A DNA stretch of 64,000 bases from Marinigracilibium pacificum (GTDB lineage: Bacteria > Bacteroidota > Bacteroidia > Cytophagales > Cyclobacteriaceae), in the NCBI RefSeq assembly GCF_012926615.1, contig NZ_JABBNU010000003.1, forward strand, positions 310,001 to 374,000. Direction: 5' to 3'. Position 1 is the first letter of the stretch. Every line of letters begins with the position of its first letter. This document shows, in pieces, positions 1 to 64,000 of the stretch. The notes under the pieces are model-generated. The model saw nothing but the letters and a program-made list of their open reading frames with translations, searched no databases and had not been told where the DNA came from. Position numbers and translations under genes: made by a program.

Positions 1-629
1 CTCATTCCAGCGATATTGACTTAATCATAGTTGGCAGAAAAAGAAAGAAAGAAGGCTCTGGAGTTCTGGTCAACAGACTTGCAAGAAGAGCTGATTGCAG
101 CCTATTGATAATACCTGAAGGATCAAAAGCTCAAATCAATAAACTTCACGTACCCATTGATTTTTCAAAAAATGCTAAGGATGCACTTGAAGAAGGGATT
201 CAAATAGCATCAATGATTAAAAATCATGAAGGTAGAGACGTTGAAATAATATGCCAGAATGTTTATAATGTTCCTGTTGGATATCATTATAGTGGAAGGT
301 CATATGAAGAATTTTCTCAGATAATGAGAGAAAATGCAAAAAAGAACTTTGCTACCTTCATCAAAAAAATAGATACAAAAGGCACTAATATTCGTGCTAT
401 TTATTCATTGGACACCAATGAGAATCCAATAGAAGATATTTACAATCTTGCAAAAGGAATTCAAGCAGACCTTGTCTTGTTTGGAGCCAAAGGAAGAACA
501 GCTTTACCATCACTTTTTATAGGAAGTATGGCTGAAAGATTAATCCAGTTTCTTAAAGATATACCAGTTATGGTTGTTAGAAGAAAAGGTACTAATGCAG
601 GAATTCTAGAATCATTAAGAGAATTTTAA
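1..629 (+). CDS. Universal stress protein (UspA family), two-domain, 5' end cut by window edge
   Basis: The reading frame is open from the first bases of the window and ends at 629, so the start lies outside. The first residues (HSSDIDLIIVGRKRK, then LLIIPEG) are the end of one Usp domain. A complete second Usp domain follows from about residue 45. It carries the nucleotide-binding signature G-2x-G-9x-G-S (GAKGRTALPSLFIGS) and the closing strand PVMVVRR. Tandem Usp proteins of about 280 residues are common in Bacteroidota and are thought to bind ATP and act in stress survival; the substrate or partner here is unknown. A TTG at 105 could be mistaken for a start, but it sits inside the first domain. 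No terminator is obvious before the next gene. Confidence 0.85.
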   Translation, partial: HSSDIDLIIVGRKRKKEGSGVLVNRLARRADCSLLIIPEGSKAQINKLHVPIDFSKNAKDALEEGIQIASMIKNHEGRDVEIICQNVYNVPVGYHYSGRSYEEFSQIMRENAKKNFATFIKKIDTKGTNIRAIYSLDTNENPIEDIYNLAKGIQADLVLFGAKGRTALPSLFIGSMAERLIQFLKDIPVMVVRRKGTNAGILESLREF

Positions 630-702
630 TTTTTTTTCTACTTCGTATTAAACCTTTTTAAGGTACGGGTATCAAAGTATAAACTTAGACCTGATTTTTT
701 TT

Positions 703-1233
703 GTGAAAGAAGTAAAACTGGAGTCCAAACTCAATACAAAGAATGATTTTTCAGCAATTCTAACTGAGTATCAGGAAAGAATATATTGGCATATCCGAAA
801 GATGGTTTTGGACCATGACGATGCAGATGATATTACTCAAGATACCTTTATAAAAGTTTATCAAAATCTGGATAAATTCAGGGGAGACTCTGAGCTATTT
901 ACTTGGATTTATAGAATAGCTACTAATGAATGTCTGCATTTTTTGAGAAGAAAAAAGCGAACAAATTTTTTCTCACTTTCGAATAATAATGTAGGACTGG
1001 AAAATATTTTAACATCAGGTCAATATATTGATGGGGATGAAGTTGAAATTAAACTTCAAAAAGCTTTGCTTAAGCTACCCGATAAGCAGAGACTAATTTT
1101 TAATATGAAATACTTTGATGACCTTTCATATGAAGAAATAGCAAAAATAACAGATACATCAGTGGGTGGCTTAAAAGCAAGTTATCACCATGCAGTAAAA
1201 AAAATAAAAAAATATATTTCATTACCTGATTAA
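703..1233 (+). CDS. RNA polymerase sigma factor, ECF (sigma-70) family
   Basis: A 176-residue protein with the two-domain layout of ECF sigma factors. Region 2 (about residues 20-85) contains the DDADDITQDTFIKVYQ helix and the WIYRIATN segment that binds core polymerase and the -10 region. Region 4 (about 120-172) has the LPDKQRLIFNMKYFDDLSYEEIA helix-turn-helix for -35 recognition. The only good start is GTG at 703; no ATG lies upstream in frame. The next two genes follow closely and encode a membrane protein and an exported LTxxQ-type protein, so this is probably a three-gene envelope-stress unit with its own regulator. The family is certain; the regulon is not visible. Confidence 0.93.
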   Translation: MKEVKLESKLNTKNDFSAILTEYQERIYWHIRKMVLDHDDADDITQDTFIKVYQNLDKFRGDSELFTWIYRIATNECLHFLRRKKRTNFFSLSNNNVGLENILTSGQYIDGDEVEIKLQKALLKLPDKQRLIFNMKYFDDLSYEEIAKITDTSVGGLKASYHHAVKKIKKYISLPD

Positions 1234-1235
1234 AC

Positions 1236-1259
1236 CTTTGATCTCGTGATGGATCAAAG
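1236..1259 (+). other. Intercistronic hairpin between ECF gene and its partner
   Basis: A perfect 8-bp inverted repeat (CTTTGATC / GATCAAAG) with an 8-base loop lies 2 bases after the sigma factor stop codon and 19 bases before the next ATG. It is followed by an A-rich stretch, not a T run, so it is not a normal terminator. It may set relative expression by RNA processing or stability, or may be a protein-binding dyad. Confidence 0.45.
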
Positions 1260-1278
1260 AAATAAATAAAATTAAAAA

Positions 1279-1689
1279 ATGGAAGGTTTACCGAAAAAAC
1301 ATCCGTTCAAAACTCCGGAGAATTATTTTGAAAATCTGGAAGAAAAAATAAAAAGGAAAACAGAAACCGCTTCAAAAGAAGGAACTGTTATCAACTTTTA
1401 TCCAAATTGGATTAAAGTAGCTGCTTCAATTATGATTATTGGAGTATTTACAGTGGTTTTATATAATTTTTCTAAAAAGAATAAAACAGATTTAGCTCAA
1501 CAGGCTTCAGTTGAAGAATTAATAAATTCAGTTAGTGATGAAGACATAATAATTTATTTAACTGAAAATAGTATTGATACAGATCAATTAATAGAAGCTG
1601 CATCTAAAGCTGGAGTTGATCAAACTGACTTTCAGAATAAGAAAATCGAAGAAACTATTATAGAAGATTATATTGATATTTACCTTTAA
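1279..1689 (+). CDS. Small single-pass membrane protein downstream of ECF sigma factor
   Basis: A 136-residue protein. A short basic N-terminus contains FKTPENYFENL, a motif I associate with Bacteroidota proteins encoded next to ECF sigma factors. A single membrane helix follows at about residues 44-64 (WIKVAASIMIIGVFTVVLY), then an acidic C-terminal half. The topology, with a cytoplasmic N-terminal segment and an exported tail, fits an anti-sigma-like or sensor role. No zinc-binding anti-sigma motif (HxxxCxxC) is present. The stop codon is 3 bases before the next start, so the two genes are almost certainly cotranscribed. Function is inferred from context only. Confidence 0.7.
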   Translation: MEGLPKKHPFKTPENYFENLEEKIKRKTETASKEGTVINFYPNWIKVAASIMIIGVFTVVLYNFSKKNKTDLAQQASVEELINSVSDEDIIIYLTENSIDTDQLIEAASKAGVDQTDFQNKKIEETIIEDYIDIYL

Positions 1690-1692
1690 GAT

Positions 1693-2136
1693 ATGAGATA
1701 CATTTTACTATTTTTTGGACTTATAATTATTGGCTATTCCGGATTAGCTCAAGATGGGCCTGCAAAAGAAAGAATAGAAAGTGCGCGAATAGCTTACATA
1801 ACTAATAAAGTTGATTTAACCCCAGAACAAGCTCAGCAATTCTGGCCAGTTTATAATCAATTTTTACACGAAAGAGCATCATTAAGAAATGAATTAAGAG
1901 ATTTAAGAGGGAACAGACGTCTTAATGAACTTTCGGAAGAAGAGCAAAAACAGCTATTAGACAAAAACCTTGAAATCAAAGTCAAGGAGGCTGAACTTGA
2001 AAAAAAATATTCTGATAAATTACTTAAGTTAATATCTCCTGCCCAGTTAATTGAATTGCATCAAGCTGAAAGAGAATTTAAAGAACTTTTACTTGAACGT
2101 ATTGGTGAACGGGCACGCAGAAGACAAAACAATTAA
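1693..2136 (+). CDS. Exported Spy/CpxP-like (LTxxQ) protein
   Basis: A 147-residue protein with a clear signal peptide (hydrophobic core LLFFGLIIIGYSG, cleavage near LAQ). The mature part is all-helical and highly charged, with the motif LTPEQAQQFWPVYNQF, the LTxxQ signature of Spy/CpxP-type periplasmic chaperones, followed by a long Glu/Lys/Arg helix. In Bacteroidota such genes often sit beside ECF sigma factors and are sometimes named sensor of ECF-type sigma factor. Here it is third in the unit that begins with the sigma gene at 703. It probably senses or buffers misfolded envelope protein; direct contact with the membrane protein encoded upstream is plausible but unproven. Confidence 0.75.
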   Translation: MRYILLFFGLIIIGYSGLAQDGPAKERIESARIAYITNKVDLTPEQAQQFWPVYNQFLHERASLRNELRDLRGNRRLNELSEEEQKQLLDKNLEIKVKEAELEKKYSDKLLKLISPAQLIELHQAEREFKELLLERIGERARRRQNN

Positions 2137-2162
2137 TCATTAAGGATTAATACAATTTTAAA

Positions 2163-2192
2163 AACCTGTCATCACAATGGCAGGTTTTTTTA
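2163..2192 (+). terminator. Rho-independent terminator after the first ECF unit
   Basis: Stem AACCTGTCAT / ATGGCAGGTT (one G-U pair) with a 4-base loop, followed by a run of T. It lies 26 bases after the stop of the LTxxQ gene. Confidence 0.85.
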
Positions 2193-2371
2193 ATTTCAAT
2201 AAAAAACATAACGTTTAAAATAGTTTTGACTCTTTAAAAATAGTTTTAATTCTAAATTCTTTATTGTAGTTTAGAGACTGCTAAAAAGATTTAACCATTT
2301 TTTTTACAATTTTTTGTTTAATTAGGGTTACATTTTATTTTCAATACGTATAAACCAATGAAGCGCTTCAG

Positions 2372-2911
2372 ATGAAGGATCAAGAGATTCTTGAACGTAT
2401 TAGTAAAGGAGACGAAACAGCACTAGACTACCTGTATAAAAAATATTACAGGATGATGACTAGGATTGTTCTTTCTAACAGTGGTACTGAGGAAGAAGCT
2501 CAGGATATATTTCAGGATGCCCTGATTGTATTCTGGCAGAAGGTAGCTAGTGGGAAACTAGTACTAACTTCCAAAATTAGCACTTTCCTTTACAGCATAT
2601 GTTTGAATTTGTGGCGAAAGGAGCTCGATCGGAAAAGTAGGTTAAGCCGAGAAGAAGTTGACAATCCTGAAACAATGGATTTCGAGCAAGAAGAGAGATT
2701 GAAAATAATAACAGAATGCATCAATGAACTTGGTGATACCTGTAAAAAAATATTGACCTACTTTTATTTTGATGGTATGTCAATGCAAAATATAGCTTTA
2801 AACTTAGGCCTTGCAAATACAGACACAGCAAAAACAAAAAAGTACAAGTGTAAAAAAAGGTTAGATGAACTGGTGAAGTCGAAATACTCTGCTGGTGACT
2901 TTTTAGACTAA
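2372..2911 (+). CDS. RNA polymerase sigma factor, ECF (sigma-70) family, second copy
   Basis: A 179-residue ECF sigma factor unrelated in detail to the one at 703. Region 2 includes EEEAQDIFQDALIVFWQKV and FLYSICLNLWRKELDRK. Region 4 runs from about residue 110 (INELGDTCKKILTYFYFDGMSMQNIALNLG) to KKYKCKKRLDELV. The spacing between regions is short. The start ATG at 2372 is well placed, and the gene ends 5 bases before a membrane protein gene, making a sigma/anti-sigma-like pair. Family assignment is secure; target genes are not visible. Confidence 0.92.
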   Translation: MKDQEILERISKGDETALDYLYKKYYRMMTRIVLSNSGTEEEAQDIFQDALIVFWQKVASGKLVLTSKISTFLYSICLNLWRKELDRKSRLSREEVDNPETMDFEQEERLKIITECINELGDTCKKILTYFYFDGMSMQNIALNLGLANTDTAKTKKYKCKKRLDELVKSKYSAGDFLD

Positions 2912-2916
2912 GAATT

Positions 2917-3816
2917 ATGAACTTAAACGAATCAAATATCATTGATGATTACCTGATGGGTAATATGTCTGCAGTTGATCGAATGGCCTTCGAACAAAAA
3001 ATGGCAGGTGACCAGGAACTTCAAAGAGAGGTTTCTATGCAGAAAGATATTATCAAAAGCCTGGAACAGGCAAGGGTTCAACAACTTAAAGCCAGATTAA
3101 ATAGTATTACAGTATCTAATACTACCTGGTATCAATCGACTTTTGGGAAAATCACTATAGGAATTTCTATCCTTGCAGCGATAATTATCGGGTCATGGCT
3201 ATTGTTCTCTGACGATAATCAATCTGCAGACGTTCAATTATCAGACAGTATAGCTTCTCAAGAACAAACTATTTCTCCAATCGATAAAAGTACAGAATCT
3301 AATGTCGATGCAATTGAAAAAGTAGAGGAAGTAATAGCTGAGGAAACACAAGAGCAAACTTCTATAGTTACACCAACACCAGAGAAAGAAGAAAGTAAAA
3401 AAGATAACAACGATCAAAGTAAGATCGCTGAAAAGAAACAACCTGTAACTAAAGAGGAAACTCAATCAAACATTGAACCTTCAGTAGATTCAAAAACTGA
3501 GACTCAAAAATCTGACACCTCAGAGGAAGTAAATTCGTATAACCCATATAGATTGGTTGAAATTGAAACAACCAAAGGAAGCAACTTTGATTTTCATTAC
3601 AAGTTCTATAACAATAAATTATCTCTATATGGAGATTTCGGAGGAGAAAAACCTTATGAGATTCTAGAGGTAAATAATGAAAATGTACGAGGTCTATTCC
3701 TTTATTATGACGGAAAATTCTTCGAATTAGACACTACACATAACACTATTCCGCTTACGGCTTTAGATAATGTGGGCGTCATTCAAAATTTGATGGAAAT
3801 AAAGAATAACAAATAA
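2917..3816 (+). CDS. Membrane protein, probable anti-sigma-like partner of the second ECF factor
   Basis: A 299-residue protein in three parts. The N-terminal 70 residues are helical and probably cytoplasmic (IDDYLMGNMSAVDRMAFEQKM resembles the start of Bacteroidota anti-sigma factors). One membrane helix lies at about 79-97. A Glu/Lys/Thr/Ser-rich, probably disordered linker spans about 100-205, and a compact 90-residue C-terminal domain begins near YNPYRLVEIETTKG. The gene starts 5 bases after the sigma factor stop and ends in a strong terminator, so the two form a two-gene operon. I infer that the N-terminus holds the sigma factor and the exported domain senses a signal. The C-terminal domain is not one I recognise. 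Confidence 0.7.
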   Translation: MNLNESNIIDDYLMGNMSAVDRMAFEQKMAGDQELQREVSMQKDIIKSLEQARVQQLKARLNSITVSNTTWYQSTFGKITIGISILAAIIIGSWLLFSDDNQSADVQLSDSIASQEQTISPIDKSTESNVDAIEKVEEVIAEETQEQTSIVTPTPEKEESKKDNNDQSKIAEKKQPVTKEETQSNIEPSVDSKTETQKSDTSEEVNSYNPYRLVEIETTKGSNFDFHYKFYNNKLSLYGDFGGEKPYEILEVNNENVRGLFLYYDGKFFELDTTHNTIPLTALDNVGVIQNLMEIKNNK

Positions 3817-3843
3817 AAAAAGGACTCTTCGGAGTCCTTTTTC
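3817..3843 (+). terminator. Rho-independent terminator with UUCG tetraloop
   Basis: Stem AGGACTC / GAGTCCT closed by TTCG, flanked by A and T runs, starting directly after the TAA of the preceding gene. Confidence 0.92.
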
Positions 3844-3940
3844 ATTTGTGATTTTTTAATAGTTTTTAACCCTTCTTCTTCTAGGAACTCTCAATTACTG
3901 ATACTAGATTTACGTTTTAAAAGAAAATCAGGCAAGTAAT

Positions 3941-4840
3941 ATGAGTGCAAAAAGCTCTAATTATAAGAAAAAAAAGAAACTGGGAGCATTTCCCTTTTTA
4001 AGTATTATCACATCTAATACTTTAGCACTTACAGCCATAGGTCTATTTGCCTCAATGATCTATTTTGGAAACTACTTCGCTACTGTAGTTAAAGAGAATT
4101 TTGAAATTCAAATTATCCTCGACAAGGATGTGTCAGAAAATGATAAATTGAAAATAAGAAAAACTCTTGAATCAAAACCTTATGTAGCTGAAAACAGTGA
4201 TACATTAAGAATCTCCTATATAAGTAAAGAAAAAGCAGCTGAACAACTTACTTCTGAAATTGGCGAGGATTTTGTTAATATACTTAACAATAACCCATTA
4301 AGAGATAGTTATCAAGTACATATAAAAGAGGAATTTCAAGCTGAAGAAAACCTTACTGAAATTAAAACCAGCCTTGAAAAAATTCCTGGTATCCATGAAG
4401 TTACCTATGTACCTAACTTGCTTGAAGAGATTAATGATAATATTTATAAAGTAAGTGCCATATTTCTGGCGATTACCTTATTAATGCTTATCATCTTTGT
4501 TCTCCTTATTAATAACACAATAAAATTAGCCCTATTTAGCCAAAGGTTTTTGATAAGATCAATGCAACTTGTTGGAGCAACTAAAGGATTTATTCAAAAA
4601 CCATTTCTAAGCCGAGCTTTATTATATGGCCTGATTTCTGCCTTATTAGCTTCCGGGTTAATATTTACGATTATATATAGCATTAACAATCAATTTGCTC
4701 AAATAGATCTTGAACCATTCAAAAACGGATTATTAACCGTTGGAGGAATTCTTATTTTGGCTGGATGCCTTGGGTGTTTAATTAGCACATGGTTTGCTGT
4801 TAATAAATACCTTAAACTTTCTTTAGATGAACTATACTAA
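3941..4840 (+). CDS. ftsX: Cell division ABC transporter permease FtsX
   Basis: A 299-residue protein with the FtsX layout: a basic cytoplasmic start, a first membrane helix at about 25-48, a 110-residue periplasmic domain (FEIQIILDKDVSE... then IPGIHEVTYVPN), and three C-terminal helices with the conserved cytoplasmic loop IRSMQLVGATKGFIQKPFL. FtsX pairs with the ATPase FtsE to activate peptidoglycan hydrolases at the division site. FtsE is not next to it here, as is usual in Bacteroidota. The gene heads a conserved run with DUF3098, uppP, truB and ribF. Confidence 0.93.
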   Translation: MSAKSSNYKKKKKLGAFPFLSIITSNTLALTAIGLFASMIYFGNYFATVVKENFEIQIILDKDVSENDKLKIRKTLESKPYVAENSDTLRISYISKEKAAEQLTSEIGEDFVNILNNNPLRDSYQVHIKEEFQAEENLTEIKTSLEKIPGIHEVTYVPNLLEEINDNIYKVSAIFLAITLLMLIIFVLLINNTIKLALFSQRFLIRSMQLVGATKGFIQKPFLSRALLYGLISALLASGLIFTIIYSINNQFAQIDLEPFKNGLLTVGGILILAGCLGCLISTWFAVNKYLKLSLDELY

Positions 4841-4841
4841 T

Positions 4842-5069
4842 ATGAAAAATAATAACTCATTACCATTCGATAAAACAAATTATATTATCCTGATTGTTGG
4901 AGTTTTAGTAATTGCATTAGGCTTTTACATTATGACTCTTGACACCGAACCTTATGGATTTGGTACTTTAGGGTTAACAATTGGTCCATTAATAGTTCTT
5001 GCTGGTTTTGCCATTGAATTTGCGGCAATATTTTTTAAGCAGAAAAATTCTTCATCTAACGATCAATAA
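4842..5069 (+). CDS. DUF3098 small membrane protein
   Basis: A 75-residue protein with two membrane helices (YIILIVGVLVIALGFYI and IGPLIVLAGFAIEFAAIFF) and the N-terminal LPFDKTNY typical of DUF3098. This family is confined to Bacteroidota and sits between ftsX and uppP; its function is unknown. I chose ATG 4842, one base after the ftsX stop, over the in-frame ATG at 4827 that overlaps ftsX, because the family usually begins with a few residues before LPF. Linked to division and cell-wall genes by position only. Confidence 0.85.
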   Translation: MKNNNSLPFDKTNYIILIVGVLVIALGFYIMTLDTEPYGFGTLGLTIGPLIVLAGFAIEFAAIFFKQKNSSSNDQ

Positions 5070-5076
5070 TTAAATA

Positions 5077-5880
5077 ATGACAATAATTGAAGCGTTAATC
5101 CTTGGAATCATACAAGGTTTAACAGAATTTTTACCCGTTAGTAGTAGTGGACATATTGAGCTAGGTAAAATACTTCTGGGAGTCCAGGCTAAGGAGAATT
5201 TATTGTTTAGTATTCTAGTACATGGAGCTACAGCTTTAAGTACGATTATAGTATTCAGAAAAGATATTTTCCAGATTATTAAAAATGGATTTAAATTTCC
5301 TTTCAACGACTATTCCCGGTTCATTATTTACATAATAATTTCTATCATACCAGTAATGATTATAGGTCTTCTTTTTGAAGAACAAATAGAATCATTATTT
5401 ACAGGTAATGCACTTCTGGTGGGTAGTATGTTAATTCTTACCGGATTGCTACTTTTATTTGCCTCTTTCACGGGAAATCCGGATGGCGACCTTTCTCCAT
5501 TAAAAGCTTTAATTATAGGAATAGCTCAGGCTATTGCTATTTTACCTGGTATTTCAAGGTCAGGGGCCACAATTGGTACAGCCCTTCTTCTAAAAGTTAA
5601 TAGAGAACAGGCAGCGAGATTTAGTTTCCTAATGGTTCTAATACCTATATTAGGTGCAGCATTTTTAAAAACTCTTGATCTTTTCTCCGGGGAAGCTGAA
5701 AATATTTCAAATATAAATGTGCCCGCCATGGCGATAGGTGCAATAGCTGCATTTGGATCAGGACTAGTTGCATGTAACTGGATGATTAAAATTGTAAAGC
5801 AAGGTAAGCTCATTTTCTTTGCTGGCTATTGCTTTCTTGCTGGTATCATAGCAATTATCGGCGCTTTTATTCAATCTTAA
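5077..5880 (+). CDS. uppP: Undecaprenyl-diphosphatase UppP (BacA)
   Basis: A 267-residue integral membrane enzyme that removes a phosphate from undecaprenyl diphosphate, regenerating the lipid carrier for peptidoglycan and for the surface glycans encoded further right. Both signatures are visible: GLTEFLPVSSSGH near the N-terminus and LPGISRSGATIG in the middle, which hold the catalytic Glu, His and Arg residues. Length and hydrophobic pattern match the family. It starts 7 bases after the DUF3098 stop, so it is cotranscribed. Confidence 0.96.
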   Translation: MTIIEALILGIIQGLTEFLPVSSSGHIELGKILLGVQAKENLLFSILVHGATALSTIIVFRKDIFQIIKNGFKFPFNDYSRFIIYIIISIIPVMIIGLLFEEQIESLFTGNALLVGSMLILTGLLLLFASFTGNPDGDLSPLKALIIGIAQAIAILPGISRSGATIGTALLLKVNREQAARFSFLMVLIPILGAAFLKTLDLFSGEAENISNINVPAMAIGAIAAFGSGLVACNWMIKIVKQGKLIFFAGYCFLAGIIAIIGAFIQS

Positions 5881-5937
5881 TTCCACTATTACAAACTGAT
5901 ATTTTTTGTATTTTCGTACAAGAAAAAAAACGTTGAT

Positions 5938-6645
5938 GTGAGAAAAGCAATTCTAACTCCATATTTTGACAATGGCCAGGTTATTTGTATTGACAAGCCC
6001 TACGAATGGACATCTTTTGATGTAATAAAAAAAATCAGATTTGGTCTTAAAATAAAAAAAGTTGGACATGCAGGAACATTAGATCCGTTGGCAACTGGCT
6101 TGTTAGTTATCTGTACAGGAAAAAAAACCAAAGAGATAGAAAACTACCAAGCTGCAGAAAAAGAATATATCTGTGATTTGGTATTAGGTAAGACTACCCC
6201 AAGTGTCGACCTGGAAACTGATTTTGATTCAGAAACTAACACTGATCATTTAACTAATGAAGAGATCACCAAAGTGATAAATTCATTTCAAGGTGAAATT
6301 GACCAGGTTCCTCCAATATTTTCAGCTATTAAAGTTGATGGTGAAAGAGTTTATGAAAAAGCCAGAAAAGGTGAAACAGTTGAGCTTAAATCAAGAAAAA
6401 TTCAGATTCATGAAATTGAAATTCTTGAATCAAATAACCCTGAAATTAAAATTAGAATAGTTTGCTCGAAGGGCACTTATATTAGAAGTCTTGTTAGAGA
6501 TATTGGGGAAAAACTTCAGGTTGGCGCCTATATGAAAGCTCTGGTCAGAACAAGAATAGGTGAACTTACACTTGAAAATGCTTTATCTCCTGAAGAATAT
6601 GTTGAAAAGAATAAGTTTAGAGTTGCCTTTCCTGAAAACAAATAA
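5938..6645 (+). CDS. truB: tRNA pseudouridine(55) synthase TruB
   Basis: A 235-residue enzyme that makes pseudouridine 55 in the T-loop of tRNAs. The catalytic motif GHAGTLDPLATG is present with the nucleophile Asp49, preceded by the family's DKPYEWTSFDV. The later KGTYIRSLVRDIGEKL motif is also present. It is shorter than the E. coli enzyme, as in other Bacteroidota, lacking the C-terminal PUA domain. The start is GTG at 5938; the overlapping ATG at 5936 runs straight into a stop. It belongs to the ftsX-uppP-truB-ribF run. Confidence 0.95.
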   Translation: MRKAILTPYFDNGQVICIDKPYEWTSFDVIKKIRFGLKIKKVGHAGTLDPLATGLLVICTGKKTKEIENYQAAEKEYICDLVLGKTTPSVDLETDFDSETNTDHLTNEEITKVINSFQGEIDQVPPIFSAIKVDGERVYEKARKGETVELKSRKIQIHEIEILESNNPEIKIRIVCSKGTYIRSLVRDIGEKLQVGAYMKALVRTRIGELTLENALSPEEYVEKNKFRVAFPENK

Positions 6646-6694
6646 TCAGATTGTTTGATATAGAACTAACTTCATTGAATATAATAATCCAGAT

Positions 6695-7624
6695 ATGAAA
6701 ATATATGAAGGTCTTACTGAGTTTACTCCACCAAAATTCCCTGTTGTAACTAGTGGAACATTTGATGGTGTCCATAAAGGCCATCAGAAAATAATAGAGA
6801 GAATCAAAACCATAGCTCAAAATAATAATGGAGAAACGGTATTGATAACCTATTGGCCTCATCCGAGATTTGTACTTAAGCCAGACGATGATTCATTAAA
6901 GCTTCTGAATACTTTTGAAGAAAAAGCACTTCTACTGGAAAAATTAGGGGTTGACCATCTTATTAAATTTACCTTCGATAAAAAATTTAGTAGCCAGACT
7001 TCCGAAGAATTTATAAAAAACATACTTATTGATGGCATCAATACCAAAAAGCTTGTAATTGGATACGACCACAGATTTGGTAAAAACCGAGAAGGAAGCT
7101 TTGAGCACTTAAAAGAAAATGCAAGTAAATATGGCTTCGAAGTTGAAGAAATCCCTGAACAAGATGTTAATAATGTAGCTGTTTCATCTACAAAAATAAG
7201 AAGGGCGCTTGATGAAGGAAATGTGGAGATTGCAAGAGAGTACCTGGGTCAGGATTATTCAATAACAGGATTTGTAGGTGAAGGGGAAAAAAGAGGAAGA
7301 GAATTAGGCTTTCCAACAGCTAACATTACTATCCCCGAAAAATTCAAAAAAATACCAGCTCATGGTGTTTATGGCGTTCATGCTGATGTAGGAGGTAAAA
7401 GATATCAAGGCATGATGAATATTGGAGTGAAACCTACATTTAGAGGAAGTGAACTAAGCCTTGAAGTACATCTTTTCAATTTTAACGAAAATATTTATGG
7501 AGAAAAAATTACCGTTTTCTTTGATAATTATGTTAGAAAGGAAAGAAAATTCAAAAATACTGAAGAACTCATTAATCAATTACAAATAGATAGGCAGGTT
7601 GTACTTGACCGATTAAATAAGTAA
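6695..7624 (+). CDS. ribF: Bifunctional riboflavin kinase / FAD synthetase RibF
   Basis: A 309-residue protein that converts riboflavin to FMN and FMN to FAD. The N-terminal nucleotidyltransferase domain has the TFDGVHKGHQKI motif. The ISSTKIRR-like element (VSSTKIRRALDEG) closes it near residue 170. The C-terminal riboflavin kinase domain starts around YSITGFVGEG and has the GRELGFPTANI motif. Length is normal. It follows truB by 49 bases, the usual order in this phylum. Confidence 0.96.
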   Translation: MKIYEGLTEFTPPKFPVVTSGTFDGVHKGHQKIIERIKTIAQNNNGETVLITYWPHPRFVLKPDDDSLKLLNTFEEKALLLEKLGVDHLIKFTFDKKFSSQTSEEFIKNILIDGINTKKLVIGYDHRFGKNREGSFEHLKENASKYGFEVEEIPEQDVNNVAVSSTKIRRALDEGNVEIAREYLGQDYSITGFVGEGEKRGRELGFPTANITIPEKFKKIPAHGVYGVHADVGGKRYQGMMNIGVKPTFRGSELSLEVHLFNFNENIYGEKITVFFDNYVRKERKFKNTEELINQLQIDRQVVLDRLNK

Positions 7625-7654
7625 TTTCGAAAACAACAATTAACCCACGAACAC

Positions 7655-8350
7655 ATGATAAACAAAGTTGTAAAAGACGCCCAGGAAGCAACAGCAGACA
7701 TTAAAGATGGCTCTGTTCTAATGCTTGGAGGGTTTGGACTTTGCGGAATCCCTGAAAATAGTATTCAGGCCCTCCTTGATAAAGGTGTTAAAGACCTTAC
7801 TTGTATCTCAAATAATGCAGGAGTAGATGACTTCGGAATCGGATTACTACTTCAACAAAAGCAAGTAAAAAAAATGATCAGTAGCTATGTTGGAGAAAAC
7901 GCTGAATTTGAAAGACAGTTATTATCTGGAGAACTAGAAGTAGATCTTATCCCCCAAGGCACACTTGCTGAACGAATTAGAGCCGGAGGAGCCGGAATCC
8001 CAGCATTCTTTACTCCGGCAGGATTTGGAACTGAAATCCAGGAAGGTAAAGAAATCAGAGAATTTGATGGAAAAATGTATTTGATGGAAAGTTGGTTAAA
8101 AGCTGACTTTGCCCTAGTTAAAGCCTGGAAAGGTGACACTTCAGGTAATTTGATTTTTAAGGGAACTGCCAGAAACTTTAACCCAATGATGGCTGCTGCT
8201 GGCAAAATAACAATAGCTGAAGTAGAAGAACTTGTACCGGCTGGAGAATTAGACCCAAACCAGATTCACACACCGGGAATCTATGTTCAAAGAATTTTCG
8301 AAGGAAAAAACTACGAAAAAAGAATTGAACAAAGAACTGTTCGAAGCTAA
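7655..8350 (+). CDS. 3-oxoacid CoA-transferase, subunit A
   Basis: A 231-residue alpha subunit of a family I CoA-transferase, with [13 protein letters not shown] near the N-terminus and the [18 protein letters not shown] segment typical of ScoA/AtoD. With subunit B, encoded 24 bases downstream, it moves CoA between succinyl-CoA and a 3-oxoacid such as acetoacetate, feeding ketone-body or branched-chain amino acid breakdown. Substrate is inferred from the family; acetate CoA-transferase activity is an alternative. Confidence 0.92.
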
Positions 8351-8374
8351 TCAACCATCAAAACGAAATTTATT

Positions 8375-9037
8375 ATGTCTTTAGATAAAATAGGAATCGC
8401 AAAAAGAATATCCCGTGAAATTGAAAATGGGATGTATATAAATCTTGGAATCGGAATTCCGACACTTGTGGCTAACTATATTCCAGATAACATGGAAGTA
8501 GTTTTACAATCAGAAAATGGTCTTTTAGGCATTGGCCCCTTCCCTACCGAAGATCAAGTAGATGCAGACCTTATTAATGCTGGTAAACAAACGGTAAGTA
8601 TGCTTCCCGGATCAGTTCTCTTCAGTTCTGCAGAAAGTTTTGCCATGATCCGTGGTGGACATGTTCACCTTACTATACTTGGAGCTATGGAAGTTTCTGA
8701 AAATGGAGATATTGCCAACTGGAAAATTCCTGGCAAGATGGTTAAAGGAATGGGTGGAGCAATGGATCTTGTTGCATCAGCTGATAACATCATCGTTGCT
8801 ATGCAACATACAAGCAAATCCGGTGAATCTAAATTACTAAAAGAATGTTCACTGCCTATTACAGGAATAAAATGCGTTAATAAAATTGTCACCAACCTCG
8901 CTGTTTTAGATATACACCCTGAAGGTGGCTTTATTTTAAGAGAAAGAGCTCCTGGTGTTTCTGTTGAAGAAATAAAAAATGCTACAGAAGGAAAATTGAT
9001 TATAGAAGGAGATATTCCTGAAATGAAAATAGATTAA
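8375..9037 (+). CDS. 3-oxoacid CoA-transferase, subunit B
   Basis: A 220-residue beta subunit that carries the catalytic glutamate, Glu47, in QSENGLLGIGPFP; this residue forms the glutamyl-CoA thioester intermediate. GLGIGIPT-like (NLGIGIPTLVANY) and LPGSVLFSSAESFAMIRGG motifs are also conserved. It is paired with subunit A upstream and followed by a strong terminator, so the two genes make a complete operon. Confidence 0.93.
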   Translation: MSLDKIGIAKRISREIENGMYINLGIGIPTLVANYIPDNMEVVLQSENGLLGIGPFPTEDQVDADLINAGKQTVSMLPGSVLFSSAESFAMIRGGHVHLTILGAMEVSENGDIANWKIPGKMVKGMGGAMDLVASADNIIVAMQHTSKSGESKLLKECSLPITGIKCVNKIVTNLAVLDIHPEGGFILRERAPGVSVEEIKNATEGKLIIEGDIPEMKID

Positions 9038-9041
9038 TTCC

Positions 9042-9066
9042 AAACCCGCTAAATGCGGGTTTTTCT
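9042..9066 (+). terminator. Rho-independent terminator after CoA-transferase genes
   Basis: Stem AAACCCGC / GCGGGTTT with loop TAAAT, followed by TTCTTTTTTT. Confidence 0.9.
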
Positions 9067-9098
9067 TTTTTTATAGTACAATTCATTTCAGTTGTTCT

Positions 9099-9106
9099 TA
9101 CTTTTG
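9099..9106 (+). promoter_or_regulatory. Candidate -7 promoter element for gldC
   Basis: TACTTTTG followed by C matches the Bacteroidota -7 consensus TAnnTTTG. It gives an untranslated leader of about 40 bases. No convincing -33 TTG lies at the usual distance, so this is tentative. Confidence 0.35.
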
Positions 9107-9150
9107 CGGTAACATTATTTTAGCTTAAAAGCCGTACAAAAAAAGTAATA

Positions 9151-9483
9151 ATGAAAAAATCATCAATAAAATTTAACGTCACTTTAGATGACGAAAATGT
9201 TCCGGAAAAAATTGAATGGACTGCAGATGACAAGCCAGGTGGTGGACTTGATGAAACAAATGCTATTAGTGTTTCAGTATGGGATCAAAATCAAATGAAC
9301 ACTTTAAGAATCGATCTTTGGAATAAAGAAATGCCGGTTCATGAGATGAAAAAATTCTATATCGATATTATTGGTGGTCTTGCACAAAGCTTAATGACTT
9401 CAACAGCAGATGAATACATGGCAAATGAAATGAATAGTCTCTGCGATCGATTAATTGAACATGTAAAAAAAGAAAATCAATAA
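9151..9483 (+). CDS. gldC: Gliding motility protein GldC
   Basis: A 110-residue soluble protein matching GldC: it opens with MKKSSIKFNVTLDDENVPEKI, then has SVWDQNQMNTLRIDLWNKEMPVHEMKKF. GldC was found as a gliding gene in Flavobacterium and is widespread in Bacteroidota, including some non-gliders; it is cytoplasmic and its exact role is unclear. Other gld and por genes are not in this window. It is monocistronic, flanked by terminators on both sides. Confidence 0.9.
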   Translation: MKKSSIKFNVTLDDENVPEKIEWTADDKPGGGLDETNAISVSVWDQNQMNTLRIDLWNKEMPVHEMKKFYIDIIGGLAQSLMTSTADEYMANEMNSLCDRLIEHVKKENQ

Positions 9484-9490
9484 TCTTAAG

Positions 9491-9515
9491 AAAGCTGCTC
9501 AGGCAGCTTTTTTTT
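9491..9515 (+). terminator. Rho-independent terminator after gldC
   Basis: Stem AAAGCTGC / GCAGCTTT with loop TCAG and a run of T. Confidence 0.92.
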
Positions 9516-9605
9516 ATGCTTCCCTTCTAAATAAAAAATAAACCATTTATAGTATTTTAAATGAAAAATTAACCTTATTATTTTAGGATTAAATTTTTAA
9601 TATAT

Positions 9606-9613
9606 TATTTTTG
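9606..9613 (+). promoter_or_regulatory. Candidate -7 promoter element for the TonB-dependent receptor operon
   Basis: TATTTTTG matches TAnnTTTG. A perfect 18-bp palindrome begins 10 bases further on, and the start codon is about 136 bases downstream, giving a long leader. No clear -33 TTG is seen. Confidence 0.35.
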
Positions 9614-9623
9614 ACAGAATAAA

Positions 9624-9641
9624 TAGTAGGCATGCCTACTA
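9624..9641 (+). promoter_or_regulatory. Perfect 18-bp palindrome, candidate operator
   Basis: TAGTAGGCATGCCTACTA is its own reverse complement over 18 bases. It lies just downstream of a -7-like element and upstream of the TonB-dependent receptor gene, where a bound dimeric regulator would block transcription. It has no T run, so it is not a terminator. Confidence 0.5.
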
Positions 9642-9749
9642 AATAACCCAACAATTAACCAATTTTTGAAAACTTATATTATCTTTTAACTTATAATGAC
9701 AATTAACTTAATATAAAACCTAAACCAGAATCCTTAAATACAAATAAAC

Positions 9750-12731
9750 ATGACATCTATGCAAAAGATTCTCACACGGAGTCTTGGCATGATTGTACTA
9801 TTCTTATTCACAATAGTATCAGCCCATGCCCAGGACAAAACTACTATCACAGGAAAGGTAACAGATGCCTCAGGCGACGCACTTTATGGAGTGAACGTGG
9901 TAGTAAAAGGGAAAGTAATCGGAACTATCACACAAGCTGATGGGTCGTATAACCTTACAGTAAATAGTGCACCTCCATTCACACTAATCTACTCAATGGT
10001 TGGTTTCGATTCACAAGAGAGAGAAGTCACTCAAAACAATCAATCATTTGACATTCAATTAGAAGAACAAAGTTTAGTTGGATCAGAAGTAGTTGTTTCT
10101 GCTTCAAGAGTGGAAGAAACAATTTTAGAATCACCAGTATCTATTGAAAAAATGGACGTGCTAGCGGTTCAAAACACTTCTTCTGATGATTATTACAAAG
10201 CAATTGGAAATCTGAAAGGTGTTGATATGACAACTTCCAGCGTTAACTTCCAGATTATCAATACTCGTGGTTTCAACTCAACAGGTAACGTTCGATTCGT
10301 ACAGCTAATTGATGGTATGGATACTCAGGCTCCGGCTCTGAACTTCCCAGTAGGAAGCTTAAACGGTCCTTCAGTACTTGATGTTGAGAGTGTTGAATTA
10401 TTACCAGGTGCTGCATCTGCTCTTTATGGACCAAATGCTTTCAATGGTATCCTTTTAATAAATTCAAAAAATCCATTTGATTATCAAGGACTAAGTGCTT
10501 TTGCAAAAGTTGGAGTTAACCATATAGGTGGCGATACAGATTTAAATTCATTCGGAAATGAAATCGGCCCAGGTGGTGCACAACCTATGTATGAAGCTGC
10601 AATTAGATATGCTAAGGCTTTTAATAACAGATTTGCATTTAAAGTAACTGCATCTTTCTCAAAAGCTGAAGATTGGTGGGGTACTGACCTAAGAGATAAT
10701 ACTCCACAATTCAAACCAACAGGTTTCACTCCTTATTCAGGCGGTGAATTAGGAAATCAGGAAGACTTAAATACCCTTTATCCATTCTTCTTTGAAAACC
10801 CTGGAGCTGATCTGATTCATGCTTTTGGAGATGAAGTACAAATTAGTTTACCCCTTGTAGGTTTAAGCTCAACATTCCAATCGATATTGGCTTCTAATGG
10901 GCTTTCAGATTATGCTGGTGACATTCCAAATCAGACAGTATCTAGAACTCCATATTTAGAAAAAGATCTTGTAGATTATGGTGCTGAAAACCTGAAATTA
11001 GGAGCATCATTAAACTACAGGTTAACTGATGATCTTGAACTTTCCTACCAGTTCAATTATGGTGCAGGTACAACAGTTTATACAGGAGCTCAACGTTATT
11101 CATTAGCTAACTTTAATATACAACAACATAGAATCCAGTTAGAGTCTGATAACTTTTATTTAAGAGGTTATACAACTATTGAACAATCAGGTGATTCATA
11201 TATTGCAGATTTAACTGGTGTTATTATTAATGACAGATGGAAAAATAACTCACAGTGGTTTGCCGAATATACAGTGGGGTATCTTGGATATCTTGCTGCA
11301 AATGGCATAGCTCCTGGAGCATCGACAGTTCAGCAGCAACAAATGGCTCACTTTGCAGGACGACAGTTTGCTGATAACGGAAGAACAATAGCTGGATCAG
11401 ATACCTTCGAGTTTGAAGCTGACCTTGCTAAGTCACAATCGATTCCAGCTGGATCTAAATTCGATGATGCCACAAAAATGTACATGGCAGAAGGTATGTA
11501 CGACTTCACAAATGATCTAAACGGTGCACTTAACTTACAAGCTGGTTTCCAATATAGACTTTATGATCTTGAATCTAACGGTACAATTTTCGCTGACACA
11601 ACAGGTAATGACATTACTATTCAAGAAGTGGGAGCTTTTGTTCAGGCTGGTAAGAAAATTTTCAATGAAAAAGTTAAGTTAACTGGAAGCTTAAGATGGG
11701 ATAAGAATGAAAATTTCAACTCTCAGCTTAACCCTAGAATATCTGCAGTTTGGACATTTGCTGATAACAACAATTTCAGAGCTTCATTCCAGACTGGTTT
11801 CAGAAACCCAACTACTCAGGGACAGCACATTGATCTAAACGTTGTATCTGCAAGGTTACTAGGAGGACTTCCTCAGTATGCTGAAGCGAGAAACATTTAT
11901 GAAAATGCTTATACTTTAAACTCTGTTGATAATTATATCTCAGAAATCACAAATGCAATCGGTGAAAACCCTGAATTAGGTGGTGCAGTAATTGCAAGAC
12001 CTGATTTATTGGATTTACTTGAACCAGCTGATTTTGAGCCTGTAAAACCAGAAGAAATCAAAGCATTCGAATTTGGTTACAAAGGTATTTTAGGTAAGTC
12101 AGTTTATATCGACGTTGCTTACTATTACAATATCTACAACAACTTTATTGTTCAAAGATTATTGAGAAAAGCTGCAGGTGAAATTGATTTCGATGCAACA
12201 ACTATCACTGAACAAAATATCAGAAATGCACAGACTCTACTGAGCCCTAATACAACTCCGGGTGAAGAAAATACTTTCCAGACATACACAAACGTGGACA
12301 GAGAAATCACAGCTCAAGGTTTAGCGCTAGGTGTAGATTATATGTTTAACAGAGGATATACTCTTTCTGCTAATTATAACTGGAACAAACTTAGTGAAGA
12401 TCTTGGTGAAGAATTCGTTGAAGGATTTAACACTCCTGAAAACAAGTTCAATGTTTCATTTAGCAACAGAAAAGTAACTGATAAATTCGGTTTTAATGTA
12501 ACGTATAGATGGCAAGATGCATTTATGTGGAATTCATCTTTTGCTAATCAGGAAGTGCCAGCCGTTGGAACTGTAGATGCACAATTAAGCTACAAGCTAA
12601 AAAGCATGAAATCTACGCTGAAACTTGGTGGATCTAATCTTCTTAACGAAAGATATGTAATGAATGCTGGTGGCCCATCTCTTGGTGCTATCTATTACCT
12701 ATCAATCACTTTTGATGAGTTGATGAACTAA
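9750..12731 (+). CDS. TonB-dependent outer membrane receptor with carboxypeptidase-like N-terminal domain
   Basis: A 993-residue protein. After a signal peptide (core LGMIVLFLFTIVSAHA, then QDK) comes a CarboxypepD_reg-like beta-sandwich at about 30-110 (TITGKVTDASGDALYGVNVVVKG). The plug domain follows (VVVSASRVEETILESPVSIEKM... INTRGFNS... SVELLPGAASALYGPNAFNG), then a large 22-strand-type barrel. It imports a ligand across the outer membrane with TonB energy. It resembles SusC in its N-terminal domain, but no SusD gene follows. The next gene, 13 bases on, encodes an SGNH hydrolase lipoprotein, suggesting an ester- or lipid-containing ligand (inference). Confidence 0.93.
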   Translation: MTSMQKILTRSLGMIVLFLFTIVSAHAQDKTTITGKVTDASGDALYGVNVVVKGKVIGTITQADGSYNLTVNSAPPFTLIYSMVGFDSQEREVTQNNQSFDIQLEEQSLVGSEVVVSASRVEETILESPVSIEKMDVLAVQNTSSDDYYKAIGNLKGVDMTTSSVNFQIINTRGFNSTGNVRFVQLIDGMDTQAPALNFPVGSLNGPSVLDVESVELLPGAASALYGPNAFNGILLINSKNPFDYQGLSAFAKVGVNHIGGDTDLNSFGNEIGPGGAQPMYEAAIRYAKAFNNRFAFKVTASFSKAEDWWGTDLRDNTPQFKPTGFTPYSGGELGNQEDLNTLYPFFFENPGADLIHAFGDEVQISLPLVGLSSTFQSILASNGLSDYAGDIPNQTVSRTPYLEKDLVDYGAENLKLGASLNYRLTDDLELSYQFNYGAGTTVYTGAQRYSLANFNIQQHRIQLESDNFYLRGYTTIEQSGDSYIADLTGVIINDRWKNNSQWFAEYTVGYLGYLAANGIAPGASTVQQQQMAHFAGRQFADNGRTIAGSDTFEFEADLAKSQSIPAGSKFDDATKMYMAEGMYDFTNDLNGALNLQAGFQYRLYDLESNGTIFADTTGNDITIQEVGAFVQAGKKIFNEKVKLTGSLRWDKNENFNSQLNPRISAVWTFADNNNFRASFQTGFRNPTTQGQHIDLNVVSARLLGGLPQYAEARNIYENAYTLNSVDNYISEITNAIGENPELGGAVIARPDLLDLLEPADFEPVKPEEIKAFEFGYKGILGKSVYIDVAYYYNIYNNFIVQRLLRKAAGEIDFDATTITEQNIRNAQTLLSPNTTPGEENTFQTYTNVDREITAQGLALGVDYMFNRGYTLSANYNWNKLSEDLGEEFVEGFNTPENKFNVSFSNRKVTDKFGFNVTYRWQDAFMWNSSFANQEVPAVGTVDAQLSYKLKSMKSTLKLGGSNLLNERYVMNAGGPSLGAIYYLSITFDELMN

Positions 12732-12744
12732 AAACCTAACAATC

Positions 12745-14274
12745 ATGAAAAATTTCAAATTATCAATATATACATTATTAAGTACATGCTTGTTATTTGC
12801 ATGTACTTATGACTTCCCTGAGTCAACTGTAGCACAAGAACCAACTTCAGGTGAGGCTGATTTTTCAAAGGTAGTTGCCATTGGAAACTCGTTGACAGCG
12901 GGGTACATGGACGGTGCACTATATAAAAGCGGACAGGAAAACAACTTTGTCGCCATCATAACAGAACAAATGAAAGGAAATGGTGGTGGAGATTTTAACA
13001 TTCCATTGGTATCTAGTGACCATATCTCTGGCAAATTGATATTAGCAAACCAACCGGGAGGTTCACCTGCCCCTACTCCTATTCAATTTATACCAAATTA
13101 TCCTTACACAGTAGAGCAAATAGGCCCATATGATGGTGATATTTCTACATTGAATAATTTTGGAATACCAGGAGTTACTATCTTGACTGCACAAACACCA
13201 GACTTAGGGAATCCTGGTAGCGCGCTATACAATCCATTATATGCAAGAGTAGCTTCTGCTCCGGGCACATCTACCCTTCTTGGTGATGCAGCAACAGCAA
13301 TGAATGCTGGTGGTACATTCCTTGTGTTTTGGCTGGGTAACAATGATGTATTAGGATATGCAATAGGTGGTGCTTCTAATGAGGCAATTTTAACCGATAA
13401 TTCAGTTTTTGAAGGCGCATACAATAATGCTTTAAGCACAATGTTAAATGCAAATACAGATGCAAAAGGAATTGTTGCAAATATTCCATATGTAAGTGAT
13501 ATACCATATTTTACTGCAGTTCCTTTTAACTCAATTGGGTTTAGCAGTGATGATCAAGGACTTATTGATCAACTTAATGGTGCTTTTGCTCAATTTAATG
13601 GTCTTATGGATCTATTGAGCCAAAACCCGAATCTTAGTACTTACAGACTACAGGAAAGAAAAGTTTCATATGGAATTGGGCCAAATCCAATCTTGATTTA
13701 TGATGAATCGCTTCCTGATCTTGGACCTATATTTGATGGACTAGAGCAAAATGGAGACATTAATTCTAATACTAGAGCTGCTTTAGCACCGTATGAACAA
13801 TCAAGGCCTGCTACTTCGAAGGATCTATTCACATTGACTTCAGCTACAGTATTAGGGACTTTAGCTAATCCGAATAATCCGACTACTGTAATTGGTGTTG
13901 CAGTACCTCTAGCAGATCAATATACTATAACTGAAAGTGAAGATGCTACTATCAGAAGTAAAGTTGATGCATTTAATGGATCAATTAGTTCTGCAGTAAA
14001 TAATTATTCGGACAGACTTGTTCTTGCTGATGTTAATGCACAGTTAACGTTGCTAAAAACTTCTGGAATAAACGTAAATGGTTCAAACTTGAATGCCACT
14101 TTTATTCCACCAAATGGAGGATTCTCTGTTGATGGTGTGCATCCAAACCAAAGAGGACATGCATGGATGGCTAACTACATGATCGAAAGAATCAATTCTA
14201 AATTCGGATCCAATATTGAAAAAATCAATCCGAATGATTATGCAGGTAACTCACTACCATTTGTGATTCAATAA
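12745..14274 (+). CDS. SGNH/GDSL-family hydrolase lipoprotein
   Basis: A 509-residue lipoprotein: the signal peptide ends in a lipobox LLFAC with Cys20. The SGNH blocks are recognisable. Block I is IGNSLTAGY with the nucleophile Ser49 (GNS instead of GDS), a GNND-like block III is WLGNNDVLGY, and block V is VDGVHPNQRGH with the catalytic Asp/His. Members hydrolyse esters and lipids at the cell surface. It is cotranscribed with the TonB-dependent receptor and may release or bind its ligand, standing where SusD would be. The long central insertion is typical of Bacteroidota versions. Substrate unknown. Confidence 0.85.
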   Translation: MKNFKLSIYTLLSTCLLFACTYDFPESTVAQEPTSGEADFSKVVAIGNSLTAGYMDGALYKSGQENNFVAIITEQMKGNGGGDFNIPLVSSDHISGKLILANQPGGSPAPTPIQFIPNYPYTVEQIGPYDGDISTLNNFGIPGVTILTAQTPDLGNPGSALYNPLYARVASAPGTSTLLGDAATAMNAGGTFLVFWLGNNDVLGYAIGGASNEAILTDNSVFEGAYNNALSTMLNANTDAKGIVANIPYVSDIPYFTAVPFNSIGFSSDDQGLIDQLNGAFAQFNGLMDLLSQNPNLSTYRLQERKVSYGIGPNPILIYDESLPDLGPIFDGLEQNGDINSNTRAALAPYEQSRPATSKDLFTLTSATVLGTLANPNNPTTVIGVAVPLADQYTITESEDATIRSKVDAFNGSISSAVNNYSDRLVLADVNAQLTLLKTSGINVNGSNLNATFIPPNGGFSVDGVHPNQRGHAWMANYMIERINSKFGSNIEKINPNDYAGNSLPFVIQ

Positions 14275-14295
14275 CGAAAATCAACAACCAATATA

Positions 14296-14336
14296 AAAGC
14301 CCTGGCATCAAATTGATGTCAGGGCTTTAATCTTTT
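14296..14336 (+). terminator. Rho-independent terminator after the receptor/hydrolase operon
   Basis: A long stem, AAAGCCCTGGCATCAA paired with TTGATGTCAGGGCTTT (one G-U), with almost no loop, followed by T-rich sequence. Confidence 0.85.
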
Positions 14337-14389
14337 TAAGACTAAATGATAACACGATTTTTTATAAATTGCATGTAAACGAAAACAAC

Positions 14390-14878
14390 ATGATCAAAAA
14401 GAATACTTTTATTGTTACTATCATTATCCTCGCCTTAATTATTCTTACCAACTTCTATCAGATTAATTTTAACAGAGGTGTCATCACACAACTAATCGAT
14501 CAAAATGATAGTTTGAGAACGGAGGTATTAGAGCTTTCAAACAATAAGGGGTTTAACGTCCATTCAAATATGCTTCAGATCGAATTAAGGCAATCTGAAT
14601 TAAATAAGGCTATCAATAACGAAGACTGGAACTTGGCAAATTATCAAATATTAAGGCTTAAAGAGTTGTTCACTCAGTTTGAAATAGCAAATTATAATAC
14701 TGAAGGTAAAAATATTAGTGAACTAACTCAGGAATTAACTAATTCCCCTTTAACCAAAATAATAGCATCTATAGAAAAATCGAATAAACAAGATGCCCTA
14801 AATGCTTCATTAGCACTTGAAAGATCATGCAATGCTTGCCATTCACTTTCAGGTAAGGAGTTTCTAAATAAAAAATAA
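14390..14878 (+). CDS. Small membrane-anchored protein with C-terminal CxxCH haem motif
   Basis: A 162-residue protein: an N-terminal membrane helix (FIVTIIILALIILTNFY) is followed by a helical exported domain and, near the end, CNACH at residues 147-151. One CxxCH near the C-terminus of a helical bundle is the layout of cytochrome c'-like proteins, so covalent haem c is likely. I start at ATG 14390 because the in-frame TTG at 14369 only adds seven polar residues before the natural MIKK start. No other respiratory genes are nearby. Partner and function are unknown. Confidence 0.65.
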   Translation: MIKKNTFIVTIIILALIILTNFYQINFNRGVITQLIDQNDSLRTEVLELSNNKGFNVHSNMLQIELRQSELNKAINNEDWNLANYQILRLKELFTQFEIANYNTEGKNISELTQELTNSPLTKIIASIEKSNKQDALNASLALERSCNACHSLSGKEFLNKK

Positions 14879-14924
14879 TTGATGATTCTAACTTTTATTA
14901 ACTAAAGTTTAATAGCCGGCAGGA

Positions 14925-14956
14925 TAAAAAAAACGCTGACAGAAATGTCAACGTTT
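14925..14956 (-). terminator. Terminator of the first tRNA-Glu gene
   Basis: On the minus strand the stem AACGTTGACA / TGTCAGCGTT (one G-U) with loop TTTC is followed by a run of eight T, just past the tRNA 3' end. Confidence 0.85.
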
Positions 14957-14960
14957 TTTG

Positions 14961-15032
14961 TAGCCCGTAGGGGATTCGAACCCCTGCTACCAGGATGAAA
15001 ACCTGGCGTCCTAACCCCTAGACGAACGGGCC
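14961..15032 (-). tRNA. tRNA-Glu (anticodon UUC), copy 1
   Basis: A 72-base cloverleaf on the minus strand: 5' GGCCCGT pairs with ACGGGCT (one G-U), followed by discriminator A. The anticodon stem CCAGG/CCTGG encloses the loop TTTTCAT, giving anticodon TTC. The T-arm is GGGG-TTCGAAT-CCCC. CCA is not encoded. It has the same sequence as the copy at 15525-15596 and its own promoter and terminator. Confidence 0.97.
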
Positions 15033-15048
15033 GTGCTAAAAGGTGATG

Positions 15049-15078
15049 CAAATATAATTACTGATTTTAATTTTTCAA
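15049..15078 (-). promoter_or_regulatory. Promoter of tRNA-Glu copy 1 (-33/-7 type)
   Basis: On the minus strand TTG (15078-15076), 19 bases, then TATATTTG (15056-15049), an exact fit to TTG-N19-TAnnTTTG of the Bacteroidota primary sigma factor. The tRNA begins 16 bases further on. The second tRNA copy has the same arrangement. Confidence 0.8.
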
Positions 15079-15468
15079 CACCTCCCGAATATTTTTTCAA
15101 CACTTAACTCGTTACTAGCTGATTTATAGGGAGAAAAATTTTAATCAACACATTAAATATGTTTCAACTTTAAAACATAAACAATAATTTAAAATCACAG
15201 CCTTATTTTATCCTTCTAAATTTTACCTGATTATTCAAATAACTTCTGGTTAACAAGAAAGCCAAATAAACATTTAAGGAAAAATTAAACTTTTCAATGA
15301 AAACTGTAATCTTAAATCGGGGCCATAAATTATACAAACAGTAAATTTATTCCCTCCAATTAATGAACATAATAAATCTTGAATAAGAAAAACCAATATT
15401 CAAATTTTCAAGAAAAATATTATCAAATAAATTGATACAAAAAGAATTTGGAATTTAGATTAAGGAGT

Positions 15469-15523
15469 AAAAAAAAACAGAGATCAAAACTTGGCTCTCG
15501 CTTTGTTTCTCACTCTGTTTTTT
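15469..15523 (-). terminator. Terminator of the second tRNA-Glu gene
   Basis: On the minus strand AAAAAACAGAG pairs with CTCTGTTTTTT across a loop of about 30 bases, ending in a long T run directly after the tRNA. The large loop makes it weaker than that of copy 1. Confidence 0.6.
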
Positions 15524-15524
15524 G

Positions 15525-15596
15525 TAGCCCGTAGGGGATTCGAACCCCTGCTACCAGGATGAAAACCTGGCGTCCTAACCCCTAGACGAACGGGCC
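15525..15596 (-). tRNA. tRNA-Glu (anticodon UUC), copy 2
   Basis: Identical over its 72 bases to the copy at 14961-15032: same acceptor stem, anticodon TTC and T-arm. About 24 bases of 5' flank (GTGCTAAAAGGTGATGCAAA and on, read on the plus strand) are also shared, so the duplication took the promoter with it. The 3' flanks and terminators differ. Confidence 0.97.
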
Positions 15597-15612
15597 GTGC
15601 TAAAAGGTGATG

Positions 15613-15642
15613 CAAATATAGAGCATCATTTTAAAATTTCAA
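15613..15642 (-). promoter_or_regulatory. Promoter of tRNA-Glu copy 2 (-33/-7 type)
   Basis: On the minus strand TTG (15642-15640), 19 bases, then TATATTTG (15620-15613). The spacer sequence differs from that of copy 1 but its length and both boxes are conserved. Confidence 0.8.
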
Positions 15643-15855
15643 CATTCCGACACAAAAAATATTATTTTTTTTCAGTTAAACGAAACAACTATCTGAAATG
15701 CAGCAACTTAAATTTCAAACAAAATTTCAATTATAATAAGTTCATTTAACCTCCTTATAATTTCATTTAAATATCAAATTAATAATCCTACTATGATATT
15801 ATTTCCAAAAAATCATTTCAATCGTTTGCAATAATAAAAGGTGTATAACATTTCA

Positions 15856-15886
15856 TTGTTTTTCCATAGTTAACGTAGTATTTTTA
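15856..15886 (+). promoter_or_regulatory. Candidate gapA promoter
   Basis: TTG at 15856-15858, a 20-base spacer and TATTTTTA at 15879-15886, one base from TAnnTTTG. The leader to the ATG would be about 45 bases. Confidence 0.4.
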
Positions 15887-15934
15887 CCTGTCAATTATTA
15901 TACACACAAATAAATAACACATAAAAAACCGTAA

Positions 15935-16930
<996 letters not shown>

Positions 16931-16950
16931 TTAATTCTAGATTTTAAATA

Positions 16951-16981
16951 AAAAAAGCTTTCCAATGGAAAGCTTTTTTTA
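16951..16981. terminator. Bidirectional terminator between gapA and the DUF4920 gene
   Basis: Stem AAAAAAGCTTTCC / GGAAAGCTTTTTT with loop AAT. A and T runs on both sides let it serve both convergent genes. Confidence 0.9.
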
Positions 16982-17001
16982 TTGACTTTGAATATTATTC
17001 T

Positions 17002-17520
17002 TTATATCAAAATGACACCGTCTGCCTCAAAGGAATAAACAACCTTATCACCTTTAATCTCTTCAATCTCCTCAGCCGTTAACCCTTCATCTTTGGCATA
17101 ATGCTTTCTTGTTGCTTCATCTTCAATTTCTTTCTTTAATATACCATCCACAACAGCAGTTTTACCTTCTATATCTTTAGGTACAAAAAACCCATAATCC
17201 TTAAAAGTAACACGTAATGGTTCCGTCTGACCTGGAACTGACAATGTCATCCAACAACCTTTCATCTTGCATACTGAAGATACTTCACCCGTAAGCTTTA
17301 CATTTAAACTATCCTTACCATTTAGTATATCCTCAGGGCTAGACAAGGCTAATGCATTTTCAGCATTGATTTCCTTACCGAAAAATGAATAATTAACTTG
17401 AATTGTTGTATCCTGGCTTATTGCTTTATCATTAGATTCATTTTCTGATTTCTTATCTGAACATGCCCCTAAAATTATTAGAATAATTATTATTGCTGAA
17501 AAACCTTTTTTCATTTTCAT
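17002..17520 (-). CDS. DUF4920 lipoprotein
   Basis: A 172-residue lipoprotein with lipobox LGAC at Cys20. The domain matches DUF4920: GKEINAENALALSSPEDIL, then SLNVKLTGEVSSVCKMKGCWMTL with two cysteines and a fixed KGCWM, then FKDYGFFVPKDIEGK and a C-terminal VEADG-like strand (SFEADGVILI). The family occurs in Bacteroidota; its role is unknown, and the conserved Cys pair suggests metal or redox chemistry. The reading frame extends upstream to 17595, but MKMKKG at 17520 gives a proper lipoprotein signal. The gene is divergent from xseA. Confidence 0.82.
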   Translation of the reverse strand: MKMKKGFSAIIIILIILGACSDKKSENESNDKAISQDTTIQVNYSFFGKEINAENALALSSPEDILNGKDSLNVKLTGEVSSVCKMKGCWMTLSVPGQTEPLRVTFKDYGFFVPKDIEGKTAVVDGILKKEIEDEATRKHYAKDEGLTAEEIEEIKGDKVVYSFEADGVILI

Positions 17521-17567
17521 TTTTTGAAGTTTAATATCAGAAATCAACTTTGATGTCTGACTAATGA

Positions 17568-18860
17568 TTGATAGATTTAAAAATAGAATTACCAATTAAA
17601 AATAAGAATAAATTGGAAACTTATTCACTGCTTGAGTTAAATAATAAAATAAAAAATGTTCTATCTGATCATCTTGAAAATCATTATTGGATTATTGCTG
17701 AGATAGCAGAACTACGAACTAATTTCAAAGGCCACTGCTATTTAGAATTAGTAGACAAAGATGATGATGATGTATTAGCTAAAAACCGGGCAACAATTTG
17801 GGCATATACGTATAGAGGAATTAATGCATGGTTCTTAAAGATCACTGGATCTGAACTACAGGAAGGCATGAAAGTTTTATGCAAAGTAAAAGTCACTTTT
17901 CATGAAGTTTATGGCATGTCTCTCAACATAACTGATATTGACCCAAAATATACTCTGGGAGAAAGAGCAGCCAAGAAACAGGAAATAATGAAAAAACTTG
18001 AGGAAGATGGTGTCCTGGATATTAATAAGGAATTATCTCTTCCAATTGTCCCTCAAAAAATCGCCATTATAAGCAGCGAAACAGCTGCAGGATATCAGGA
18101 TTTCATGCATCAGTTACATAACAACAGGTATGGCTACTCTTTTGAAACCAAATTATTCAATACTGTTATGCAAGGGAATCAAGCTCCTGAAAGCATCATT
18201 AATTCCTTACATATAATAAATGACAATATTGAAAATTTTGACCTTGCTGTAATAATAAGAGGTGGTGGAGCGCAATTAGATCTAGAATGTTTTGATAATT
18301 ATGAAGTTGCTTTTCATACTGCACAATTCCCCTTACCTGTATTAACTGGCATTGGGCATGAAAGAGATGAAACAATTACTGACATTGTAGCACATACATC
18401 TTTAAAAACTCCAACAGCTGTTGCCGAATTCCTAATAAATGGACTTTATAGTTTTGAAGAAAATATATTATCACTAGGCCAGTCGATCTCAGATATTTCT
18501 AAATCGTACATTCAAATTGCTGCAGATAAATTAATGAATATTAAGCATGCTATACATAAAGCTGCAGAAAGCCATGTGAAAGAAAAGGAATATCTGATTG
18601 AAAAAACAAAATCTAACCTTGAACATATAACCCGTGATATATTAAATAAGGAAAAACTAAAGTTAGATAGTTCAGAGAAACTATTAAATAGCTTAAACCC
18701 AAAAAAGGTAATAGAGAGAGGGTACTCGTTTACAGAAGTCAATGGTGTAAATATTAACAAAGCTGAAGTTTTAAATACTGGTGACTTAATTAGAACTGTA
18801 ACGAGTAAATACGATATTAAAAGTTTAATTAAAACAATTGAAAAAAATGACCAAAAATAA
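17568..18860 (+). CDS. xseA: Exodeoxyribonuclease VII large subunit
   Basis: About 430 residues. The N-terminal OB-fold (WIIAEIAELRTNFKGHCYLELVDKD) binds single-stranded DNA. The catalytic domain contains IAIISSETAAGYQDFM, IIRGGGAQLDLECFDNYEV and the signature GIGHERDETITDIVAHTSLKTPTAVAEFL. A coiled-coil region follows, and the protein ends in KVIERGYS. With XseB it degrades single-stranded DNA to oligonucleotides. The start is uncertain: TTG at 17568 is the longest, while TTG at 17613 gives the more family-like opening METYSLLEL. It overlaps xseB by 14 bases. Confidence 0.93.
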   Translation: MIDLKIELPIKNKNKLETYSLLELNNKIKNVLSDHLENHYWIIAEIAELRTNFKGHCYLELVDKDDDDVLAKNRATIWAYTYRGINAWFLKITGSELQEGMKVLCKVKVTFHEVYGMSLNITDIDPKYTLGERAAKKQEIMKKLEEDGVLDINKELSLPIVPQKIAIISSETAAGYQDFMHQLHNNRYGYSFETKLFNTVMQGNQAPESIINSLHIINDNIENFDLAVIIRGGGAQLDLECFDNYEVAFHTAQFPLPVLTGIGHERDETITDIVAHTSLKTPTAVAEFLINGLYSFEENILSLGQSISDISKSYIQIAADKLMNIKHAIHKAAESHVKEKEYLIEKTKSNLEHITRDILNKEKLKLDSSEKLLNSLNPKKVIERGYSFTEVNGVNINKAEVLNTGDLIRTVTSKYDIKSLIKTIEKNDQK

Positions 18861-19050
18861 ATCATTCAATTACAAGGAATCTATAGAAAGACTAAATAAA
18901 ATTCTTGAAAAATTAGAAAATCAAGAAGGTGATATTGACGAACTTATGAAAGATGTTGAAGAAGCTACTAACATTATTAAAACCTGTCGCGGAAAGCTTC
19001 GCTCTGTAGAAAAACAACTATCGGACAAATTCGACGACATTGACAATTAA
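18847..19050 (+). CDS. xseB: Exodeoxyribonuclease VII small subunit
   Basis: A 67-residue helical protein with the XseB pattern FNYKESIERLNKILEKLENQEGDIDELM. Several copies coat the coiled coil of XseA. ATG 18847 overlaps the end of xseA by 14 bases, so translation is coupled. An earlier in-frame TTG would add three lysine-rich residues only. Confidence 0.92.
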   Translation: MTKNKSFNYKESIERLNKILEKLENQEGDIDELMKDVEEATNIIKTCRGKLRSVEKQLSDKFDDIDN

Positions 19051-19236
19051 ACTAATATTTAATTAAAAAATTTACATCTTTAACACCATTTTAAAGCAAC
19101 AACCAAGGATTTAGACTCACTAAATTAACAATTCCTTAAATTACACTTCGAAAAAGAGTTAATTTTTCGACATATAACAATCATACCAAATAATATTTCA
19201 CATTTCATAAAACTACCCATATTTTCAATCATCAAA

Positions 19237-19304
19237 ACCTGTTAAACACATAAATCATTATCAAAATTCTTACATTAGAAGGCTCATAATTTTTGATAAC
19301 AGGT
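19237..19304 (+). promoter_or_regulatory. Split inverted repeat in the gltB leader
   Basis: TTTTTGATAACAGGT (19290-19304) ends 5 bases before the gltB ATG. Its complement occurs upstream in two parts: TTATCAAAA (19258-19266) and ACCTGTTA (19237-19244). Either half can pair with the same downstream strand, so two mutually exclusive stems are possible, and both would cover the translation start region. It may alternatively be an operator array. TAATTTTTG at 19287-19295 resembles a -7 box with one extra T. Confidence 0.4.
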
Positions 19305-19309
19305 ATATA

Positions 19310-22300
19310 ATGGACATAGCTCAGGAATTTAAAGACAACTGCGGCTTCGGTATGATGGCGCACATTAAAAATGTTGCGTCAAGACAAATGGTTGATGATT
19401 CAATCGAAGCCCTAAAAAGAATGATGCATAGAGGAGCAATCGCTGCTGACGGAAAAAGTGGAGATGGCTGTGGTTTTCTTTTCTCTATGCCAGATAAATT
19501 CATGAGGAAAATTGCAACGCTAAATGGCTATGATCTGCCAGCCAGATATGCAGTTTCAATGACTTTTTACACTAACGACGAACAAAAAATCATTTTTGAA
19601 GAGGCTTGTAAACAAAATGACCTTAAAATTTTATTCTCCCGACATGTTCCTGTGGATGAATCTAATTTAGGTAACCAAGCAAAAGAAATAATGCCTGAAA
19701 TTATACAAACTTTCGTCATCCCTAATTCGCCTATGGCTCAAAGAAGATTTGAAGCCTTATTATACTTAACAAGAAAAGATGTTGAATCTCAAATTGAAGA
19801 CATTAATTTCACAATTGCTTCCTTTTCTGATAAAGTAATTTCATACAAAGGACTTCTTCTTCCAACTCTCATAGATAAGTTTTATACTGACCTTACAGAT
19901 AAAGACTTTGAAGTAAGCTTCGCCGTTTTTCACCAGAGATTCAGCACCAACACAATGCCCAGATGGCCACTTGCACAACCATTTAGATGCGTAGCGCACA
20001 ACGGTGAAATTAATTCAATAAAAGCTAATCGGTACAATGTAAATGTCAATGCCGAAAATATGGCAGGAGACATTTTTAACAAGGAAGAAATGAATCGCCT
20101 TATGCCGATTTTACAAAATGAAACAAGTGATAGTGGTTCATTTGATAATTACTTTGAGTTTCTAATTCAAAACGGAGTTGATTTCTTTAAAGCAGTAAGA
20201 AGTATGGTGCCTCCGCCATTTCATAATGCTCCCCATCTAGATGCTGGATTAAGATCTTTTTACGAGTATACTTCTTGTAATTTTGAAGCCTGGGATGGAC
20301 CTGCAGCATTAAATATTACAAATGGAAGATATGTGGGTACCGTTTTGGATAGGAATGGTTTACGACCAGCCAAATACATCATTACCTATGACGATAGAAT
20401 GATCATTGCAAGTGAGTATGGCATTATTGATTTGGAACCAGAAAACATTCAGGAACAAGGCAAACTGACCTCAGGTCAAATGATTGCTGCAGATCTTAAA
20501 TTTGGCAAGATCTATAAAAACGAAGAAATAAATGAGTATATAAAAAATACAAATCCATATGAAAAATGGCTGAATGATAATTCAGCGTATTTAATGGAGC
20601 ATACAGAAACAAATTTCAGTGATTTTTCTGACCTAAGACCACAGAACCTTGTGGAAATGCAGCGTTATCACAATTACACTAATGAGGTAATGTCATCCAT
20701 TATTGATCCAATGATCAAAAGTGGAAAAGAAGAAACAGGGTCAATGGGCGATGATACTCCCGCTGCATGTTTTAGTACTGAACAGAGAAATTTCACTGAT
20801 TTCTTCAGACAAAAATTTGCCCAGGTAACAAACCCTCCAATTGATCCGCTTAGAGAAAAAATAGTAATGTCTACTACCGTAACGTTCGGAAGTAAAAACA
20901 ATGTCTTGAAAGAAACTCCGCATCATTCCCACAGGCTTATATCAATGTCTCCAATAATGTCTAAAGAAAAAATGGACATTCTAAAAGCATTTGGTGATGA
21001 AACCCATGAATTATTCGATCCATATTATAGGTACAAATCATTTGATACTTGCTTTAATGGGAATCTAAAAGATTCTTTAAAATCATTAGCTGCTAATATT
21101 GAAGAAACAGTTATAAATGAAGGCATTAGAACAATACTTTTAGATGATCGATGTCTTTCTGAAGAAAATATGTTAATGCCAATGCCAATGGTTATTGGGT
21201 ACCTTAACACATTATTCCTTAAGAAGGGAATTCGAAGTAAAGTGAATTTTGTTGCTGTTACAGGTGAGGTAATGGATTCTCATTCAGCTGCTGTATTGTT
21301 AGGATTTGGAGCAACAGCTGTTTACCCCTACTTACTATATGCTTCAGCACTAACTATTATCGAAAGACATAAAAACTGCCGCCTAAATGCCAGAAAAAAT
21401 GGCTTAAAGAAGGTACAAACTTCGGTAAACAATGGCATTCTTAAAATAATGTCAAAAATGGGTATTAGCACTGTAGATAGTTACATAAATGCTGCTCTTT
21501 TTGATATCATTGGTCTTTCAGATGAAATAATAAATGATTGCTTTCCTGATGCTTCAGTTATTATTCCCGGGTTAACATATTTTGATATTGAATCAAGGTT
21601 AAGAAAAGCTCACAAAAAAGCATATATAAATCATTATAGAAAGAAACTATACCCACTAGAAGTTGGTAGTTTCTACAAATATATGGATAATGGTGAGTAT
21701 CATGATTTCTCTCCAGATGTGGTTCATCACGTCCATAAATTTGCAAGATCAGGAAAACCTGTTGATTACGAAGAGTATAAAAACCGTATTAATAATCGTG
21801 GTCTAAAAATGATCAGGGATTTTTTCGAATTTAAACCTGATAGAGATAAGATTGACATTTCAAGAGTAGAATCAATAGAAGAAATCACCAAAAGGTTCAC
21901 CTCTGCAGCAATGAGTTTGGGATCTATTAGTCCTGAAGCACATGAAGCTATAGCTGAGGCAATGAATACACTAAATGGGAAATCAAATTCCGGTGAAGGA
22001 GGTGAAGATAAAAATAGATTCAGAACTATTAAAAACAGTGCAATCAAGCAAGTAGCTTCTGGAAGATTTGGCGTTACTCCATCCTATCTCAGAAGTGCTT
22101 CAGAAATTCAAATAAAAATTGCTCAGGGAGCAAAACCAGGGGAAGGAGGTCAGTTACCAGGATCAAAAGTCACACCTCTTATTGCCTCATTAAGATTTAC
22201 AATACCTGGAGTAACACTTATATCTCCCCCACCCCACCATGACATTTATTCAATCGAAGATCTGGCTCAACTTATTTTTGATTTAAAACAAGTAAATCCA

Positions 22301-23734
22301 AAAGCAAAAGTAAGTGTAAAACTTGTCTCAACATCTGGGGTTGGAACTATAGCCTGTGGAGTAGCAAAAGCATATGCTGATAGAATTGTAATATCTGGAG
22401 CTGATGGTGGTACAGGAGCCGCTCAGTTAGGTAGCATTAAATTTGCCGGTAATCCATGGGAGCCAGGTTTAGCAGATGCTCACCAATCACTAAAGGCAAA
22501 TAACCTTAGAGAAAATGTTCAGCTTGTAACTGACGGTGGTCTAAAAACAGGACTTGATGTAGTAAAGGCAGCAATTTTAGGTGCTGAAGTTTATGGATTT
22601 GGCACAGCATTGTTATCAACGGTAGGATGTAAAATTTTAAGAGTATGTCATTTAAATAAATGTAGTGTAGGAATAGCAACTCAGGATGAATTATTAAGAA
22701 AACATTATATCGGAACAGTAAATGGAGTAATAAATTACCTGCGTGCAGTTGCTGGTGAAGTAAGAGAGATACTTGCAGATCTGGGTTATGAAAAACTAGA
22801 TCAAATTATTGGACGAACAGATTTATTAAAAGTAGTCAATGATGAATATGCTCTTAAGTTTAATTTCGATAAATTATTGCGTCAGGTTAATGGTGTAAAT
22901 ACTTGCCAGAAGGAATTTAACGAACCATACGATAAGAATGAGTTTGAAAAGAATATCTATAATGAAGTAAAAGATATAATTACAAATAATTCAGGCCCTA
23001 TTACTCTTGAAAAAGAAATCAGAAATATAAATAGAAGCTTTGGAGCATATATTAGTGGTCACATTGCTGAGGAATACGGAGATGAAGGATTACCAAAGTA
23101 CACAATAAATTTCAACCTTACTGGTACAGCTGGACAGTCATTTGGTGCTTTTCTCATGAATGGAATAAGTTTAAACTTATTGGGATCAGCTAACGATTAT
23201 GTAGGTAAAGGAATGAGAGGTGGTCAAATAATTATAAACCCTCATAATCAGGATCAGCAACTAAACCTGGCAGGAAACACTTGCTTATATGGCGCAACCG
23301 GAGGAAAGCTTTTTGTTAATGGATCTGTAGGAGAAAGATTTGCTGTACGTAACAGTGGTGCTTTGGCCGTTGTAGAAGGAACTGGAGACCATGCTTGTGA
23401 ATACATGACTGGTGGCACTGTAGTAATACTAGGAAAAACTGGAATAAACTTTGGCGCAGGTATGACTGGTGGTGTTGCTTTTGTATACGACAAACTTCAT
23501 CGCTTCATGGATAAAATGAATCATCAGCTAATCCATGCACAGCGTATTGATACAGATGAAAATGATGAAGCTCGATATTACCTAAAAAGTATTCTGAGCA
23601 GCTACTTCAAAAAGACTAATAGCCCTAGAGCAAAATTTATACTTGATCACTACAGAGAGGAATTGAGATATTTCTACATGGTTAAATCAAAGGATATGAT
23701 TAATGTACCATTAAATCCATATGACGGTAATTAA
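19310..23734 (+). CDS. gltB: Glutamate synthase, large subunit
   Basis: A 1474-residue enzyme that makes two glutamates from glutamine and 2-oxoglutarate. A ten-residue propeptide precedes the class II glutaminase nucleophile, Cys11 (DNCGFG). The FMN-binding synthase domain contains MSLGSISPEAHEAIAEAMN, SGEGGED and SGADGGTGAAQLGS. The 3Fe-4S cluster motif is CKILRVCHLNKCSVGIATQ. A C-terminal GxGxG beta-helix domain follows (YVGKGMRGGQIII, then GATGGKLFVNG). Length is normal. The reductase subunit gltD is 25 bases downstream. It is the central nitrogen assimilation step, and the leader has an unusual inverted repeat. Confidence 0.97.
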   Translation: MDIAQEFKDNCGFGMMAHIKNVASRQMVDDSIEALKRMMHRGAIAADGKSGDGCGFLFSMPDKFMRKIATLNGYDLPARYAVSMTFYTNDEQKIIFEEACKQNDLKILFSRHVPVDESNLGNQAKEIMPEIIQTFVIPNSPMAQRRFEALLYLTRKDVESQIEDINFTIASFSDKVISYKGLLLPTLIDKFYTDLTDKDFEVSFAVFHQRFSTNTMPRWPLAQPFRCVAHNGEINSIKANRYNVNVNAENMAGDIFNKEEMNRLMPILQNETSDSGSFDNYFEFLIQNGVDFFKAVRSMVPPPFHNAPHLDAGLRSFYEYTSCNFEAWDGPAALNITNGRYVGTVLDRNGLRPAKYIITYDDRMIIASEYGIIDLEPENIQEQGKLTSGQMIAADLKFGKIYKNEEINEYIKNTNPYEKWLNDNSAYLMEHTETNFSDFSDLRPQNLVEMQRYHNYTNEVMSSIIDPMIKSGKEETGSMGDDTPAACFSTEQRNFTDFFRQKFAQVTNPPIDPLREKIVMSTTVTFGSKNNVLKETPHHSHRLISMSPIMSKEKMDILKAFGDETHELFDPYYRYKSFDTCFNGNLKDSLKSLAANIEETVINEGIRTILLDDRCLSEENMLMPMPMVIGYLNTLFLKKGIRSKVNFVAVTGEVMDSHSAAVLLGFGATAVYPYLLYASALTIIERHKNCRLNARKNGLKKVQTSVNNGILKIMSKMGISTVDSYINAALFDIIGLSDEIINDCFPDASVIIPGLTYFDIESRLRKAHKKAYINHYRKKLYPLEVGSFYKYMDNGEYHDFSPDVVHHVHKFARSGKPVDYEEYKNRINNRGLKMIRDFFEFKPDRDKIDISRVESIEEITKRFTSAAMSLGSISPEAHEAIAEAMNTLNGKSNSGEGGEDKNRFRTIKNSAIKQVASGRFGVTPSYLRSASEIQIKIAQGAKPGEGGQLPGSKVTPLIASLRFTIPGVTLISPPPHHDIYSIEDLAQLIFDLKQVNPKAKVSVKLVSTSGVGTIACGVAKAYADRIVISGADGGTGAAQLGSIKFAGNPWEPGLADAHQSLKANNLRENVQLVTDGGLKTGLDVVKAAILGAEVYGFGTALLSTVGCKILRVCHLNKCSVGIATQDELLRKHYIGTVNGVINYLRAVAGEVREILADLGYEKLDQIIGRTDLLKVVNDEYALKFNFDKLLRQVNGVNTCQKEFNEPYDKNEFEKNIYNEVKDIITNNSGPITLEKEIRNINRSFGAYISGHIAEEYGDEGLPKYTINFNLTGTAGQSFGAFLMNGISLNLLGSANDYVGKGMRGGQIIINPHNQDQQLNLAGNTCLYGATGGKLFVNGSVGERFAVRNSGALAVVEGTGDHACEYMTGGTVVILGKTGINFGAGMTGGVAFVYDKLHRFMDKMNHQLIHAQRIDTDENDEARYYLKSILSSYFKKTNSPRAKFILDHYREELRYFYMVKSKDMINVPLNPYDGN

Positions 23735-23747
23735 CCAACATATTAAA

Positions 23748-23753
23748 AGGAGG
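23748..23753 (+). promoter_or_regulatory. Perfect Shine-Dalgarno site before gltD
   Basis: AGGAGG sits five A residues ahead of the TTG start of gltD. Other gene starts in this window have no such match, as is normal for Bacteroidota. Confidence 0.7.
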
Positions 23754-23758
23754 AAAAA

Positions 23759-25192
23759 TTGCAGGAATTTACTAAAATAGAAAGAATATCACCTAAGGTT
23801 AAACCCGGCTTAGAAAGGGTTGAAAACTTTAAAGAAATATATGAGGTATACTCTGAAGATGAAGCCGGAACCCAAGCTGAAAGATGTATACAATGTGGCA
23901 ACCCATATTGCAGCTCGACCGGATGTCCATTAAGTAACAATATACCTCAATGGCTAAAATATATTGCAGAAAAAGATCTTGAACTTGCTTTTGAAATTAG
24001 TAATGAGTCATCTCCATTTCCTGAAATACTGGGCAGGATATGTCCTCAGGACAGGTTATGTGAAGGTGCTTGCACATTAAATGATGGTTTTGGTGCAATT
24101 ACAATAGGTTCTATTGAAGTTAGCATTACTGAGAAAGGGTTTGAGAAAGGATTAAAACCGGAGTACCCTGGAATCACATCAGACAAAAAGGTAGCAATCA
24201 TCGGTTCCGGACCTGCTGGATTATCATGCGCCACATTTTTATTAAGAGCAGGAATAAAACCTGTAATATTCGAAAAAGCTGATAAGGCCGGAGGATTATT
24301 AACCTATGGAATACCTGGTTTTAAATTAGAGAAAGAAGTCGTTGATAAAAGATTAGAACAATTAACACAGGCCGGACTTGAAATCAAGTTAAATACTGAA
24401 ATCGGAAAGGACATTTCCTTCGAGGAATTAAGAGAAAATTATGATGCTATATTTATTGGCATCGGTGCTATGGAAGGCAGGTTATTAAACTTTGAGGGTT
24501 ATTCGGCTAATAATGTTTATATGGCTGTTCCATTTTTAACAAATATTCAAAAAAAGATATTTGATCAACCTTATGATAAAAAGTTTGAAGTTAAAAACAA
24601 GAATGTCATAGTAATTGGTGGTGGTGATACAGCAATGGATTGTGTACGTACTTCAATTAGAGAAAATGCTAATAGCGTACAATGTATTTATCGAAGAGAT
24701 GAAGAAAACATGCCAGGAAGTGCTAAAGAAGTAAAATCTGCTAAAGAAGAAGGTGTAGAGTTTGTTTGGCAAATGCAGCCCAAAGGTTTTGTAGCAGATG
24801 ACAATGGAAATATAATTGGTGTTAAGTTTATTAAAACAAAGCTTATTCCTTCAACAGATGGTGCCAGAATGCAAGTTGTAGAAGATGAAGGTACTGAAGA
24901 AATCAGATATGCAGATGTAATTATACTTGCACTTGGTTTCAATAATGAAAAACTCACATTCCTTAACGAAAACAATATTAAAACAAATAAATGGAATGCT
25001 ATTGAAGTGAACTATAATAATTCAACCTCATTAGATGGAGTTTTTGCTGGTGGAGATGGGACAAGAGGAGCTGATCTGGTTGTTAACGCAGCCCTAGATG
25101 GAAGAGAGGCAGCATTTGCAATCATGGATTATATAGCTAATAAGGACTCAGAAACAAAAATAACTAATAAAGCGCGATCATTCCCCGGCTAA
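23759..25192 (+). CDS. gltD: Glutamate synthase, small (NADPH-type) subunit
   Basis: A 477-residue flavoprotein that passes electrons from NAD(P)H to the large subunit. Its N-terminal iron-sulfur region has Cys43, 46, 51 and 56 (CIQCGNPYCSSTGC) and a second set, CPQDRLCEGAC. The FAD fold begins VAIIGSGPAGLSCA, and the NAD(P)H fold IVIGGGDTAMDCVRT. The C-terminal GVFAGGDGTRGADLVVNA binds FAD. The start is a TTG with a perfect AGGAGG upstream; there is no ATG in a sensible position. It forms an operon with gltB. Confidence 0.95.
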   Translation: MQEFTKIERISPKVKPGLERVENFKEIYEVYSEDEAGTQAERCIQCGNPYCSSTGCPLSNNIPQWLKYIAEKDLELAFEISNESSPFPEILGRICPQDRLCEGACTLNDGFGAITIGSIEVSITEKGFEKGLKPEYPGITSDKKVAIIGSGPAGLSCATFLLRAGIKPVIFEKADKAGGLLTYGIPGFKLEKEVVDKRLEQLTQAGLEIKLNTEIGKDISFEELRENYDAIFIGIGAMEGRLLNFEGYSANNVYMAVPFLTNIQKKIFDQPYDKKFEVKNKNVIVIGGGDTAMDCVRTSIRENANSVQCIYRRDEENMPGSAKEVKSAKEEGVEFVWQMQPKGFVADDNGNIIGVKFIKTKLIPSTDGARMQVVEDEGTEEIRYADVIILALGFNNEKLTFLNENNIKTNKWNAIEVNYNNSTSLDGVFAGGDGTRGADLVVNAALDGREAAFAIMDYIANKDSETKITNKARSFPG

Positions 25193-25253
25193 CCCAACAT
25201 GAAAACCAAGCCGATCGCTGGGCTGGATGTATTACATTCGGCCCTTACTTAAA

Positions 25254-25287
25254 TAAAAAAAGCCTTTGGATACCAAAGGCTTTTTTT
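25254..25287. terminator. Bidirectional terminator between gltD and the outer-membrane protein gene
   Basis: Stem AAAAAAAGCCTTTGG / CCAAAGGCTTTTTTT with loop ATA. It can serve both convergent genes. The 60 bases between gltD and the hairpin are more GC-rich than their surroundings, with no feature I can name. Confidence 0.9.
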
Positions 25288-25303
25288 ATTCTTTATATTT
25301 TTA

Positions 25304-26194
25304 TTATCTCCTATTTCTTTTACGACCTCCGTAACTACCAGGGTAATTTGTTCTATTTTTATAGTTACCACGTTGAGTCTTAGCTCTGTTCTTTCCTTTA
25401 TCTAGATAAATTTGAAGCTTTACCTGAGCAAACATATAACCATCATTTTCATTTGGATTCCCTCTGATGTGACCTTCCTCCCAAGCAGTCTGACCAAATG
25501 CTGGTCTTCTGTCAGCTAATAATTTATCTATCGGATCTGCAAAGTTTGATTGATCTATATAAGTAGTACTAACATCATCAATGTAATCAGTTGTAGTAAT
25601 TCTCCACCCTGCTTCAGCCATCAAACTTAAGTTATATGATAACTTAACTGTCACACCAAACCCACCATTAAAATTACCATGAATAGGTGAATAGCTATTC
25701 CCTTCAGTTTTCACTGGCCGTAACGCATACCAAGTGCCATCAATTTCAGATTTAGGATTACTATAAAAGGCTCCAACTCCTCCAAAGGCATACAAATTAA
25801 ATGTAGGCCTCATATAATATGAAATCCCATTATTGAAAAAATACACTAATGCTTGAAAATTTAACTCAAAATTATCTGCTCTAAAATGTAAATATCTTTG
25901 CCTGATAGAAGTTTCATTTTTACTATCAAGATCATTACCTGAAAGGCGAAAATAAGTTAACTCAGACCTTAGTGATAGATGATTATTGATTTTATACATT
26001 CCTCCTACAGAAATATTCAGATTATCGTCCATCCATCGGCCTTCCTTCATATCTCCGTAATAAGTACTTACCCCACCACCTACTGATAATTGCCATGGCC
26101 TATCTCTTCGAAGCCCATAAAAGCTTTGAGCATCCATCTCAATACCAACAAAAGATATGAATATAATAAACAGAAGGACCCTTTTTAATCGCAT
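25304..26194 (-). CDS. Outer-membrane beta-barrel protein (DUF6089-like)
   Basis: A 296-residue protein: signal peptide (VLLFIIFISFVGIEMDAQ), then alternating hydrophobic strands with the pattern WQLSVGGGVSTYYGDMKEG at the start of the barrel, LSLRSELTYFRLSGND and MRPTFNLYAFGGVGAFY. The YYGD opening is typical of small Bacteroidota outer-membrane barrels of the DUF6089 type. The last 25 residues are rich in Arg, Lys, Asn and Gly and probably unstructured. Function is unknown; it is a single gene with its own terminator. Confidence 0.75.
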   Translation of the reverse strand: MRLKRVLLFIIFISFVGIEMDAQSFYGLRRDRPWQLSVGGGVSTYYGDMKEGRWMDDNLNISVGGMYKINNHLSLRSELTYFRLSGNDLDSKNETSIRQRYLHFRADNFELNFQALVYFFNNGISYYMRPTFNLYAFGGVGAFYSNPKSEIDGTWYALRPVKTEGNSYSPIHGNFNGGFGVTVKLSYNLSLMAEAGWRITTTDYIDDVSTTYIDQSNFADPIDKLLADRRPAFGQTAWEEGHIRGNPNENDGYMFAQVKLQIYLDKGKNRAKTQRGNYKNRTNYPGSYGGRKRNRR

Positions 26195-26381
26195 AATAGT
26201 TTTTCTGCAGGTTTATAAGTAAAAATATAAATTATCACAGCCTATTCATAGCAAATAAACAAAAAATTATGATAAGATAAGGTATGATTTCGATAAACTT
26301 TAAAAATATTAATAAGCAAGCTCACTTTTATTAATATTTTCATTTTATCATTCAATAATTCAATAACTTAAAAAGGATACT

Positions 26382-26417
26382 AAAAAAAGAAGTCTTCGTA
26401 ATTAAACGAAGACTTCT
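26382..26417 (-). terminator. Terminator after tRNA-Arg (and sucC)
   Basis: On the minus strand AGAAGTCTTCGT pairs perfectly with ACGAAGACTTCT over a 6-base loop, followed by seven T. It lies directly after the tRNA 3' end and is the only strong terminator downstream of sucC. Confidence 0.92.
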
Positions 26418-26418
26418 G

Positions 26419-26492
26419 TGCACCCGGAAGGATTCGAACCCTCAACCCCCAGAGCCGAAATCTGGTATTCTATCCAGTTGAACTACGGGTGC
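26419..26492 (-). tRNA. tRNA-Arg (anticodon UCG)
   Basis: A 74-base cloverleaf: acceptor stem GCACCCG / CGGGTGC with discriminator A, anticodon stem CCAGA/TCTGG around TTTCGGC, giving TCG, and T-arm with GGTTCGAATCC. CCA is not encoded. It starts 17 bases after the sucC stop with no terminator or promoter between, so it is probably cut out of the sucC transcript. Confidence 0.96.
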
Positions 26493-26509
26493 CTATTTCT
26501 TTAAAAGAA

Positions 26510-27721
26510 TTATGCTAATACTTCTTTAACTTTTGCAGCTGCATCTTTTAAAAGAATTGCTGAAGCAACTTTAAGACCTGATTCCTCAATAATCTTTGCT
26601 CCTTCTTCTGCATTAGTACCTTGTAGTCTAACAATAATTGGAACACTAATATCACCAATTTTTTTGTACGCTTCTACAACTCCATTAGCAACTCTATCAC
26701 ATCTTACAATACCACCGAAAATGTTAATTAGAATTGCCTTTACATTTGGATCCTGAAGAATGATTCTGAAACCAGCCTCAACTGTTTCGGCATTTGCTCC
26801 ACCTCCAACATCAAGGAAGTTAGCAGGCTCTCCTCCAGATAGCTTAATAATATCCATAGTAGCCATCGCAAGTCCAGCACCGTTAACCATACAACCAACG
26901 TTACCGTCAAGCTTCACATAGTTAAGACCAGCTGCATTTGCTTCAACTTCTAAAGGATCTTCTTCAGATATATCTCTGAATTCAGCAATATCTTTATGAC
27001 GATATAAAGCATTATCATCCAAATTCACTTTTGCATCAACAGCTAAAATCTTATTATCAGATGTTTTTAACACCGGATTGATTTCAAACATAGATGCATC
27101 AGTTTCTTCGTATGCTCTATATAAAGCAGAAACGAATTTCACCATTTCTTTGAAAGCATTTCCTTCTAAACCAAGTGCAAATGCAATTTTCCTAGCTTGA
27201 AATGGAAGTAAACCAGTTGATGGATCAACCCACTCCTTGAATATTTTTTCTGGAGTTGCCTCTGCAACATCCTCAATATCCATACCCCCTTCAGTTGATG
27301 CCATAATAACATTGCATCCTTTTGCTCTATCCAGAAGAACTGAAAGGTAATATTCTTTTGGTTCAGACTCACCTGGATAATAAACATCCTGTGCTACTAA
27401 AACCTTATGAACTTTCTTACCCTCTGGTCCGGTTTGATGAGTAACTAATGTCCCACCTAAAATACCTTTTGCTTTGTCAGGTACCTCATCAAGACTTTTT
27501 GCTAAAACAACTCCGTTAGAGCCAGTCTCATTAATTTTACCTTTACCTCGACCACCTGCGTGGATCTGAGCTTTTATAACAAACCACTCGGTGCCTGTTT
27601 CAGCTTTAAGTTCTTTAGCAGCTGTAAGTGCTTTATCAGCAGATTCAGCAACAGTTCCCTCCTGAATTCGGCAGCCGTACTTCTTTAATATAGATTTTGC
27701 CTGATACTCGTGAATGTTCAT
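26510..27721 (-). CDS. sucC: Succinyl-CoA ligase (ADP-forming), beta subunit
   Basis: A 403-residue TCA-cycle enzyme subunit. It opens MNIHEYQAKSILKKYG and has an ATP-grasp domain (FVIKAQIHAGGRGKG). The C-terminal domain contains GCMVNGAGLAMATMD, FLDVGGGANAETV and INIFGGIVRCDRVA, which contact CoA and the phosphohistidine of the alpha subunit. The alpha subunit gene sucD is not adjacent, as is common in Bacteroidota. The start ATG 27721 has a good promoter upstream. Confidence 0.96.
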   Translation of the reverse strand: MNIHEYQAKSILKKYGCRIQEGTVAESADKALTAAKELKAETGTEWFVIKAQIHAGGRGKGKINETGSNGVVLAKSLDEVPDKAKGILGGTLVTHQTGPEGKKVHKVLVAQDVYYPGESEPKEYYLSVLLDRAKGCNVIMASTEGGMDIEDVAEATPEKIFKEWVDPSTGLLPFQARKIAFALGLEGNAFKEMVKFVSALYRAYEETDASMFEINPVLKTSDNKILAVDAKVNLDDNALYRHKDIAEFRDISEEDPLEVEANAAGLNYVKLDGNVGCMVNGAGLAMATMDIIKLSGGEPANFLDVGGGANAETVEAGFRIILQDPNVKAILINIFGGIVRCDRVANGVVEAYKKIGDISVPIIVRLQGTNAEEGAKIIEESGLKVASAILLKDAAAKVKEVLA

Positions 27722-27737
27722 GTCTCAAAATTTTGCA

Positions 27738-27768
27738 CGAATCTAGCCCTTTTAAGATTATATTTCAA
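27738..27768 (-). promoter_or_regulatory. Promoter of sucC (-33/-7 type)
   Basis: On the minus strand TTG (27768-27766), a 20-base spacer, then TAGATTCG (27745-27738), one base from TAnnTTTG. The transcript would start very close to the ATG at 27721. Confidence 0.55.
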
Positions 27769-27951
27769 GCCGGAATACCTTTTTTATCCTTAATGCAATC
27801 GATGGAGATAATTTAACAGGTGAGGTATCTCCTTAATAAAACCCATAAAATTTACGATTAGCATTTGAAAATGAGGATTTTCCAGATCTGTCAATCATTA
27901 ACAATAACTATTTCATCAAAATAAATATTAAAATTTATATCTTGCGCCAAT

Positions 27952-28605
27952 ATGCTCATTGCCGAAAACATCAAGAAAAAATACGGATCACTCGAAGTTT
28001 TAAAAGGAATAGATATTTCGATTGCTTCAAATGAGGTTGTCTCTATAGTTGGTGCCTCAGGAGCAGGAAAAAGTACCCTTTTACATATCCTTGGAACTCT
28101 CGACAACCCTGATACCGGAAAAGTTTTTATGCACGATCAGGAAATTTCTAAGCTAAATAAGAAATCAATGGCTCGTTTTAGAAATGAGAATATAGGTTTC
28201 ATATTCCAGTTCCATAACCTTATGCCTGAATTTACCGCCCTTGAAAATATTTGTATTCCTGCATTTATTAAAGGTAAAGAAAGTAAAGGAACCATTGAAC
28301 AGAGAGCGCAAAAGTTAATGGATAAACTAAACCTACCTAACAGATATCATCATAAACCATCACAATTAAGTGGTGGAGAACAACAAAGGGTTGCAGTAGC
28401 AAGAGCTTTAATTAATGAACCAAAAATAGTTTTTGCTGATGAACCTTCCGGGAATCTAGATTCCAAAAATGCAGAGGAACTTCATCAAATGTTTTTTGAC
28501 CTCAGAGATGAATTTGGAAGAGCTTTTGTAATTGTAACCCATAATAATGACTTGGCTACTATGGCTGACAGGTGTCTGGAAATGAAAGATGGTCTTATGG
28601 TCTGA
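27952..28605 (+). CDS. ABC transporter ATP-binding protein, LolD/MacB type
   Basis: A 217-residue ATPase with Walker A GASGAGKST (34-42), signature LSGGEQQRVAVARAL, and Walker B IVFADEPSGNLDS. The Q-loop FQFHNLMPEFTALEN and the SGNLDS end identify the LolD/MacB/FtsE subgroup, which drives lipoprotein release or other mechanotransmission from the inner membrane. No permease gene is adjacent, so it must partner with one elsewhere. Its last 11 bases overlap the convergent bcp gene. Confidence 0.88.
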   Translation: MLIAENIKKKYGSLEVLKGIDISIASNEVVSIVGASGAGKSTLLHILGTLDNPDTGKVFMHDQEISKLNKKSMARFRNENIGFIFQFHNLMPEFTALENICIPAFIKGKESKGTIEQRAQKLMDKLNLPNRYHHKPSQLSGGEQQRVAVARALINEPKIVFADEPSGNLDSKNAEELHQMFFDLRDEFGRAFVIVTHNNDLATMADRCLEMKDGLMV

Positions 28606-29059
28606 CTTTTATTGATGAAATAATATTCTTCATCTCATCAATATGTTTTTCAGCACCAAACAAATTCTCATAACTATATCTAATTATATGATTTTGATCT
28701 AAAAGATAAGTTATTCGCTTAGTCATATTTATAAAGGGGACTTTTGCATTATATAACTTAGAAACTTTCCCGTTTTCATCAGCCAATAAATCAAACGGAA
28801 GATCATATTTATTCTTAAATTGAATATGAGTTGCCAAGTTATCTCTACTAATTCCAAAAACCGGTATATCTACTGATTTAAAAAAATCAAACTCATCTCT
28901 AAAACCGCAGGCTTCTTTGGTACATCCGGGTGTAAAATCCTTAGGATAAAAAAACAGTATACAGGGTTTCCCCTCTAAAGTCTCTTCCAAAGAAAATAAA
29001 TTTCCTCCCGTTGATGCTAAACTAAATACTGGTGCTTTCGTTCCTTTTTTTAATGGCAT
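28595..29059 (-). CDS. bcp: Thioredoxin-dependent peroxiredoxin, BCP type
   Basis: A 154-residue atypical peroxiredoxin that reduces hydroperoxides. The active site DFTPGCTKEACGFRD has the peroxidatic Cys46 and a resolving Cys51 in the five-residue spacing of E. coli BCP. KKGTKAPVFSL opens the domain. I start at ATG 29059 (MPLKKG) because the longer frame begins with a TTG and adds a non-conserved stretch. It is divergent from the transporter gene at 29087, with only 27 bases between the starts. Confidence 0.93.
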   Translation of the reverse strand: MPLKKGTKAPVFSLASTGGNLFSLEETLEGKPCILFFYPKDFTPGCTKEACGFRDEFDFFKSVDIPVFGISRDNLATHIQFKNKYDLPFDLLADENGKVSKLYNAKVPFINMTKRITYLLDQNHIIRYSYENLFGAEKHIDEMKNIISSIKVRP

Positions 29060-29086
29060 TTTATTAAAGGTAATCAAATTAACAAT

Positions 29087-29953
29087 ATGTATTTTTCCAG
29101 AGGCGTACGCTTCATGCTTATTTCGGGTATTTGCTTTTCATTAATGAATGTGTTGGTTAAATACCTAACAAATATACCTGCAACAGAAATAATTGTTTTC
29201 CGATCATTAATTTCTTTCGTTTTAAGCGCCTTAATATTATACCGTAAAAAAGTCTCCGTCTGGGGTAACAACAAAAAGTTACTCATAGGAAGAGGCCTCT
29301 CCGGTGCAATTGCTTTAACAATTTATTTCTATACTTTACAACGTATTCCTTTGGCTACAGCAGTAACACTTCAATTTCTTGCTCCTGTTTTCACTGCGAT
29401 TTTGGGCATTTTTATTGTAAAAGAAAAACTTAATCCATGGCAATTTTTATTTTTTGTAATTTCTTTTGCAGGAATACTAATAATTAAGGGTTTTGACGAA
29501 AGAATTTCAACAGAATTAGTAGTTCTCGGTGTACTTTCTGCATTTTTTGCAGGGCTAGCATATAATATTGTCAGAAAATTAAATACATCAGAGCATCCTC
29601 TAGTAATCGTTTTCTATTTCCCTTTGGTTACTCTCCCATTAGTTTCAGTTTATTCTGCATTTAATTGGGTGACTCCTCAAGGTATTGAATGGCTTCTATT
29701 ACTCGGAGTTGGTATATTAACTCAAATAGCTCAGTATTATATGACACGTGCTTACCAGGAAGAATCAATATCTAAGGTTGCTGGCTTGAAGTACTTGGGT
29801 ATTATTTACGGGCTTGGCTTTGGGTATTTAATATTTGACGAAACTTTTAATTTCTATACTTATATTGGAATGGCTGTGGTACTAGTTGGGGTAATATTAA
29901 ACGTCTGGTATAAAACCTGGATTGATAAAAAAAAGTTAGCTACTCAAAATTGA
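29087..29953 (+). CDS. EamA/DMT-family transporter
   Basis: A 288-residue membrane protein with two EamA repeats of about five helices each. The first has SLMNVLVKYLTNIPATEIIVFRSLISF and ATAVTLQFLAPVFTAILG; the second has ISKVAGLKYLGIIYG and a final helix MAVVLVGVILNVW. The family exports metabolites such as amino acids or nucleobases; the substrate cannot be told. It is divergent from bcp, and the two promoters must overlap coding sequence. Confidence 0.88.
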   Translation: MYFSRGVRFMLISGICFSLMNVLVKYLTNIPATEIIVFRSLISFVLSALILYRKKVSVWGNNKKLLIGRGLSGAIALTIYFYTLQRIPLATAVTLQFLAPVFTAILGIFIVKEKLNPWQFLFFVISFAGILIIKGFDERISTELVVLGVLSAFFAGLAYNIVRKLNTSEHPLVIVFYFPLVTLPLVSVYSAFNWVTPQGIEWLLLLGVGILTQIAQYYMTRAYQEESISKVAGLKYLGIIYGLGFGYLIFDETFNFYTYIGMAVVLVGVILNVWYKTWIDKKKLATQN

Positions 29954-30001
29954 AAAGTGCACATCAATAACTTGTAACTTTTATATAACTCGATATCTAA
30001 T

Positions 30002-30009
30002 TATTTTTG
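30002..30009 (+). promoter_or_regulatory. Candidate -7 element for yebC
   Basis: TATTTTTG matches TAnnTTTG and lies 16 bases before the ATG. The nearest upstream TTG is too far (27 bases) to be a good -33, so this is tentative. Confidence 0.3.
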
Positions 30010-30025
30010 TAAAAAAATTATTTTT

Positions 30026-30772
30026 ATGGCTGGACACAGTAAATGGGCAAATATTAAGCGCAGGAAAGGTGCACAAGATGCCAAAAGAGGTAAAATATTC
30101 ACAAAACTTATCAAAGAAATTCATGTTGCTGTTAAAGAAGGCGGCGGTCCTGACCAAGATGCAAATCCCAGATTAAGACTTGCTATTCAAAATGCAAAAG
30201 GAGTTAATATGCCTAAAGATAATATCGAAAGGGCAATCAAAAAAGCTTCAGGAGCAGATGCAACAGAGTATACCACACACACATATGAAGGCTATGGTCC
30301 ACATGGCATAGCTGTCTTTGTAGAAACAATGACGGATAACCTAAACAGGACTGTTGCTGCAGTAAGAGCTGCCTTTACAAAATACGGAGGATCCCTTGGA
30401 ACAAATGGTTCTCTTGATTTTATATTTGATCGAAAGGGAGTTTTTACTTTCAAAAAACCAGAAGGGATGGAACGTGAAGAGTTTGAACTTGAAGTAATTG
30501 ATGCGGGTGCTGAAGAAGTTGAAGAAAATGACGGATTTATCACTATATATACAGCTATGGAAGACTTTGGTTCTATGCAGTCAAAACTTGAAGAGCTTAA
30601 TATAGAAACAGAAACCTCTGAACTTCAAAGAATACCAAAAACAACTACTTCGTTGGGCGATGAAGACCTTCAAAGTGTCTGGAAATTAATTGAAGCACTA
30701 GAGGACGATGATGATGTTCAAAAAGTTTATCACAATCTCGACATTAATGAATCTCAATATGAACTAATATAA
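30026..30772 (+). CDS. yebC: YebC/PmpR-family protein
   Basis: A 248-residue protein of the TACO1/YebC family, opening with the invariant MAGHSKWANIKRRKGAQDAKRGK. Other conserved elements are NMPKDNIERAIKKASG, YEGYGPHGIAVFVE and TDNLNRT. It was first described as a DNA-binding regulator; recent work on the family points to a role in translation of difficult motifs such as polyproline. Full length, followed by its own terminator. Confidence 0.95.
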   Translation: MAGHSKWANIKRRKGAQDAKRGKIFTKLIKEIHVAVKEGGGPDQDANPRLRLAIQNAKGVNMPKDNIERAIKKASGADATEYTTHTYEGYGPHGIAVFVETMTDNLNRTVAAVRAAFTKYGGSLGTNGSLDFIFDRKGVFTFKKPEGMEREEFELEVIDAGAEEVEENDGFITIYTAMEDFGSMQSKLEELNIETETSELQRIPKTTTSLGDEDLQSVWKLIEALEDDDDVQKVYHNLDINESQYELI

Positions 30773-30790
30773 CATTAAAGTATTGAAATT

Positions 30791-30823
30791 AAGCACAGGT
30801 TATATTACTTGTGCTTTTTTTTT
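30791..30823 (+). terminator. Rho-independent terminator after yebC
   Basis: Stem AAGCACAGGT / ACTTGTGCTT (one G-U) with a 6-base loop, then nine T. Confidence 0.9.
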
Positions 30824-30944
30824 AGTTAATTACAAGACCAAATCTACCAGCCATCACCAATTCACACCAATTGTATTATTCTTCTACAATAAACTGTAGA
30901 ACTAAATTAAATTATCTGATTAAAACTCAATAATCATTAATTAA

Positions 30945-32783
30945 ATGAAAATACTTAGTAAGCTTTTTTATCTACTATTAATCGGGTCTCCAATAATGAT
31001 CTTTGGACAAGATCATGGTTACTGGCAGCAATCGGCCAAATATGAAATGAATATTGACATGGATGTTAATACAAATCAGTTCACTGGAGATCAAACACTA
31101 ACCTACACTAATAACTCACCAGACACTTTATCAAAAGTATTTTATCATTTGTATTTTAATGCTTTTCAACCGGAAAGTCAGATGGATGTTCGATCTAGAA
31201 ATCTTCCTGACCCGGATAAGAGGGTTCAGGATCGTATTTCTAAGCTTACTAAAGAGGAAATTGGTTATCACGAAATTAATTCTCTAACTCAAGACGGAAA
31301 GAAATTATCATATCATGTTGAAGGTACTGTTTTAGAAGTTAATCTGGCTGAACCAATTTTACCAGGTGCAAGTACAGTATTTAAGATGAAATTCAACTCT
31401 CAGGTTCCGGTTCAAATAAGAAGAAGTGGAAGAGACAGTCACGAAGGAATTAGATATAGCATGTCACAATGGTATCCTAAAATGGCTGAATATGATATGG
31501 ACGGATGGCATCCGGATCCATATATCGGAAGAGAATTTCATGGAGTATGGTCAGACTTTGATGTAAATATTACCATCGATAAAGAGTATGTTCTTGGTGG
31601 ATCTGGAAATGTTGTTAATGGAAACGAGGTAGGATTTGGATATGAAGATGAAGGAACAAAGGTAAAATCAAAAGGAAAAACCAAGACTTGGCATTTTGTA
31701 GCTAAAAATGTTCATGACTTCATGTGGGCTGCTGACCCGGATTATGTTCACAAAAAGCTAACAACAGACTTCGGTTTGACAATTCACTTCTTATATCAAG
31801 ACGAAATTGATAGTGTCAAAACCAATTGGGAAAAGCTTCCTGAATATACTGCAGAATCATTCAGACTAATGAATGAAAATTTTGGAGTCTATCCATACGA
31901 TGTATTTAGTGTTATTCAAGGTGGTGATGGTGGAATGGAGTATGCTACTTCAACCCTAATCACTGGTAGAAGAACATTTGGATCTTTAATTGGAGTTACA
32001 GTTCATGAAATGGTTCATAGCTGGTATCAAGGAGTTTTAGCAACAAACGAAAGTATATACCCTTGGATGGATGAAGGGTTTACTACTTTTGCATCAGATT
32101 TTGTGATGTCAAAACTTTTCAATAAAGAAAGCCATCCTGTTTCAGGTAGTTACAGAGGATATATATATCTGGCAACCTCAGAAGCTAATGAGCCTCTTTC
32201 TACTCATGGTGATCATTATGAAACTAACATGGCTTATGGCATAAATTCATATAGCAAAGGTGCGGTTTTCTTGAACCAACTTAGATACATAATTGGTGAA
32301 GAAAATTTCTGGGCTGGAATGAAAAATTACTTTAATACCTGGAAATTCAAACATCCTGATCCAAATTCATTTCTAAGAATTATGGAAAAACAATCAGGAC
32401 TAGTTTTAGACTGGTATCTGGAAGATATGTTGTATACAACTAAAGTTATAGACTATTCAGTTGAAGGATTAAATGAAAAGAATGGTAATGCTGAAATAAT
32501 CCTTTCAAGAAAAGGTACAGCAATTATGCCTATAGATTTTACTGTTACTTTAAAGAATGGTGAAAAGAAACATTACTATATTCCATTGGCTGTTATGAGA
32601 GGTGAAAAACCAATCAACAAATCTGAAATCACATTACTTTCTGATTGGGGTTGGACTAATCCACAATACGCTGTTGAGCTTGAAATTTCTCCCGAAGAGA
32701 TTGAGTCCATTGAAATAGACCCTGATCAATTCCTGGCTGATATTAATAGAGGAAACAACAAATACAATAACAACAAACAATAA
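30945..32783 (+). CDS. M1-family metallopeptidase, exported
   Basis: A 612-residue zinc aminopeptidase. The signal peptide ends near IMIFGQ. An N-terminal beta domain (TGDQTLTYTNNSPDTLSKVFYHLY) is followed by the catalytic domain with GGMEY (329-333), which binds the substrate amino terminus, and HEMVHSW with zinc ligands His354 and His358, catalytic Glu355 and third ligand Glu377. There is no T9SS tail, so it is probably periplasmic. It is monocistronic with its own terminator. Confidence 0.93.
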   Translation: MKILSKLFYLLLIGSPIMIFGQDHGYWQQSAKYEMNIDMDVNTNQFTGDQTLTYTNNSPDTLSKVFYHLYFNAFQPESQMDVRSRNLPDPDKRVQDRISKLTKEEIGYHEINSLTQDGKKLSYHVEGTVLEVNLAEPILPGASTVFKMKFNSQVPVQIRRSGRDSHEGIRYSMSQWYPKMAEYDMDGWHPDPYIGREFHGVWSDFDVNITIDKEYVLGGSGNVVNGNEVGFGYEDEGTKVKSKGKTKTWHFVAKNVHDFMWAADPDYVHKKLTTDFGLTIHFLYQDEIDSVKTNWEKLPEYTAESFRLMNENFGVYPYDVFSVIQGGDGGMEYATSTLITGRRTFGSLIGVTVHEMVHSWYQGVLATNESIYPWMDEGFTTFASDFVMSKLFNKESHPVSGSYRGYIYLATSEANEPLSTHGDHYETNMAYGINSYSKGAVFLNQLRYIIGEENFWAGMKNYFNTWKFKHPDPNSFLRIMEKQSGLVLDWYLEDMLYTTKVIDYSVEGLNEKNGNAEIILSRKGTAIMPIDFTVTLKNGEKKHYYIPLAVMRGEKPINKSEITLLSDWGWTNPQYAVELEISPEEIESIEIDPDQFLADINRGNNKYNNNKQ

Positions 32784-32785
32784 AT

Positions 32786-32812
32786 AAAAGGCATCCATTT
32801 GGATGCCTTTTC
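32786..32812 (+). terminator. Rho-independent terminator after the M1 peptidase gene
   Basis: Stem AAAGGCATCC / GGATGCCTTT with loop ATTT and a T-rich tail. Confidence 0.9.
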
Positions 32813-32873
32813 TATTAATATATTTCTTTATAATAAAAACTAAATGGTTATTTAGTAAAAGTATTTTTTAAAC

Positions 32874-32881
32874 TAGATTTG
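32874..32881 (+). promoter_or_regulatory. Candidate -7 element for ligA
   Basis: TAGATTTG is an exact TAnnTTTG match, 28 bases before the ligA ATG. The -33 region shows only TTTAG at a suitable distance. Confidence 0.4.
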
Positions 32882-32900
32882 TTGAATAAACATCACATAG

Positions 32901-34922
<2,022 letters not shown>

Positions 34923-34924
34923 AG

Positions 34925-35449
34925 ATGTTTGGATTAAATATAAAGTTACTTCAACTTAGAAATTCACAGCTTGTTAAATCACAATATTCAAACAGGCCGA
35001 ATACTTCATTTAAAGATTCTAAAAGCATAGGTATCATTTTCACCTCTGAAGGAAAAACAAAATTTAATTCTATTAAAGCTTTTGTAAAATCACTTCAAGA
35101 TCTGAATAAGAATGTCGACGTTCTTTGTTTTGTCCCAAAAAATGAAGAAAATCATGAATTTAAATACGATTATTTTTCAGAGAACAACCTAACATTATCA
35201 GGTATAATTGAATCAGAAGAAGTAAAAAAATTTGAAAAGCAGCCCTTTGATTATTTATATTTGCTTGATTTTAACATAAACCCATTTATAATGAATGTTG
35301 TGTTAAAATCAAATGCTGTTTGTAGAGTTGGTTTTTTCTCTGATGAAAGTAGTCAAATATTAGATTTCATGATCAATGCATCAGGCAATGACTACAGCAG
35401 AGAATTTGAAGAATTATTAAAATATACAAAAGACTTAAATCATCAATGA
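34925..35449 (+). CDS. DUF6913 protein of unknown function
   Basis: A 174-residue soluble protein with no signal peptide or membrane segment. It has a Rossmann-like start (SIGIIFTSEGKTKFNSIKAF), NVDVLCFVPKN, and FDYLYLLDFNINPFI. I recognise this as the DUF6913 family, conserved in Bacteroidota; its function is unknown. It begins 2 bases after ligA and overlaps the start of dapA by 4 bases (ATGA), so the three genes are translationally linked. Confidence 0.75.
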   Translation: MFGLNIKLLQLRNSQLVKSQYSNRPNTSFKDSKSIGIIFTSEGKTKFNSIKAFVKSLQDLNKNVDVLCFVPKNEENHEFKYDYFSENNLTLSGIIESEEVKKFEKQPFDYLYLLDFNINPFIMNVVLKSNAVCRVGFFSDESSQILDFMINASGNDYSREFEELLKYTKDLNHQ

Positions 35450-36336
35450 GTAATGATCATTTAAAAGGCACAGGTGTAGCACTGGTTACACCAATGACCA
35501 ACCAGAAGGAAGTAGATTTTGAAGGGCTAGGTAAATTATTAGAGTATACTCACAAACGCGGTGTTGATTACTGGGTCGTAATGGGTACAACAGGTGAAAG
35601 TGCTACTTTAACCTCTAAGGAAAAAGCTGAAATATTGAGCTTTGTCAAGAAAAACAACCCACATAAAGTACCCATTGTTTATGGAATTGGAGGCAATAAC
35701 ACCTCTGATGTTCTTAAAGAAATTAAAGAAACTAATTTATTAGGGGTAAGTGCTATTTTATCTGTAAGTCCTTATTACAATAAGCCATCACAAGAAGGAA
35801 TATACCAACACTATTGTGCTATTGCTGATGAAAGCCCTGTACCTGTAATACTTTATAATGTACCAGGGAGGACTGCATCCAACATTACTTCTGAAACTAC
35901 ATTAAGACTAGCAAAACATAAAAATATCATTGGTGTAAAAGAAGCTTCCGGAGATTTATTCCAATGTATAAGAATTGCTAAACACAAGCCGGAAGATTTC
36001 CTGTTAATTTCAGGCGATGACGGATTAACACTTCCAATATATAGTATAGGTGGGGTTGGTGTAATTAGTGTTTTAGCAAATGCATATCCAGGTGTATTTA
36101 AAAGAATGAAGGATGCATATTGGAATTGCAATTTTGAAACTGCCCAAAAAGAAGTATATAAGCTAACAGAAGTAAGTCCACTAATGTATGTTGAGAGTAA
36201 TCCTGTAGGGGTAAAACAAGCTTTGAAAATTCTTGGTGTTTGTGATCATTATGTACGTCTTCCATTGATTGAGGCGACTGATGAATTAGCAAATCAGATT
36301 GAAGATGCGATGAGAGATGCTGGACTTTTAGAGTAA
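35446..36336 (+). CDS. dapA: 4-hydroxy-tetrahydrodipicolinate synthase
   Basis: A 296-residue TIM-barrel aldolase that joins pyruvate and aspartate semialdehyde, the first committed step to diaminopimelate and lysine. Schiff-base Lys165 is in GVKEASGD, Tyr137 in VILYNVPGRT, and the substrate-binding MGTTGESATL is present. The ATG overlaps the TGA of the preceding gene. Strong terminator downstream. Confidence 0.96.
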   Translation: MSNDHLKGTGVALVTPMTNQKEVDFEGLGKLLEYTHKRGVDYWVVMGTTGESATLTSKEKAEILSFVKKNNPHKVPIVYGIGGNNTSDVLKEIKETNLLGVSAILSVSPYYNKPSQEGIYQHYCAIADESPVPVILYNVPGRTASNITSETTLRLAKHKNIIGVKEASGDLFQCIRIAKHKPEDFLLISGDDGLTLPIYSIGGVGVISVLANAYPGVFKRMKDAYWNCNFETAQKEVYKLTEVSPLMYVESNPVGVKQALKILGVCDHYVRLPLIEATDELANQIEDAMRDAGLLE

Positions 36337-36355
36337 AAAAGAAAATTATTTTAAA

Positions 36356-36387
36356 ATAAAAAAGACACCTATAGGGTGTCTTTTTTA
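36356..36387. terminator. Bidirectional terminator between dapA and the polysaccharide block
   Basis: Stem AAAAAAGACACC / GGGTGTCTTTTTT around a short TATA loop, with A and T runs on both sides; it separates the housekeeping genes from the convergent glycan genes. Confidence 0.9.
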
Positions 36388-36403
36388 TTATTATGCAATG
36401 TGA

Positions 36404-38347
36404 TCAATTAATATTGAGTCTATAAGATATATCTTGCTTATCAAGAATTTCAAACCTTGAACTATTACTTTTATATTCTGGAACTATTGCCTTCATCATA
36501 CTAACAACGAGCATATCATTTCTTTGATCAACTGCCATTTGAAGTTTCCTGAATTGATTTTCAACTTTATCAAAATCATATTCTCTAACCTTTGCTACCA
36601 TGATTTTTTCATGGTGTGTAGGTAAAGTATTTTCTTTGGTATTCAAAAGCTCCTCATATAGCTTCTCTCCTTCTCGTAAACCGGTATATACAATTTCAAT
36701 ATCAATACCAGGTTCTAGACCTGACAATTTGATCATCTTAGTAGCTAAATCTACAATCTTAACAGATTCACCCATATCAAACAAATAGATTTCACCACCA
36801 TTACCCATAATACCAGCTTCAAGAACTAATTGACATGCTTCTGGGATGGTCATAAAATATCTGGTAATATCTGGATGCGTAACGGTAATTGGCCCTCCCT
36901 CTTTAATTTGGTTCTTGAAAAATGGGATTACAGAACCATTAGACCCTAGAACATTACCAAACCTTGTGGTTATGAACTTAGTCTTACTATCCTTAATTGA
37001 ATTAAAATAATTATTTAATGATTGAACATAAATCTCAGCCAGACGCTTACTTGCTCCCATTACTGAGGTAGGATTTACAGCTTTATCTGTAGAAACCATC
37101 ACAAACTTTTCTACCTTATATTTCACAGATAAATCAGCAAGATTCTTTGTCCCGAATACATTTGTCTTAATTGCCTCAATTGGATTATTTTCCATTAACG
37201 GAACATGTTTGTATGCAGCTGCGTGAAATACAATCTGTGGTTTATGTTCTTCAATTATATCTGCAAGCCTTTCCGTATTTGCTATATCACAAATTACTGA
37301 GCACGCCTTTGTGAATTTTAGTTTTTCCTTTACCTCTCTTTCAATTTCATAAAGAGGAGATTCTGCTTGATCCAGTAATACTATTTTACTTGGAGCTAGT
37401 CTGGTTAATTGCCTAACAATTTCAGAACCAATACTTCCTGCAGCACCTGTAACAAGTATTCGTTTATCAAAAACTTGTTCAGCAACCTTACCATTATTTA
37501 ATTTAATGCTTTCTCGACCTAATAAGTCCTCAATCTTTACCTCTTTTATCTGCTTAACTGTAAGTTCACCTTTTACCCATCTTTCAACAGGAGGAATTGT
37601 CATGACTTTCAAATTATTTTTAAGAGCCAAATCAACTATATGGTTTTTTCTTTCAAGAGGAAGATTTTGAATTGCAATAATTAACTGGTCATACTTATGA
37701 GATTTAAATTCTGAAGATTCAAAAAAAGAATCAGGACAAAATACTCCCACCCCATTAATAACTTTATTCCACATATAGGAATCATCATCAAGAAATGCAC
37801 CTATACGGATATTTTGCTTTTTATCATTAATTAGTAATTCCTTAGTAGTTCTTCCTAACTGACCTGCACCAAATATTACTACATTTCTAATTGAAGACTG
37901 CTTGGTTGAGAGAATAGTGAAAATATTTTTCACTAACAATCTATAGAAAAACAGTAGCAAAAAAGAATTAAGGAAAGTGATTATTATTACTGATACAGGT
38001 ATCAAATGTAAATTGGACTCACCAATGTACTTATAAGCAAAATTAAAAGCTACCGATAAAACCAAGTTAATTAATACCGCATAGAAAATTCTCAATCCAT
38101 CATGAAGGCCGGTATATCTTACTATCCCAGCATAACTTCTAGTTGCAACAATTGCTACTGCCGCTCCTACAACAGACACAAGAAGCCCGATAGTAAAGTC
38201 GTGAGTGAGAAGTTGTTCAAAATCAAAATTGAACCTTAATAAATAAGCTGAAAATGCGGCGATGGCAACAAGGGTCAAATCAATGAACAATATTATCCAC
38301 CTAGGCAGAATTCTCAGCCTGTCAAACAGAGTATAAACGTTTCGCAT
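36404..38347 (-). CDS. UDP-sugar 4,6-dehydratase, membrane-bound (PglF/WbpM/CapD type)
   Basis: A 647-residue protein. Four membrane helices lie in the first 140 residues. A nucleotide-binding-like domain follows (VVIFGAGQLGRTTKELL), then the catalytic short-chain dehydrogenase domain with NAD motif GAAGSIG (301-307). The STDKAVNPTSVMGASK segment (419-434) has Met430 where other SDRs have Tyr, with Lys434, the hallmark of UDP-GlcNAc 4,6-dehydratases. It makes the 4-keto-6-deoxy sugar from which bacillosamine-type amino sugars are built. The matching aminotransferase, acetyltransferase and sugar transferase genes lie upstream on the same strand. Confidence 0.92.
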   Translation of the reverse strand: MRNVYTLFDRLRILPRWIILFIDLTLVAIAAFSAYLLRFNFDFEQLLTHDFTIGLLVSVVGAAVAIVATRSYAGIVRYTGLHDGLRIFYAVLINLVLSVAFNFAYKYIGESNLHLIPVSVIIITFLNSFLLLFFYRLLVKNIFTILSTKQSSIRNVVIFGAGQLGRTTKELLINDKKQNIRIGAFLDDDSYMWNKVINGVGVFCPDSFFESSEFKSHKYDQLIIAIQNLPLERKNHIVDLALKNNLKVMTIPPVERWVKGELTVKQIKEVKIEDLLGRESIKLNNGKVAEQVFDKRILVTGAAGSIGSEIVRQLTRLAPSKIVLLDQAESPLYEIEREVKEKLKFTKACSVICDIANTERLADIIEEHKPQIVFHAAAYKHVPLMENNPIEAIKTNVFGTKNLADLSVKYKVEKFVMVSTDKAVNPTSVMGASKRLAEIYVQSLNNYFNSIKDSKTKFITTRFGNVLGSNGSVIPFFKNQIKEGGPITVTHPDITRYFMTIPEACQLVLEAGIMGNGGEIYLFDMGESVKIVDLATKMIKLSGLEPGIDIEIVYTGLREGEKLYEELLNTKENTLPTHHEKIMVAKVREYDFDKVENQFRKLQMAVDQRNDMLVVSMMKAIVPEYKSNSSRFEILDKQDISYRLNIN

Positions 38348-38370
38348 AGCCTGCGTTTTATGAAAAAGAA

Positions 38371-38601
38371 CTAATCTTTCTTTCGAGCATCAACAAGTTT
38401 CTTTATACCAAGCGCAGCTCCGGCGGCAACAAGTATTTCCAACCCGCCAAAAGGAACAGCAAATGGATTTCCAGGAGGTAAAGGGGGCCCCGTAGGCGGT
38501 GGCCCAGGGGGATTTGGTTGTCCCATTAACTCAAACCCAATTGTAAGCATCACTAAAAACATAATGATGTATGCGCCATATGTTATATATGCTCTCTTCA
38601 T
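38371..38601 (-). CDS. Mini-protein with signal peptide and exosortase-like (PID-CTERM-like) tail
   Basis: A 76-residue protein. Residues 1-28 form a signal peptide ending ELMGQ. Residues 29-48 are a Pro/Gly linker (PNPPGPPPTGPP...). Then come VPFGG, a 17-residue hydrophobic helix (LEILVAAGAALGI) and a basic end KKLVDARKKD. This tripartite tail is the layout of exosortase sorting signals and closely resembles the Bacteroidota PID-CTERM type, with PFGG for PIDG. I start at ATG 38601; an upstream in-frame start at 38622 would spoil the signal peptide. An XrtF-type exosortase is encoded 6.5 kb away on the same strand. Almost nothing would be left as mature protein, so it may be a linker peptide. 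Pairing with XrtF is inference. Confidence 0.68.
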   Translation of the reverse strand: MKRAYITYGAYIIMFLVMLTIGFELMGQPNPPGPPPTGPPLPPGNPFAVPFGGLEILVAAGAALGIKKLVDARKKD

Positions 38602-38682
38602 GCACTCAATGTTTGGTAGCAAGTTATGAAAACCTGTCCTAAATCAAAAACAGGTTATTCATGATTTCTTGCTTTATACCAA

Positions 38683-41600
38683 TTAATATTTTATAAATCT
38701 TAATGGAACAGACCTACTTCCCAGATCCAGGTTAATAATATATGATCCTGGTTCCAATTCAGTAACGTCCAACTTCGATTGCCATACACCACTACTTAAT
38801 TCCAGACTAATTTCCATTAAAATGCGACCATCAATCGTTATGATGGAGGCATTAACATTATTGTAACTTTCTTTATCTGTTATTCTAATATTTAATTCAT
38901 TATCTGTTGGTACGGGATAAAGACTATATTCAATATTAAAATTATCATCTATCCCGGTTATTACGAACACATCTTCAACAAAGGATGTACATCCATTAAC
39001 TGATACTTCTAATTTATATTGTCCGCTTTCATTAAACTCTAAATATTGACCTGTTTCACCTTCTAGGAGTTCACCGTTAAAAAACCATTGATTTCCTTCC
39101 TCATAGTTTGATACTAAATATCTACCATCATTTAATATTTCTGGTGACAACTGATTATTTTCAATATCTAATACTTCAATCTGGGTCCATTGGTCACAAC
39201 CAGCTCTTCGTCCCTTAATAACAAATGTCGAAGAAGAACCAGCCTCCAGATCATTTCCGGCTATTTCAAAAATAAGTTCATTACCTGTACCCTCTTGTTC
39301 AGAATAAACAGAATCACCAGCAAACAAACCATAAACAATATTGGCATCAGAATCAAATGACACTAAAGCGTTACTATCATTACATGAAGAAGATAAAGTA
39401 TAATTGAGATTAGAATTCAATCCGTTAGATTCTAATCTTATTGCAAACCTCAAATAGTTTTTACTTTGTTCATCATCATTAATTTCAAACTGGTAGGTCA
39501 TTCCTTCCTGAAGTTGAGTTTCTTCACCAGTATAATTATCTATTAGCACAGGTGATGCATTTGGGGCAAAATCTGTGACTCCATCAAAATTAATAGTATA
39601 GTTACCTTTTTTAATATTCCAAATAGCAAGTTGGATACTACCATCACAACCTGGTCCTGACGTACTGTTTACAGCTAGATATTTACCTTCAGGAGTAATA
39701 CTTGAGATATTAAATATCCTATTTGAAAGTTTCCAGGCATCTTTATCACCTTCAAATTCAGTTGAAGCATCCGGATTAATATCTAGTAATGTTTCATCTG
39801 ATTTAGTTCCATCAGATAATACTATTCTTAATAATCCTTCAGGCTGAGTATATCTCTGAAAATCTCCTGATGTTGTTGATTTATGAGATTCTCTCAAAGT
39901 AATATTCGGACTATTATTTCCATCAGTATAAACCCAGAATCCTTGCCCTTTAGCAATATCTTTGGATCCTCCATTTGTACCCATACCACCAGTCGTGTAT
40001 GTTACATACTGACCTGCACCCGGATCCCATAAATAAACAGTCTCTGCAACACCACTAAAACTTGCATCTGAAGAGATTGACTCCCAATCAAGTGTTGCTG
40101 GAAATGGATTACCTATTAAATTCCATCCATCAGCCTCACTATCACCAGTATTAGTAAATGATAATGCAGGAGAAATATCTCCATTATGGAGTACTCCTCT
40201 TAAATCAGCTATAATATCACTAGAATTACCATAAACAAATGACGCGTAACCAACTCCCTTAGTTAATATCTCTGAGTTTGCTGCTGTAGGGTACGCAATG
40301 TATCCTTGTTGCTTATCTCCGGTTACTGATTCATCATAATAAAATAAAGAAGGATTATTGGTTGTACTACCCGCACCGGTAAAACTTCCTGTCACATCAT
40401 AATCATCCTGTAATTGAGAAACGGCAGCATTATTTACAAACCCTGTTATATAATGATAATAATCTGTTCCTCCATTACCAGGAATATATCGCTGAACTGT
40501 AACATTACCTACAATAGAAGCGCCCGTTAGCAATTCCGATACTTCAGATTCATAAGTTGCACTGGAAATTAAAACCAGTTCTCCTGCACCTCCTGAACCA
40601 TCTGCATCAACCCTGTCATTTATAGAAAGTAAAGTAAGTCTGTTTCTCAATTCGGATATACCACTTTCGAAGAATAAATCAGTTACACCCGCAGTGGTAT
40701 TTCCATTTACTTCAATGTCATAGAAAGGTATAGTATTATTAGCAATAACATACTGCGCATTATTTAATCCATTAAATCTTACAGTACCTGTACCTGGGTT
40801 GAATGTCCCGTTATTCGTAAAGTCACCAGTGACATTTAAAAGATTCGGAGCTTGTAAAGTCCCATCAATGATCACGTCATGAAATCCAGGAGTATTACTA
40901 CCCATAAAACTTGTTGTTCCATTAAACCTCACAACACCATCCAAAGGATCAAAAGTTCCGTTATTTGTAAAGTCTCTGGCAATTTGAAGTTCTCCACCGT
41001 CTGCACCTGGAATAGCAGATAAAGTTGCACCACTATTGATCACGACAAAATTAAGAGCAGCTTCACCTGATCCACTCATAACTGTTGTTCCGCTAAAAGA
41101 GGTGGTGCCTGCAACATCTATTAAATTATTAACAGTAAAATCACCAACAATATTAATGTCTGTAGAACTCGATGGAACTAGTACTGCAGAAGTAACAATT
41201 AGCTCTCCAAAATTTATCACACTTAGCCCAGATACAGTTGAGGTATCATTTATACCTCCGATAAATTCAAAGACTCCATCAATAAAATCTGTGCCGGCTA
41301 CAACAGTTAAATCACCTCTTAAACGAGCATAGTTAGTTCCAATATCAAGTATACCATTTGTGATAGACATATCCCCATTAACCGAAAATGTCTGATCCAC
41401 TGTAATTCTTTCTCCACCTGTTTTAGTGAAATTATTCAATTCAATAGCACTAGTTGTTAACTCCGGACCGGAAATAATTGCAGCTGCTGAATTACTGTAA
41501 ACCAGATCATAAACACCAAGGAAATTTGGAGTGGCGGTAATACTTCCATCACGTCTTTCTATTAAACCATTATCTGTAATAGCAAATGTACCTTGAGCAT

Positions 41601-43458
41601 TATCAACTATACCAGCTATTAACATTAATGAGTCAATAGCTATAGCTGAATTTGTCACAAGAGATGATCCATCACGCTGCATTTGGAGTTTGTTCAGTTG
41701 TTGATTTGTTCCAAAAGAAACAACTGCTGGTAAAGAACCTGCTCCTGATATGGTAAGATTTGAATTATTGTTTGAATTAAAATCACCAGTATTCCTAGTG
41801 AAATCACCATTTACAACTAATGAAGCATCATCTATATCAAATATCCCTGCTTCTTGATCTAAGGTACCTAATATTGTAAGATTTCCTAAAAGATTTACAG
41901 ATCCTGAGGAAGTTCTATTTATAGTCAGGTCATTAAGAATATTTGTGCTTCCTGTAAAAGGTATAACGCCAAAACTGCCAGTACCTCCTATAACAAGGTT
42001 TGAAGATGCACTCCCTGCTAATGAGCCGTTAGAAACTGTTGTCACACCATTTAATGTAAGTGTATTAGCTCCTATTGATAACTCCCCTTCTTCAAATGCC
42101 AAAACTCTATTAATACCAATTAGAATATCAGAATTCATAACTACACCTGAAGGATTATTTATAATAACATTTACATCTCCAGTATTAGGAAACCCATTTC
42201 CAAACTTTTGTTCCGCAAGAGCTGAGAAACTAAATGTAGAGTTCAAAGAATAAACTCTTGCACCAGAGTTTCTAATAGTTCCATTGGTAGTGCTATTTTG
42301 AATTTCTCCATTAGGGTAAAACGAATTAAATACAGCAGTACCAGCAGATTGTATTGTAAAATCCCCTGACCCATTAAAATATGAATTTGGAGAAAACTCT
42401 AAAATCTCACCTGAAGCTATGTTTATTGATGGGCCTTCACCAATACCAAATGCGTTTGTTGACACATTATAAATATGTGTGCCAGAATTCACAAATGATA
42501 TTGTCCCTCCTGACCCCACTTCTAACCCATAAAGACCTCCACTACTAATATTAAGATCTCCAGAAATATTTATATCACCAATCCCAGTATCAGATAGGTA
42601 GTTATCTATAGTTCCATTTAAATTCACATCTCCTCCAACATTAAGAGTAGTAGTCCCTACTCCACCTTTTATCCCAAAGCCAGAGTTTCCTGAAACATTA
42701 AAGTCTCCATCAATATTAATTGTTGAAGAGGTTTCTGTTAATATAACTGCTTCACCATTTGTATTTAATAAACTAAAATCCCCTGCAATTACTGTTACTG
42801 AAGTAAATCCAGCCATAATAAAACCAAAACCAGAGTTTATTGACCCTGACTCAATAGTCAAATTCCCAAAAGTCTGATTCAAATTATTAGGAAAAGCTGA
42901 AACAATACCACGTAATATTAAATTAGAATTACTACTCCAATTCGCCAGAGGTATATTATCCCCATTCTTATCATAATAAAATGATGCCCCGTCATTAACT
43001 GATACCCTTGTTGAAGATGCATTATTGATTGTTCCTGTATAAAAGACATCACCATTTAATGACATAGTAGATGAACCAAAACCTGCTTGCAAAGTTATCG
43101 TACCATTTATATTAAGAGTACTTCCTAAAGAAGCAATAATATCAATACCTGAACCATTTGCCAAATTCAACACTCCTCCATTAGCAACCGTTAATATCCC
43201 TCCATCTAAAATGGTTATCTGATCTACAGATATTGTACTAATAATTGTCACTTCATTTCCTGATAGAATACTAATAACTCCGTCAGCTGAAGTAGGACTT
43301 GAAGATGCTGGGTTCCATGTTGCACCATTAAAGGTTTCCCAAGTGGACGCATCACTCCAGTTACCGGATTGGGCTGATCTGAAATCTCCGGTGTTTTGTG
43401 CCTTTAAAAAGCTTACTGAAGTAATAAATAAAAAAAATAGAAGTAAACGTGTTATCAT
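38683..43458 (-). CDS. Giant T9SS-secreted surface protein, beta-helix/repeat rich
   Basis: A 1591-residue protein. A signal peptide (LLLFFLFITSVSFLKAQ) precedes the opening motif SGNWSDASTWE. Residues 60-1000 are a long series of Asn/Gly/Thr/Ser-rich short strands (LTVANGGVLNLANGSGI, LNVGGDVNLNGTIDN, VTGDFTNNGTFNPGTGTVRF) that read as a beta-helix or fibre. The next 400 residues look like beta-sandwich domains, with few cysteines. The final 80 residues (YSLYPVPTDNELNIRI... ELEPGSYIINL... FIKY) are a type A T9SS sorting domain. It should be exported by PorV/T9SS and anchored or released at the cell surface, probably as an adhesin. A near-perfect 18-bp dyad precedes the gene. Confidence 0.88.
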   Translation of the reverse strand: MITRLLLFFLFITSVSFLKAQNTGDFRSAQSGNWSDASTWETFNGATWNPASSSPTSADGVISILSGNEVTIISTISVDQITILDGGILTVANGGVLNLANGSGIDIIASLGSTLNINGTITLQAGFGSSTMSLNGDVFYTGTINNASSTRVSVNDGASFYYDKNGDNIPLANWSSNSNLILRGIVSAFPNNLNQTFGNLTIESGSINSGFGFIMAGFTSVTVIAGDFSLLNTNGEAVILTETSSTINIDGDFNVSGNSGFGIKGGVGTTTLNVGGDVNLNGTIDNYLSDTGIGDINISGDLNISSGGLYGLEVGSGGTISFVNSGTHIYNVSTNAFGIGEGPSINIASGEILEFSPNSYFNGSGDFTIQSAGTAVFNSFYPNGEIQNSTTNGTIRNSGARVYSLNSTFSFSALAEQKFGNGFPNTGDVNVIINNPSGVVMNSDILIGINRVLAFEEGELSIGANTLTLNGVTTVSNGSLAGSASSNLVIGGTGSFGVIPFTGSTNILNDLTINRTSSGSVNLLGNLTILGTLDQEAGIFDIDDASLVVNGDFTRNTGDFNSNNNSNLTISGAGSLPAVVSFGTNQQLNKLQMQRDGSSLVTNSAIAIDSLMLIAGIVDNAQGTFAITDNGLIERRDGSITATPNFLGVYDLVYSNSAAAIISGPELTTSAIELNNFTKTGGERITVDQTFSVNGDMSITNGILDIGTNYARLRGDLTVVAGTDFIDGVFEFIGGINDTSTVSGLSVINFGELIVTSAVLVPSSSTDINIVGDFTVNNLIDVAGTTSFSGTTVMSGSGEAALNFVVINSGATLSAIPGADGGELQIARDFTNNGTFDPLDGVVRFNGTTSFMGSNTPGFHDVIIDGTLQAPNLLNVTGDFTNNGTFNPGTGTVRFNGLNNAQYVIANNTIPFYDIEVNGNTTAGVTDLFFESGISELRNRLTLLSINDRVDADGSGGAGELVLISSATYESEVSELLTGASIVGNVTVQRYIPGNGGTDYYHYITGFVNNAAVSQLQDDYDVTGSFTGAGSTTNNPSLFYYDESVTGDKQQGYIAYPTAANSEILTKGVGYASFVYGNSSDIIADLRGVLHNGDISPALSFTNTGDSEADGWNLIGNPFPATLDWESISSDASFSGVAETVYLWDPGAGQYVTYTTGGMGTNGGSKDIAKGQGFWVYTDGNNSPNITLRESHKSTTSGDFQRYTQPEGLLRIVLSDGTKSDETLLDINPDASTEFEGDKDAWKLSNRIFNISSITPEGKYLAVNSTSGPGCDGSIQLAIWNIKKGNYTINFDGVTDFAPNASPVLIDNYTGEETQLQEGMTYQFEINDDEQSKNYLRFAIRLESNGLNSNLNYTLSSSCNDSNALVSFDSDANIVYGLFAGDSVYSEQEGTGNELIFEIAGNDLEAGSSSTFVIKGRRAGCDQWTQIEVLDIENNQLSPEILNDGRYLVSNYEEGNQWFFNGELLEGETGQYLEFNESGQYKLEVSVNGCTSFVEDVFVITGIDDNFNIEYSLYPVPTDNELNIRITDKESYNNVNASIITIDGRILMEISLELSSGVWQSKLDVTELEPGSYIINLDLGSRSVPLRFIKY

Positions 43459-43500
43459 AAGGCCCTTGTATAATTGTTATGGTTAAATTATATACTTTAC

Positions 43501-43518
43501 AGGTTCCAATTGTAACCT
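43501..43518 (-). promoter_or_regulatory. 18-bp dyad upstream of the giant surface protein gene
   Basis: AGGTTCCAATTGTAACCT is symmetrical except for one base pair of positions (AGGTTnCAATTGnAACCT). It lies 43 bases before the start of the gene at 43458 in a 94-base gap, the only sizeable gap in this part of the cluster. Candidate operator or regulator site. Confidence 0.4.
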
Positions 43519-43552
43519 AAATTAACATATTATATCGAAAAATGTCAATATT

Positions 43553-44674
43553 TTATAATAATCTTACAATTGTATCTTTTATTCGCTCTTTATCTTCATC
43601 TGTCATTGACGAACAACTTGGCAAACATACACCTTTTTCGAATAATGTTTCGGACAATTTATCGCCATAATAAGGGAACTCCTCGAAAACCGGTTGAAGA
43701 TGCATTGGCTTCCATAAAGGTCGTGCTTCAATATTTTCTTCTTCCAATCTAATCCTTAACTCTTCCCTATCAAAAGGTGTTTCTCTTAATAAGGCTGTGG
43801 TTAACCAATAATTACTAAAATATCCTTCAGGCTCGTTTAAAAATTCAAATCCACAATTAGCGAATGCTTCTTTATACCACTTGTTAACAGATCTCCTTTG
43901 GATTATTCTTTCATTCAACACCTCCATTTGCCCACGACCTATGCCAGCACTAATATTACTTAACCGATAATTATATCCAATTGTAGAATGTTGATAATGT
44001 GGGGCCTGATCTCTTGCTTGTGTAGATAAAAATTTCGCCTTATCAACAAACTCTTTGTCATTACTCATTAAGGCTCCCCCACCACTAGTGGTAATAATCT
44101 TGTTCCCATTAAAGCTCAAAATTGCAAGATCCCCAAATGTACCGGTCTTTTTACCATTAATTGAAGCACCTAATGATTCTGCAGCATCCTCAATAACAGG
44201 AATTTCATATTTTCGAGCAATTTCAATGATCTCTGGCATTTTGGCTGGCATACCATAAAGATGCACCGGAATAATTGCTTTTGGTTTTTTTCCTTTAGAT
44301 AGTCTGTCTTTTATTGCATACTCCAATGCTTCAGGATCCATGTTCCAGGTATCCTTTTCCGAATCAACAAAAATAGGAATAGCTCCCTGATATCTGATTG
44401 GATTGCAAGTACCAGAAAATGTAAATGTAGAACAAATGACTTCATCGCCTTGACCTACCCCAAGAATTATCAATGCCAGGTGGATGGCTGCCGTTCCTGA
44501 AGATAAAGCAGCAACATGAAAATTATCACCATGATATTCTGCAATTTGATCTTCAAATGCATTCAAGTTTGGACCTATAGGGGCAACCCAGTTTGTATCG
44601 AATGCTTCATTAACATAAGCCTGTTCCATCCCTCCCATATGTGGAGCAGACAGATAAATTCTACTTTTGGTCAT
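43553..44674 (-). CDS. DegT/DnrJ/EryC1/StrS aminotransferase (PglE-like)
   Basis: A 373-residue PLP enzyme. It opens IYLSAPHMGGMEQAYVNEAF, as in UDP-4-keto-6-deoxy-GlcNAc aminotransferases, and has the PLP-binding Lys192 in SFNGNKIITTSGGG. VIEDAAESLGA carries the PLP-contacting Asp. It puts the 4-amino group on the product of the 4,6-dehydratase encoded at 36404. Its start overlaps the end of the exosortase accessory gene by 14 bases, tying the two systems together. Other StrS sugars are possible, but the presence of PglF-, PglD- and PglC-like genes favours a bacillosamine-type product. Confidence 0.92.
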   Translation of the reverse strand: MTKSRIYLSAPHMGGMEQAYVNEAFDTNWVAPIGPNLNAFEDQIAEYHGDNFHVAALSSGTAAIHLALIILGVGQGDEVICSTFTFSGTCNPIRYQGAIPIFVDSEKDTWNMDPEALEYAIKDRLSKGKKPKAIIPVHLYGMPAKMPEIIEIARKYEIPVIEDAAESLGASINGKKTGTFGDLAILSFNGNKIITTSGGGALMSNDKEFVDKAKFLSTQARDQAPHYQHSTIGYNYRLSNISAGIGRGQMEVLNERIIQRRSVNKWYKEAFANCGFEFLNEPEGYFSNYWLTTALLRETPFDREELRIRLEEENIEARPLWKPMHLQPVFEEFPYYGDKLSETLFEKGVCLPSCSSMTDEDKERIKDTIVRLL

Positions 44675-45110
44675 TTTCTTGTTTTTGTTTCATATAAAAT
44701 GCTGGAATTAATAGCGCCATTAAAACCGGATTCAAAATTAATCGATGGATAAAATTAATCAATGGCCCATTATAATTCGGGAAGTATAATTTTAAAATTA
44801 CATACGGGATAAAGAATAAAACAAAGCCTCCAATTTGAATCAATATTGCAATCAGCACAAAGTCCTTTTTACCAAATAAACCAGCGATTACGGCGATTGC
44901 AAAAATATCATTTAACACAAATCTTAGTGCTCTGTTCCAAAGAAAAAAAGTGATCTTTTCCCATTCTCCGGTATCTACCCCTAGACTTTGGGTAATAAGA
45001 TCTACCCAACCCCATTTCTGGGTTATATAGACTACTGCTAAACCTACTAATCCGAATATTAGCCAAAACACCCTTAATGAATTGGATAAATTATTCCTGT
45101 CTTTATTCAT
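44661..45110 (-). CDS. Exosortase F system-associated membrane protein
   Basis: A 149-residue protein with four membrane helices (VFWLIFGLVGLAVVYI; LNDIFAIAVIAGLF; FVLIAILIQIGGFVLFFIPYVILKLYF; LNPVLMALLIPAFYM) and the conserved-looking WNRALRFVLND loop. I recognise this as the small partner nearly always encoded beside XrtF in Bacteroidota. Its job is unknown. It overlaps the exosortase gene by 8 bases upstream and the aminotransferase by 14 bases downstream. Confidence 0.8.
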   Translation of the reverse strand: MNKDRNNLSNSLRVFWLIFGLVGLAVVYITQKWGWVDLITQSLGVDTGEWEKITFFLWNRALRFVLNDIFAIAVIAGLFGKKDFVLIAILIQIGGFVLFFIPYVILKLYFPNYNGPLINFIHRLILNPVLMALLIPAFYMKQKQENDQK

Positions 45111-45651
45111 GTGCAGATTCTATTCTTTGAAATCTCTTTCCGGACACCCACCACCACCATAAAGCAAATACTACAATATAAATGATTGCTGTAAATCCGA
45201 ATTTATGCATAAAGGCCATTTTGGAAGGGAAGTATTGAGCGATATAAAAAAGAAGTCCAATCCTGATAAGGTTAAATAAGTGAATTATTATTAATCCGAG
45301 AGGTATAAACCAAAGCCACTCTTTTTGAGAAGGTCTGAATGATAATACAAAACATAAAAATACAATAAATACATTTATCCCATTACAGCCTTCATATACA
45401 GACAACACACTTTGTTCACCTTTCAAAATGTATACATATTTCCCATTCACCGGAGAAAAAGAAGATATAGAATTATCTGAATTACTAAAAAAAGATATTG
45501 CGCTTGCCGTTTGTTTACTCACAAACTCTGTCATTGAGTCCGGGTGATCACCAAAACTCTCTACATAATACCCATAAACCAGATTTAAAATAAAGTATAG
45601 AATCAGGAACTTCGCAAGAAACAATAATATCGGTTTGTACTCTTTTAACAT
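45103..45651 (-). CDS. xrtF: Exosortase family protein, XrtF type
   Basis: A 182-residue membrane protease/transpeptidase. The exosortase triad is visible: Cys89 in VYEGCNGINV, Arg130 in LFNLIRIGLL and His149 in FMHKFGF, followed by the aromatic IYIVVFALWWWW helix. Exosortases cut proteins at a C-terminal PEP-CTERM-like signal and are thought to transfer them to another anchor, in parallel with sortases. The gene starts 2 bases after the acetyltransferase stop and overlaps its accessory gene, so it sits inside the sugar operon. The best candidate target in the window is the 76-residue protein at 38371-38601. Confidence 0.88.
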   Translation of the reverse strand: MLKEYKPILLFLAKFLILYFILNLVYGYYVESFGDHPDSMTEFVSKQTASAISFFSNSDNSISSFSPVNGKYVYILKGEQSVLSVYEGCNGINVFIVFLCFVLSFRPSQKEWLWFIPLGLIIIHLFNLIRIGLLFYIAQYFPSKMAFMHKFGFTAIIYIVVFALWWWWVSGKRFQRIESAHE

Positions 45652-45653
45652 AA

Positions 45654-46292
45654 TTAAATTTCTTTAGCAGGAATACCCACTACAGTTTTATCAGCTTGAA
45701 CATCATCAATTACTACTGCTCCACTACCCACTTTTACATTTTCATGAATATGGCACCCATTTATCAAGTTGGCACCACTACCTATTAAACATTTTTCTTC
45801 TATAATGATATTACCAGCGATATTCACTCCAGGCATTACTGAACAAAAATGTCCGATCCTTACATCATGACCTATGGTAGTATTTAAGTTTATCAAAACG
45901 AACTCACCAATCATTACATCTGTGGTTATTTGAACTCCGGAACTTATTATTGTCCCCTCTCCAACCTTAACAGAATTAATATTTGAAATAAAAGCTTTGG
46001 GATGTATTAGTTTAGGGAAAAACAAATAAGGTTGCCCTTTTAACTTGTCAAATATTCTAGACTTTATTAAGGGATCTCCAATTGCCAAAACAACTGCCAA
46101 TTTTTGCTCAGTAATATTAAGTTCATCAATTCCACCAAGAACATGGTGACCGGCTACTTCAGCACCTTTTTTTAATCCATCATCATAAAAACCTAATATA
46201 TCCCAGGTCTTGACTACCTGATTAATATTTTGGACAAGAGATAACACTTCCTTGCCCAATCCTCCGGCTCCTATGATTACGAGTTCACTCAA
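45654..46292 (-). CDS. Sugar O/N-acetyltransferase (PglD/NeuD family)
   Basis: A 212-residue enzyme with the PglD-type N-terminal Rossmann part ([17 protein letters not shown]) and a C-terminal left-handed beta-helix of hexapeptide repeats ([34 protein letters not shown]). His142 of GHDVRIG is the expected catalytic base. It would N-acetylate the 4-amino sugar to a di-N-acetylated product. The start is TTG at 46292, whose last two bases lie in the TGA of the preceding gene; no ATG is available nearby. Confidence 0.9.
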
Positions 46293-46897
46293 TTTTCTGA
46301 TCCTTTAAATTTTTCCATTGTAACAGAAGTATTACTACTAATTCCTTCGGCTACAAACACTTTCTTTATTGTTAAAATAAGAATTTTAATATCCAATACA
46401 AAAGACAGGTTATCTACATAATAAACATCATAATCAAATTTCCTTTCCCAACTGATTGCATTTCTCCCATTGACTTGTGCCCAACCGGTTATTCCCGGTC
46501 GAACTTCATGTCTCCGAGCCTGGATATCATTATATAATGGCAAATACTCTACTAAAAGAGGTCTTGGACCAATAATAGACATATCCCCTTTTAATACATT
46601 AATCAATTGAGGCAACTCATCTAATGATGTTTTTCTCACAAATCGTCCCATTCCATGAAGCCGAATTTCATCAGGTAGAAGTTCACCGTTATCATCTCGC
46701 TCATCTGACATAGTTTTAAACTTTATCAAATTAAATACTTTACCATTTTTCCCGGGACGAGGCTGTACAAAAAAAGCTTTTCCACTCTGATTTATTGCCA
46801 ATAATATCCAGACAACTAGTATTATTGGTGCTAATAGAACCAATCCGATAAAACTTAAACTAAAATCAAGTATCCTTTTGAAAAAATTCCTGTACAT
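46289..46897 (-). CDS. Phosphoglycosyl transferase (PglC/bacterial sugar transferase)
   Basis: A 202-residue monotopic enzyme that loads a sugar phosphate onto undecaprenyl phosphate, starting a glycan. The N-terminal re-entrant helix ([21 protein letters not shown]) is followed by [13 protein letters not shown] and the catalytic Asp93-Glu94 (SLDELPQL). IIGPRPLL and [14 protein letters not shown] complete the family pattern. The short form without extra membrane helices is the PglC type. It is the first gene of a tightly packed minus-strand operon with pglD-, xrtF- and pglE-like genes. Confidence 0.94.
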
Positions 46898-46904
46898 CGT
46901 TGAA

Positions 46905-46912
46905 CAAAAGTA
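46905..46912 (-). promoter_or_regulatory. Candidate -7 element for the glycan/exosortase operon
   Basis: On the minus strand TACTTTTG matches TAnnTTTG and ends only 7 bases before the ATG at 46897, which would give a leaderless or nearly leaderless transcript. No good -33 TTG is seen. Confidence 0.35.
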
Positions 46913-47007
46913 AGGAATTGAATTGAAATGTTAATAGATATTTAGATAGTAATGACAGATACCAAATAACCTTTCTACAAAATGTCTCTTTTACTTATCT
47001 TAGCAAC

Positions 47008-48216
47008 ATGGATAGAAAACCACGAATACTCCGGGTTACAACTGTAGCCTTGTCGTTAAGGACTTTGCTAAAAGGCCAGATGAAATTTATGAAAGAAAAT
47101 GGATTTGAAGTTTTGATGACTAGTGCTGCCGATGACCAGATTAAATCACTGGAAGAAGATGAGGGAGTCAAACACGTTTCTATCCCCTTGACGAGGACAA
47201 TTACTCCATTTCAGGATTTAAAAACAATAAAAGAAATGAGGTCTTTGATCAAATCATTTAATCCTGATATTGTTCATACCCATACTCCAAAAGCCGGTTT
47301 GATAGGTATGCTAGCTGCGAAAGTAACTGGCGTCCCAATCAGGATGCATACTGTTGCGGGAATGCCGTTAATGGAAAAATCAGGGATAATAAAAAAAATC
47401 CTCCTTGCAGTTGAAAAACTAACTTATGCAGCAGCAACAAAAGTTTATCCTAATTCAAATACCCTTGCCGAATATATAGTCAGAAATAATTTAACAAATA
47501 AAAACAAGCTCCATGTAATAGGAAATGGTTCCAGTAATGGAATTGATACTTCTCATTTTAGTAAAAATGATAAGATTGAAAAAGAAGCTGAATTACTTCG
47601 CTCAAAATATGAACTAGGCGGAAATTTCATATATGGTTTTATTGGTAGAATAGTTGGAGATAAAGGCATAAATGAACTTGTCAAGGCATTTGAAAAAATC
47701 AATGCGTCAAACCCTTCAACTCGATTATTACTTGTCGGTCCTTTTGAATCAGAGCTTGATCCTCTTCAACCAGAAACTGAAAGCCTGATTAAAAATCACC
47801 CAAACATTATCAATACAGGGTTTCAGAAAGATATTCGCCCATATCTTGAATTAATGGATGTTTTTGTATTCCCGTCATATCGGGAAGGGTTTCCAAATGT
47901 TGTGATGCAGGCAGGATGTTTTGACCTTCCTTGTATTGTATCTGATATCAATGGTTGTAACGAAATTATAATAGAAGGTAGAAATGGCACAATTATACCT
48001 CCCAAAGATATTGAATCCCTCGAAAGAGCGATGATTGATGTCTTAAACAACCAAGAATTCCTTGAAGGAATGGCAAGTCAGGCCAGAGAGTTAATAACAT
48101 CACGATACGACCAAAAAGTTGTCTGGGAAAAAATACTGGAGGAATATGACAAAAATTTAAAGGAAATTGGAGTTACAAGAGCTTACAGGGAATCTTCAAC
48201 TATCAGCAATAGCTAG
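47008..48216 (+). CDS. Glycosyltransferase, GT4 family (PglA-like)
   Basis: A 402-residue two-domain GT-B enzyme. The acceptor domain has DIVHTHTPKAGLIGMLAAKVTGVP. The donor domain has GFIGRIVGDKGINELVKAF and the nucleotide-sugar site FPSYREGFPNVVMQAGCFDLPCIVSDINGCNEII. It resembles the enzymes that add the second sugar to a PglC-loaded lipid. It is divergent from the pglC-like gene with 110 bases between, and its last 21 bases overlap the convergent deacetylase gene. Confidence 0.9.
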   Translation: MDRKPRILRVTTVALSLRTLLKGQMKFMKENGFEVLMTSAADDQIKSLEEDEGVKHVSIPLTRTITPFQDLKTIKEMRSLIKSFNPDIVHTHTPKAGLIGMLAAKVTGVPIRMHTVAGMPLMEKSGIIKKILLAVEKLTYAAATKVYPNSNTLAEYIVRNNLTNKNKLHVIGNGSSNGIDTSHFSKNDKIEKEAELLRSKYELGGNFIYGFIGRIVGDKGINELVKAFEKINASNPSTRLLLVGPFESELDPLQPETESLIKNHPNIINTGFQKDIRPYLELMDVFVFPSYREGFPNVVMQAGCFDLPCIVSDINGCNEIIIEGRNGTIIPPKDIESLERAMIDVLNNQEFLEGMASQARELITSRYDQKVVWEKILEEYDKNLKEIGVTRAYRESSTISNS

Positions 48217-49206
48217 ATTATTTACCTTATCAAGTAATCGAGAAGTTTCATTCATCGTAAAGCTTGTCATCCCGTATTCTTTTTTCAGAAACTTAAAATG
48301 TTCAAGAATCTCTTTCAGGTCTCTTAGATTTTCATCAGGAAAATGACCAAAATTATGCGGGTGCCACCAAAGATGATACACTTCATTATATTTGGCAGCC
48401 ACTGTCATTTCCTTTTTTATTTTATCAATTTTAAATCTGTTTAATTTTGCTTCCTTTGGAGACCATGCCCGAAGCAGTCTGCTGGCAGGTAGTAAATATG
48501 GTTTACTTGAAACATCAATGCTATCAAGTTTATAACTTGATTTCTTTCCAATCGGGAAAAATGCATCCAGTCCACGAACCAACCTTTTGATTTTTGGCTC
48601 ATTGTGTGTGTCAATATTCCAGAACCAGTCCACAGGATTAGAACGAACGGATGTGATACCCTCCTCCTTGCAAATAGTCAGATATGTCTCATTAAACTGG
48701 TTTCTTGGAAACACCAGACTTTTTAATTCAATACCTAAAGTGTGCGCTATAGCTTTATGTGCCTGAAGGTCAGCTCTGAATTGTCCTGGGGTTTGGCCAG
48801 GTTCATTACAATAATAATGAGAAAAGGTATGAGTTGCCATTTCCTGACCTGGCACCTTTTCTATTAATTTTACGAGGCTCTGTGCAAAATGAAAGGGATC
48901 TTCATTTTCACTTTTTCTAATAGTATTTTGTTTTATATAATTGTATGCCGAGAGATTTAAACTTCTATAACTAGGTAATTCGGTTGGAAAATATTCTTGA
49001 GCCTGGTCAATACCATCGGCAAACAAAAGTCCTACCGTTGCCCATGTAACATGAGTTTCATGATCTTCAAACAATTTCAGATAATCAGGTATGATCTTTC
49101 TGGTTACCATAAAATATTTTTGAAGCTTGGCCAGATTCCATTTCTCAAAACCTCCCCAGATTAGCTCAAAGTCCAGACTAATAGTAAATACCCCTTTATT
49201 TTCCAT
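48196..49206 (-). CDS. Polysaccharide deacetylase family protein
   Basis: A 336-residue NodB-fold protein with the first motif FTISLDFELIWGG (Asp and Glu), a substrate loop THVTWATVGLLFADG, and the zinc-site helix ATHTFSHYYC. It probably removes N-acetyl groups from a surface glycan or its precursor. There is no signal peptide, so it works in the cytoplasm or needs another route. Related deacetylases are frequent in exosortase-linked exopolysaccharide loci. Confidence 0.85.
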   Translation of the reverse strand: MENKGVFTISLDFELIWGGFEKWNLAKLQKYFMVTRKIIPDYLKLFEDHETHVTWATVGLLFADGIDQAQEYFPTELPSYRSLNLSAYNYIKQNTIRKSENEDPFHFAQSLVKLIEKVPGQEMATHTFSHYYCNEPGQTPGQFRADLQAHKAIAHTLGIELKSLVFPRNQFNETYLTICKEEGITSVRSNPVDWFWNIDTHNEPKIKRLVRGLDAFFPIGKKSSYKLDSIDVSSKPYLLPASRLLRAWSPKEAKLNRFKIDKIKKEMTVAAKYNEVYHLWWHPHNFGHFPDENLRDLKEILEHFKFLKKEYGMTSFTMNETSRLLDKVNNLAIADS

Positions 49207-49541
49207 GGTACAAATATGACTAAAATGAAGAATAGTAACTAGTTATTAGAGGATTGGTTAAAGGATTACTAGTTATTAAATATTGAATAATGGTTATTGG
49301 TTATTAGTTGAGAATTTAAAGTATAATTAATCACTTTTCTGGATTTCTTGCTTCATAAATGCTTAACCAGAATTAACCGGGATTGTAAAATCATTTTCAG
49401 GATTATAAGATTACTGATATTTTAATTTTTGGTAGGGGCGTAGCATGCTATGCCCCTACCAAAAATTAAAATTATAATGTTAAGAACAACAAATAAACTA
49501 TTCCCTAACTAACCTATAACTTTATTTCTGATATTTACAAA
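49207..49541. other. Intergenic stretch with degenerate repeats and a long palindrome
   Basis: 335 bases without a gene. The left part holds two copies of ACTAGTTATTA (49238-49248 and 49268-49278) and further TGGTTATT-like copies. The right part holds a 54-bp palindrome described separately. No open frame of interest. Confidence 0.7.
49419..49472. repeat. 54-bp near-perfect palindrome (REP-like)
   Basis: Two 27-base arms centred at 49445/49446 match with one mismatch (G opposite T, which would pair as G-U in RNA). The GC-rich core GGTAGGGGC / GCCCCTACC flanks TAGCATGCTA, and AT-rich arms extend to both sides. The GTAGGGGC/GCCCCTAC type of core is familiar from dispersed REP-like palindromes. 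It also lies directly downstream of the polymerase-like gene on the minus strand and may terminate it. Confidence 0.8.
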
Positions 49542-50759
49542 TCAATCTGCTTTCATCGCTTCCATTTGCGCCTTGATCTTTGCTTGTCGTTGTTTTTGCT
49601 TCCAGGAAGAGTATGCAGCCTTCATTTTTTTATCATCCATCATTTTAGCAATAATAAATAAGAATAAAAGCATCACCTGACTCTTCTGACGGATTGCAAT
49701 CCCCAGATTTCCGGATATCTGCGCTAGTGCAATTGACACTGTTAAAAAGCTTATAAAGGCAGTTTTAATAGTAAAATCACCTTTTATTATATATTTCAAT
49801 CCTCCATTTGCAAAAAACATAATGGTAACTGATAAAAGAAATACATTTTCAAATGATACAATTAAACCTAACATACCCGGAGCATCAAAGAATAGTGGTC
49901 TGTATAGAAATGTAAACAACTGAAGTGGTAAAGAATAATTCGAAATGTCAATTCCTGAAGTTGCTTTTGCCAACTCTGAAGCTCTATGGTCTAAATTTAA
50001 ACCCTGGGTAAATTCTTGCCCTTGTTCAATTCCTACCATTGACAGCACATCCTGATAAATGAATGCAAAGGCTCCCATTGCAATTAATATAACCCCTACT
50101 TTCATTCCTGTAGACACTCCCTTGTTACTAAATGTGAATCCTATTATTGCTGAAACGAGCATCACAAACATAACATGAGGTCTGATATGATAGATCAACA
50201 ATCCTGATAATAACAATAACACCCACCGTTTTTTGATATTATTCAAAGAATAAAAAAACAAACCTATCCCAAAGAAAATTATAGAACCTTTACCAAATGA
50301 ACCAGACCAAAAGTGAAGGTTCGGAAGAAGGAAAAATAAAGTCACTAGATCAAACCCTAAAAAAGTATTTTTAAATCGAATCCTTTCCTTGAAGAATAAA
50401 TAGAAATAAATAAAGCCAAGCATCCCGAAAAATGAAAACAAGGCCATCATAGCTTCATAACTAAACCCCAAGCCTCTAACAAATGGATAACCGATCCACT
50501 CAATAAAAGTTGTACTGGTTCCATAAAAATCCATCCAGGCTGGACCTCTATAATTCATCAATATTTTTTCATAATAAAACTGTGAGTCTGAAGGGTTAAA
50601 TACAGCATATAAATAATAAACTATTGAAAGAAATAAATGATAAGGAATCAATTTTCTTAGAAAGTCTAAATCAGTTTCGGGATGCTTTATCTGATATTTA
50701 TTAATGATACTCAGACTTAGACCCCACGTTATTGCTATAATTAATAATCCGTATAACAT
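49542..50759 (-). CDS. Polytopic membrane protein, candidate polysaccharide polymerase
   Basis: A 405-residue protein with about ten membrane helices and a Lys/Gln-rich cytoplasmic end (KKMKAAYSSWKQKQRQAKIKA). Short loops carry NPSDSQFYYEK, WSGSFGKGSIIFF and YHIRPHVMFVM. This pattern resembles EpsG/Wzy-type polymerases, which also have DxxxYY-like and arginine-containing periplasmic motifs. I do not recognise a specific family. The GNAT gene upstream abuts it with no gap, so the two are coupled. Polymerase function is inference from topology and location. Confidence 0.6.
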   Translation of the reverse strand: MLYGLLIIAITWGLSLSIINKYQIKHPETDLDFLRKLIPYHLFLSIVYYLYAVFNPSDSQFYYEKILMNYRGPAWMDFYGTSTTFIEWIGYPFVRGLGFSYEAMMALFSFFGMLGFIYFYLFFKERIRFKNTFLGFDLVTLFFLLPNLHFWSGSFGKGSIIFFGIGLFFYSLNNIKKRWVLLLLSGLLIYHIRPHVMFVMLVSAIIGFTFSNKGVSTGMKVGVILIAMGAFAFIYQDVLSMVGIEQGQEFTQGLNLDHRASELAKATSGIDISNYSLPLQLFTFLYRPLFFDAPGMLGLIVSFENVFLLSVTIMFFANGGLKYIIKGDFTIKTAFISFLTVSIALAQISGNLGIAIRQKSQVMLLFLFIIAKMMDDKKMKAAYSSWKQKQRQAKIKAQMEAMKAD

Positions 50760-51746
50760 TTAAAAAAGTTCGAGGTCTCCAAGTGAGGGGCTCCATTGAT
50801 TAAAGGCAAGCCACTCTGTTTCATCAATATCCTGAATAAATCTCCATGTTACTATTGGTCCAATTGAAGGATTGGCAGTAGATTTTAAAATTTTCTTGGC
50901 AGGATAATGATCTACACTTCCATATGTAATGGCCACTGCTCCAATATTCTTAGCTTCTCTCTTGATAACCTTGTTGATTTCAGTTTTTTTCACATCTTTC
51001 GATACAAAGATATCACAAATTCTTAATTCTCTCCCCCAACGGTTTTCTTTGATTCTATAATTAATATATAATCCATGATCAACAATCGAAAAATATTTAG
51101 CCACCGGAACTCTGGCATATCTCCATTTAATATAATCTATACTATAGTCGGTTCTCCAGATTCCAGGTAGATAACCTGTTGTTCCCAGATATTGTCCGGG
51201 ATCAGCATGATCAATCGTATTAACAAGTGCTTCATTTTCTTTTTCAATCAATTCATACCCCGAACCTGTGACATTCTTATTCTTCAGGTAATTGATAAAC
51301 ATCTTGATAGGAGAAAGAATCCGGATTCCTATTGGTAGTTTACCTACTTCCTTCCAGCCCATTTTAATATAGCCGGGTTTACTTTGTTCATTCGGGGTAT
51401 TATAAACCATGTTTATCCCCATTTCCTTACAATGATCCAATGCAGCCAACGTTAATTTCTTAAAAATACCTTTTCCCTGATGATCCGGGTGGGTAGCTGT
51501 GTCAACTGCTCTGATAGCTTCTATTGTTTCAATACCATTTGTCCAGCGCCAACGCATAAATGCCCGCACTCCCACTAATTCCTCTCCTTCAAAAGCAAGT
51601 AAAACCGGTGATTCACCAAAAGGATTGTCAACATGTTTCCACTGCCAATATTTTTCAGATTTAGGCATTAAACCTTCTCCTAAAGAAAGTTTCAGTAATT
51701 CTATTATTTGGGGAATATCAGATTTTGTTCCAGGGCGAATTGTCAT
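50760..51746 (-). CDS. GNAT-family N-acetyltransferase
   Basis: A 328-residue protein with an N-terminal GNAT domain: TIRPGTKSDIPQIIELLKLS, VLLAFEGEELVGVRAFMRW, and the acetyl-CoA loop DTATHPDHQGKGIFKKL. YNTPNEQSKPGYIKMGWKEVG closes it. The C-terminal half (from about 150) is an extra alpha/beta domain I cannot name; it could be a second, degenerate GNAT fold. Its end abuts the polymerase-like gene. It probably acylates a glycan precursor or a peptide moiety of the surface polymer. Confidence 0.8.
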   Translation of the reverse strand: MTIRPGTKSDIPQIIELLKLSLGEGLMPKSEKYWQWKHVDNPFGESPVLLAFEGEELVGVRAFMRWRWTNGIETIEAIRAVDTATHPDHQGKGIFKKLTLAALDHCKEMGINMVYNTPNEQSKPGYIKMGWKEVGKLPIGIRILSPIKMFINYLKNKNVTGSGYELIEKENEALVNTIDHADPGQYLGTTGYLPGIWRTDYSIDYIKWRYARVPVAKYFSIVDHGLYINYRIKENRWGRELRICDIFVSKDVKKTEINKVIKREAKNIGAVAITYGSVDHYPAKKILKSTANPSIGPIVTWRFIQDIDETEWLAFNQWSPSLGDLELF

Positions 51747-51903
51747 AATTGGTTATCAAATGTTGGTTACTAATTATTAGTCTATCGACATATGCAACAT
51801 TAAAATAATACTTATTCAGGAAAAAATATGATTTTTCTTTAAAGAATAATTTTTCAGTCAAATTATTAATACAAACTTATTCAATGAGACATTAAATAAT
51901 TCA

Positions 51904-54900
51904 TTAATATTGATGGTCAATCATTAATTTCTTATAAAAAATTTCATTATCACTTCTAAATTGAAGAATATAAATCGATGCTTTCAAATCAACTATCGAA
52001 ACACTTACTTCTTCATTATTTTGAAAAATTCCTGAGTATAATTTTCTTTCTAGCTTCCCATCGGTTGTGTAAATAAATATTTCATATTCATTTACTGTGC
52101 CAGAACTATTAATGAAAGAAACTCTTCCTTTGGAAGGGTTTGGATAGACTTTAAATTCATTTACCTTATTAGGATTAATTGCAAGCAGACCATTTGATAG
52201 AGTTATATTAAAGTTAACTATTGAATTATTATCTGAATAATCATAAGCGACAAATTCCACATTATTTATACCTAAATCACTTTCTCCAAAAATCTCCTTA
52301 CTCAGACTAATGCTTTTGATTCCACAATTATCATAACTTCCAATATCCAGATCTACAGCACTTAAACTTATTAAGTACCCATTAAACACTAAAACTGTAT
52401 CTTTAATTAATATAACCGGACTTAGCGTGTCTAAGACTGTGACCAGTGAAGTAGCCGAACCTATGTTTCCTTCCAAATCAGTCACAAATAGCGTTACCTG
52501 ATTATCTCCTAAATCTGAACAATCAAATTGAGAAAAGTTAACTTCGAATTTCAAATTTTCAATTGACGTTTCATTGTCTGTAGAACCATCGTCAATATCC
52601 TTAGCATTTAGCTCCACCATTCCATGTTCGTCCAGGTATAAATTAATATCCTTGGTTACAACCAAAGGCGACTCCAGATCACCTAATGAATATTTCCATA
52701 ATTCGGATCCTCTTGAGTCATCATTTCCCACAAAAATGAGTTCATCATTCAAAACACCTATTAGTTGGATAACTTCACCATCAAATAATTCCTGAATTTG
52801 AACATTCAAAGTTGAATTTTCAACGGTCCAAATATTATTCCCATTTACTCCATCATTAGCCTTAAAATAAACTAATTCATTATGATTGATATAATCTCCA
52901 GGAAAAGAACTTGATGTACCTTCCCAAATATCTTTAATTAAATAGGTACCCTGGGAAGTCCCGTCACTAACCCATAACTCCATTCCAGACTGACCATTGT
53001 CTGCATTAAAATATAAATTATCACCAGAGGTATGCAGGTTTTCGATAAAGGCATATTCAGACACCGGATCTACATCTGCTACAGGTACAGTTCCTTCAAC
53101 ACTTCCATTTGTTTTCCATAATAAAACATCCGTGTTATTTGTATATCCTACGAAGAATAATTCATTAGCCTTACCTTTTAAATTATTGGGATTTAGCAAT
53201 TCATCCCAAACTATTTGAGTTCCATCCGATGTACCATCAGATCTCCAAAGTGTATTTTCAGCGGCAAAATAAAGTAAAGAATCATTAGCTTCAAGAAATT
53301 GAATATTTGATGATGAATTTCTATTGTTAAGATCCTTCAACAAGTACGTGCCATTAATAGTTCCATCTGTAACCCATAATTCTCTGCCATGGATTCCATC
53401 TTCGGCAAGGAAATAATATTTACCATCGTATAAAATAAATTCATCAGGAAATGATGACTCAATACCTGGATTAATATCTACCAAAATTGAATAGCTTTCA
53501 TTCAATCCATTATAAACCCATAATTCCCTCCCATATTCAGGGGTTGTAATTGCAAATAAAATTTTATCATCAATTACATTTAATGAACTTATTTCATCCT
53601 GCATGGAAACTGTAGTTATTTCAGTGAGTTGAGTAATTTCACCATTAGTCAGGCTCCATAATTCGTACCCTAAATCATCTGTATATGCAGTAAAAACTAC
53701 TTCTTGATTAAAAGAAACATAATTACCAGGATCAGAACCATTTTCACCACTGTTTAAATCAGCCAGCATATAAGTACTGGATATTTCCCCATTAGTCACC
53801 CATGGCTCTTTTCCATCAATTCCATTATTAGCAATAAAGTATAATTGACCATTAATAATTTTAAATTTGCCAGGTTCAGAAGAAGCACTGCCTTTTTCGA
53901 TATCAATAGTTAATTCAGTTTTATAATCCGTCAGGTTTGTCATCCATATTTCTCTACCATTCAATCCATCGTTTGCAGCATAAATAAGATTTTCTCCAAG
54001 AACTGAAAACATCGACGGATTTGAACTTATTTCTCCATTATAAATATCTTTTACAATCCTTGTTCCATCACTACTTCCATCGCTCACCCATAACTCATTC
54101 CCAAACTGTTCTGTATTTGCTGTGAAATACATGTCCTGATCAACCAGAATAAATTTATCAGGGCTACTACCCAATGACCCTTCCTGGATATCCTTTAAAA
54201 GTGCTGTGGAGTTCCCGTCACTTACCCATATTTCAATTCCATATTCGGTATTGTAACTAACAATAAACAATTTAGCTGAACCAGATATAATATTATAAGG
54301 TCGTTGATCAAAATGTGCCTCAACGTTATCAATTCCAATCAATTTCCAGGTTTTAAAATTAGTTCCATCAGAACCACCGAAATATAACTCCCCTTTAAAT
54401 GAAGTTAAATAATCAATGTATCCTTGTTGACTTCCTGGATTAAGATCATAAACTAATCTGGTATTTTCTAATGTGCCATCACTGACCCATAATTCACGTC
54501 CATGGACACCATCATTAGCAGTAAAATATAAAAGACCTCCGGCCTCAACAAATTGTTCGGGATTAGAAGAGCCTTCAGTATTTATATCTAAAACTAGCTT
54601 AGCCGATTCATCTGTCAAATTGTAAATCCATAATTCTGTACCGGTATAATCCGGAGAATTGAAATCATTAGGATTAGCTGAAAAATACAGATTGTTTCCA
54701 TATTCAAATAATTCATTGGGAAAAGACGAACTAGCTCCCGGACTTAGGTCTACAACTAAAGATGTACCTGAAACTGTCCCATCTGATTTAAATATTTCAA
54801 CACCATATTCATTCGATTGGGCAACAAAATAGCATTCATTGTTAAAGGATGTCAATTGATAGGCAAATGACCCGGTAGCTCCCTGGTTAATATCCTGTAA

Positions 54901-55278
54901 CATAAAGGTTCCAACCTCTGTACCATCACTTACCCATATTTCATTACCATATTCAGGCGATGTTGCAGTAAAGAATAACTTTCCGTTTATAGATGTTAAT
55001 TCCCTTGGATTTGAGCTTTGCTGACCTGGGTAAATATCTTTAATAATATGTGTTCCTGATAGTGATCCGTCAGTTACCCATAATTCAGCTCCATTTACCT
55101 CATCAAAATACACAAAGAATGCCTGATCCTGTGCCACCACAAAATCATTTGAGCTTCTGATGCCATTTGAATTGTTATTATTCTGATTGATATCTTGTAT
55201 TAAGGAATATTGAGCAACTAAAAAAGGTGGACAAATAAAAAATAATAGTATTAATATGGTTAATAATGAAAATTTCAC
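51904..55278 (-). CDS. ELWxxDGT-repeat surface protein with T9SS sorting domain
   Basis: A 1124-residue secreted protein: signal peptide (SLLTILILLFFICPPFLVAQ), then about seventeen repeats of some 50 residues. Each has a variant of G-x-E-L-W-V-x-D-G-T-x-x-G-T, followed by xKDIxPGxxSSxP and a xLYFxAxDxxxG strand. This is the ELWxxDGT (hyalin-like) repeat, likely a beta-propeller or solenoid. Two HYR/Ig-like modules follow (VTLFVTDLEGNIGSATS; NCGIKSISL). A type A T9SS domain ends the protein (VYPNPSKGRVSF... KLMIDHQY). Expected at the outer surface. The ligand is unknown. Confidence 0.92.
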   Translation of the reverse strand: MKFSLLTILILLFFICPPFLVAQYSLIQDINQNNNNSNGIRSSNDFVVAQDQAFFVYFDEVNGAELWVTDGSLSGTHIIKDIYPGQQSSNPRELTSINGKLFFTATSPEYGNEIWVSDGTEVGTFMLQDINQGATGSFAYQLTSFNNECYFVAQSNEYGVEIFKSDGTVSGTSLVVDLSPGASSSFPNELFEYGNNLYFSANPNDFNSPDYTGTELWIYNLTDESAKLVLDINTEGSSNPEQFVEAGGLLYFTANDGVHGRELWVSDGTLENTRLVYDLNPGSQQGYIDYLTSFKGELYFGGSDGTNFKTWKLIGIDNVEAHFDQRPYNIISGSAKLFIVSYNTEYGIEIWVSDGNSTALLKDIQEGSLGSSPDKFILVDQDMYFTANTEQFGNELWVSDGSSDGTRIVKDIYNGEISSNPSMFSVLGENLIYAANDGLNGREIWMTNLTDYKTELTIDIEKGSASSEPGKFKIINGQLYFIANNGIDGKEPWVTNGEISSTYMLADLNSGENGSDPGNYVSFNQEVVFTAYTDDLGYELWSLTNGEITQLTEITTVSMQDEISSLNVIDDKILFAITTPEYGRELWVYNGLNESYSILVDINPGIESSFPDEFILYDGKYYFLAEDGIHGRELWVTDGTINGTYLLKDLNNRNSSSNIQFLEANDSLLYFAAENTLWRSDGTSDGTQIVWDELLNPNNLKGKANELFFVGYTNNTDVLLWKTNGSVEGTVPVADVDPVSEYAFIENLHTSGDNLYFNADNGQSGMELWVSDGTSQGTYLIKDIWEGTSSSFPGDYINHNELVYFKANDGVNGNNIWTVENSTLNVQIQELFDGEVIQLIGVLNDELIFVGNDDSRGSELWKYSLGDLESPLVVTKDINLYLDEHGMVELNAKDIDDGSTDNETSIENLKFEVNFSQFDCSDLGDNQVTLFVTDLEGNIGSATSLVTVLDTLSPVILIKDTVLVFNGYLISLSAVDLDIGSYDNCGIKSISLSKEIFGESDLGINNVEFVAYDYSDNNSIVNFNITLSNGLLAINPNKVNEFKVYPNPSKGRVSFINSSGTVNEYEIFIYTTDGKLERKLYSGIFQNNEEVSVSIVDLKASIYILQFRSDNEIFYKKLMIDHQY

Positions 55279-55351
55279 AATCGATAAATGGATGGTAATC
55301 TATAACCATTAATTTAACCTTAATTCTATCAATTTCGAAATATTCTAATGA

Positions 55352-56458
55352 CTAAACTGATTTCAGATACAATTGCTCAAGTTCACCTACCATATTCTGC
55401 AAACTAAAATACTCTTCTACCCTTTCCCTTGCTCCCTTTTGAAGGGACTTTTGTTTTTGCATATCTTTTGTCAATTCAATTAATTTAATTGACAGATCAA
55501 TCCATTCTTCTACTTTCACCAAACTTCCAGACTTTCCATCCTCAATTACTTCTTTGATCCCTCCAGCATCAGTAGTTACAATGGCGCACTCCATACTCAT
55601 TGCTTCAAGTAAAGCAATAGGAAGTCCTTCAAATTCAGAAGTCATCATAAAAATATCCATAGCTGAAAACCAATCTATGGTATTAGTTTGAAGACCGGGC
55701 ATAAACACTTTATCTTCCAGTCCCAGGTTTTTTCTTTCTTCCAGAATCTCATGTTTTAACGGCCCGTCACCAACTATCACTCCATAAAGATCAGGATTTT
55801 TCCTGGATGCCTCTGCAAAAACCCTGAGCCATTCTTTAAGACGCTTTTGAAATCTAAATACTGCAACAGTACCTACCAGTAATCCGGAATCCGGTATATT
55901 CAATTTAGATCTGATTAAGTTCCCTGCAACTTGATTTTTTTTAAACTTATCTGTATTAACACCATTAAGAACCGTTATTACAGGTACTTTGGGCCTTATA
56001 TTAATATTAATTGACTCTGCAACATCATTTGAAACGGCAATACCCGCATTTTGCCAGTTAAAAGTAAGTTTATTTAAGCTGTAAGTTACCCTGTGATATC
56101 GTTCCTGTTTGTTATGTTCGGTATATAAAACCGGAATTCCAGATAGTTTATGAACGACCCTGCCAAGAAACCCGGCCCAGGGTAAGTGACAATGAATTAA
56201 CTGGATATTATGCTCTTTACAATAAGATATTACTTTATTAGCCTGAAGCATAATTTTAATATTATTTGATGCTTCAAAACATGACACTCTTCCTCCCTGA
56301 TCCTCGATAGCACTAACCATTTGATCTTTCCAGGGTAGAAAATATATATAATGAAATTCAAATTTGTCTTTTGAGTGAATTCTCAAAGTTTCCGGAAGAA
56401 GCATTTCAGCTCCCCCTCTACCTAAAGATTTTATAATATGCAGGACTTTAATTTTCAT
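55352..56458 (-). CDS. Glycosyltransferase, GT4 family
   Basis: A 368-residue GT-B enzyme. It opens VLHIIKSLGRGGAEMLLPETL, contains LIHCHLPWAGFLGRVVHKLSG, and has the donor site FMMTSEFEGLPIALLEAMSMECAIV with the EX7E-type glutamates. No signal peptide; cytoplasmic, acting on lipid-linked glycan. Sugar specificity cannot be told from sequence. A 179-base gap separates it from the divergent beta-helix gene. Confidence 0.9.
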   Translation of the reverse strand: MKIKVLHIIKSLGRGGAEMLLPETLRIHSKDKFEFHYIYFLPWKDQMVSAIEDQGGRVSCFEASNNIKIMLQANKVISYCKEHNIQLIHCHLPWAGFLGRVVHKLSGIPVLYTEHNKQERYHRVTYSLNKLTFNWQNAGIAVSNDVAESININIRPKVPVITVLNGVNTDKFKKNQVAGNLIRSKLNIPDSGLLVGTVAVFRFQKRLKEWLRVFAEASRKNPDLYGVIVGDGPLKHEILEERKNLGLEDKVFMPGLQTNTIDWFSAMDIFMMTSEFEGLPIALLEAMSMECAIVTTDAGGIKEVIEDGKSGSLVKVEEWIDLSIKLIELTKDMQKQKSLQKGARERVEEYFSLQNMVGELEQLYLKSV

Positions 56459-56637
56459 AAATCAAAAAGATAAATTCCAATTTTATGGTAAGTTGTTAAA
56501 AAACCACTAAAATCTGGAAGTAGCTTTTATTAAATTTGTAACTATTTTTCTCCTGTTCATTAACCATTTGACAATTAACTAGTTATTATAACAGGCATGA
56601 TTTTAGTTAATATCCTCAAAAAAAGATTCTGAAAATT

Positions 56638-57681
56638 ATGAAGACTAAAATACTTTCACTTCTGATTTTAATATTTATTTTTTCATGTGCAGCAAATAAA
56701 ATCAGTTCATATGCACAAGATTCTGAATTGCAAAACTTCATTAATGGTCTTGAGAATGGATCAGAATACACTTTTGAAAAACAAACATTTAGCACAGAAG
56801 ATCCGCTAATTATTGAAGGCAAGTCTGACTTGATACTTGATTTTTCAGGTTCAACTATTTTTTCAACCACTAAAGGATCAAAAGTTACACCGATAAAAAG
56901 CAAAGAAAATAGCTGGCCAAGAAATCGGTCTCATGTTATCATTAGTAATTCAAAAAATATAAAAATCATAAATCTAAATATTGATGGTCCGCACCAAAAC
57001 GGAGGAACCAGTGAAGAGGCTTATATAAAGCAACTCGAAGCACAACATGGAATAGAAATTAATAATAGCAAATCAATATCTATAATAAACGCAAAAATTA
57101 CCGAAATCTATGGTGATGGAATTTACATTGGAAATAATTCGTCTAATATATTAATTGAAAAATGTGAAATTTCGAAGAATGGCAGGCAAGGTATTGCAGT
57201 AACTAATGGCCAAGACATTATTATAAAAAATAATATATTTGATCAAATTAGAAGGGCTCACATCGATCTGGAATGCAATCAGCCTACTGATATTATCAAT
57301 AATATCATTATCGAAAATAATACTTTTGGAAACAAAAGGTTGAAATGGATTGCTGCTGGGTCTTCTAAAGGAAAGGTTTCAAATGTTACAGTAAAGGATA
57401 ACACATTAAACTGTCCTGCAGATATTTATCTGGGAAATAAGAAAAACAAGACTCCACAGGGACCTTATAGCTTTATAAATAATACCACAACAAGAAGATA
57501 CGGTAATCCTCTTGGAATAATATGGCAATTATTTAATGTTGATGGTTTTACAGCAGTAAATAATAACATTTTAGCACAAGAAGGACGTGAAATGTATCTG
57601 GTTGGTGGCTCTAATAATAAAAATATCAAATTAGATAATAATACAGTTGCAGATGGAAAAGCTCAAGTACGCAGGAAATAA
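56638..57681 (+). CDS. Right-handed parallel beta-helix lipoprotein
   Basis: A 347-residue lipoprotein (lipobox IFIFSC, Cys17). The mature part is a series of 20-25-residue coils with Asn ladders (IISNSKNIKIINLNIDG; ITEIYGDGIYIGNNSSNILIEKCEISKNG; IIIKNNIFDQI), typical of pectate-lyase-like folds. Such proteins are polysaccharide lyases, hydrolases or epimerases, often encoded inside exopolysaccharide loci to trim the polymer. Catalytic residues cannot be assigned. It is the only plus-strand gene between 48.2 kb and the right edge. Confidence 0.78.
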   Translation: MKTKILSLLILIFIFSCAANKISSYAQDSELQNFINGLENGSEYTFEKQTFSTEDPLIIEGKSDLILDFSGSTIFSTTKGSKVTPIKSKENSWPRNRSHVIISNSKNIKIINLNIDGPHQNGGTSEEAYIKQLEAQHGIEINNSKSISIINAKITEIYGDGIYIGNNSSNILIEKCEISKNGRQGIAVTNGQDIIIKNNIFDQIRRAHIDLECNQPTDIINNIIIENNTFGNKRLKWIAAGSSKGKVSNVTVKDNTLNCPADIYLGNKKNKTPQGPYSFINNTTTRRYGNPLGIIWQLFNVDGFTAVNNNILAQEGREMYLVGGSNNKNIKLDNNTVADGKAQVRRK

Positions 57682-57684
57682 AAT

Positions 57685-58761
57685 TTAAATACTTTTATAA
57701 AACTCAATAAACAGGTTTGATATTTTTTTGTTATCAAACCTGTTTTGTATATAATCATAGGCATTTATAACAAAACCTTCTCTTTTGTCATTATCATCAA
57801 TCAATTCCATAACTGAATCGCAAAATGCCCCTTCATTCTCTTTTTCAATTAAATATCCTGTCTCATTATTTTTGACTATCTCTTGAATTCCACCAACATT
57901 ATATGCAACTACAGGTACTTTACAATACATAGCCTCTAATAAAACACCCGGCAATCCTTCGATTACACTTGGTAACACAAAAATATCTCCACCTGATATG
58001 TAATCTAAAGGATTATTCACAAATCCATAAAAGGTAATTGCTTCACTTAACCCTTCACTTTTTGCAATACTTTCAATCTTTTCTCTTAATGGACCATCTC
58101 CGATAAGATGTAAATGAACATTACAATCCTTTTTAAGACGGCTAAAAATCCTTAGCAATCCTTCATGGTTTTTTTCAAATGTGAAGCCTCCAACATGGAT
58201 TAAATTTATTTTATCCTTATCAAAAGGAACTGGTTTAAAATCAATCTTACTAAAATCTAATCCAATTGGAATCACAATTGATTTATCTTTAGTTATTGGA
58301 AAAAGCTTATTTAGGTCCTTTTTAGAAGATTCCGAAACTGATATTATACCATCAGCATATTTATAAAAAAAGGAATTAAGTTTCCTTACCAAACTGGATG
58401 AAATGTAATTACTGACCATGCTGGCATTTCTAAAACAAATAGGCTGTTTCCACTTATATAATATTTTTGAAAATACTGCATATTTTAAAGTGTCTCCTGC
58501 ATTTGCCTGAATTATGTCTGGATTAAAGCTATCTATTATACTATTTAATTTTTTATAAGCTTTTATGTCCCAAAACCTTCTTGTAATATTTCCTTCTAAA
58601 GAAATTACATCAACATTTTTAACTGGTAAATCTACCTCACCTTCAAATAAGTATAATATTTTAACATCATGACCAGATGCTTTTTGATTATTAGCTAACT
58701 GGCAGGTGAAGATCTCCGCTCCTCGTAATTGTTTTTTCTGGATTATGTGTAAAATTCTCAA
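57685..58761 (-). CDS. Glycosyltransferase, GT4 family
   Basis: A 358-residue GT-B enzyme: MRILHIIQKKQLRGAEIFTCQLA, NLIHVGGFTFEKNHEGLLRIF, and donor site FVLPSVIEGLPGVLLEAMYCKVPVVAYNVGG. It ends only 3 bases from the convergent beta-helix gene. Its last 60 bases contain a strong hairpin that probably serves as that gene's terminator. It is 5 bases downstream of the next GT4 gene, so cotranscribed. Sugar unknown. Confidence 0.9.
   Translation of the reverse strand: MRILHIIQKKQLRGAEIFTCQLANNQKASGHDVKILYLFEGEVDLPVKNVDVISLEGNITRRFWDIKAYKKLNSIIDSFNPDIIQANAGDTLKYAVFSKILYKWKQPICFRNASMVSNYISSSLVRKLNSFFYKYADGIISVSESSKKDLNKLFPITKDKSIVIPIGLDFSKIDFKPVPFDKDKINLIHVGGFTFEKNHEGLLRIFSRLKKDCNVHLHLIGDGPLREKIESIAKSEGLSEAITFYGFVNNPLDYISGGDIFVLPSVIEGLPGVLLEAMYCKVPVVAYNVGGIQEIVKNNETGYLIEKENEGAFCDSVMELIDDNDKREGFVINAYDYIQNRFDNKKISNLFIEFYKSI
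57709..57749 (+). terminator. Terminator for the beta-helix gene, inside an opposing coding region
   Basis: AAACAGGTTTGATA pairs perfectly with TATCAAACCTGTTT over a 9-base loop, followed by TTGTAT on the plus strand. The hairpin lies wholly within the last 20 codons of the minus-strand glycosyltransferase gene, 27 bases after the stop of the plus-strand gene. Confidence 0.65.
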
Positions 58762-58766
58762 AATAA

Positions 58767-59906
58767 CTAGTTGATTTTTTCTTGTAAAAGCCTAAACATT
58801 TGGTTGTGAATATTTGATATTTCAAATTTCTCATTAAATATTTCAAGACTTCTTAATCCAAAACTCTTTCTGATTTCAGGGTTCTCTATAATTAATTTAA
58901 TTTTAGCAGCAAGATCCACATGATCATTCACATTAAATACCAGAGCATTTTCATTTATCCGAACAACTTCCATATTATTATTTATATCCGAACAAATAAT
59001 TGGTAATCCTGCAGCCTCAGCCTCGATTAATGACCCTGGCAATCCTTCAAACCTGGATGGGAATACAAAAACATCAGAAGCAACCAATAATTTCACTACA
59101 TCATCTCTATGTCCCAGAAGCGTCACGACATCTTCTAAGCCATACGATAATATTTTATGAGCGATTGTTTTAGATAACTCACCATCTCTCCCAACAAGTA
59201 AAACTTTTATTTGAGATAAATAAGTTTTTGGTAATTCATTTAATGAATCAAGCAGGGTATCCTGTCCTTTTTGAAATTCATGTCGGGCTACATTAATAAA
59301 CACTAGTTTATTATCGACATTCAAATCGTTTCGATAAAATGTCCTTAGAGCTTCATCTCCCACATACCTGTTAGTAGACCTCCCCCTATTAATTATTGAT
59401 ATACGCCTGCTATTCACCAATAATTTTTTCTTATAATGTTCAGAAACTGAAAGCCCATTAGCCTGATAATGATCTACTGTAAATAGCTGGGTAATGAAAT
59501 CAATTAATCTATAGGTTTCGAGTTTCCAAATATTTACATTCGGATCTTTTAATCTAAGTTTTGAGTAGGTTTCATTAACTAAATTCTCAATAAGGATAAA
59601 TTTTCTAAAAAACTTCACCCCTCTTGCAATTAAACTTGCTTCAAACAAAAAGGTATATACAATGTCGGGTTTAAATTCATCAACAATTGAGATCACTTCT
59701 CTAATGCGGCTAGCTCTAGATTTGGATTTCAAAAAAGTAACATTAAATCCCGCATTTAAAATCTCTTTTTGTATTCCTTCATTTCTACTCTTAAGCACAA
59801 TAATGGAAGGTTCTACACCTTTTTCTCTTAAATAATACCAAAAGTTAGCATTACTTCGTTCAGCTCCTCCTGTCCCGAGTGAATCTTGAATAAAAAGTAC
59901 CTTCAT
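58767..59906 (-). CDS. Glycosyltransferase, GT4 family
   Basis: A 379-residue GT-B enzyme: MKVLFIQDSLGTGGAERSNANFW, VFINVARHEFQKGQDTLLDSL, and donor site FVFPSRFEGLPGSLIEAEAAGLPIICSDINNN. The reading frame extends to 59936, but ATG 59906 gives the standard MKVLF opening and removes a 26-base overlap with the sulfotransferase gene, leaving 4 bases. Part of the minus-strand chain from the deacetylase at 61550 downwards. Sugar unknown. Confidence 0.9.
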   Translation of the reverse strand: MKVLFIQDSLGTGGAERSNANFWYYLREKGVEPSIIVLKSRNEGIQKEILNAGFNVTFLKSKSRASRIREVISIVDEFKPDIVYTFLFEASLIARGVKFFRKFILIENLVNETYSKLRLKDPNVNIWKLETYRLIDFITQLFTVDHYQANGLSVSEHYKKKLLVNSRRISIINRGRSTNRYVGDEALRTFYRNDLNVDNKLVFINVARHEFQKGQDTLLDSLNELPKTYLSQIKVLLVGRDGELSKTIAHKILSYGLEDVVTLLGHRDDVVKLLVASDVFVFPSRFEGLPGSLIEAEAAGLPIICSDINNNMEVVRINENALVFNVNDHVDLAAKIKLIIENPEIRKSFGLRSLEIFNEKFEISNIHNQMFRLLQEKIN

Positions 59907-59910
59907 CTTA

Positions 59911-60771
59911 TCATTTTGTAAGTTTGAAGTATCCATATTGAATTAGCTCTTTTTCGGCCAGTTTATTTATTAATTGCCAATCACTTTCAGAAAGCCTGGA
60001 ATAACTCTTCTCATTCTGGTTTGAAATCTTCTTTTTATTACCATGAACTTCGAAGGCTCCTGAAAGATTTTCTTCTTTAATTGGAGAAATTCCTAAAAAA
60101 GAGGTGATTCTATCAATTTGAGTTTTAGGGCTTGAGGTTAAGTCTTCATATTTAACCTCAATTAAATTTGAAATATTAGACTTGGCGTTATTAATTACTT
60201 CTAAACTTCTTTTCCATTGATTAACAGCTAGCGAAATATCATAATTACTCCCGAATTCATTTTTAACTTCCTCCATAGGTTTAGCTTTTCTTTGAATACC
60301 TTCAGTTACAGCATAACCATCTCTTATCAAATGGATAAAATAAACATTGTCTAAATTCTTACTAAAGAATTCCATTCTTGCAGAATTGGAAATTGACTTT
60401 TCAACAATGATTTTCTTTTTATTATTGGTAAAATGAGACCAATGCCTTTTCATTCTCTTCAAAACGGAATTAATTTCAGCATTTGAAATTTTCATTTCAC
60501 TTTCGCATTTGTACCACATTCTTCTCCACCCAAAATCTTCAGGCCGTGGGAGAACATCAGTTAACATTACACCCTCATCCGGAAGAACATCTAATTCATT
60601 TGATTTTGATAAAATTTCTGTCAATAAGGTGGTTCCTGAATTATAACAGCCAACAATAAAAACCCACTTTTCAGGCTTTATTTCAGATCCAGTCAGGTAA
60701 AATAAATCTGCTAAAAATTTGCTGTTTTTGAACCTTGTAAAAAATCTATGTTTGAATGTTTTCTTTGCCAC
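59911..60771 (-). CDS. Sulfotransferase family protein
   Basis: A 286-residue PAPS-dependent enzyme. The 5'-phosphosulfate loop is WVFIVGCYNSGTTLLTEIL, and the 3'-phosphate site is YFIHLIRDGYAVTEGI with Arg and Asp. LIEVKYEDLTSSPKTQI is the usual later motif. It would transfer sulfate to a sugar hydroxyl of the glycan. The start is GTG at 60771, overlapping by one base the TAG of the deacetylase gene, so the two are coupled. A second sulfotransferase gene lies 0.9 kb away. Confidence 0.88.
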   Translation of the reverse strand: MAKKTFKHRFFTRFKNSKFLADLFYLTGSEIKPEKWVFIVGCYNSGTTLLTEILSKSNELDVLPDEGVMLTDVLPRPEDFGWRRMWYKCESEMKISNAEINSVLKRMKRHWSHFTNNKKKIIVEKSISNSARMEFFSKNLDNVYFIHLIRDGYAVTEGIQRKAKPMEEVKNEFGSNYDISLAVNQWKRSLEVINNAKSNISNLIEVKYEDLTSSPKTQIDRITSFLGISPIKEENLSGAFEVHGNKKKISNQNEKSYSRLSESDWQLINKLAEKELIQYGYFKLTK

Positions 60772-61550
60772 TAATTTATAAGCTTATATCCAGCCTTTAT
60801 ATATGGAAGTAATCTACTATGCCAACCAGATAAAATAAACTTAAACTTAGTCAATGGGGTTGAATCATTCACGCTTAATCGAGATATTCTTAAAGGGTTA
60901 TCTATTCTTCCATTTACTTTATGATCAAATAGAAAAGCATATTTGATTCCAAATTCTTTTAAAACAAGTTCTGATTCCTCATTAAAATTCCCATTTGGAT
61001 ATGCAAAAATATCATACCCATTTAACCCGTTTTTAATAAAAAATTCTTTTGCACTACTAAGTTCATATCTTAACTCCTCTGCAGAACACTGATCAAACAT
61101 CGGGTGAGTAAAGCTATGATTTGCAATTATCACACCATTGTCCTGCATTTCTAACAATTGATCAGTAGTTAGCTGTTTTTTCCTAAGTACTTTTTTTTGA
61201 CTTTTAGCTTTTAGATCACTCAGGAAATTGATTCTTTCTTTATTTGGAATAGATTTCAACCAATTAATCTCGCTTAAACTACCTCCATTTTCGGCATAAT
61301 AATAATACTCATCCCACCAGAATGGGTTATCTGTATCAATTAAGGAAGGAATTATGAATAAAATGGATGGGATTTTATACTTCTTTATTAGCGGAAATGC
61401 AATTTCATAGAAAGAATAATCACCATCGTCAACAGTTATAATAAATTGAATACCAGATTTATTTAAATGCTTAAGATGTTCTTCAAAAACAGTATTGCCT
61501 CCAAATGTATGATAAGCCAAAATTCTTTGAGATAATGATATTAAATCCAC
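60771..61550 (-). CDS. Polysaccharide deacetylase
   Basis: A 259-residue NodB-fold enzyme with FIITVDDGDYSFYEIAFPLIKKY (the Asp-Asp motif), SILFIIPSLI, and the zinc-binding ANHSFTHP. FAYPNGNFNEES is the later catalytic motif. It probably removes acetyl groups from GlcNAc-type residues, leaving free amines that could be N-sulfated by a neighbouring sulfotransferase, as in heparan-like polymers (inference). It overlaps the sulfotransferase gene start by one base. Confidence 0.88.
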   Translation of the reverse strand: MDLISLSQRILAYHTFGGNTVFEEHLKHLNKSGIQFIITVDDGDYSFYEIAFPLIKKYKIPSILFIIPSLIDTDNPFWWDEYYYYAENGGSLSEINWLKSIPNKERINFLSDLKAKSQKKVLRKKQLTTDQLLEMQDNGVIIANHSFTHPMFDQCSAEELRYELSSAKEFFIKNGLNGYDIFAYPNGNFNEESELVLKEFGIKYAFLFDHKVNGRIDNPLRISRLSVNDSTPLTKFKFILSGWHSRLLPYIKAGYKLIN

Positions 61551-61647
61551 ATTCTATAATTTAAAAATAATTTCAATAAATCTTGTAATATAAACTCAAG
61601 GGTTAATTGATAAAATCTCAATCTCATGTTTTTTCATCCTCCTATCT

Positions 61648-62445
61648 TTAAAAAGAAGGCCAATATGAATAATCATTTTCGGTAAATGTCTTTTTAAATT
61701 CACAAATATCCTCGGACAATAATTCTTTAATATTTTCAAGGTTATTATCATCAAGGTGTGGTTTATTAATTTTTATCCCTACTAAGTACCAAAACAGATG
61801 ATATAATTTTGATATTTTATTGTTACCAAAAATATTGTGGATTTGATCATGGTATTTTATTAGATATTTCTTCCCAGTTACATTGTAGGGTTTAAATAGA
61901 ATTTTTTCGTACCTAACATTCAAAAAGCTACAAATATCATTTAATACTTTATCAGGTTTATTTATAAATTCTTCAAATAAAATCACCTTTATATTTTCCA
62001 AACCGAAAGATTCTATAAATGGCTCAATCTGATAATAATATTTACTGGTTTTAATATAATCCGAATCAATTTTAATAAGTTCATCTATTTCATGACTTTT
62101 AATTCTATGACGATATAAATCATGATGTAAATGAGAAACTAACCGCTTAATGGGGTCTCTAACTAAATATATAATCTTTAAATCCTTTTTAGTTGAATAC
62201 ATATTATGTACTGTTTCTGGGTAAATATGTCTTCGACTATAATTTGGTGATGTCTCACCTAAAATTTCTTTATTATCCTGAAATTGATTTAAGTACCAAT
62301 CTATTCCTTTATCAAAATTTCTATTAAAAAAATTGGGCTCTTTTGTTTTGGTAAATCCTATTTGAGAATGATTTAGAAGATTCCTGTCTAATGTTGTAGT
62401 GCCCGACTTCATTGCACCAATAATTATAAATTCGGGTAATTGCAT
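61648..62445 (-). CDS. Sulfotransferase domain protein (heparan NDST-like)
   Basis: A 265-residue PAPS-dependent sulfotransferase. PEFIIIGAMKSGTTTLDRNL holds the 5'-phosphosulfate loop, GETSPNYSRR is typical of heparan-sulfate type enzymes, and LKIIYLVRDPIKRLVSHLHHDL is the 3'-phosphate motif. KVILFEEFINKPDKVLNDICSFLNV follows. Gaps of about 95 bases on both sides suggest it may have its own promoter, though I see no clear one. Confidence 0.9.
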   Translation of the reverse strand: MQLPEFIIIGAMKSGTTTLDRNLLNHSQIGFTKTKEPNFFNRNFDKGIDWYLNQFQDNKEILGETSPNYSRRHIYPETVHNMYSTKKDLKIIYLVRDPIKRLVSHLHHDLYRHRIKSHEIDELIKIDSDYIKTSKYYYQIEPFIESFGLENIKVILFEEFINKPDKVLNDICSFLNVRYEKILFKPYNVTGKKYLIKYHDQIHNIFGNNKISKLYHLFWYLVGIKINKPHLDDNNLENIKELLSEDICEFKKTFTENDYSYWPSF

Positions 62446-62538
62446 ATAAAGAAAATTAAAACAGATTTTACTTTAAGTAATAATATATAATTCTTAGATA
62501 TTTTTAATGTAAATATCAGACCAAGAATAACTACACAT

Positions 62539-63504
62539 TTATAGATTCACCTTATTGAAATCGACGTTAAACACCTTAGATTTTATATATATGAAAACAT
62601 TCTTAAAATTAAGTGGTTTCAGTTTAATTAATTCAAACAACAACATATTAAGGTAATTCTTCATGACTTTTTTATTCTTACCATTAAGAATAAAGTACAA
62701 AGATAAATTTGTGTTAAACTTATAGAAATTTGATAAATATTTTTGCTTTTTAAAAGCACCTAGTCTACCTGTAACTAATGTATTTTTTATTCCTAAAACT
62801 TTATTTATATAACCTATATACCCATATTTTATCATTACTATATCGATAACCCTGTCTCCAACATTAGACGTAAGTAGAATATCTATATGATTCATTAAAT
62901 ATTCCTTTCGAAATACATAGCTGAGTGAAGGTAGTCTAATCTTCCGTTGAATTATAAGCTCTGGATCAATAAATTTAAATTCATGGTCTTTAATATTCAT
63001 AATATTTTCTTTTTGACCATTTATTAATTCGTAAGCATCGTGAACTACCATAGATATATTTCTATCACTCTCTAACATTTTAACTTGGCTTTGGAGCTTA
63101 TTTTCATCAATCCAAAAATCATCTCCTTCACAAAATGCGATATATTCCCCTCTTGCTAGAAATAAATTATACAACAAATTAAATCTTCCAGTAGGATGAT
63201 TATTAATTATCATATTATTCTCACGATGATGGAGTACTAATCTAAATATATCAGGATATTCTTCTGCGTACTTTATGCATATTTCTCTTGTACCATCATT
63301 TGATTCATCATCCCCAACAATAATTTCAAATTTAAAATCAGTTTTTTGGGATAAAATTCCCTTCAAACATTTTTCTATATAATTTTTATGTTGATATGTT
63401 AAAACTATTACTGAAACAAGTGGATTATCTGATAATGCATAATTATTAAGTTCATGCACTTCCTTTTTTTCATACTTCAGTTTAAACTCCCGAAAATCCA
63501 TCAT
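62539..63504 (-). CDS. Glycosyltransferase, GT2 family
   Basis: A 321-residue GT-A enzyme with PLVSVIVLTYQHKNYIEKCL at the start of the fold, FEIIVGDDESNDGT, and the metal-binding region CEGDDFWIDENKLQSQV. The C-terminal part is variable and basic (GRLGAFKKQKYLSNFYKFN). No membrane helix is visible, so it is probably a cytoplasmic enzyme adding one sugar to the repeat unit. Donor unknown. Confidence 0.9.
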   Translation of the reverse strand: MMDFREFKLKYEKKEVHELNNYALSDNPLVSVIVLTYQHKNYIEKCLKGILSQKTDFKFEIIVGDDESNDGTREICIKYAEEYPDIFRLVLHHRENNMIINNHPTGRFNLLYNLFLARGEYIAFCEGDDFWIDENKLQSQVKMLESDRNISMVVHDAYELINGQKENIMNIKDHEFKFIDPELIIQRKIRLPSLSYVFRKEYLMNHIDILLTSNVGDRVIDIVMIKYGYIGYINKVLGIKNTLVTGRLGAFKKQKYLSNFYKFNTNLSLYFILNGKNKKVMKNYLNMLLFELIKLKPLNFKNVFIYIKSKVFNVDFNKVNL

Positions 63505-63525
63505 CTATATAACTCTTTACAAAAT

Positions 63526-63553
63526 AAAAGCCTCAAAATACATGAGGCCTTTG
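63526..63553 (-). terminator. Likely terminator of the acyltransferase gene at the right edge
   Basis: On the minus strand AAAGGCCTCA pairs with TGAGGCTTT (one bulged C), followed by TTATTTTG. It lies in the 70-base gap between the acyltransferase and GT2 genes. Confidence 0.6.
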
Positions 63554-63574
63554 ATGCTTTAAATATCAAATATT

Positions 63575-64000
63575 TTAATTGTGTTTCTTGAAAAACTTTG
63601 CAGGGTTACCAAACCAAATCTCATCATCTCCAACTTCAGATCTTACTTGGGAACATGCACCAATTACCGATCTTTTCCCAATATTAAAACCTGGCATTAA
63701 AGTTACGTTGGCACCAATTAAAGTACCATCACCAATCTTCCCAACAACCTTTTCATCCCCTTTATCAAGATTTGGAGTATCTGTTAAAACAAAAGCATAT
63801 TTAATTGTTACATCATCACCTATCTCTGCATTAGCAGAAATTGTACATCGACTACCAAAAGAAACACGATTTCCGATTTTAACATTTTCTCTTATTTCAC
63901 AATAAGCAGTAAACTTACAGTTTTCTCCAATTCTAGCCCCTTTTCGAACAATACAAAAAGGACCAACCTTCGTTCCATCGCCGATAACAGTATCCTCTTC
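63575..64000 (-). CDS. Hexapeptide-repeat acyltransferase, 5' end cut by window edge
   Basis: The minus-strand frame is open from the window edge to TAA at 63575 (141 residues seen). It is made of left-handed beta-helix hexapeptides (TVIGDGTKVGPFCIVRKGAR; IRENVKIGNRVSFGS; TLIGANVTLMPGFNIG) and ends DDEIWFGNPAKFFKKHN, a typical C-terminus of sugar O- or N-acetyltransferases. The YAFVLTDTPNLDKGDE loop fits WbbJ/maltose-acetyltransferase-like members. It probably acetylates a glycan sugar. Start and catalytic His region may lie outside the window. Confidence 0.85.
   Translation of the reverse strand, partial: EEDTVIGDGTKVGPFCIVRKGARIGENCKFTAYCEIRENVKIGNRVSFGSRCTISANAEIGDDVTIKYAFVLTDTPNLDKGDEKVVGKIGDGTLIGANVTLMPGFNIGKRSVIGACSQVRSEVGDDEIWFGNPAKFFKKHN

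Follow-up and report, generated by a model that had tools for sequence, protein, structure and literature searches.

What does the exosortase XrtF act upon when its gene lies within an operon for amino sugar synthesis? The question is raised by a locus in the window, the 64,000-nucleotide stretch of the Marinigracilibium pacificum genome analyzed here. The original prediction was that XrtF and the making of a diacetylated amino-sugar lipid are coupled, so that sorted proteins may be joined to the lipid-linked glycan. The authors of a study of the F. johnsoniae system leave the XrtF substrate to future work (PMC10936215).

An eight-gene block

Five tightly packed genes on the minus strand (46897-43553) encode, in order, PglC, PglD, XrtF, the XrtF partner and PglE. 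All five ORFs were recovered as predicted, and recomputation gave the same gaps of −4 (PglC/PglD), +2 (PglD/XrtF), −8 (XrtF/partner) and −14 (partner/PglE) bases. The enzyme signatures are borne out by family profile matches (PF02397, TIGR03570, TIGR04128, TIGR04127 and PF01041), and the PglF-like dehydratase expected farther along the strand corresponds to the ORF at 36404-38347. Two further genes of this strand, a T9SS cargo gene (38683-43458) and a miniprotein gene (38601-38371), separate pglE from pglF and were absent from the prediction. The whole block (46897-36404, minus strand) has eight genes, with pglC first and pglF last. On its flanks are genes for glycosyltransferases and one resembling polysaccharide deacetylase genes.

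The PglC-like phosphoglycosyl transferase (46289-46897, minus strand, 202 aa; PF02397, 210 bits) has as its top PDB match 8g1n, named as a diNAcBac-1-phosphate transferase, with 268 bits; the next class scores 114. The PglF-like membrane 4,6-dehydratase (36404-38347, minus strand, 647 aa; PF02719, 409 bits) has its top PDB matches in the WlaL protein structures 5bju-5bjy, which reach 301 bits against 169 for the next match. The PglE/LegC-type 4-aminotransferase (43553-44674, minus strand, 373 aa; PF01041, 334 bits) scores 397.8 bits with TIGR04181 (LegC), slightly below the cut-off of 420, and its top PDB matches are 1o61 (341 bits) and 4ztc (338 bits). We take 1o61, 4ztc and 5bju to be Campylobacter enzymes. 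The PglD/NeuD-type sugar acetyltransferase (45654-46292, minus strand, 212 aa, TTG start) matches PF17836 and TIGR03570 (188.5 bits, cut-off 160.8). Its top PDB matches are VioB (92 bits) and a perosamine N-acetyltransferase, while the UDP-N-acetylbacillosamine N-acetyltransferase 3bss gives 53 bits. Given this nearness to VioB and perosamine acetyltransferases, the sugar may differ from diNAcBac. On families and PDB matches, PglF-, PglE-, PglD- and PglC-type enzymes of the bacillosamine pathway occur together. All four types are shared with the Campylobacter pathway, the apparent source of the nearest solved structures for C, E and F; in the window they lie in one block with an exosortase and a T9SS cargo.

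The exosortase belongs to the XrtF group

XrtF (45103-45651, minus strand, 182 aa) scores 126.9 bits with TIGR04128 (cut-off 90), but 114.7 bits with the Exosortase X model NF046081 (cut-off 170), which places it outside XrtX. It is adjoined by the exosortase F system-associated membrane protein (44661-45110, minus strand, 149 aa; TIGR04127, 41.8 bits, cut-off 35), as expected of XrtF. The predicted Cys89, Arg130 and His149 are invariant in all 12 aligned XrtF sequences. In a tree that sampled every second of 80 named loci (L085, genome G051, omitted), the window enzyme falls in the XrtF group, apart from XrtX, with branch support of 100/98. The XrtF branch has 64 rows: 41 Cytophagales (window included), 17 strong XrtF and 6 others. 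The TIGR04128 cut-off is not exclusive to this branch; L069, L072, L074, L075, L107, L111 and L113 pass it, yet lie on the XrtX side. The XrtF alignment matched no solved exosortase structure by sequence at E <= 1. A 502-aa ORF at L068 was considered as a fusion of the partner with a PglE-type enzyme. By eye its N-terminal part is unlike the partner, and we take it for an out-of-frame extension.

Conservation of the locus is strong in Cytophagales

We surveyed the surroundings of xrtF in related genomes. In 52 well-flanked named loci of Cytophagales, pglD is present in 52, pglC in 46, pglE in 45 and pglF in 44, and all seven partner genes are found in 41. Cargo, miniprotein and pglF behave as a unit, with all three present in 43 loci, none in eight and a mixture in one. 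In 75 of 80 loci the first annotated gene upstream of xrtF is of the pglD type; the two overlap by four bases in 37 of these, as do miniprotein and pglF in 11 of 49 adjacent pairs, although overlaps were counted from first possible starts and may be overstated. The arrangement goes beyond chance, since it recurs across many genera.

The predicted association of XrtF with bacillosamine-type genes thus holds as a tightly packed and conserved feature of Cytophagales, but, judged by the criterion that came with the prediction, it finds no support as a general rule. In 12 Flavobacteriaceae-like genomes (families f73 and f41) the 20 kb examined contained no pgl neighbors except one PglF-like ORF, so that 11 of the 12 lack sugar genes adjoining xrtF. 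The surroundings of XrtF genes of other families are without sugar genes in 14 of 17 cases. The cluster is also absent from the XrtX-type loci of 14 relatives, apart from two stray weaker matches; these relatives have the same kind of candidate substrate.

A miniprotein as the leading XrtF substrate candidate

The gene at 38601-38371 encodes a 76-aa PID-CTERM-like miniprotein. Translation is taken from the ATG at 38601, and the frame is open to a TTG at 38622. By eye, in its sequence and in an alignment of 36 family members, it comprises a signal peptide, a Gly/Pro linker, a PID-CTERM-like motif, a membrane helix and a basic tail. The motif is PFGG in the window and commonly P-I-T-G-I-E in the clade, and the helix is Gly-rich and conserved. 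The miniprotein is the sole match to the PID-CTERM model NF046080 in its genome at E <= 1, with a score of 19.9-20.1 bits that lies below the cut-off of 26. In the 12 sugar-linked XrtF genomes of the relatives set, one miniprotein exceeds that cut-off, nine lie under it and two are unmatched at E <= 0.05. As the window miniprotein and most of its sugar-linked kin score below the cut-off, such genes are probably unnamed in databases. NF046080 matches within long ORFs (e.g. L060, 374 aa) were regarded as chance. The open-licence papers searched yielded nothing on PID-CTERM and nothing joining an exosortase with bacillosamine, and its XrtX papers were unrelated. Since their accessions are consecutive, XrtX and PID-CTERM may already count as a pair for the NCBIfam curators.

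Co-occurrence of exosortase and miniprotein was examined in 59 genomes (our own plus 58 relatives), which are non-independent samples. The miniprotein is present in all 26 genomes with an XrtF/XrtX-type gene and in none of the 33 without. TIGR04128 matches in 26 of the 59 genomes and NF046080 in 24, all inside those 26; in the remaining two the operon itself contains the miniprotein gene. When a second model was made from 36 miniproteins, it matched 25 of the 26 and none of the 33. In the class set of 395 genomes, likewise non-independent, NF046080 is found in 186 of the 222 genomes that match TIGR04128 and in 15 of the 173 that do not. Against the pairing stand the 36 of 222 TIGR04128 genomes that lack NF046080 and the 15 that have NF046080 without TIGR04128, four of which (G146, G230, G323 and G346) are strong matches (E <= 1e-7). 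Among the Flavobacteriaceae-like XrtF genomes a PID miniprotein is present in nine of 12, with none recognizable in the other three; in eight of the nine at least one copy is next to a PdxA-like gene instead of all being behind a T9SS cargo. On this sequence evidence exosortase and miniprotein are paired generally, and the link to bacillosamine is largely a feature of Cytophagales, because the Flavobacteriaceae-like XrtF genomes mostly keep the miniprotein and mostly lack the sugar genes. Its NF046080 match, the family alignment and the co-occurrence make the miniprotein the best candidate substrate of XrtF.

The miniprotein gene travels with a T9SS cargo gene

The T9SS type A cargo (38683-43458, minus strand, 1591 aa) carries a PF18962 C-terminal sorting domain (CTD; 29.3 bits, cut-off 27) and is probably a surface adhesin. 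With the last 100 residues cut off, 51 of the 54 large CTD proteins of the 80 named loci match it at E <= 1e-5. Cargo and miniprotein genes overlap in 24 of 51 pairs. In nine loci without a miniprotein in place it is found elsewhere in the genome, behind a T9SS cargo gene, and on adding two more genomes it lies behind a CTD ORF in 11 of 11 cases (10 distinct, one genome being counted twice). The cargo-miniprotein pair is also seen where the exosortase locus is without sugar genes.

A T9SS type A cargo lies upstream of 32 of 47 other PID genes, nine without a usable upstream ORF being scored as misses; the background frequency of CTD genes, from 60 matches and an estimated gene total, is ~1.4%. 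These 47 are the NF046080 matches over cut-off with a locus, leaving out L050 and L059 (under cut-off) as well as additional copies, lacking loci, in G009 and G048. Upstream proteins were matched to 16 Pfam and 25 listed NCBIfam families and read mainly for the T9SS domain. A 995-aa frame in G244 was considered as a fusion of T9SS cargo and PID tail, but was set aside, since by eye it shows membrane segments and lacks any visible T9SS domain.

Comparison with known systems

PEP-CTERM/XrtA (EpsH) exopolysaccharide loci place their exosortase among polysaccharide genes, together with a dedicated phosphoglycosyl transferase, and their genomes each have many larger substrates. The block shares the setting and the transferase, but has one tiny candidate substrate and other enzyme families. 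XrtX/PID-CTERM (NF046081/NF046080) shares a short secreted substrate with a P-I-D-G-G motif, helix and basic tail, whose gene often adjoins that of the exosortase and often lies behind a T9SS cargo gene. It differs in that the window enzyme is under the XrtX and over the XrtF cut-off, the miniprotein has PFGG and a sugar operon is present. The F. johnsoniae pair Fjoh_1448/1449 belongs, by name, to the same exosortase and adjacent partner families, but in the f73 genomes, taken as its kin, the pair is mostly beside a short conserved gene, presumably GAF-like, rather than a pgl operon. In Porphyromonas gingivalis the T9SS linking-sugar pathway works with the PorU sortase. This Wbp/Vim pathway ties a modified amino sugar to the anchoring of T9SS cargo on the surface (PMC7468200). 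Its sugar is a different one, and the window has an exosortase and a bacillosamine-type set.

In the F. johnsoniae study, deletions of xrtF or of its partner abolished zorbs and strongly reduced biofilm, and in each of the seven columns of Table 2 they have the entries that porU and porZ deletions have (PMC10936215). That comparison is coarse, since strains lacking Fjoh_0651 or an aminotransferase gene show the same row; porV and sprA deletions differ from it in one column (PMC10936215). Fjoh_0651 is tiny, as a 434-bp fragment with its promoter suffices for complementation (PMC10936215); it is conceivable that it encodes a PID-type miniprotein. The likeness to porU and porZ is consistent with a T9SS-linked role of XrtF.

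Proposed function and alternatives

Gene content, order, conservation and co-occurrence are directly observed. They lead us to a model that we consider probable, of a conserved eight-gene surface-assembly module with a dedicated miniprotein substrate, cargo display and a sugar-started glycan. XrtF and its partner would process one dedicated substrate, the miniprotein. Signal peptidase followed by XrtF, at a predicted site, would leave a short Gly/Pro-rich peptide of ~23 residues in the window and 11-20 in 50 of 51 relatives. The peptide would most likely serve surface display or anchoring of the adhesin-like cargo, because its gene sits behind, and often overlaps, that of the cargo. Judging by their enzyme families, PglF, PglE, PglD and PglC would produce a diacetylated, bacillosamine-type 4-amino sugar linked to undecaprenyl, and a surface glycan of this assembly would be started on it.

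Exosortases are commonly located in polysaccharide loci, and it is quite possible, if short of an even chance, that the genes are simply clustered: the sugar genes would supply surface polysaccharide, and the miniprotein, though an XrtF substrate, would be chemically joined to neither glycan nor cargo. The flanking glycosyltransferase and deacetylase-like genes fit this, as do the 11 Flavobacteriaceae-like loci, out of 12, in which XrtF stands apart from sugar genes. Retention of the eight-gene order and overlaps in many genera argues against it, and so does the persistence of the cargo-miniprotein pair even away from xrtF. The miniprotein might instead remain uncleaved and serve XrtF or the cargo as a small subunit in the membrane or as a chaperone. 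Its tiny size and conserved Gly-rich helix would suit such a role, which we nevertheless find improbable; in 22 of 36 members the tail is recognized by a curated model of sorting signals at E <= 0.1, and the relative G009 has 12 PID matches for one TIGR04128 match, which fits substrates rather than subunits.

Transfer of the substrate by XrtF to the operon's bacillosamine-type lipid, giving a glycolipid-anchored peptide as originally predicted, seems unlikely. It would account for the tight packing conserved in Cytophagales, with its pglD-xrtF and miniprotein-pglF overlaps, and a precedent exists in the T9SS cargo whose C-terminus is joined to a modified amino sugar (PMC7468200). Yet XrtF occurs without pgl neighbors, mostly with a miniprotein, in Flavobacteriaceae-like genomes, the cluster is missing from the XrtX-type loci of 14 relatives, and clustering would be expected as well if both simply belong to a polysaccharide locus. 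Joining of sorted proteins to a glycolipid is not needed to explain the data. A distinctly speculative extension, to which we give little credence, is that XrtF makes an anchor and does not sort a protein: it would join the short Gly/Pro peptide to the PglF/E/D/C lipid, and the resulting peptide-glycolipid would hold the T9SS cargo encoded just upstream. If true, this would be a bacterial exosortase-made peptide linker, with a logic like that of the amino-acid-modified linking sugar of Porphyromonas. The short GPI-anchored peptides of plants are an analogue in logic.

Under the module model that we favor, XrtF gains a single, small and well-conserved candidate target that is suited to tagging and mass spectrometry. 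As the same block is present in dozens of related species, the question of the XrtF target is directly testable. In many Bacteroidota the genes link two C-terminal sorting routes, exosortase and T9SS, which offers a reason why loss of XrtF in F. johnsoniae resembles loss of T9SS surface attachment.

Organization of the block and the sugar it would make

The five genes pglC, pglD, xrtF, its TIGR04127-type partner and pglE are present at the positions given in the original prediction, as an ORF and family check of the window confirmed, and its claim of tight packing was borne out by recomputed gaps of −4, +2, −8 and −14 bases. From 46897 the minus strand of the block runs on to 36404, and plus-strand ORFs there are short and all within genes. 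A 1591-aa type IX secretion (T9SS) C-terminal-domain protein (38683–43458, minus strand) follows the five genes after 94 bases, a 76-aa miniprotein (38601–38371, minus strand) follows this cargo gene after 81 bases, and a PglF-like dehydratase gene, ending at 36404 on the same strand, follows the miniprotein gene after 23 bases. The upstream neighbor is a divergent glycosyltransferase gene (47008–48216). A T9SS cargo of 1124 aa, built of ELWxxDGT repeats (12 stretches), lies at 51904–55278 (minus strand).

The PglC-like protein scores 268 bits against diNAcBac-1-phosphate transferase structures, and 114 against the next class. The best structure matches are 1o61/4ztc for the PglE-like and 5bju for the PglF-like protein, which we take to be Campylobacter PglE and PglF respectively; in structure-sequence matches the PglD-like protein is closest to VioB and perosamine acetyltransferases. 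Given these nearest structures, the sugar is predicted to be of the bacillosamine type, and the exact sugar may differ.

The miniprotein

Read by eye from the ATG at 38601, the miniprotein opens with a signal-like N-terminal segment. A Gly/Pro-rich linker follows, with Gln-Pro at its start and 23 residues as far as the motif; then come PFGG itself, hydrophobic residues and a basic tail. It scores 20 bits with the PID-CTERM model NF046080, below the cut-off of 26, and no other protein of the genome matches that model at E ≤ 1. Model A2, built from 36 miniproteins including this one, likewise gives a single match in the genome, from a scan in which 105 of 199 first-look candidates were scored.

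In the 51 miniproteins of the named loci (below), the linkers, delimited by text pattern, are 11–29 residues long (11–20 in 50) and consist of 36% Pro, 24% Gly and 12% Asp. Ser and Thr are missing from 29 of the 51 linkers, so that ordinary O-glycosylation of the linker is excluded in those 29. Many miniproteins carry a C-x4-C motif, often CWPPPC, shortly ahead of the PID motif; it occurs in 18 of 47 PID miniproteins over the cut-off (loci among L115–L142) and in 6 of the 51 from named loci (L253, L254, L257, L273, L275 and L277).

Conservation of the operon in Cytophagales

Scanning the XrtF alignment against GTDB species genomes gave 80 named loci. Mangrovivirga halotolerans is closest, followed by Marivirga, Fulvivirga, Chryseolinea, Ohtaekwangia and a large number of Cytophagales MAGs, with other labels on a few of the MAG records. 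Conservation was counted in the 52 loci whose flanks reach at least 5 kb upstream and at least 9.4 kb downstream. The xrtF gene is accompanied by pglC in 46, pglD in 52, the partner in 52, pglE in 45, the T9SS cargo in 43, the miniprotein in 43 and pglF in 44, and by all seven in 41. Cargo, miniprotein and pglF are all present in 43 loci and all absent in eight, with one mixed (L213). Four-base overlaps occur in 16 of 51 adjacent cargo/miniprotein pairs (any overlap in 24), 11 of 49 miniprotein/pglF pairs and 37 of 75 pglD/xrtF pairs, counts that use the first possible start codon and may overstate overlap. Upstream of xrtF, 45 of the 80 loci have more than one PglD/NeuD-type ORF within 3 kb, e.g. 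L205, L207 and L210; the extra ORF may provide a second acylation, at another position or sugar. In L065, from the same genus (G001), the cargo and pglF genes are each broken into two ORFs, reflecting either sequencing error or decay.

For the eight loci lacking all three, L213, and genomes G072 and G271, a miniprotein was found in 11 of 11 cases (10 distinct genomes, G271 being that of L229), each behind a T9SS cargo ORF. In L229 it lies ~10 kb downstream, slightly past the end of the locus stretch analyzed, and in L283, L284, L285, L292 and L293 pglF comes after it. The cargo–miniprotein pair therefore stays joined in these genomes even where it is away from xrtF.

Co-occurrence of exosortase and miniprotein

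Among this genome and 58 relatives, 26 of 59 match the XrtF model TIGR04128, 16 of them over the cut-off. At E ≤ 0.05, NF046080 hits 24 of these 26 genomes and no genome among the 33 without TIGR04128; in the two remaining positives, G017 and G035, the miniprotein is present in the operon. A2 matches 25 of the 26 and none of the 33, several of its rows coming from these 59 genomes but none from XrtX-type genomes or G035; the one it misses, G034, is found by NF046080. In the class set of 395 genomes, a PID match occurs in 186 of 222 genomes with TIGR04128 vs 15 of 173 without (Fisher p 3e-55, treating as independent genomes that are not). Eleven of those 15 matches are weak (E 1.6e-4 to 0.05) and four are strong (G146, G230, G323 and G346), possibly explained by another exosortase or missing contigs. 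Six of the 36 TIGR04128-positive, PID-negative genomes are Flavobacteriaceae-like. Most genomes with the XrtF operon have one miniprotein match, whereas G009 has 12 PID-CTERM matches and G048 five, each with one TIGR04128 match.

Loci without the sugar genes

Twelve genomes of families f73 and f41 are taken to be Flavobacteriaceae and kin because their XrtF scores are 205–243 bits. Searched with HMMs trained on Cytophagales, they have no pgl neighbors within 20 kb of xrtF save one PglF-like ORF (L307). The link of xrtF to pgl genes is largely confined to Cytophagales, 11 of these 12 showing none beside xrtF. Among five further strong-XrtF genomes, L321 has pglC, pglD and pglE nearby and L319 has pglF. 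PID-type miniproteins are present in nine of the 12, six via NF046080 at E ≤ 0.05 and three by inspection (G277, G122 and G158); neither approach revealed one in G250, G079 or G349. That of G221 is a weak NF046080 match, yet stands behind a T9SS CTD ORF. In six of 10 genomes checked by synteny (L297, L299, L300, L301, L302 and L303) a miniprotein lies upstream of a PdxA-like gene, as it does in G191 and G391.

Outside the named-locus genomes, 47 PID matches over the NF046080 cut-off were taken for analysis. Of these, 18 are in the relatives set, whose xrt loci were searched for sugar genes (L040, in G042, has a partial sugar block), and 29 are in the class set; a few are near-copies, e.g. L035/L057 and L139/L140. 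For 38 there is a same-strand upstream ORF of at least 120 aa, which has the T9SS type A domain TIGR04183 in 32 cases (29 by Pfam PF18962). If the nine that have no such ORF are scored as negative, 32 of the 47 follow T9SS cargo; the background share in this genome is ~1.4% of genes, from 60 PF18962 matches and an estimate of one gene per 1150 bases. A narrower custom T9SS model marks 11 of the 18 cases from relatives, and hence the pairing does occur also where the exosortase locus is without sugar genes.

Exosortase phylogeny

A tree was built of 80 exosortases: the window's, 40 of those in the named loci, 17 strong XrtF and 22 more. The Cytophagales sequences cluster as a single group (support 99/93); the wider group around it (100/98) adds every one of the 17 strong XrtF plus six others and stands apart from XrtX-type (NF046081) sequences. 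Passing the TIGR04128 cut-off is not enough to define XrtF, since seven sequences that do so sit with XrtX. The gene that follows xrtX may be distantly related to the XrtF partner, with an hhalign probability of 70% (P 4e-5, single comparison) from an alignment in which at least one row (L077) looks unrelated. The genome also encodes a second exosortase, XrtN (287 bits), adjoining an XrtN VIT-domain protein (769 bits), its own known target; the two lie at L324:9277–13105 on contig C32. This placement fits separate dedicated substrate pairs.

A candidate substrate of XrtF

In a Flavobacterium johnsoniae study, Table 2 gives identical entries across its seven columns for six deletion mutants, those lacking xrtF, the partner gene, porU, porZ, a DegT aminotransferase gene or Fjoh_0651. 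The sprA and porV mutants depart from this row in a single column, and of nine mutants only sprA is nonspreading (PMC10936215). The authors defer exosortase substrates to future work, and their complementing fragment for Fjoh_0651 is 434 bp including the promoter (PMC10936215). From size and phenotype alone, we would guess that Fjoh_0651 is the XrtF substrate.

The arrangement described in the original prediction is real and conserved, but the lipid-linked product was proposed without a substrate in view. Better supported is a dedicated exosortase–miniprotein pair tied to T9SS cargo; in Cytophagales the operon of this pair also includes bacillosamine-type sugar genes.
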